DNA of 35,926 bases from Pseudomonadota bacterium (GTDB lineage: Bacteria > Pseudomonadota > Alphaproteobacteria > Rhodobacterales > Rhodobacteraceae), in contig CAUJIU010000099.1 of NCBI GenBank assembly GCA_963205075.1, forward strand, positions 1-35,926, read 5' to 3'. The notes beneath the pieces were generated by a model. It saw only the letters and a list, made by a program, of their open reading frames with translations, had not been told where the DNA came from and ran no database searches. Positions within the stretch are counted from its first letter, which is position 1. Each line of letters opens with the position of its first letter. This document shows, one piece after another, positions 1-35,926 of this stretch. The position numbers and the translations under genes were made by a program.

Positions 1-2
1 AT

Positions 3-257
3 GTCGGCGAGGTGCGCGGCGAGGGGCTCTTGTGCGCGGTCGAACTGGTCGAAGACCGCGCGGCGCGCCGCCATTTCGACCTGGCGCAGAAGATCGGCCC
101 CAAAGTCTCCGCCGCCATGCTCGAACGCGGCGTCATCGCCCGCGCCATGCCGCAAGGCGACATCATCGGCTTCGCCCCGCCCTTCTGCATCACTGAAGCC
201 GAGGTCGACCAGGTGGTCGACGCGGCACGGCAGGCGGTGACGGCGGTGTTGGGGTGA
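3..257 (+). CDS. Class III (omega-type) PLP aminotransferase, C-terminal end only
   Basis: This is the tail of a gene that begins before the window; about 84 codons and a TGA stop are present. The readable protein has VRGEGLLCAVELVEDR near its start and GVIARAMPQGDIIGFAPPFCIT further on, followed by an EVDQVVDAARQAV helix. The R-G-x-G-L strand and the 'aPPl.it..evd..v' ending are typical of the small C-terminal domain of class III aminotransferases, such as omega-amino acid:pyruvate transaminases. The PLP lysine and the substrate-defining part lie outside the window, so the amino donor cannot be named. It is followed by a convergent tRNA gene. Confidence 0.8.
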   Translation, partial: VGEVRGEGLLCAVELVEDRAARRHFDLAQKIGPKVSAAMLERGVIARAMPQGDIIGFAPPFCITEAEVDQVVDAARQAVTAVLG

Positions 258-277
258 GGGTGCGCTGCCGCGCCAGG

Positions 278-353
278 TGGTGCCCCCAGAGAGACTCGAA
301 CTCCCGACCCTCTGATTACAAATCAGACGCTCTACCAGCTGAGCTATAGGGGC
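278..353 (-). tRNA. tRNA-Thr (anticodon TGT)
   Basis: The minus strand folds as a complete 76-nt tRNA including an encoded CCA. The acceptor arm GCCCCTA pairs with TGGGGGC (one G-T pair). The D-loop region contains AGCTCAGCTGGTAGAGC, and the anticodon arm is TCTGA-TTTGTAA-TCAGA with TGT at positions 34-36. The T arm contains GTTCGAGTC. TGT reads the ACA threonine codon and, if modified, other ACN codons. It lies 41 nt downstream of the iron permease on the same strand, so read-through co-transcription is possible. Confidence 0.95.
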
Positions 354-394
354 ACTGGCGGCGGTTTACTTGCAGCTTGGGGGCCGTGCAAGTC

Positions 395-2050
395 TCAACG
401 GTTGGCCCGCGCCATGAGCAGCACGGCGATGCAGCCCACCAGCGTTATCATCAGCGCGGCGGGGGCGGTCTCGGCGAGGTTTTCCAGCGAGGCCTTCTCG
501 AACACCCGCGTGGCCAGCGTGTGGTAGTTGAACGGGCGCAGCAGCAGCGTGGCCGGCAGCTCCTTGACGCTGTCGACAAAGACCAGCAGCAGCGCCGAGC
601 CGATCGAGGCGCGCACCAGCGGCAGATGCACCGAGACCAGCGCGCCGCCCGCCGTCCGGCCCAGGGAGCGCGCGGCCATCGGCAGGCTGGGCGAGACCCG
701 GCCGATGGCGGAATCGGCGGCGCCTTGCGCGATGGCGAAGAAGCGCACGCAATAGGCAAACACCAGCGCCGCGGCGCTGCCGGTCAGGATCAGCCCCGGA
801 TCGGCGCCGCCGAGGCGAACCCAGGCATCGGCCACCAGATTGTCGAGATTGGCCAGCGGCACCAGGATGCCAAGCCCCAGCACCGCGCCCGGCGCGGCAT
901 AGCCGATCGCCGTCACCGGCAGCAGCAGCTGCGGCAGCTTGCGCCCCGACAGCCGCACGCCATAGACCATGAACAGGCCGGCCAGCACGGTGACCACCGC
1001 GGCGATGCCGCCCACGGTCAGGCTGTGGATCAGCGCGCGGATCAGCCCCGGCGCCACCCACTGGCCGGCGTCCAGGGCATGGCTGATCAGCACCCCCACC
1101 GGCAGCACGAAGCCGACCGCGAAGGGGACCAGGCACAGGGCCGTGGCCAGCCAGGCGGCGGCCCTTGGCAGGTCTGCGGCGCTGATCGGGCGCGGATTGC
1201 GGGAGGCGGCATAGAACCGGCTCTTGCGGCGGCCGATCTTTTCGAGGCTGACCAGCATCACCACAAGCCCCAGCACCGCGACCGAAAGCTGCGCCGCGCC
1301 CCCGAGGTTTCCCGCCTGCATCCAGACGCTGAAAATGCCGGTGGTCAGCGTCTGGACGGCGAAATAATCCATCGTGCCGAAATCGTTGACCGTCTCCATC
1401 ATCGCCACGGCGACGCCGGCGGCAATGGCAGGCCGCGCCAGCGGCAGCGCCACCCGCACGAAGCGGCCCCAGGGCCCGACACCGAGCGCGCGGGCCACCT
1501 CGATACCGTTCACCGATTGCTCGCGAAAGGCCGCGCGGGCCAGGATGTAGACGTAAGGATAGAGCGCCGCCGACAGCACGACCATGGCCGCGCCACGCAC
1601 CCGGATGGCCGGAAACCAGTAGTCGCGCGCCGATTCCCAGCCGAACACCTCGCGCAGCGCGGTCTGGACCGGGCCGGCATATTCCAGCAGGTCGACCAGC
1701 GCATAGGCGCCCACATAGGCCGGCACCGCCAGCGGCAACAGCAGCGCCCATTGCAGCCAGTTGCGCCCCGGAAACCGGTACATCACCACCAGCCACGCCG
1801 CTCCGGTCCCGACGGCGCCGGTCAGGACCGCGACCCCGGCCATCATCACCAGCGTGTTGGTCACATAGCGCGGCAGGGTGGTGGCCAGGAGATGCGGCCA
1901 GATATTGTCGGACGGGGTCACCGCGAACCAGATCACCGCCAGCACCGGCATCAGCACCAGCGCCGCAATTACCACCGCCCCGACCGACCAGGGATCGGGC
2001 CGCGACAGGCGGCGGGCGCGGGCATGGACTGGCGTGGAGTTCAGCGACAT
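395..2050 (-). CDS. Fe(III)-type ABC transporter permease (FbpB/SfuB-like, fused two-domain)
   Basis: This 551-residue inner-membrane protein has about a dozen hydrophobic segments and two tandem binding-protein-dependent permease halves, as in the FbpB/SfuB/AfuB family, where one polypeptide supplies both permease units. The two EAA-type cytoplasmic loops are visible: EVARALGVGPWGRFVRVALP in the first half and ARSLGRTAGGALVSVHLPL in the second. Both carry the A-x-x-L-G core that contacts the ATPase. The start MSLNSTPVHARARR gives a short cytoplasmic lead before the first helix. No binding protein or ATPase gene lies beside it, so it is an orphan here. Ferric iron is the usual substrate of the family, but related permeases move thiamine, putrescine or phosphonates, so the substrate is inferred. 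Confidence 0.85.
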   Translation of the reverse strand: MSLNSTPVHARARRLSRPDPWSVGAVVIAALVLMPVLAVIWFAVTPSDNIWPHLLATTLPRYVTNTLVMMAGVAVLTGAVGTGAAWLVVMYRFPGRNWLQWALLLPLAVPAYVGAYALVDLLEYAGPVQTALREVFGWESARDYWFPAIRVRGAAMVVLSAALYPYVYILARAAFREQSVNGIEVARALGVGPWGRFVRVALPLARPAIAAGVAVAMMETVNDFGTMDYFAVQTLTTGIFSVWMQAGNLGGAAQLSVAVLGLVVMLVSLEKIGRRKSRFYAASRNPRPISAADLPRAAAWLATALCLVPFAVGFVLPVGVLISHALDAGQWVAPGLIRALIHSLTVGGIAAVVTVLAGLFMVYGVRLSGRKLPQLLLPVTAIGYAAPGAVLGLGILVPLANLDNLVADAWVRLGGADPGLILTGSAAALVFAYCVRFFAIAQGAADSAIGRVSPSLPMAARSLGRTAGGALVSVHLPLVRASIGSALLLVFVDSVKELPATLLLRPFNYHTLATRVFEKASLENLAETAPAALMITLVGCIAVLLMARANR

Positions 2051-2095
2051 GCGCCTCGCCTAAATGATTGCGGTTTCCCTGTCCAGAAAACCCCG

Positions 2096-2101
2096 TATAT
2101 T
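2096..2101 (+). promoter_or_regulatory. Possible -10 element (TATATT) for the downstream sulfotransferase-like gene
   Basis: The 84-bp gap between the divergent permease and the plus-strand gene is distinctly AT-richer than its surroundings and contains TATATT 33 bp before the ATG. Only a poor -35 match (TTTCCC, 16 bp upstream) accompanies it. This is a pattern call only. Confidence 0.25.
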
Positions 2102-2134
2102 GTGAAAAAACAAGAAATCGGGCTGAAGCTAAGC

Positions 2135-3010
2135 ATGCAGATCGTCTACCATATCGGGGCCAATTGCACGGACGGCGAGAAGCTGGTCAAGTCGCTCCTG
2201 AAGAATGCAAAACCGCTCGAGGAACATGGGATCCGCATCCCCGGTCCCGCCACCTATCGCCGCCTGATCCGCGAGGCCATACAGGATCTGGACAAGTCCC
2301 TCCCCGCCGCCGAGGCCGGCGACGCCATCCTCGCTTCGGTTCTGGGCGGGCAGGAGGGCAACCGGCTGGTGATGAGCAACGGCGCCTTCCTCTGCGTCCC
2401 GCCGCGCGTGTTTCAGGACGGCACGTTCTACGCTCAGGCCGAATCCAAGCTGCAGGCCCTGCAACGGCTGTTTCCGGGCGCGCAGATCGAGATCCATCTG
2501 GGCATCCGCAACCCCGCGACCTTCATTCCGGCCGTCTTCGCCCAGGTCAAGCGCGGCAGCTACGAACAATTCATGGGCGGCCTTGCCCCCGCCGACATCC
2601 GCTGGTCGGACCTGATCGCGCGGATGCAGGCGGCGGCGCCCGAAATCGGCCTCACGGTCTGGTGCAACGAGGATACCCCGCTGATCTGGGCCCAGATCAT
2701 CCGCGAGGTGGCCGGCATCGACCCGCTGACCCGCATCAGCGGCGGCTTTGACCTTTTGGGGTCGATCATGGCGCCCGAAGGGATGAACCGCTTCCTGAGC
2801 TACATCAAGACCCACCCGCCGCAGACCGAAGTGCAGAAACGCCGCATCATCGCCGCCTTTCTCGACAAGTTCGCCATCGACGAGGAAATGGTCGAGGAAG
2901 TCACCCTGCCCGGCTGGACCAATGACCTCGTGCATGACCTGACCGAACTGTACGAGGAAGACATCTACCGCATCGAGAAGATGCCCGGCGTCAACTTCAT
3001 CGCGCCCTGA
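2135..3010 (+). CDS. Uncharacterised protein with a degenerate sulfotransferase-like fold signature
   Basis: This soluble protein of 291 residues has no signal peptide or membrane segment. I do not recognise a named family. The N-terminus, YHIGANCTDGEKLVKSLL (residues 5-22), has the layout of the sulfotransferase PAPS loop (typically HIGAxKTGTTxLQ), but the K-T-G-T-T core is replaced by C-T-D-G-E. Further on, IHLGIRNPATFIPAVF (residues 120-135) resembles the strand-helix that holds the 3'-phosphate (R-[DN]-P). The C-terminal part is acidic and helical. This may be a catalytically dead or repurposed sulfotransferase-fold protein; the fold is an inference. An in-frame GTG at 2102 would add 11 residues, but the ATG at 2135 better fits the fold start. 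It converges with gapR. Confidence 0.7.
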   Translation: MQIVYHIGANCTDGEKLVKSLLKNAKPLEEHGIRIPGPATYRRLIREAIQDLDKSLPAAEAGDAILASVLGGQEGNRLVMSNGAFLCVPPRVFQDGTFYAQAESKLQALQRLFPGAQIEIHLGIRNPATFIPAVFAQVKRGSYEQFMGGLAPADIRWSDLIARMQAAAPEIGLTVWCNEDTPLIWAQIIREVAGIDPLTRISGGFDLLGSIMAPEGMNRFLSYIKTHPPQTEVQKRRIIAAFLDKFAIDEEMVEEVTLPGWTNDLVHDLTELYEEDIYRIEKMPGVNFIAP

Positions 3011-3017
3011 GGCGCAA

Positions 3018-3039
3018 GGCGGTCCGTTCCGGATCCGCC
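3018..3039. terminator. Hairpin between convergent genes (candidate bidirectional terminator)
   Basis: GGCGG-TCCG pairs with CGGA-(T)-CCGCC around a 3-nt loop with one bulged T. It sits between the stop of the sulfotransferase-like gene (3010) and the stop of gapR (3050). There is no T-tract on either side, so intrinsic termination is uncertain. Confidence 0.35.
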
Positions 3040-3049
3040 CGGCGCGCCG

Positions 3050-3307
3050 CTACATGCCCAGCGCGGCCATGTACAGCTCTAGCACGGCCTCCTCCTCGGC
3101 CAGGTCTTCCTTGTCGCGCTTGCGCATGGCCACGATCTTGCGCAGCACCTTGGTGTCGTAGCCGCGCCCCTTGGCTTCGGCCATCACTTCCTTCTGCGCG
3201 TCGGCAATGTCCTTCTTTTCAGCTTCCAGACGCTCGTAGCGCTCGATGAACTGGCGCAATTCCTGCGCGCCCACGGTGTTTTGCGTGCTGATGACTGTAT
3301 CCGACAT
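3050..3307 (-). CDS. gapR: GapR-family (DUF2312) nucleoid-associated protein
   Basis: The protein has 85 residues and is strongly charged and helical. The sequence LRQFIERYERLEAEKKDIAD, then AEAKGRGYDTKVLRKIVAMR and an acidic EEEAVLELYMAAL tail, matches the DUF2312 family. GapR of Caulobacter is the studied member: it binds overtwisted AT-rich DNA ahead of replication and transcription and helps type II topoisomerases. The N-terminal half should form the coiled coil. The conserved G-R-G-Y-D-T-K-V-L-R-K segment is intact and the length is normal. It is transcribed alone, convergent with the upstream-coordinate gene and divergent from the small membrane protein. Family identity is clear; function is carried over from Caulobacter. 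Confidence 0.92.
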   Translation of the reverse strand: MSDTVISTQNTVGAQELRQFIERYERLEAEKKDIADAQKEVMAEAKGRGYDTKVLRKIVAMRKRDKEDLAEEEAVLELYMAALGM

Positions 3308-3446
3308 GAGGCCCTCTCTGATCGACAGGCCCTTCCCTACTTGCTGGCCACGCGGGCCGCAAGGTCCGCCAACCTGCTCCAGGTGACTTGCCGCGCCGGG
3401 GCAGTCGGGCTAACTGGGCGCGGGCCCGAATGCAGGAGAACACCCG

Positions 3447-3662
3447 ATGGAACCCCTGATCTGGATCGGCGCGGCGATTTCGCTGGCTGGCCTTGCCGGC
3501 ATTGTCTGGAGCCTGTTCGCGGTCATGCGGGCGCGGCGGCGGCTGACCGACGATGCCGTCCTGCGCGCCAGGATGCGCGAGGTTCTCACCGTCAATCTCG
3601 GCGCGCTGCTGCTTTCGGTTCTGGGCCTGATGACGATCGTGGTCGGGGTGGTTCTGTCCTAG
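3447..3662 (+). CDS. Small two-helix membrane protein, unknown function
   Basis: This is a 71-residue protein. Two hydrophobic helices (about residues 4-26 and 48-70) flank a short basic loop, VMRARRRLTDDAVLRARMRE, which should be cytoplasmic. The start is supported by AGGAG placed about 10 nt before the ATG. It is the only real gene in this gap, and its frame is uninterrupted. I recognise no named family; proteins of this general plan occur in Rhodobacteraceae, but no role can be assigned. It is convergent with the ArsR-family gene, whose stop lies only 6 bp away. Confidence 0.7.
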   Translation: MEPLIWIGAAISLAGLAGIVWSLFAVMRARRRLTDDAVLRARMREVLTVNLGALLLSVLGLMTIVVGVVLS

Positions 3663-3668
3663 CCAGCC

Positions 3669-4019
3669 CTAGCCGGCGGCCGAGCCGGCATCCGGCGGCG
3701 GACAGAAGACCTCGTAGAGACGCTCCAGGATCGGCACCAGGCGCGGATCGGCGATCCGGTAGCGGATGATCCGCCCCTGCCGCCGCCCGATCACCAGTTC
3801 CTCCGCCCGCATCCGCGCCAGCTGGCCCGAGACATAGGACTGGCTCGACCCGAGCGCCACTTCCAGCTCACCCACCGACCGTTCGCCGTTCAGAAGCGCG
3901 CAGAGCAGGCGCAGCCGCGCCGGGTTGGACAGGATCTTGAGCAGCCCGGCCGCTTCGTCTGCGGCGGCTTCCATCGCGCCCGCCGAAAAGTTGATCATCT
4001 CGGCCACCGACCAATGCAT
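3669..4019 (-). CDS. ArsR/SmtB-family repressor of the SqrR/BigR (sulfide/persulfide-sensing) type
   Basis: This 116-residue winged-helix regulator has its recognition region at SVGELEVALGSSQSYVSGQLARM (split around residues 48-70) and its wing at RRQGRIIRYRI. Two cysteines fall in the sensor positions: Cys40 in LRLLCALL and Cys106 in LYEVFCPP. In Rhodobacter SqrR the sensing pair is Cys41/Cys107, so spacing and context agree closely. Those proteins release DNA when polysulfide links the cysteines. The metal-binding ELCVCDL motif of ArsR is absent (GERSVGELEVAL instead). I place the start at the ATG at 4019, preceded by ATAGGA, because the longer frame upstream is arginine-rich non-homologous sequence. 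The divergent neighbour encodes a TIGR01244/Blh-type protein, a known partner of BigR-like regulators, which supports the assignment. Confidence 0.82.
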   Translation of the reverse strand: MHWSVAEMINFSAGAMEAAADEAAGLLKILSNPARLRLLCALLNGERSVGELEVALGSSQSYVSGQLARMRAEELVIGRRQGRIIRYRIADPRLVPILERLYEVFCPPPDAGSAAG

Positions 4020-4327
4020 TCCTATCTTGCGATGTTTGCACGCTAGACCAAGTCGGTCAAACTTGCGAGCGGTTCCCGCACTCCGCATGGTCGGGACCCG
4101 GGGCAGCGCCAAGGGCCGGGCCATGGCGGGCCCGAACGCCCGGCCGGTCGCCGCGGCCGCGACCCACCGGGGTCCGAATCACCGGCGCCGGCTGGATGGC
4201 TGCCCCTGCGCCGTCGCGGTTCCGCCCGGGCGCGCCCCGGCCATCGCCTCACCGGCCCCGCAAAATGCCGCAATCCCGGCAAGACAACGGCTGGACGCCA
4301 TCGCCGGGCGACGCTAGATATCCGCAC
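4020..4327. other. 308-bp divergent intergenic region between the ArsR-family gene and the TIGR01244-type gene
   Basis: There is no convincing gene here. Reading frames that cross it are proline/arginine-rich shadows. Near the repressor end are an imperfect palindrome GACCAAGTCGGTC (4046-4058) and, on the minus strand, a TTGACC hexamer overlapping it, which could be a -35 for the repressor gene. The central part is very GC-rich. No ATTC-N8-GAAT type SqrR site was found by eye. Confidence 0.4.
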
Positions 4328-4339
4328 ATGCTGGATATC
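4317..4339. promoter_or_regulatory. Inverted repeat spanning the start codon of the TIGR01244-type gene
   Basis: GATATCC (4317-4323) and GGATATC (4333-4339) are perfect 7-bp arms around a 9-nt spacer that contains the ATG (4328-4330). It could be an operator for the divergent repressor or an mRNA hairpin that hides the start codon. There is no good ribosome binding site upstream. Confidence 0.35.
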
Positions 4340-4753
4340 AGACCCCTCGACGCAACCTACGCCGTCTCGCCGCAGATCACCCCGCAGGACGTGGCGACCA
4401 TCGCCGCGGCCGGCTTTCGCACGATCATCTGCAACCGCCCCGATGACGAGATCCCGGAGGACCTGCACGCCGCCAAGGTTGCGGCGGCGGCCGCGGCGGC
4501 CGGTCTGGATTTTGTCAACATCCCGGTCACGCACCAGACCCTGAACGAGTCGGTCCCGCCGCAGATGGCGGCGGTGGCGGCATCCAGGGGCCCGACACTG
4601 GCCTATTGCGCCACCGGCACCCGCTGCTCGATCGTCTGGTCGCTGGGCCAGGCCGGCAAGATGCCGGTGGACGAGATCCTGGCGGCGTCGGCCCGGCACG
4701 GCTACAACCTGAGCCACTTCCGCGAGGAACTGGACGAGCTGTCCGCCGGCTGA
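4328..4753 (+). CDS. TIGR01244/DUF442 family phosphatase-fold sulfurtransferase (Blh-like N-terminal domain)
   Basis: The protein has 141 residues. MLDIRPLDATYAVSPQITPQ opens a compact dual-specificity-phosphatase-like fold; FRTIICNRPDDE follows at residues 30-41 and the active loop YCATGTRC at 93-100. The loop C94-x4-R99 has rhodanese length rather than the C-x5-R of true tyrosine phosphatases, as expected for this family. A second cysteine (C100) directly follows the arginine. In Blh proteins of BigR operons this domain precedes a persulfide dioxygenase-like domain; here it stands alone. With the SqrR/BigR-like gene divergent to it, a role in handling persulfide sulfur is the best inference. 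The start at 4328 begins the conserved domain, although no strong Shine-Dalgarno precedes it. Confidence 0.82.
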   Translation: MLDIRPLDATYAVSPQITPQDVATIAAAGFRTIICNRPDDEIPEDLHAAKVAAAAAAAGLDFVNIPVTHQTLNESVPPQMAAVAASRGPTLAYCATGTRCSIVWSLGQAGKMPVDEILAASARHGYNLSHFREELDELSAG

Positions 4754-4770
4754 CAGCCGCTTTCTTCCCC

Positions 4771-4803
4771 CTTCATTTTGGCACAAATACCTCCGCCGGA
4801 GGC
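4771..4803. repeat. Dispersed 33-bp intergenic element, copy 1
   Basis: CTTCATTTTGGCACAAATAC followed by CTCCGCCGGAGGC. The inverse complement of 17981-18013 matches it at 32 of 33 positions. It contains the near-palindrome CCTCCGCCGGAGG and lies between the convergent TIGR01244-type and FliM-like genes, 17 bp after a stop codon, where a terminator would be expected. Confidence 0.8.
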
Positions 4804-4818
4804 CCGCCCGCAGGGCGG

Positions 4819-5727
4819 TCACTGATCCCTGGGCAGGTCGATCGCCGGGTTGGGCGCCTCGGCAAGTTCGGGTGCCTGCGGCAGTTCCAGCCGCACCGCG
4901 CGCCGCCCGGCCACCTGGCCGAGCCGCGCCCTGGCCACCTGAAGCCCGTCGGGCGCCTCGATCGAGACCGAGCCGATGCCGCTGCCGGTCAGGGCCACCA
5001 CCTGCCCCACCTCGAAATCGCAGGCCGCACTCAGCGGCATTTGCAGGCGATGCAGCACCGCCTGAAACCGCGCCGGCGCCGCGCCGACCACCTCGCCCAG
5101 GGCCGCCGACCAGTCCGACCGCTGGTCCCGGCTCTCCGGCTCTGGCGGCTCCGGCTCCGCTTGCGGCACCAGGATCGCCAGTTGCCCCTGCCGCTTGCCC
5201 TCGCCCAGCTCCAGCGCGAACTCCTGCACCCGCAGCACCCGCGCCGAGATCATCTGCCGGGCCAGCCGGAGGCTGGCGATCTTGCCACGCGGCGCATATC
5301 CCGGCGCCAGCGCGGTTTCGGCCAGAAATCGCGCCAGCAGCGGCTCTGACAGCGCCGCGTCGGTGCGGGTCATGGGGCGCAGGGCGGCAGGCCGGCTTTC
5401 TAGGCGGCCCGTGGTCTGGATCTCGGCCATTGCCGCCACCAGTTCGCGATCGAGCACCGCGAGCCCGCAGCCGCCCGCCCCGTCCTCCAGCCGGACCAGC
5501 AGCCGGTCCGGCTCGATTGCGCCCAGAACGTCGTCCGCGCTCCCGCAAAGCGCCGGGCCGGCCTGCGCCACCAGATCGAGCCCGATCGCGAACTGGGCGG
5601 CGCGCGCCAGATCCAGCCCGAGATCCGCCACCGCGCCCGCCCCTGGCCCATGGTTGCGGTTGGGGTTGGGGTTGCGGTTGCGGATCATCCGCCCCAGCAC
5701 GTCGTGATTGCCCATCCTGCCCTGCAT
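4819..5727 (-). CDS. FliM/FliN (SpoA/C-ring) C-terminal domain protein, orphan
   Basis: This is a 302-residue protein. The last 90 residues (ALGEVVGAAPARFQAVLHRL, then MPLSAACDFEVGQVVALTGS and ISIEAPDG-like strands) have the SpoA domain pattern of the flagellar C-ring proteins FliM/FliN: a helix, then 'l..l.vGdvl.L' strands. The N-terminal VLGRMIRNRN and the middle region (VLGAIEPDRLLVRLEDG) resemble the shortened FliM-like proteins of Rhodobacteraceae. No other flagellar gene is near, so a motor role is inferred from the domain only. A hexanucleotide repeat lies within codons 17-26 and encodes alternating Asn with Arg or Pro. AAGG 10 nt upstream supports the ATG at 5727; an ATG four codons later is the alternative. 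Confidence 0.68.
   Translation of the reverse strand: MQGRMGNHDVLGRMIRNRNPNPNRNHGPGAGAVADLGLDLARAAQFAIGLDLVAQAGPALCGSADDVLGAIEPDRLLVRLEDGAGGCGLAVLDRELVAAMAEIQTTGRLESRPAALRPMTRTDAALSEPLLARFLAETALAPGYAPRGKIASLRLARQMISARVLRVQEFALELGEGKRQGQLAILVPQAEPEPPEPESRDQRSDWSAALGEVVGAAPARFQAVLHRLQMPLSAACDFEVGQVVALTGSGIGSVSIEAPDGLQVARARLGQVAGRRAVRLELPQAPELAEAPNPAIDLPRDQ
5652..5681. repeat. Tandem hexanucleotide repeat, five units of GGTTGS, inside the FliM-like gene
   Basis: The units are GGTTGC, GGTTGG, GGTTGG, GGTTGC, GGTTGC in direct succession. On the coding strand they give alternating Asn with Arg or Pro near residues 17-26. As a multiple of three, unit gain or loss would change length without shifting the frame. 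Confidence 0.9.
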
Positions 5728-5784
5728 CGCCCTGCCTTCTGCCCGTGTCGGGGGCCAGACTAGGACGGCGCGGTTACCAGCGCC

Positions 5785-8472
5785 CTAACCGGCGGGCAGA
5801 TCCGGCGGCTCTGCGGGAAGGAACACCCGGAATGCCGCCCCGCCCTGCCCCGGCAGATAGGAGATGGCGCCCCCGAGCCGGTTCATGATCTCGCGGCAGA
5901 TCGCCAGCCCCAGCCCGGCGCCCCCGGCCTTGCCCGGATCGGTCAGGCGCGAGAACTTCTCGAAGATCAGCTCCTGCTGGTCCTTGTCGATACCCTTGCC
6001 GTTATCGACGAAATCCACCGTGACCCCGGCAGCGGTGCGGCTCACCAGGATCCTCAGCACCGGCTGGGCATGGTCACAGTATTTGCGCACATTGGCGATG
6101 ATGTTGATGAAGACCTGGGTCAGCCGGTCCAGATCGGTCACCAGCGTCACCGCCTCGTCCGACCGGCTGCGCCGCACCTCGAGGCCGCTGTCGCGCAGCC
6201 CCACCGCCGCCACCGCCCGGTCGAGCACATCATTCAGCACGCCGGTCTGCCGGCTCAGCGTGACCTGGCCGCTTTCCAGCACGCTCAGGTCCAGCAGATC
6301 GTCCAGCAGCCGGGTCAGCCGGGTCGATTCCTCGTGGATGATCCGCGCATAGCGCGCCTGATCGGGCCGGGGGATGCCGCCATCGACCAGGATCTCGGAA
6401 AAGGCCCGGATCGAGGTCATGGGCGTGCGCAATTCGTGGCTGATCTGGCTCAGGAAGGCATCCTTCTGCACCGACAGCACGGTCATCTTCTCGTTGGCCT
6501 CGCGCAGTTGCCGCGCGGTGCGCTCCTGCTCGCTCGATTTGGCCTCCAGCCGGCTCGAATATTCCAGGATCTGCGCCGCCTCGTCGGCCACCGCGATCAG
6601 ATCCTCGACCGAGACGCTGGCGCCCTGGGTCAGCTGCCCGATCATGGCATGCGCCGTCGCCGCGCCGACCGAGCCGGACAGCTCGCGTTCCAGACGCTCG
6701 ACAAAGCGCGGCGTCACGTCGGGCAGATAGCCCGCCTTGCCCTGGGCGGAGGCCTCGCGCTGAAAAATCGCCTGCGCCTCGGTCGGACCCAGGATGCGCT
6801 GCGACATGATCAGCAGGTCCTCGGCATCGGCGGCGTTCTGGGTCCAGCTGCGCGCCCCATGCGAATGATCGAACACATTGACGAACTGGGTGCCCTGCAA
6901 CCGCTCAAGCGGGGTCGGAAAGGTCAGGATCGAGACCAGGAAGAACACCGCCGAATTGAGGATCATCGACCACATCACCGCATGGACCACCGGATCCAGC
7001 CCCTCGATCCCGAACAGCGCCTGCGGACGCAGCCAGCCGAGGCCGAAGGGCCCATGGGCAAACACCTGCGGCGACAGGATCTCGCCCACGCCGAACGAGG
7101 GCAGGAACATCGACCAGAGCCAGACGGAAAAGCCGGTCACCAGACCGGCCGCCGCGCCGGCATGGGTGGCGCCGCGCCAGAACATGCCGCCGATCATCGA
7201 AGGCAGCACCTGCACCGCGCCCGCGAAGGACACGAGCCCGATGGCGGCCAGAGCCGTGCCGCCGCCCGACAGCCGGTAATAGACATAGCCCAGCGCCAGA
7301 ACCCCGGCGATGGACAGCCGCCGCGACAACAGCACCACCTGGCGCACATCGCCGTGCAGCGACGCGCCCGAGGATCGCCGGCGCAGCCAGAGCGGCAGGA
7401 CGATGTGGTTGGAGACCATGGTCGCCAGCGCGATGGTCGCCACGATCACCATCGAGGTGGCCGAGGAAAACCCGCCCAGAAACGACAGCATCGCCAGCCC
7501 CTGCTGCCCCAGCGCCAGCGGCAGGGTCAGCACGAACAGGTCGGGGTTGGAGCCTTCGGGCATCAGGTCCAGTCCGACCACCGCGATCGGCACCACGAAC
7601 AGGCTCATCAGGAACAGGTAGAGCGGAAAGGCCCAGCTGGCGGTGGCCAGGTGCCGCTCGTCGGAATTTTCGACCACCAGCACCTGAAACATCCGCGGCA
7701 GGCACAGGAATGCCGCCGCCGACAGGAAGGTCAGCGCCACCCAGCGCCCGCCCGGCTGCTGGAACTGCGAGATCGGCGAGGCATCGATCATCGCCAGCGT
7801 CTCGACCGGGCCGCCCGCCACCCCCCAGACGATGAAGGCCCCCACCGCCACCAGCGCAAACAGCTTGACCACCGCCTCGACCGCGATGGCCATGACCACG
7901 CCGTGATGGCGCTCGTTGGCGTCCAGGTTGCGGGTGCCGAAGATCACCGTGAACAGCGTCAGCCCGCCGGCGATCCAGAGCGCCGTCAGGTTGGTGTCGT
8001 TGCCATGCCAGTCCGAGCCGCTCTGCTGCGAGAACACCTCGAATGACAGCGTCACCGATTGCAGTTGCAGCGCGATGTAGGGCGTGGCGGCGGTGACGGC
8101 CAGCACCGTGACCAGCACGCCAAGCCCGGTGGACTTGCCGAAGCGCGAGGAGATCAGATCGGCGATCGAGGTGATCCGCTGCGACCGGCCGATGCGCACC
8201 AGGCGCCGCAGCACCCACCACCAGCCGACCAGCACCAGCGTCGGGCCCAGATAGATGGTGACGAATTCGAGCCCCGAGCGGGCGGCATAGCCGACCGCGC
8301 CGTAAAACGTCCAGGCGGTGCAGTAGATCGACAGCGACAGCGTGTAGGTGATGGGCGAGCGCAGCCAGTTGTCGCGCCCCTGCGCGGCGCGGCGGTCGGC
8401 GGCAAAGGCCACCGTGAACAGGAAGGCCACGTAACACAACGCCACGAAGATCAGGAGCTTGAACGACACCAT
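5785..8472 (-). CDS. Transporter-linked sensor kinase: SSS permease + STAC + histidine kinase (CbrA/CrbS type)
   Basis: This 895-residue membrane protein has a sodium:solute symporter domain of about 13 helices at residues 1-520 (WTFYGAVGYAARSGLEFVTI near 54-73). A STAC linker follows at about 545-620 (AEDLLIMSQRILGPTEAQAI), then a coiled segment (635-670). The HisKA domain has the phospho-accepting His679 in ISHELRTP, and the HATPase domain (780-887) has the N box NIIANVRKY, G1 VDNGKGID, F box IFEKFSR and G2 GAGLGLAICREI. All catalytic boxes are intact. No PAS domain is visible between STAC and HisKA. CbrA and CrbS share this plan; CrbS controls acs in Pseudomonas and Vibrio. The start overlaps the preceding stop (TGATG), implying coupling. 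Sensing of acetate or a related carboxylate is inferred from the acs cassette next door. Confidence 0.9.
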   Translation of the reverse strand: MVSFKLLIFVALCYVAFLFTVAFAADRRAAQGRDNWLRSPITYTLSLSIYCTAWTFYGAVGYAARSGLEFVTIYLGPTLVLVGWWWVLRRLVRIGRSQRITSIADLISSRFGKSTGLGVLVTVLAVTAATPYIALQLQSVTLSFEVFSQQSGSDWHGNDTNLTALWIAGGLTLFTVIFGTRNLDANERHHGVVMAIAVEAVVKLFALVAVGAFIVWGVAGGPVETLAMIDASPISQFQQPGGRWVALTFLSAAAFLCLPRMFQVLVVENSDERHLATASWAFPLYLFLMSLFVVPIAVVGLDLMPEGSNPDLFVLTLPLALGQQGLAMLSFLGGFSSATSMVIVATIALATMVSNHIVLPLWLRRRSSGASLHGDVRQVVLLSRRLSIAGVLALGYVYYRLSGGGTALAAIGLVSFAGAVQVLPSMIGGMFWRGATHAGAAAGLVTGFSVWLWSMFLPSFGVGEILSPQVFAHGPFGLGWLRPQALFGIEGLDPVVHAVMWSMILNSAVFFLVSILTFPTPLERLQGTQFVNVFDHSHGARSWTQNAADAEDLLIMSQRILGPTEAQAIFQREASAQGKAGYLPDVTPRFVERLERELSGSVGAATAHAMIGQLTQGASVSVEDLIAVADEAAQILEYSSRLEAKSSEQERTARQLREANEKMTVLSVQKDAFLSQISHELRTPMTSIRAFSEILVDGGIPRPDQARYARIIHEESTRLTRLLDDLLDLSVLESGQVTLSRQTGVLNDVLDRAVAAVGLRDSGLEVRRSRSDEAVTLVTDLDRLTQVFINIIANVRKYCDHAQPVLRILVSRTAAGVTVDFVDNGKGIDKDQQELIFEKFSRLTDPGKAGGAGLGLAICREIMNRLGGAISYLPGQGGAAFRVFLPAEPPDLPAG

Positions 8473-8741
8473 CAGCGGGGCCCGCTTTCCTTGCCCTCGG
8501 CATCGCCTGGCATGGTCGGGCGCGCCAGGACCAGCGCCAGAACGATCAGCGCCAGCCAGACGCCAAAGACGAAGATCAGAACCGACGAGGTCAGCTTGGG
8601 ACCGGGCCCGCCCTGCCAGACCAGCGGCAGGTTCCACAACAACAGCCCGAGCACCGGCAGGATCATCACCGCGTCACGCAGGCGGCGGGTGCGGTAGCTG
8701 CTGCGGCCCAGAAAGACGTTGGGATTGGGGCCGCTGCTCAT
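8472..8741 (-). CDS. Two-helix membrane protein between receiver and transporter-kinase
   Basis: This protein has 89 residues. A basic N-terminus (RSSYRTRRLRD, cytoplasmic by the positive-inside rule) precedes helix 1 (about 24-42). Helix 2 (about 51-73) is followed by a short polar tail. The gene overlaps the receiver stop by four bases (ATGA) and the kinase start by one base (TGATG), so all three should be translated together. I recognise no named family. Small two-helix partners are known for SSS permeases (DUF485 YjcH with ActP, and DUF4212 proteins), so a subunit of the symporter-like sensor domain is a reasonable inference but not shown by sequence identity. Confidence 0.75.
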   Translation of the reverse strand: MSSGPNPNVFLGRSSYRTRRLRDAVMILPVLGLLLWNLPLVWQGGPGPKLTSSVLIFVFGVWLALIVLALVLARPTMPGDAEGKESGPR

Positions 8742-9106
8742 GCCCCGGCCAGCGCCCGCACGTTCTCGATCACCTCGGCATTGGAGAACGGCTTGGTCAT
8801 GAAGCGCGTGACCCCCAGCCGCTCTGCCAGTTCACGGTCCTTGGTCTGGCCGCGCGCGGTCAGCATCATCACCGGCAGATCGGCGGTCGCGGGATTTGCG
8901 CGCAGGTCGCGCAGGATGTCATAGCCGCTGCGGCCGGGCAGCATCACGTCGAGGATGATCAGATCGGGCGGCGTGCGCGCGATCTTGTCCATGGCGGTGA
9001 CGCCATCGGTATGGGTGTGAACGGTCCAGCCATCCCGTGACAGAATGAAGCTGATCGCCTCGATGATGTTTGGCTCATCCTCGATCAGCAGAACCCGCCG
9101 TCCCAT
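8738..9106 (-). CDS. Single-domain response regulator (CheY-like receiver)
   Basis: This 122-residue protein consists only of a receiver domain. The acidic pocket E9-D10-E11 (LLIEDEP), the phosphoacceptor D53 (IILDVMLPG), the switch threonine T83 (MMLTARG) and K105 (MTKPF) are all present. There is no DNA-binding output domain, unlike CrbR or CbrB, so the signal must pass to another protein or act by binding. The start at 9106 has a strong ribosome site (GGGGAGGG, 8 nt before ATG); the longer frame upstream is rejected because the receiver begins at MGRRVLLIEDE. It is first in the overlapping operon with the two-helix protein and the transporter-kinase, its presumed phosphodonor. Confidence 0.92.
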   Translation of the reverse strand: MGRRVLLIEDEPNIIEAISFILSRDGWTVHTHTDGVTAMDKIARTPPDLIILDVMLPGRSGYDILRDLRANPATADLPVMMLTARGQTKDRELAERLGVTRFMTKPFSNAEVIENVRALAGA

Positions 9107-9215
9107 GGTCTCGACCCTCCCCGGTCGGACTGCCTGTGCCGTCGGCCGACTATTGCGGACAAGTCGGGCCAAGTCAAAGCCCTGATCCCAATGGCAGGAT
9201 CCGGCCGGGGCGCCA

Positions 9216-10520
9216 TCAGGAAGCGGTCAGGATCGAGGCTTCGCGGCGGGCCGGGCAAACCGGGCGCGGGCAGAGCCGGCAGGTGCTGCCGACGCGCAGG
9301 CCGGCATCCGAAAGCGGGGCCGGATCGGGCCGCACCAGCATGGTGGCCTCGATGACCGGGGCCTGACCGAAGCCCGTGGCGCCGCGCGGCGCCGCGAAGG
9401 CGTAGCAGACGAATTGCGCCGACGGGTCGCCCGGCAGCGCCGCCTGGCGCAGGACCGGCCGTCCGGGGCTGGTCAGCGCCTCGAACAGCGGCCAGAGCGG
9501 GCAACAGGCCGCATTGCGCGGCAGGGAAAACCCCGCCACCGGCCGCTGAAAGGTGATCGCGCCCGCCGCATCGCAGATGGCCAGCCCCAGTTCGGGATGG
9601 TCGTCCGCCTCGGGCAGGGCAGCCAGCCGCCGCAGCACCGCATCGGGCCGGGCATCGAAATGCCGGCCCAGCACCGACGGGTCATAATTGCAGGCGCGCG
9701 CGGCGCGGGCGAACTCGGACAGGGGCATGCGCAGCGCATCCTCGCGGTAACGGCGGAAATGCGCCTCGGCCAGGGCCATGCCGCCGGGGCTGTCGATGCC
9801 GGGCGCGGTGCGCGCCACCTCGTCGGGCCGCAGCGCCGGCTCCGTCCCTTCCAGCGCGGCAAGGTGATGGCCGAGGGCGGCCAGAAACGCCTCCAGCTCC
9901 TCGGCGGGGGAGCGCGGGCCCTGCCGGGCCTCGGCGGGGGCCTCCAGAAAATCGACCAGCGCGCGGGCGCTGTCGGCCAGGCGCAGGCTGTCTTCGTTGA
10001 TGTTGTTGTGAAACCGCCGCTGCCAGTCGCGATCAAGCTCCTCGGCCCCGGCCAGGATCGAGGCTGTCGACCGGATGGAGGTCACCGTCGAGATCACCGC
10101 ATGCAGCGAGGTCGCCAGCTGCGGGTCATGGGCCAGCCGGTCCGAAAGCGCGTCCACCTGGCGTTCGAGCCGCGCGATCTCGGCCGATTGCAGCGCGATC
10201 AGCGTCGACCAGCCGGGAAAGCGCCCGGCAAATTCCTCGGCCCGCCCCAGTTCCGCCTCGGCACCCGGCAGGGCGGCGGCGGCGCCGCGCAGGTCCTCGA
10301 TCCGGCCGCGCTCGGCCCCTTCCGCCAGCAGCGTGACATCGATGCCCAGCGCGCGGGCGATGTCCTGCAGCAGCTTGCCGCCGATTCTGCGGCGATTGTG
10401 TTCGATCAGGTTGAGATAGGAGCCCGAAATCCCCGCCGCCCGCGCCAGATCGGACTGCTGCAACTGCCGGTCCAGCCGATGCTGCCGGATGCGGGAGCCG
10501 GTAAGTTGACGCTGCGACAC
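9216..10520 (-). CDS. XRE-family regulator with ScfR/RamB-type (short-chain acyl-CoA) C-terminal domain
   Basis: The protein has 434 residues. An N-terminal helix-turn-helix (residues 9-63) reads SRIRQHRLDRQLQQSDLARA then GISGSYLNLIEHNRRRIGG, the form found in RamB/ScfR/PrpC-type regulators of acetate, propionate and glyoxylate metabolism. A long helical middle follows. The C-terminus carries a cysteine cluster, AACCPLW and later TCRLCPRPVCPAR (C-x2-C-x4-C), characteristic of the family's DUF2083 region. Known members respond to acyl-CoA levels. I place the start at a GTG (10520) preceded by CGGAG at 9 nt; a TTG twelve codons upstream is possible but lacks a ribosome site. It is divergent from the ABC-acs operon, its probable target, and upstream of the receiver-kinase operon on the same strand. 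Confidence 0.85.
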   Translation of the reverse strand: MSQRQLTGSRIRQHRLDRQLQQSDLARAAGISGSYLNLIEHNRRRIGGKLLQDIARALGIDVTLLAEGAERGRIEDLRGAAAALPGAEAELGRAEEFAGRFPGWSTLIALQSAEIARLERQVDALSDRLAHDPQLATSLHAVISTVTSIRSTASILAGAEELDRDWQRRFHNNINEDSLRLADSARALVDFLEAPAEARQGPRSPAEELEAFLAALGHHLAALEGTEPALRPDEVARTAPGIDSPGGMALAEAHFRRYREDALRMPLSEFARAARACNYDPSVLGRHFDARPDAVLRRLAALPEADDHPELGLAICDAAGAITFQRPVAGFSLPRNAACCPLWPLFEALTSPGRPVLRQAALPGDPSAQFVCYAFAAPRGATGFGQAPVIEATMLVRPDPAPLSDAGLRVGSTCRLCPRPVCPARREASILTAS

Positions 10521-10570
10521 CGGGTTTTGCTCCGTGTTTTCAGGGGCTTTCTGCAAGCGCGGGAAAAATG

Positions 10571-10610
10571 CTTTACAACACTTCAGCGATTCATGTTCAT
10601 GTCTTTACAA
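10571..10610. promoter_or_regulatory. Paired CTTTACAA direct repeats (candidate ScfR-type operator)
   Basis: CTTTACAA occurs at 10571-10578 and again at 10603-10610, start-to-start spacing 32 bp (about three helical turns), in the AT-rich divergent region between the XRE regulator and the ABC-acs operon. The sequence resembles TTTGCAA-type sites of RamB/ScfR regulators, with A for G. Confidence 0.45.
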
Positions 10611-10636
10611 AATAATCATTCCTTAAGAAAGCCTTG

Positions 10637-10666
10637 TTGAGAAATTTTCTTAGTCTCCCCGATAAT
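10637..10666 (+). promoter_or_regulatory. Sigma-70-type promoter for the ABC-acs operon
   Basis: TTGAGA (10637-10642), an 18-bp spacer, then GATAAT (10661-10666). Five of six bases match consensus in the -10 element. Transcription would begin about 10673, giving a leader of roughly 68 nt to the binding-protein ATG. The CTTTACAA pair lies just upstream, as for an activator site. Confidence 0.6.
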
Positions 10667-10672
10667 GGACCA

Positions 10673-10686
10673 GCACTGAAAAGTGC
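10673..10686 (+). other. Predicted 5'-terminal mRNA hairpin with GAAA tetraloop
   Basis: GCACT-GAAA-AGTGC forms a perfect 5-bp stem closed by a GNRA tetraloop. Its first base coincides with the start predicted from the GATAAT element. Such 5'-terminal stems can stabilise a transcript. Confidence 0.45.
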
Positions 10687-10727
10687 GCGCGGATCGGGGC
10701 GGGGAGCCCGGGCCCGTTTGTCACTCC

Positions 10728-10735
10728 AGGGAGGA
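10728..10735 (+). promoter_or_regulatory. Strong ribosome binding site of the ABC binding-protein gene
   Basis: AGGGAGGA lies five bases before the ATG at 10741, the strongest Shine-Dalgarno match in the window, as expected for an abundant periplasmic binding protein. Confidence 0.75.
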
Positions 10736-10740
10736 ACCTT

Positions 10741-12093
10741 ATGACCAAGAACAATTTCTCACGTCGGGGCGTGCTCAAGACGGGCGCTTTCGCCGGCGCC
10801 GGTCTGGCCATGCCGACCATCTTTACCGCCTCGTCCGCCTCGGCCTTCACCAACGCGCCGTCCGGGTCGAGCGTGAAGTTCGGCTTCAACGTGCCCCAGA
10901 CCGGCCCCTATTCCGAGGAAGGCCTTGACGAATTGCGCGCCCAGCAGCTGGCGGTCGAGCATCTCAACGGCGAAGGCGACGGCGGCATGCTGAACACCTT
11001 CTCGTCCAAGGTCCTGGATGGCACCGGGATCCTCGGCAAGAAGGTCGAGTTCGTCACCGGCGACACCCAGACCAAGTCGGACGTGGCGCGCGCCTCGGCC
11101 CAGTCGATGATCCAGAAGGACGGCGTCATCATGATCAACGGCGGCTCGTCCTCGGGCGTGGCCGTGGCGGTTCAGGGCCTGTGCCAGGAAGCCGGCATCA
11201 TCTTCATGGCCGGCCTGACCCACTCCAACGACACCACAGGCAAGGACCGCAAGGCAAACGGCTTCCGCCATTTCTTCAACGCCTACATGTCGGGCGCCGC
11301 CCTGGCCCCGGTGCTGCTGAACGCCTATGGCCCTGACCGCAACGCCTATCACCTGACCGCCGACTACACCTGGGGCTGGACCCAGCAGGAGTCGATCCAG
11401 GCCTCGACCGAAGCCATCGGCTGGAAGACCACCAACAACGTGCTGACCCCGGTCGGCGCCGGTGACTTCTCGTCCTACATCGCTCCGGTGCTGAACTCGG
11501 GCGCGGACGTACTGGTGCTCAACCACTACGGCGCCGACATGGTCAACTCGCTGACCCAGGCGGTGCAGTTCGGCCTGCGCGACAAGATGGTCAACGGCAA
11601 GCAGTTCGAGATCGTGGTGCCGCTCTATTCCGAGCTGATGGCCGCCGGTGCCGGCGCCAACATCCAGGGCGTCTACGGTTCGATGAACTGGAACTGGCAG
11701 CTGCAGGACGCGGGCACCCAGGCCTTCGTCAAGTCGTTTGGCGAGAAGTATGGCTTCCCGCCCTCGAACGCCGCCCAGACCTGCTACGTGCAGACCCTGC
11801 TCTATGCCGATGCGGTCACCCGCGCGGGCGCCTTCAACCCCTGCGCCGTGGTCGAGGCCCTCGAAGGCTTCGAGTTCGACGGCATGGGCAACGGTCCGAC
11901 GCTCTACCGTGCCGACGACCACCAGTGCTTCAAGGACGTGCTGGTCATGAAGGGCAAGGAAAACCCGGCCAACCAGTACGACACGCTGGAAGTGGTCGAG
12001 GTGACGCCGGCGGCGCAAGTGACCTACGCGCCCGATCACCCGATGTTCGGCGGCGCCGAAGCATCGCTGGGCGAATGCAACGACGGCGCATAA
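10741..12093 (+). CDS. Tat-exported ABC substrate-binding protein, branched-chain amino acid/urea (LivK/UrtA) superfamily
   Basis: This 450-residue periplasmic binding protein (type 1 fold) starts with a twin-arginine signal: SRRGVLKTG at residues 7-15, a hydrophobic GAFAGAGLAMPTIF stretch and an SASA cleavage region near residue 35. The mature part opens with VKFGFNVPQTGPYSEEGLDE, the usual 'ig.p.sGp.a..G' strand of the family. It is somewhat longer than LivK, with an insert at NGEGDGGMLNTFSSKVLDG. It heads an operon of two permeases, two ATPases and acs. The superfamily binds amino acids, urea, amides and aromatic acids; because of acs and the ScfR-type regulator, a short carboxylate is the best guess here. 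Tat export implies folding in the cytoplasm. Confidence 0.88.
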   Translation: MTKNNFSRRGVLKTGAFAGAGLAMPTIFTASSASAFTNAPSGSSVKFGFNVPQTGPYSEEGLDELRAQQLAVEHLNGEGDGGMLNTFSSKVLDGTGILGKKVEFVTGDTQTKSDVARASAQSMIQKDGVIMINGGSSSGVAVAVQGLCQEAGIIFMAGLTHSNDTTGKDRKANGFRHFFNAYMSGAALAPVLLNAYGPDRNAYHLTADYTWGWTQQESIQASTEAIGWKTTNNVLTPVGAGDFSSYIAPVLNSGADVLVLNHYGADMVNSLTQAVQFGLRDKMVNGKQFEIVVPLYSELMAAGAGANIQGVYGSMNWNWQLQDAGTQAFVKSFGEKYGFPPSNAAQTCYVQTLLYADAVTRAGAFNPCAVVEALEGFEFDGMGNGPTLYRADDHQCFKDVLVMKGKENPANQYDTLEVVEVTPAAQVTYAPDHPMFGGAEASLGECNDGA

Positions 12094-12114
12094 GCTGACC
12101 CCGTGAAGACCCGG

Positions 12115-12139
12115 CCCGGCCGCATCCCCTGCGGCCGGG
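12115..12139 (+). terminator. Intercistronic hairpin (attenuating or stabilising) after the binding-protein gene
   Basis: CCCGGCCGC (12115-12123) and GCGGCCGGG (12131-12139) are perfect 9-bp arms around a 7-nt loop, 22 nt after the TAA and 58 nt before the first permease. The following CGCTTTCC is only weakly T-rich. Such hairpins often let the binding protein be made in excess over the membrane subunits. Confidence 0.6.
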
Positions 12140-12196
12140 TCGCTTTCCCCGGCGAGTCCGCCGGTAGCCAGCCAACACCATGACAGGGCGGGACCC

Positions 12197-13228
12197 ATGG
12201 ACGCTATCATCCTTCAAATCCTCAACGGACTGGACAAGGGCTCGGCCTATGCCCTGATCGCTCTCGGGCTGACCCTGATCTTCGGCACGCTCGGCGTGGT
12301 CAACTTCGCCCATGGCGCGCTGTTCATGATCGGTGCCTTCTGCGCGGTTGCCTTGCAGCGCCTGTTCGGCCTGAGCAAGACCACGATCGACGAGAGCCAG
12401 GTCGATTTTCTGGGCAACCCGCTCAAGGTGCAGACACCCTATCTGGAAAGCTGGTTCGGGCATGACTTCGGCCAGGCCCTCATCGACTGGTCGGTGCCGC
12501 TGGCGATCCTGCTGGCCATTCCGGTCATGCTGGCGGTGGGCTATGTGATGGAGCGCGGGCTGATCAAGCATTTCTACAAGCGCCCGCATGCCGACCAGAT
12601 CCTCGTGACCTTCGGTCTGGCCATCGTGCTTCAGGAAATCGTCAAGTATTACTTCGGCGCCAACCCGATCCCGACACCCTCGCCCGCCGCCTTCCGTGGC
12701 AGCCTCGATTTTGGCGTGCTGGTCGGATTTGACGCCAATGTCATCATCTATCCCTACTGGCGGCTGGTCTATTTCCTGTTTTCGGGCGTGATCATCGCCG
12801 CGGTCTTCGCCTTCCTGCAATTCACCACCTTCGGCATGGTGGTGCGCGCCGGCATGGCCGACCGCGAGACGGTGGGCCTGCTCGGCATCGATATCGACCG
12901 CCGCTTTACCCTGATGTTCGGCATTGCCGCCGCGGTCGCGGGCCTCGCCGGGGTCATGTATACCCCGATCCTGTCACCGACCTATTCGATGGGCATGGAC
13001 TTCCTGGTCCTCAGCTTCGTCGTGGTGGTGGTGGGCGGCATGGGCTCGCTGCCCGGCGCGGTCATGTCCGGCTTCCTGCTCGGCATCCTGCAGTCCTTCG
13101 CCTCGATGAACGAGGTCAAGTCGCTGCTGCCCGGTATCGACCAGATCATCATCTACCTTGTCGCAATCATCATCTTGCTGACCCGTCCGCGTGGACTGAT
13201 GGGCCGCAAGGGCGTGATGGAGGAATAA
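12197..13228 (+). CDS. ABC transporter permease, LivH/UrtB family
   Basis: The protein has 343 residues and about eight membrane helices. GLDKGSAYALIALGLTLIFG followed by GVVNFAHGALFMIGAF is the hallmark N-terminus of LivH-type permeases. The cytoplasmic coupling region includes GMVVRAGMADRETVGLLGID, with the E-T-x-x-L-x-G-I-[DN] pattern. VVVVVGGMGSLPGAVMSGFL and a final PRGLMGRKG are also family marks. A longer than usual loop (about residues 55-105, TIDESQVDFLGNPLKVQ) separates helices 2 and 3 and may face the binding protein. It pairs with the LivM-like permease 3 bp downstream. Confidence 0.93.
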   Translation: MDAIILQILNGLDKGSAYALIALGLTLIFGTLGVVNFAHGALFMIGAFCAVALQRLFGLSKTTIDESQVDFLGNPLKVQTPYLESWFGHDFGQALIDWSVPLAILLAIPVMLAVGYVMERGLIKHFYKRPHADQILVTFGLAIVLQEIVKYYFGANPIPTPSPAAFRGSLDFGVLVGFDANVIIYPYWRLVYFLFSGVIIAAVFAFLQFTTFGMVVRAGMADRETVGLLGIDIDRRFTLMFGIAAAVAGLAGVMYTPILSPTYSMGMDFLVLSFVVVVVGGMGSLPGAVMSGFLLGILQSFASMNEVKSLLPGIDQIIIYLVAIIILLTRPRGLMGRKGVMEE

Positions 13229-13231
13229 GCC

Positions 13232-14413
13232 GTGCTCGGTCTCAACCGCAAAGATACCATCCTGATGCTGATCGTGATCGCGCTGACCCTCGGCGCGCCG
13301 GTCCTGCTCAACCCCTTCCCGGCCGACAGCGCCATGGCGCAGTTCAATGCCGGCTATCCGGACCTGATGCAGCGCTTCGTGATCTTCGGGATCCTGGCGA
13401 TCGGGTTCAACATCCTGTTCGGCCTCACCGGCTACCTGTCGTTCGGTCACGCGGCCTTCCTCGGCGTGGGGTCCTATGCCGCGGTCTGGATGTTCAAGCT
13501 GCTGAGCATGAATGTCGTGCCGGCGCTGGTCCTGTCGGTGGTGGTGGCCGGGCTGTTCTCGGTGCTGATCGGCTATGTGTCGCTGCGCCGGTCGGGCATC
13601 TACTTCTCGATCCTGACGCTGGCCTTCGCGCAGATGTCCTACAACATGGCCTATTCGGTGCTGACACCGATCACCAACGGCGAGACCGGCCTGCAGGTCT
13701 ATTCCAACGACCCGCAATACCTGCTGGGCAACGGGCCGCAGGTCACGCATCTGTTCGGCCTCGAGATGCGCGCCAAGGCGGTTGTCGAGATGGGCGGCTG
13801 GACCTTCGATTTCTCTGTCGGCTACTACCTTGCCGCCATCATGATGCTGGCGGCCTTCTATCTCAGCCTGCGCATCTTCCGCTCGCCCTTCGGGATGATG
13901 CTGCGCGCGGTCAAGTCCAACCAGAACCGTCTCAATTACACCGGCATCAACTCGCGCCCCTACACGCTGGCGGCCTTCGTGATCTCGGGCATGTATGCCG
14001 GACTGGCGGGCGGCCTGCTGGCCTCGATGGATCCGCTTGCCGGCGCCGAGCGCATGCAGTGGACCGCCTCGGGCGAGATCGTCCTGATGACCATCCTGGG
14101 CGGCGCGGGAACCCTGATCGGCCCCGTGGTCGGCGCGGTCTTCATCAAGTATTTCGAGAACATCTTCTCCAAGATCAACGAACACGTGCTGCACGGCTGG
14201 TTCGGCTGGCTGCCCGATGGCGTCGAGGACGTGGTGACCTGGATCCTCGCCCGCTTTGTCGGCGAGGGCTGGCACCTGACGCTCGGCCTGCTGTTCATGC
14301 TGGTGGTGATCTTCCTGCCCGGCGGGCTGGTCGAGGGCGGGCAGAAACTGGCCCGGCTCCTGCGCAGATCCAGGCCTGACGGCACCACCCCCTCAAACAC
14401 GCCCGCGGAATAG
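13232..14413 (+). CDS. ABC transporter permease, LivM/UrtC family
   Basis: The protein has 393 residues. [20 protein letters not shown] (about residues 61-80) is the diagnostic LivM segment. It is followed by [20 protein letters not shown], the coupling loop [17 protein letters not shown], and [20 protein letters not shown]. The C-terminus [17 protein letters not shown] is cytoplasmic. An inserted stretch ([20 protein letters not shown]) between the second and third blocks is likely periplasmic. Translation starts at GTG 13232, three bases after the LivH-like stop, with GGAGGA overlapping the end of the upstream gene, so the two permeases should be translationally coupled. Confidence 0.93.
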
Positions 14414-14425
14414 GAGGAACACGAC

Positions 14426-15184
<759 letters not shown>

Positions 15185-15199
15185 GGACGGAGGGACCAA

Positions 15200-15955
<756 letters not shown>

Positions 15956-16013
15956 CGCCGACCGCCGGCCCCGCGGCGGACCACTGACCCGTTCGCACAG
16001 ACAAGGAACGACC

Positions 16014-17963
<1,950 letters not shown>

Positions 17964-17980
17964 ACGACCGAGAAATTCTT

Positions 17981-18013
17981 GCCTCCGGCGGAGGTATTTG
18001 GGCCAAAATGAAG
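17981..18013. repeat. Dispersed 33-bp intergenic element, copy 2 (inverted relative to copy 1)
   Basis: GCCTCCGGCGGAGGTATTTG followed by GGCCAAAATGAAG. Its reverse complement differs from copy 1 (4771-4803) at one base of 33. It lies 17 bp after the acs stop, exactly the distance of copy 1 from its upstream stop. Confidence 0.8.
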
Positions 18014-18044
18014 CGGACTCCCTTCATTTTGGTGCAAATACCTC
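17991..18044. terminator. Large hairpin formed by two opposed element copies after acs
   Basis: The 23-bp arms 17991-18013 and 18022-18044 are inverse complements at 21 of 23 positions with an 8-nt loop. A further short stem, CCGGGGC-AGC-GCCCCGG (18050-18066), follows. There is no U-tract, but the position after acs and before accB suggests a transcription stop or an mRNA 3'-end protector. Confidence 0.55.
18022..18044. repeat. Dispersed intergenic element, copy 3 (partial, opposite orientation to copy 2)
   Basis: CTTCATTTTGGTGCAAATAC followed by CTC matches the first 23 bases of copy 1 except for two. The CCTCCGCCGGAGG palindrome end is replaced by GGGGTCC and a GC hairpin. Confidence 0.75.
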
Positions 18045-18107
18045 GGGGTCCGGGGCAGCGCCCCGGCTTGCCGGCCCGGCGCGGCGATTTTGCGTGACAT
18101 GCACGGC

Positions 18108-18136
18108 TTTTCTCCTCATTGACGTTAGCGTATAAC
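18108..18136 (+). promoter_or_regulatory. Possible accB promoter
   Basis: TATAAC (18131-18136) sits 17 bp after a poor -35 (TTTTCT, 18108-18113) in the gap before accB. It overlaps a small palindrome, GCGT-ATA-ACGC (18128-18138). The call is weak. Confidence 0.3.
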
Positions 18137-18209
18137 GCCGCAAATGACTGCCCCAAGGGAAACCGACCGGGGCGGCGGGACATTGACTGCGAACAGGCCG
18201 AGGACACAG

Positions 18210-18689
18210 ATGACCAAAGAGACCTCTCACGAAAGCGACGTGAGCTTCATTCGCGCACTTGCAGAACTGTTGCGGGCAAATGACCTGACCGAATTGCAGG
18301 TCAAGCGCGACTACGGCGAGAATGACAGCCTCAATGTCCGCGTGAGCCGGCAGACCCAGATCATCAGCCAGGTTTCGGCCCCGACCCAGACGGTTGCGGC
18401 CATCGGCTCCGTCGCCGCCCCGGTCGCGCAGGCCAGTGCCGATCCGGCCAGCCATCCCGGCGCCGTGACCTCGCCCATGGTGGGCACCGTCTACCTGCAG
18501 GCCGAGCCCGGCAACCCGCCCTTTGTCTCGGTTGGCCAGACCGTCAGCGAGGGCGATACCCTGCTGATCATCGAGGCCATGAAGACCATGAACCAGATCC
18601 CCGCACCCCGTTCGGGCACTGTCAAACGCATCGTCGTCAGCGACGGCGCGCCGGTCGAATATGGCGCTCCCCTGATGATCATCGAATAG
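18210..18689 (+). CDS. accB: Biotin carboxyl carrier protein of acetyl-CoA carboxylase
   Basis: The protein has 159 residues. It carries biotin between biotin carboxylase and carboxyltransferase for malonyl-CoA synthesis. VSFIRALAELLRANDLTELQ is the N-terminal helical domain and a mobile Ala/Pro/Val-rich linker spans about residues 55-82. The biotinyl domain follows: TSPMVGTVYLQAEPG, then IEAMKTMNQIPAP with Lys125 as the biotin site and the capping 'thumb' region NPPFVSV. The site reads A-M-K-T rather than A-M-K-M, a form I associate with alphaproteobacteria. GAGG 7 nt before the ATG (18210) sets the start; the frame upstream is unrelated. accC follows after 12 bp. Confidence 0.94.
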   Translation: MTKETSHESDVSFIRALAELLRANDLTELQVKRDYGENDSLNVRVSRQTQIISQVSAPTQTVAAIGSVAAPVAQASADPASHPGAVTSPMVGTVYLQAEPGNPPFVSVGQTVSEGDTLLIIEAMKTMNQIPAPRSGTVKRIVVSDGAPVEYGAPLMIIE

Positions 18690-18701
18690 GGGCCCGGCCC
18701 G

Positions 18702-20048
18702 ATGTTCGAGAAAATCCTGATCGCCAACCGCGGCGAGATCGCGCTGCGGGTCATTCGCGCGGCCCGCGAAATGGGCATCCGCACTGTTGCCGTGCATTCG
18801 ACCGCCGATTCCGACGCCATGCATGTGCGCATGGCTGACGAGGCGGTCTGCATCGGGCCGCCGCCCTCGTCCGCGAGCTATCTCAGCTTTCCGGCCATCA
18901 TCTCGGCCTGCGAGATCACCGGCGCCCAGGCGATCCATCCCGGCTATGGCTTCCTGTCGGAAAACGCCGCCTTCGTGCAGGCGGTCGAGGATCACGGCAT
19001 CACCTTCATCGGCCCCACCGCCGAGCATATCCGGATCATGGGCGACAAGATCACCGCCAAGGAGACCGCCAAGCGCCTGGGCATCCCGGTCGTTCCCGGC
19101 TCGGAAGGCGGCGTGTCGAGCATTGCCGACGCCCGGCGCATCTGCGCCGAGATCGGCTACCCGGTGATCATCAAGGCGACCGCCGGCGGCGGCGGGCGCG
19201 GCATGAAGGTGGCCCGCTCCGAGAAAGAGCTGGAAAACGCCCTGTCTACCGCGCGTTCCGAGGCCAAGGCCGCCTTTGGCAATGACGAGGTCTATATCGA
19301 GAAATACCTGACCACGCCGCGCCATATCGAGATCCAGGTCTTTGGCGACGGCAAGGGCAAGGCGGTGCATCTGGGCGAGCGCGACTGTTCGCTGCAGCGC
19401 CGCCACCAGAAGGTGTTCGAGGAGGCCCCCGGCCCCGCCATCAGCGCCGAAGAGCGGGCCCATATCGGCGCGGTCTGCGCCAATGCGGTTGCCAGCATCA
19501 ACTATATCGGCGCCGGCACCATCGAGTTTCTCTACGAAAACGGCGAGTTCTACTTCATCGAGATGAACACCCGCCTGCAGGTCGAGCATCCGGTGACCGA
19601 GGCGATCTTCGGCGTCGACCTGGTGCGCGAACAGATCCGGGTGGCCGAAGGGCTGCCCATGTCCTTCGGGCAGGAGGATCTGGTCATCAACGGCCATGCC
19701 ATCGAGGTGCGGATCAACGCCGAAAAGCTGCCCAGCTTCTCGCCCTGCCCCGGCCGCATCACCCAGTATCACGCGCCGGGCGGCCTGGGCGTGCGGATGG
19801 ATTCCGCCCTCTATGACGGCTACCGGATCCCGCCCTATTACGACAGCCTGATCGGCAAGCTGATCGTGCATGGCCGCGACCGGCCCGAGGCGCTGGCCCG
19901 GCTGGCGCGCGCGCTGAGCGAGTTGATCGTCGACGGGGTCGATACCACGATTCCGCTGTTCCACCGGCTGCTGGAGGAAGAGGCGATCAAGACCGGCGAA
20001 TACAACATCCACTGGCTCGAACGCTGGCTGGAAGAGGCCTATTCGTAG
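18702..20048 (+). CDS. accC: Biotin carboxylase subunit of acetyl-CoA carboxylase
   Basis: This 448-residue ATP-grasp enzyme carboxylates the biotin on AccB using bicarbonate and ATP. The N-terminal [20 protein letters not shown], then [13 protein letters not shown], the glycine-rich ATP lid [26 protein letters not shown], and the metal-site strand [19 protein letters not shown] are all intact, followed by the C-terminal [16 protein letters not shown] block. The length is standard. It is the second gene of accBC, with aat 10 bp downstream on the same strand. The carboxyltransferase genes accA and accD are not in the window. Confidence 0.96.
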
Positions 20049-20058
20049 GCCTGGCCCG

Positions 20059-20703
20059 ATGGCCGATGACACGCTGACCATCGAGTTGCTGCTGAAGGCC
20101 TACAGCACCGGCATCTTTCCGATGTCCGAAAGCCGCACCGATGGCGCGCTGTTCTGGGTCGATCCCAAGCGGCGCGGCGTCATGCCGCTGGACGGTTTCC
20201 ACATCTCGCGCACGCTGGCCAAACGCATCCGCGGCGGCCAGTTCACCATCACGGTCGACCACGCCTTTGAACAGGTGGTGGACCGCTGCGCCGACCGCCA
20301 CGAGACCTGGATCAACGGCACCCTGCACCGGCTTTACCTGCAATTGCACGCCCAAGGCCACGCCCATTCCGTCGAGGCCTGGCAGGAGGGCGCGCTGGTC
20401 GGCGGAGCCTTCGGCATCGCCATCGGCGGGGCGTTTTTCGGCGAGAGCATGTTTTCGACCCGCACCGATGCCTCCAAGGTCGCGACGGCCTATCTGGTGG
20501 ACCACCTGCGGCAGGGGGGATTCGTGCTGCTGGACACCCAGTTCCTGACGCCGCATCTGGCCAGCCTCGGCGGCATCGAGATTTCTCGGGCGCGCTATCG
20601 TTCGGAGCTGGCGGTGGCCATCGCGGTTGCGGCGGATTTCAACCGGCAAGGCGTGGTGCCCGACGGCTATTCGCTGCTGCAGCGCAGCATCCAGACATCA
20701 TAG
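20059..20703 (+). CDS. aat: Leucyl/phenylalanyl-tRNA-protein transferase
   Basis: The protein has 214 residues. It transfers Leu or Phe from aminoacyl-tRNA to N-terminal Lys or Arg, marking proteins for ClpS-ClpAP degradation by the N-end rule. ELLLKAYSTGIFPMSES, LFWVDPKRRGVMPLDGFHIS, WINGTLHRLYLQLHAQGHAH, SVEAWQEGALVGGAFGIAIG and GGAFFGESMFS are the family blocks in order. The final DTQFLTPHLASLGGIEISR is also typical. It follows accC with a 10-bp gap and probably shares its transcript. Its last 37 bp overlap the 3' end of the convergent DUF2155 gene. Confidence 0.95.
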   Translation: MADDTLTIELLLKAYSTGIFPMSESRTDGALFWVDPKRRGVMPLDGFHISRTLAKRIRGGQFTITVDHAFEQVVDRCADRHETWINGTLHRLYLQLHAQGHAHSVEAWQEGALVGGAFGIAIGGAFFGESMFSTRTDASKVATAYLVDHLRQGGFVLLDTQFLTPHLASLGGIEISRARYRSELAVAIAVAADFNRQGVVPDGYSLLQRSIQTS

Positions 20704-21107
20704 CGGGCATGATCGAGCGCGTTGAGCGCCGGGGCGGACGCGATCATCCATCCCTGAAAGATCGGTTCCGGATTATCCTGATAGAACAGGCTCATGAGCC
20801 CGATGGCGTCGCCGGTCGGGTTATCGATCGGATAGCGGCATTCGGCGAAGCGGACGGTCAGGTGATCGATGACCCTTTCGCTGCCGGGGGCCATCTCGAG
20901 GTCGGTGACGGCACCGGTGATCTTGTCGAGCACCCGCAGCACCCCGATGCTGCCATTGGCAAAGCCGGTCACCGGCCCGACAATGCCGCTGATGATCTCG
21001 TCAACCTCGGATGGCACCGCCGGGTCGATCGGCGTGGTCACGATCTCTTGCGCGCCGGCCGCGCCCGCCAGGCAAAGACCGGCGAAAACCGCAGCGCGCA
21101 GGCTCAT
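20667..21107 (-). CDS. DUF2155-family exported protein
   Basis: The protein has 146 residues. A Sec-type signal peptide (MSLRAAVFAGLCLAGAAGAQ) should be cut after AGA-Q. The mature domain has IGVLRVLDKITGAVTDLEMA and FAECRYP, then FYQDNPEPIFQGWMIASAPA and a final DVWMLRC, the DUF2155 pattern (roughly 'a.lr.LDK.tG...d' and 'FsGWMfaSsPals.leHpvYDvWvl.C'). The two cysteines (in AECRYP and MLRC) may form a disulfide in the periplasm. The function is unknown. The start overlaps the mlaD stop (ATGA), and the order NDUFA12-mlaD-DUF2155 hints at an envelope role. Confidence 0.85.
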   Translation of the reverse strand: MSLRAAVFAGLCLAGAAGAQEIVTTPIDPAVPSEVDEIISGIVGPVTGFANGSIGVLRVLDKITGAVTDLEMAPGSERVIDHLTVRFAECRYPIDNPTGDAIGLMSLFYQDNPEPIFQGWMIASAPALNALDHARYDVWMLRCSSE

Positions 21108-21553
21108 TCGCCGTTGCCTCCGGACACGAATTTCAGCAGCAACGACACGATGCTGACAGCGCCCTGGGTGTCGATGATGGCCGCCCCGTCCGGCAGCACG
21201 TCAAACGAGCCGCCGGGCATGATTTCGACAAAGCTGCCGCCCAGCAGCCCCTCGCTGGCGATCACGGCGCTGCTGTCATCGGGGATCTCGACATCCGAAT
21301 CGATGCTCAGAACGGTTTCGGCCCGGAAGGTCTGGGTATCCAGGCGCAGATCGGTGACCGTGCCGACCTTGACGCCGGCCAGCCGCACATCGGTTCCCAC
21401 CAGCACGCCCTCGGCGGAGCGGAAACTGGCGGTCAGGTCGTAGCTTTCGCCGCCGCGGCTGAACCCGGTGACCTGCCCGGCAAATACCAGAAAGCCAGCA
21501 GCAACCGCGACGACAGCCGCCCCGGTCAGAACCTCCGTTACACTTTCACGCAT
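21104..21553 (-). CDS. mlaD: MlaD-family (MCE domain) phospholipid transport protein
   Basis: The protein has 149 residues. One N-terminal helix (ESVTEVLTGAAVVAVAAGFL) anchors it in the inner membrane. A single MCE domain follows: YDLTASFRSAEGVLVGTDVR, LAGVKVGTVTDLRLD, ASEGLLGGSFVEIMPGG. MlaD forms the hexameric ring that carries lipids between the Mla ABC complex and MlaC. The protein is shorter than E. coli MlaD, as is usual in this group. The Mla ABC genes are not beside it. The start at 21553 is ten bases after the NDUFA12-like stop, and the stop overlaps the DUF2155 start, so the three genes form an operon. Confidence 0.9.
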   Translation of the reverse strand: MRESVTEVLTGAAVVAVAAGFLVFAGQVTGFSRGGESYDLTASFRSAEGVLVGTDVRLAGVKVGTVTDLRLDTQTFRAETVLSIDSDVEIPDDSSAVIASEGLLGGSFVEIMPGGSFDVLPDGAAIIDTQGAVSIVSLLLKFVSGGNGE

Positions 21554-21563
21554 CAGATTGCCC

Positions 21564-21950
21564 TTATTCGGGGGACCATGCCTCGTAGTCGGGCCGCCGC
21601 TCCGCCGGCGCGATGCGCCGGATCGACGTGGCGGGCGCATAGGCCATTGCGGTGCCGGTCAGGTTTTCGACATGCGGCTTTTCCCACGGCTTGCGGGCGA
21701 GCGGTGCCTCCGTCGGCGCCTTGTCCCAGGTGCGGTGCAGCCAGCCGTGCCAATCGGGCGAAACCCGGCTGCCCTCGATCTCGCCGTTATAGATCACCCA
21801 GCGGCGGGCATCGTTGGCGGTGCGGTAATAGACGTTGCCGTCGGCGTCCTGGCCGACCTTGACGCCCTTGCGCCAGGTGTAGAACTGGGTGTTCAGGGTC
21901 TGCCCGTCCCACCATGTCAGAAGTCGCTTGATCCTGGTCCAAAGGCCCAT
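21564..21950 (-). CDS. NDUFA12-family accessory subunit of NADH:ubiquinone oxidoreductase
   Basis: The protein has 128 residues. [20 protein letters not shown], then [36 protein letters not shown] and [11 protein letters not shown] match the NDUFA12/B17.2 family, a peripheral subunit of complex I shared by alphaproteobacteria and mitochondria. The C-terminal part is proline-rich and ends [21 protein letters not shown] use the ATG at 21950 because GGAGGG lies just before it; a TTG five codons upstream would place the ribosome site inside the gene. It is located away from any nuo operon, together with mlaD. Confidence 0.92.
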
Positions 21951-22046
21951 CGAAACCCTCCGCAAATGCTGTTCTCTCTTGCACCAGCGCGGCGCAAAGG
22001 TCCAGTGCCACGACGCCGCGCTGGCGCCTGCGGCGCTCCATTGCCG

Positions 22047-22793
22047 CTATTTCGCGAGATTTGCGCCGATGTCGGTCCGCAGCGTGGCAAACCGTGCCGC
22101 CTGCGCCCGCCAGAACGCCAGATGGCCACCGGCCTCCAGACGCCGGGTCGCCGCTTCGCCTATGCTTTTGACCATCGCCGCGCGGCTGCCCATATGCGCC
22201 AGAACCTGCGCCACCGTGTCGAGCAGCGCGGCGTCGGCCGGCAGGCCATAGGTCCGGGCCAGCAGGCGCAACCGGCGGCAGCCGGCGGCAAGGTCGGCTT
22301 GCGCTGCCGCGGCCATGTCGTCCCCCGAGCCAAGGGGTGCCATCCACCAGGCCAGATAGGCCAGGTCCCACAGCCGTCTGCCGGGCGCCGCCAGATCGAA
22401 GTCGATGACCGCGACCGGGGCGCCGTCACGAAACACCATGTTGTAGGGGGCGAAATCGTTGTGGCAGACCGCCTCGGCGCTGGCGGCCAAAGCGCTGCCC
22501 GCCGTTGCATCGTGGAACGCGCGCAGCAGGCGCGCCGCCGCGACCAGCGTCTTGTCGTCGGTCCACATGTCAGGGGGGAAGGCGGTGTCGCCGTCCAGCC
22601 ATTGCAGCGTGTCGCGCCCCTGCTCGTCGATGCCCAGGAAACGCGGTGCGGCGGCAAACCCCGCCGTTTCAAGGTGTTGCAGCAAGGCGCGCATGTCGGG
22701 CGAATGCGGGCCCGCCGGGCGGCGGACCGTGTCGCCGACCCGCACCGCCCCGCTGGTGACGTTGCCTCCGGTCAGCGGCAGTTCGTCGCTCAT
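22047..22793 (-). CDS. APH-fold small-molecule kinase (aminoglycoside phosphotransferase family)
   Basis: The protein has 248 residues. EAVCHNDFAPYNMVF carries the catalytic H-N-D-x-x-x-x-N motif and VAVIDFDLAAPGRRLWDLAY the metal-binding D-F-D, as in PF01636 kinases (aminoglycoside, choline, homoserine and fructosamine kinases). The N-terminal ATP lobe is short: TSGAVRVGDTVRRPAG corresponds to the usual strand with the Lys replaced or moved. The length is below that of true aminoglycoside kinases, and a metabolic or tRNA-independent substrate is more likely than resistance. It overlaps the RidA-family stop by four bases (ATGA). Confidence 0.82.
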   Translation of the reverse strand: MSDELPLTGGNVTSGAVRVGDTVRRPAGPHSPDMRALLQHLETAGFAAAPRFLGIDEQGRDTLQWLDGDTAFPPDMWTDDKTLVAAARLLRAFHDATAGSALAASAEAVCHNDFAPYNMVFRDGAPVAVIDFDLAAPGRRLWDLAYLAWWMAPLGSGDDMAAAAQADLAAGCRRLRLLARTYGLPADAALLDTVAQVLAHMGSRAAMVKSIGEAATRRLEAGGHLAFWRAQAARFATLRTDIGANLAK

Positions 22794-23173
22794 CCGGGCA
22801 GCCGCGCCGTTACCTCGATCTCGATCTTCATTTCCGGCTCCTGCAACCCGGCGACGATCATGGTCGCGGCGGGCAGCGCCTTGGCGAAGGCGGCAGCGGT
22901 CAGCGGCCAGCACGGCGGCCAGTCTGCCTTGTCGGGCAGGATGTAACGCACGCGCACCACGTCATCGAGGCTGGCGCCCGCCTCGGCCAATGCCCGCGCG
23001 ATGGTGCCCAGCGCGTTGCGGCACTGTTCGGCCACGCCCGCCGGCATGGTCATGGTCGCGTAGTCATAACCCGTGGTGCCCGCGACAAAGACCCAGCCAT
23101 CCGCGATGATCGCGCGGCTGTAGCCGATGCGGGACTCGAAGGGGGATCCGGTCGAGATGCGCCGCGAGGTCAT
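22790..23173 (-). CDS. RidA/YjgF/UK114-family protein
   Basis: The protein has 127 residues. [58 protein letters not shown] and [20 protein letters not shown] follow the family in order. The canonical RidA deaminates reactive enamine/imine intermediates made by PLP enzymes, using an arginine in its C-terminal strand; here the ending EIEVTAR retains Arg and Glu. The [10 protein letters not shown] variant belongs to a subgroup whose substrate I do not know. The start at 23173 lies one base before the clpX stop region, so translation should be coupled to clpX. Confidence 0.88.
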
Positions 23174-23174
23174 G

Positions 23175-24443
23175 TCAGCCTGCCGAGGCGGTCGCGCCCT
23201 TCTTGACCGCGTCGGCATGGATCATCAGCGGCTTGCCGCCCGTGCCGACCGCCTCCTCGTTGACGACCACTTCGGTGACGCTGTCCATGCCGGGCAGGTC
23301 GAACATGGTGTCGAGCAGGATGTCTTCCATGATCGAGCGCAGGCCGCGCGCGCCGGTCTTGCGCTCGATGGCGCGCTTGGCGATGGCGGCGAGCGCATCC
23401 TCGGTGAAGGTCAGCTTGGTATCCTCGATCTCGAACAGGCGCTGGTACTGCTTGACCAGAGCGTTCTTGGGCTCGGTCAGGATGGTGATCAGCGCCGCCT
23501 CGTCGAGGTCTTCAAGCGTGGCCAGCACCGGCAGGCGGCCGACGAATTCGGGGATCAGCCCGAACTTGAGCAGGTCTTCGGGCTCAAGCTCCTTGAACAC
23601 CTCGCCGACATTGCGGTCCTCGACATCGCGCACCACGGCGTTGAAGCCCATGCCCGAGCCCTTGCTGCGCCGGGCGATGATCTTTTCCAGCCCCGAAAAG
23701 GCGCCACCGCAGATGAACAGGATGTTGGTGGTGTCCACTTGCAGGAATTCCTGCTGCGGATGCTTGCGCCCGCCCTGCGGCGGCACCGAAGCGACGGTGC
23801 CTTCCATGATCTTCAGCAACGCCTGCTGGACCCCCTCGCCCGAGACATCGCGGGTGATCGAGGGATTGTCGGACTTGCGGGTGATCTTGTCGACCTCGTC
23901 GATATAGACGATGCCGCGCTGGGCTTTCTCGACGTTGTATTCGCTGGCCTGCAACAGCTTGAGGATGATGTTCTCGACATCCTCGCCGACATAGCCGGCC
24001 TCGGTCAGGGTGGTGGCATCGGCCATGGTGAAGGGCACGTCAAGGATGCGCGCCAGCGTCTGCGCCAGCAGCGTCTTGCCGCAGCCGGTGGGCCCGATCA
24101 GCAGGATGTTGGACTTGGCCAGCTCGATATCGGCGGCCTTGGCCGCGTGATTGAGCCGCTTGTAATGGTTGTGGACCGCGACCGAGAGCACGCGCTTGGC
24201 ATGGACCTGGCCGATCACGTAGTCGTCCAGCACGTCGCAGATCTCGCGCGGGGTCGGCACGCCATCGGCGGATTTGAGGCCGCTGGTCTTGGTCTCCTCG
24301 CGGATGATGTCCATGCACAATTCGACGCATTCATCACAGATGAACACGGTTGGTCCGGCGATGAGCTTGCGCACTTCGTGCTGGCTCTTGCCGCAGAAGC
24401 TGCAATAGAGCGTGTTCTTGCTGTCGCCGGTCGTGCTCGCCAT
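23175..24443 (-). CDS. clpX: ATP-dependent Clp protease ATP-binding subunit ClpX
   Basis: This 422-residue AAA+ unfoldase feeds substrates to ClpP. The N-terminal zinc domain has Cys14, Cys17, Cys36 and Cys39 (YCSFCGKS...ICDECVELC). Walker A is GPTGCGKT (117-124) and Walker B is [11 protein letters not shown]. The pore loop GYVGED, the IGF-type ClpP loop region ([10 protein letters not shown]) and sensor [10 protein letters not shown] are all present. The length is standard. It lies 114 bp downstream of clpP. The 3' neighbour is a RidA-family gene rather than lon, which often follows clpX elsewhere. Confidence 0.97.
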
Positions 24444-24528
24444 CCGTTACCCCTTGGCCCTTGGCCCTGATTTGCCCCGGGGGGCGCCCGTCGCCCAAAG
24501 AGTAGGGCAGCCCGCCGGGGTCCACAAC

Positions 24529-24550
24529 GCCTATTTGGCGCCTATTTGGC
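24529..24550. repeat. Tandem 11-bp duplication in the clpP-clpX gap
   Basis: GCCTATTTGGC occurs twice in direct succession (24529-24539, 24540-24550), 8 bp after the clpP stop in the direction of transcription. Each unit has short GCC/GGC arms. Confidence 0.85.
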
Positions 24551-24557
24551 GCCGCCG

Positions 24558-25187
24558 TTAGTCCGCCTTTTCATCCGCCTTGTCGCGGTTGGTGACGATT
24601 TCGTCAATCAAACCCCAGTCCTTGGCCTCCTGCGGCGACATGAAATTGTCGCGCTCCAGCGCCGCTTCGACCTTTTTCAGCGTCTGCCCGGAATGGGTGA
24701 CGTAGATCTCGTTCAGGCGGTTCTTGAGCTTTTGCGTCTCGGCGGCGTGGATCATGATATCGGTCGCCTGCCCCTGATAGCCACCCGACGGCTGGTGCAC
24801 CATGATGCGGCTGTTGGGCAGCGAAAACCGCATCCCCGGCTCGCCCGCCGTCAGCAGCAAGGAGCCCATCGAGGCCGCCTGCCCGATCACCAGGGTCGAG
24901 ACCTTGGGGCGGATATATTGCATCGTATCGTAGATCGACAGGCCCGAAGTCACCACGCCGCCGGGGCTGTTGATGTACATCGAGATCTCTTTCTTGGGGT
25001 TTTCGGCCTCAAGATGCAGCAGTTGCGCCACGATGAGCTGGCTCATTCCGTCATGCACGGGGCCGGACAAAAAGATGATCCGCTCCTTCAGGAGGCGCGA
25101 AAAGATGTCATAGGCCCTTTCGCCACGGCTGGTCTGCTCGACCACCATCGGCACAAGATTCATATAGGTTTCAACGGGATCATTCAT
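24558..25187 (-). CDS. clpP: ATP-dependent Clp protease proteolytic subunit ClpP
   Basis: The protein has 209 residues. The serine-protease triad is Ser106 (GQAASMGS), His131 ([10 protein letters not shown]) and Asp180 (ERDNFMSP). [20 protein letters not shown] is the usual N-terminus around the axial pore, with [12 protein letters not shown] providing the oxyanion strand. ClpP forms a double heptamer and acts with ClpX, encoded next, and with ClpA elsewhere. The start at 25187 has AAGAAGG about 10 nt upstream. No clear heat-shock promoter could be picked out in the 80-bp gap before it. Confidence 0.97.
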
Positions 25188-25267
25188 ATCTTTGCGCCTT
25201 CTTTCAGGGTCGGACCATCAGTAGTTCAAATGTCCTGAGAGAGTCTTAGTGGTGCGGCGCAGAGGCT

Positions 25268-26149
25268 TCAAGGGCGGGTCGCGTCGGCTTGGGCCTGCGC
25301 GCGCTGCCGCTCGGCGCGCCGCGCGACCACGAGGTCGAACGCGGCGCCGAGCAAAACCAGGTAGGCCGAGAGGTAAAACCAGACCAGCATCGCGACCACG
25401 GTGCCGATCGAGCCGTAGATCTGGTTGTAATGCCCGAAATTGGACAGGTAGAGCGACAGCACCGCCGAGGCGCCGCACCATGCCAGCACCACCAGCACCG
25501 AGCCGGGGCTGATCCAGCGCCACCGATGCCCGCCGCCCGTGGGCCCGAGCCGGTAGAGCAGCCCGATCCCCACCAGCATGACACCGAAGACGGCGATCCA
25601 CCGGACCAGCTGCAAGGCCAGCCCCGTCGCCGCCCCCAGCGGCACGAAGGCCAGCACGATCGGCGCCACCACCACCAGCAACAGCGCCACGACCGCCACC
25701 GCGATCAGGGCCAGGGTCAGCCCCATGGCCACCAGCAGATGCCGGTAATTGCGCCGCTGCGGGCGGCCCTGCACCACGTTCAGCCCGGTGATCAGCGCCG
25801 AAACCCCGGCCCGCGCCGACCAGAGCGCCACCAGCGTCGACAGCACCGTGGCCCAGGTCAGGCGCCCGCTCTGGGCACCCAGCAGCGCATGGATCTGGCC
25901 GCTCAGCAGCTCATAGGCCGCGGCGGGCATCAGGTCGCGCAGCAGCGCCAGTTGCTCTTCCATCACCGTGGGATCGGCCAGCAGCCCGAACACCGCGATC
26001 AGCGCCGCAATGCCGGGGAAAATCGCAAACATGCCGTAGAAGGCCACGCCCGCGGCGGTGAGGCCGAGGTTCTCGCTTTCGACCTCCGAGACGGCGCGGC
26101 GCAGGGCCGAGACGTAGCGGGTCGCACGTTCCAAGACGGACTCGGTCAT
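25268..26149 (-). CDS. YihY/BrkB-family inner-membrane protein
   Basis: The protein has 293 residues and six to seven hydrophobic helices. [20 protein letters not shown] (residues 33-52) is the diagnostic first-helix block of YihY/BrkB ('.AaalaYytlfSlaPlli'). It is followed by [39 protein letters not shown] and [20 protein letters not shown]. The family was once called ribonuclease BN in error; its real role is unknown, and involvement in envelope integrity or serum resistance has been suggested. The C-terminal tail ([14 protein letters not shown]) is cytoplasmic. It is transcribed divergently from the glycogen operon and lies upstream of clpP on the same strand. Confidence 0.92.
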
Positions 26150-26285
26150 GGGCGTTGATTAGCACCGCGCCACGGCCTTGGCCATTGTGCCGGGAACCGG
26201 CGGCGGGCCATCGAAACCGGCAATGGCGCCGGCCAATGCGGTTCAGCGCCGGGGGGGCGCTGGATGTTAGCGGTAGCGTTGGCTA

Positions 26286-26313
26286 TTGCAGCCCCTCCCT
26301 GCTTACCTATGAT
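26286..26313 (+). promoter_or_regulatory. Candidate glgB promoter placing the transcript start at the ATG
   Basis: TTGCAG (26286-26291), a 16-bp spacer, then TATGAT (26308-26313). The predicted +1 would be the A of the ATG at 26320, i.e. a leaderless mRNA, and there is indeed no Shine-Dalgarno before this ATG. A partly repetitive TTAGCGGTAGCG lies just upstream. Confidence 0.4.
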
Positions 26314-26319
26314 CGGGCC

Positions 26320-28512
<2,193 letters not shown>

Positions 28513-28523
28513 GGAGACAGACC

Positions 28524-29783
28524 ATGCCGCAGAACCGCAGACTGACCAGCAGATCCATGGCCTTCGTGCTTGCCGGCGGGCGCGGCAGCCGATTGCAGGA
28601 ACTGACCGACCGGCGGGTCAAGCCGGCGGTGTTCTTCGGCGGCAAGGCGCGGATCATCGATTTCGCGCTGTCCAACGCGCTCAATTCCGGCATCCGCAAG
28701 ATCTCGGTCGCCACCCAGTACAAGGCGCATTCGCTGATCCGGCACTGTCAGCGCGGCTGGAACTTCTTCCGCGCCGAGCGCAACGAATTCCTCGATATCC
28801 TGCCCGCCTCGCAGCGCGGCGGCGACGAGGCCTGGTATCGCGGCACCGCCGATGCGGTGACCCAGAACATCGACATTGTCGACAGCTACGGCGTTGATTA
28901 CATTATCATCCTTGCGGGCGACCATATCTACAAGATGGATTACGAGGTCATGCTGCGCCAGCATGTCGAGACCAAGGCCGACGTGACCATCGGCTGCCTG
29001 ACGGTGCCGCGCAAGGAGGCCACGGCCTTCGGGGTCATGGCCACCGATGCGGCGGGCAACATCACCTCGTTTCTGGAAAAGCCCAAGGACCCGCCGGGCA
29101 TGCCCGATGACCCGGCATCGGCGCTGGCCTCGATGGGCATCTATGTCTTCAACTGGAAGTTCCTGCGCGACCTGCTGTTGCGCGACGCGGAGAACCCCGA
29201 GTCGAGCCACGATTTCGGCAACGACCTGATCCCCGAGATCGTCAGGAACGGCAAGGCGATGGCGCATCGCTTCGACACCTCCTGCGTGCGCAGCCCCGAC
29301 GCGCCCGCCTACTGGAAGGACGTGGGCACGGTCGATGCCTTCTGGCAGGCCAATATCGACCTGACCGACTTCACCCCCGAGTTGAACCTCTGGGACCGCG
29401 AATGGCCGATCTGGACCTATTCCGAAAGCGTGCCGCCCGCCAAGTTCATCCATGACGAGGCCGACCGGCGCGGCATCGCCATTTCCTCGATGGTGTCGGG
29501 CGGTTGCGTCATTTCCGGGACCGAGGTGCGCAATTCGCTCCTGTTCACCGAGGTGCACACCAATTCCTATGCCGTGCTCGACCATGCGGTGGTGCTGCCT
29601 TACGTGACCGTCAGCCGCAAGGCGCGGCTGCGCAAGGTGGTGATCGACCGCGGCGTGGTGATCCCCGAAGGCATGGTGGTGGGCGAGGATCCCGACGAGG
29701 ATCGCAAGTTCTTCCGCGTCACCGAAAAGGGCACGACGCTGATCACCCAGACCATGGTCAACGCCTGGACCGCCGCCAGATGA
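28524..29783 (+). CDS. glgC: Glucose-1-phosphate adenylyltransferase (ADP-glucose pyrophosphorylase)
   Basis: The protein has 419 residues. It makes ADP-glucose from ATP and glucose-1-phosphate, the committed step of glycogen synthesis. The nucleotide loop is [20 protein letters not shown] (about 15-34), followed by [45 protein letters not shown] and [16 protein letters not shown] left-handed beta-helix follows ([20 protein letters not shown]), then [16 protein letters not shown]. The basic N-terminal segment (NRRLTSRS) and EKP loop are where allosteric effectors such as fructose-6-phosphate bind in related enzymes. GAGGAGA gives a clear ribosome site. Its stop overlaps the glgA start by four bases (ATGA). 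Confidence 0.97.
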
Positions 29784-31206
29784 CGCAGGTGCTGTCCATC
29801 GCCTCCGAATGCGCGCCGCTGGTCAAGACCGGCGGGCTGGCGGATGTGGTGGGCGCGCTGCCTTCGGCGCTGGCCGGGCAAGGCGTTGCCATGCGGGTGC
29901 TGCTGCCGGGCTACCCGGCGGTGATGGCGGCCATGGGCAAGGCAAAGCCGGTTCTGGAGGAACCCGACCTGTTCGGCGGACCGGCCCGCGTGCTGGCCGG
30001 GGCGGCGCATGGGCTTGACCTTCTGGTGCTGGACGCGCCGCATCTGTTCGACCGCGCGGGGTCGATCTATCTTGGCCCCGATGGCAAGGACTGGCCCGAC
30101 AACCCCGAGCGCTTTGCGGCGCTGAGCTGGATCGCGGCGCGGATCGGGGCGGGCGGGGTCGATGGCTGGGCGCCCGCGGTGCTGCATTGCCATGACTGGC
30201 AGGCGGCGCTGGTGCCCGAATACCTGCATGCCATGGGCGCCTCGGGGCGGATCGGCACGGTGCTGACCATCCACAACATCGCCTTTCACGGGCTGGCCGA
30301 TCCGGCCAGGCTCAAGTCCCTGCGCCTGAACCCGCACCGCTACACCCGCGAGGGGTTCGAGTTCTGGGGCCGGATCTCGGCGCTCAAGGCCGGGCTGCTG
30401 GGTGCGGACCGGCTGACGACCGTTTCCCCGACCTATGCCGCCGAACTGATGACCGACGCCTTCGGCATGGGGCTCGACGGCGTCATGCGCCTGCGCCAGG
30501 GCGCGCTGTCGGGCATCCTCAACGGCATCGACGCGCAGGCCTGGAACCCCGCCACCGACCCGGCCATCACCCCCTACAAGACCGCCAGGGGCAAGGCCGC
30601 CAACAAGGCCGCGCTGCGCGCCGAGATGGGGCTGCCCGAGGCCGAGGGGCCGCTATGCGTGGTGGTCTCCAGGCTGACCGAGCAGAAGGGGCTGGACCTG
30701 TTGCTGCGGGCGCTGCCGGCGCTGCTGGACCGTGGCGGCCAGCTTGCGCTTCTGGGATCGGGCGACGCCGCGCTCGAGACCGCGTTCCGAAGCGCGGCCG
30801 GCAACGCCAATGTCGCGGTGCGCATCGGCTATGACGAGGCGCTGTCGCACCGCATGATCGCCGGGGGCGACGCCATCCTGGTCCCCTCGCGGTTCGAGCC
30901 CTGCGGCCTGACCCAGCTTTACGGGCTGCGTTACGGCACCATCCCGGTGGTGGCGCTGACCGGCGGGCTGGCCGACACGGTCATCAACGCCTCGCATGCC
31001 GCCATGTCGGCCAGGGTAGCGACCGGCATCCAGTTCAGCCCGGTGACGGTCGAGGCGCTGTCGGCGGCGCTGATCCGGCTCTGCGCGCTCTACGCCAACC
31101 CGGCGGACTGGGCGATGCTGCAACGCAACGCCATGCGGCAGGAGGTGGGCTGGGGCGCCTCGGCCGCCGCCTATGCGGCGCTCTATCAGGACCTGCTGGC
31201 CAGCAA

Positions 31207-31210
<4 letters not shown>
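29780..31210 (+). CDS. glgA: Glycogen synthase (ADP-glucose, GT5)
   Basis: The protein has 476 residues. It extends alpha-1,4-glucan from ADP-glucose. The sugar-nucleotide loop [13 protein letters not shown] starts at Lys16. [47 protein letters not shown] and [15 protein letters not shown] follow, then [20 protein letters not shown] and the retaining-GT motif [20 protein letters not shown] with its catalytic Glu. Both Rossmann domains are complete. The start overlaps the glgC stop and the stop overlaps the glgX start, each as ATGA, so the three enzymes are translationally coupled. Confidence 0.97.
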
Positions 31211-34949
<3,739 letters not shown>

Positions 34950-35030
34950 TATCGGGCCGGCTGAAAGCAATTAGTTAATCACTCCAAGTTCTTATAGGGC
35001 TTGAGCGGCGCGCCGACCTGGCCTAGCGTC

Positions 35031-35042
35031 ATGCAATTGCAT
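35031..35042. promoter_or_regulatory. Perfect 12-bp palindrome upstream of the GntR-type gene (candidate operator)
   Basis: ATGCAATTGCAT lies 34 bp before the chosen start (35076), in the relatively AT-rich leader where an autoregulatory GntR site would be expected. A 12-bp palindrome can occur by chance several times in a window this size, so location is the main argument. Confidence 0.35.
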
Positions 35043-35075
35043 TTGATTACCAGTTCCGGACGGCCCGATTATCCC

Positions 35076-35789
35076 ATGGCGCCCACTCAGACACCCATCT
35101 GGCGAGAGATCGCCGAAGACATTCGCAACGAGATCGCGCTTGGCCGCTATGGCCCGCATGAAAAGCTGCCCACCGAAACCCAGCTGGCCGGCCGGTTCGG
35201 CGTCAACCGCCATACGGTGCGGCGCGCCATCGCCGAACTGACCCGGCAACGGATCCTGCATCCCCGGCGCGGCGTCGGGGTCTTCGTGCTCGACCGGACC
35301 GGGTGCCAGGCGCCGGGCGGACATGTCAAGCACCGGCTCAACATCTGGCAGAGGTCCGGCATCCTGGAAACCGAGCGCCTCGCGACCATCACCCGCGGCG
35401 CCGACCCGCAGGAGGCGGCGAGCCTCGATCTGGAGGTCGGCGGGCCGGTCCTGGTGCATGACGGCATCTGCCGGTTCCAGGGCATGCCGGCGATGCTGTT
35501 TCGCAAGGTGATCGCGCCGCTGCCGGGGCTGGCCGAAGCGCTGGCGACCTGCCGGTCGGTGGCCGAAGCGCTGGCCGCCTGCGGCATGGACCAGACCAGC
35601 CGGACCGCGGTCCGCATCTCGGCGGTGGCCGCCAACGCCACCCAGGCGTTGCACCTGCGCATCAACGAGGGCGACCCGCTTGTCACCACCAGCTGGATCG
35701 ACATCGACCCGGACCTGCGGCCGGCAGTCCTCGGCACCACCTGCCATGTCGGCGAGCGGATCGAGCTGGACCTGTCGCCCGCGCTCTAG
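35076..35789 (+). CDS. GntR-family (HutC/PhnF subfamily) transcriptional regulator
   Basis: The protein has 237 residues. [20 protein letters not shown], then [20 protein letters not shown] and [15 protein letters not shown] form the winged helix of the PhnF subfamily (the 'NRHTVRRA' helix is typical). The UTRA ligand domain follows (about 85-237), with [40 protein letters not shown] and [18 protein letters not shown]. PhnF regulators govern phosphonate use in many alphaproteobacteria, but no phn gene is visible here, so the regulated pathway is open. Two in-frame ATGs upstream (35001, 35031) are less likely because subfamily members start just before 'TPIW'. Its stop codon overlaps the convergent FAH-family stop. 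Confidence 0.85.
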
Positions 35790-35926
35790 TCCGGCGCGCC
35801 GATGGTCAGCGCCACCGGCTCCAGCCCGTCGACACTGCCTGCCAGCCGGTCGCCCGCGACCACCGCGCCGACCCCGGCCGGGGTGCCGGTCATGATCAGG
35901 TCACCGGGCCCGAGGTGATAGAGCGT
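35786..35926 (-). CDS. Fumarylacetoacetate hydrolase (FAH)-family protein, C-terminal end only
   Basis: The minus strand is open from the window edge to a TAG at 35788-35786 (46 residues). It reads [20 protein letters not shown] followed by [16 protein letters not shown] and [12 protein letters not shown]-[LV]-I-x-T-G-T-P-x-G-V-G is the diagnostic C-terminal motif of FAH-fold hydrolases, isomerases and decarboxylases of aromatic and sugar-acid breakdown. The metal ligands and N-terminus lie beyond the window, so the reaction is unknown. Its stop shares bases with that of the PhnF-like regulator. Confidence 0.85.

Follow-up and report, generated by a model that had tools for sequence, protein, structure and literature searches.

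The bigR-blh operon of Xylella and Agrobacterium encodes the cysteine-pair repressor BigR together with Blh, a fusion of a DUF442 sulfurtransferase domain and an ETHE1 domain; H2S or polysulfide oxidises BigR and activates the BigR operon, and the DUF442 domain of Xylella Blh, taken on its own, is active as a thiosulfate:cyanide sulfurtransferase (PMC5823870). In A. baumannii, BigR controls the yeeE-yedE-pdo2 operon, which had been found earlier in Serratia (PMC7315123). The published site of the R. capsulatus repressor SqrR is ATTC-N8-GAAT (PMC9774250). NMA1982 (PDB 2f46), a stand-alone TIGR01244-like protein, has been reported as a slow phosphatase.

The stretch of DNA analysed here, 35,926 nucleotides from a member of the Rhodobacteraceae and called the window throughout, contains an ArsR-type repressor gene divergent from a TIGR01244-type gene, and both open reading frames were found in the place and opposite orientation that the original prediction had given them (Table 1). 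The repressor belongs to the ArsR winged-helix family (Pfam HTH_5, 39.3 bits). Among solved structures, it comes closest to R. capsulatus SqrR (PDB 6o8k-6o8o, 1.9e-20) and Xylella BigR (3pqj, 2.7e-17), and the gap-free alignment of its two cysteines with the SqrR/BigR pair upholds, at the level of sequence, its assignment to the SqrR/BigR type. SqrR shares the cysteine positions and has a similar operator type, but it lies on a tree branch apart from the orthologue group of the window's repressor and its reported targets differ. The window has the BigR cysteine pair and the DUF442 domain in common with the bigR-blh operon, whereas its DUF442 protein is stand-alone and divergent and its repressor falls outside the BigR equivalog NF040642, with 76.1 bits against a curated cut-off of 155. 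The A. baumannii operon matches the full clusters of Rhodobacteraceae in gene set, in that a cysteine-pair ArsR repressor is linked to a persulfide dioxygenase and to a transporter of the YeeE/YedE kind; in the clusters, TIGR01244 is a gene of its own and not a fused domain as in Blh. In contrast, the window has lost the transporter and the dioxygenase, and TIGR01244 alone remains beside the repressor. We consider it likely that the window locus is a reduced BigR/PigS-type sulfide-detoxification (yeeE-yedE-pdo) cluster of Rhodobacteraceae, responsive to persulfide through the mechanism proposed below.

Table 1. Features of the repressor/TIGR01244 locus in the window.
Feature	Position	Strand	Remarks
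SqrR/BigR-like two-cysteine ArsR/SmtB-type repressor	3669..3998	-	109 aa; Cys33/Cys99; likely start ATG 3998
Repressor reading frame with the start of the original prediction, ATG 4019	3669-4019	-	116 aa; Cys40/Cys106
Stand-alone TIGR01244/DUF442 (BLH_phosphatase) protein, predicted sulfurtransferase	4328..4753	+	141 aa; C94-x4-R99 loop
FliM_C-like gene, convergent	4819..5727	-	Syntenic neighbour in 25/29 orthologous loci
Candidate operator ACATCGCAAGATAGGAATGC	4016..4035	-	Degenerate copy of the orthologues' 20-bp palindrome ACATTTCAATATTGAAATGT
Possible repressor promoter TTGACC-N17-AAACAT	4032..4060	-	Putative, read from the sequence; overlaps the candidate operator

The genes around the pair are GapR, a 71-aa protein without family match and the FliM_C-like gene, and no dioxygenase or sqr gene adjoins it, as had been noted. 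The FliM_C-like gene is kept beside the cluster even at loci without any sulfur genes; it probably stands outside the sulfur response. Orthologues of the repressor were searched for in 295 genomes of the same family and in a genome-contig scan; they share about 54-79% identity and, where named, all belong to Rhodobacterales. Gene order and cysteine conservation were counted over 29 non-redundant loci, the window included, at each of which the repressor, the dioxygenase, both YeeE-type genes, TIGR01244 and the FliM-like gene were mapped. Every sulfur gene at these loci is divergent from the repressor. The full order dioxygenase-YeeE-DUF6691-TIGR01244 was found at 8 of the 29 loci, YeeE-DUF6691-TIGR01244 at 10, dioxygenase-TIGR01244 at one, and TIGR01244 alone at four (the window, L089, L097 and L050). 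The inner genes match Sulf_transp (YeeE), DUF6691 and Lactamase_B. Six loci (L049, L086, L087, L090, L092 and L093) have an orthologous repressor, its cysteine pair intact, with no sulfur gene alongside.

Since many genera of Rhodobacteraceae share both proteins as well as the way they are arranged, the pair is, on comparative grounds, much more than a chance juxtaposition. Comparison of the loci shows the gene order of the ancestral cluster and how it was lost step by step. Because a persulfide dioxygenase and/or YeeE and DUF6691 lie between the repressor and TIGR01244 at orthologous loci, the absence of the dioxygenase from the window locus is, judged by gene order, a secondary loss and not a separate minimal design. 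The original prediction of a minimal persulfide-response pair thus holds for the types of protein, which the alignment and the TIGR01244 score bear out, but not for a distinct minimal design. A translated search of the gap at 4036-4327 revealed no decayed remnants of YeeE or dioxygenase genes. Because the repressor tree was built on few columns and leaves many forks unresolved, only broad statements were drawn from it: the window's repressor pairs with L081 (95/85), to judge by its coordinates the Loktanella sp. locus L054, and the branches of SqrR, BigR, YgaV and the second copy in the same genome as the window are different ones. Given that L081, this nearest relative, retains both transporter genes, their loss from the window lineage probably postdates the split between the two. 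L089, L097 and L050 sit elsewhere in the tree, which suggests separate losses there.

Neither YeeE nor DUF6691 turned up elsewhere in the genome, although the assembly is only 88% complete and the loss is not certain. Another contig, C138, encodes a persulfide dioxygenase whose match to the Blh model covers the model's C-terminal half (373 bits). There, a Crp/Fnr regulator, the dioxygenase, a second TIGR01244 protein and a SulP sulfate permease stand in a row (L040, 4124-8045); the enzyme is therefore not adjacent to the pair, yet not missing from the organism. This row corresponds to Blh with its two parts encoded as separate genes and next to another type of regulator. On contig C110 (L041, 2914-6834), a second SqrR/sHdrR-like ArsR gene adjoins a DsrE2-type gene, and the same stretch holds genes for a GcvH-like lipoate-binding protein and for CCG-domain and 4Fe-4S proteins. 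This stretch looks like an sHdr/LbpA sulfur-oxidation cluster, and the organism is therefore probably a sulfur oxidiser.

A 20-bp dyad upstream of the repressor is common to about 20 of the orthologous loci and is perfect (ACATTTCAATATTGAAATGT) in L098 and L100; it resembles the SqrR site without being identical to it. Using a matrix built from 17 distinct orthologous sites, with the window's own site left out, we found that the copy at 4016-4035 scores 17.9 bits, the highest value in the 36-kb window, where the next independent site reaches 6.7 bits. Shuffling the 330-bp intergenic region 1000 times never gave a score this high, whereas the best score among 20 shuffles of the whole window was 22.9 bits, and the case for the operator therefore rests on position and conservation and not on the score alone. 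The window's copy is among the most degenerate (leave-one-out scores of the others, 14.9-38.4 bits) and keeps 5 of the 10 palindromic pairs. In a pattern search of the genome it was the only copy with fewer than three mismatches; the pattern had been widened to include this site, so that its own zero mismatches are meaningless and the informative part is the absence of any second good copy. The matrix scan gave no clear operator in L097, a relative with the same direct pair, or in L050. We regard the 20-bp palindrome at the repressor promoter as the best candidate operator. A perfect 7-bp inverted repeat, GATATCC-N9-GGATATC, lies over the TIGR01244 start (4317-4339); it was discarded as a second operator, having no operator-matrix score and being a short repeat that is not unlikely by chance. 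The possible repressor promoter recurs with the same layout in L089 (TTGACA-N17-AAACAT), and in both loci the operator overlaps its second hexamer, which is weak in the window; the consensus scan did not pick out this candidate. BigR, too, has its binding site at the -10 region of the operon that it controls (PMC5823870).

From these features we infer that the repressor senses persulfide and binds DNA, that the TIGR01244 protein is a sulfurtransferase and that the operator continues to govern its gene. The reduced ArsR-fold repressor would sit on the palindrome at its own promoter until persulfides or polysulfides joined its cysteines via a short sulfur bridge, upon which it would leave the DNA. 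The repressor gene would then be transcribed, and the divergent TIGR01244 gene probably too. Through its Cys94, the TIGR01244 protein would pass sulfane sulfur to or from low-molecular thiols and in this way supply the persulfide dioxygenase on contig C138. Between the operator and the TIGR01244 start lie 293 nt, compared with 64 nt in L089; in YeeE-bearing loci, about 53-230 nt separate the operator from the YeeE gene. Control over the distance seen in the window is plausible. The distance, together with the operator's overlap with the repressor's own promoter region, is also what would be expected if the repressor regulated only itself or distant genes, with TIGR01244 expressed constitutively and the adjacency a leftover of the ancestral operon. 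The six loci at which the repressor has no adjoining sulfur gene point the same way, as does the failure of the consensus scan to find a promoter for the TIGR01244 gene. However, the divergent TIGR01244 gene has been retained in 23 of the 29 loci, and distant targets are not evident, the genome holding no second good operator. We consider such a leftover possible but rather unlikely.

The partner scored 139.6 bits with TIGR01244 (curated cut-off, 85.85). It did not qualify as a Blh fusion (NF040641, bifunctional sulfur transferase/dioxygenase), with 72 of the 625 bits required and a match to the N-terminal part only. Its loop, C94-A-T-G-T-R99, has the rhodanese length that had been noted in this stand-alone Blh-type domain, and C94 and R99 are invariant in 25/25 aligned TIGR01244 proteins. 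An AlphaFold model built from seven relatives was confident (mean pLDDT 96.5), and in the fold comparison NMA1982 ranked first, ahead of DUF442 proteins and PTP/dual-specificity phosphatases. NMA1982 is also the nearest solved structure (1.3e-23, 41% identity), with a nearly identical C-x4-R loop (CATGTRCS in the window, CRTGTRCS in NMA1982) and a DUSP-like fold, and its phosphatase activity depends on the Cys and Arg (PMC10716126). By this token, the partner could be a protein phosphatase of the NMA1982 type, and the pair would couple sulfur sensing to dephosphorylation. We hold this to be improbable. The turnover of NMA1982 is very low (4.4e-5 per s; PMC10716126), and its catalytic-acid Asp71 is aligned with Thr71 in the window protein, which thus has no WPD-loop Asp; among the aligned relatives, only L084 has Asp at that position. 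In addition, the DUF442 domain of Blh is a proven sulfurtransferase (PMC5823870), and the surrounding genes at the orthologous loci are those of sulfur metabolism. By homology to this domain of Blh, the window protein is predicted to be a sulfurtransferase.

The sensing cysteines had originally been numbered 40 and 106 and compared with Cys41 and Cys107 of SqrR. Their equivalence stands by alignment, but the near-match of residue numbers is accidental, since it hangs on a start codon under the candidate operator, and the alignment was used in its place. Given that the operator covers this codon (4017-4019) and that the starts of the orthologues fall downstream of the operator, ATG 3998 appears to be the likelier start, and the cysteines of A. 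baumannii BigR, at 34 and 100, are close to the resulting positions here (PMC7315123). Loss of the cysteines among orthologues had been named as a finding that would overturn the prediction; both are kept in 29/29 orthologues. That they sense a metal or general oxidants and not persulfide is improbable in our view: the repressor does pass the generic metalloregulator ArsR/SmtB model (NF033788, 73.2 bits; cut-off, 55), and BigR was initially reported to be a redox switch (PMC5823870), but both cysteines stand exactly at the SqrR/BigR positions and the linked genes belong to persulfide metabolism and not to metal transport. Very unlikely, too, is that the sensor and TIGR01244 persist in this clade of Rhodobacteraceae after the detoxification genes have gone because sulfur is handed by the sulfurtransferase straight to the sensor cysteines; if so, the last conserved pair would be a signalling unit and not a detoxification unit.

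Collectively, the window pair is a described cluster in eroded form, largely ordinary, and not a new minimal system. Across the loci, a known sulfide-response cluster can be seen in successive stages of loss, with TIGR01244 as the sulfur gene most often retained next to the sensor, and the conserved candidate operator predicts targets of this branch of repressors. No principle is changed, and the comparison of these loci would aid the annotation of sulfur regulation in Rhodobacteraceae.
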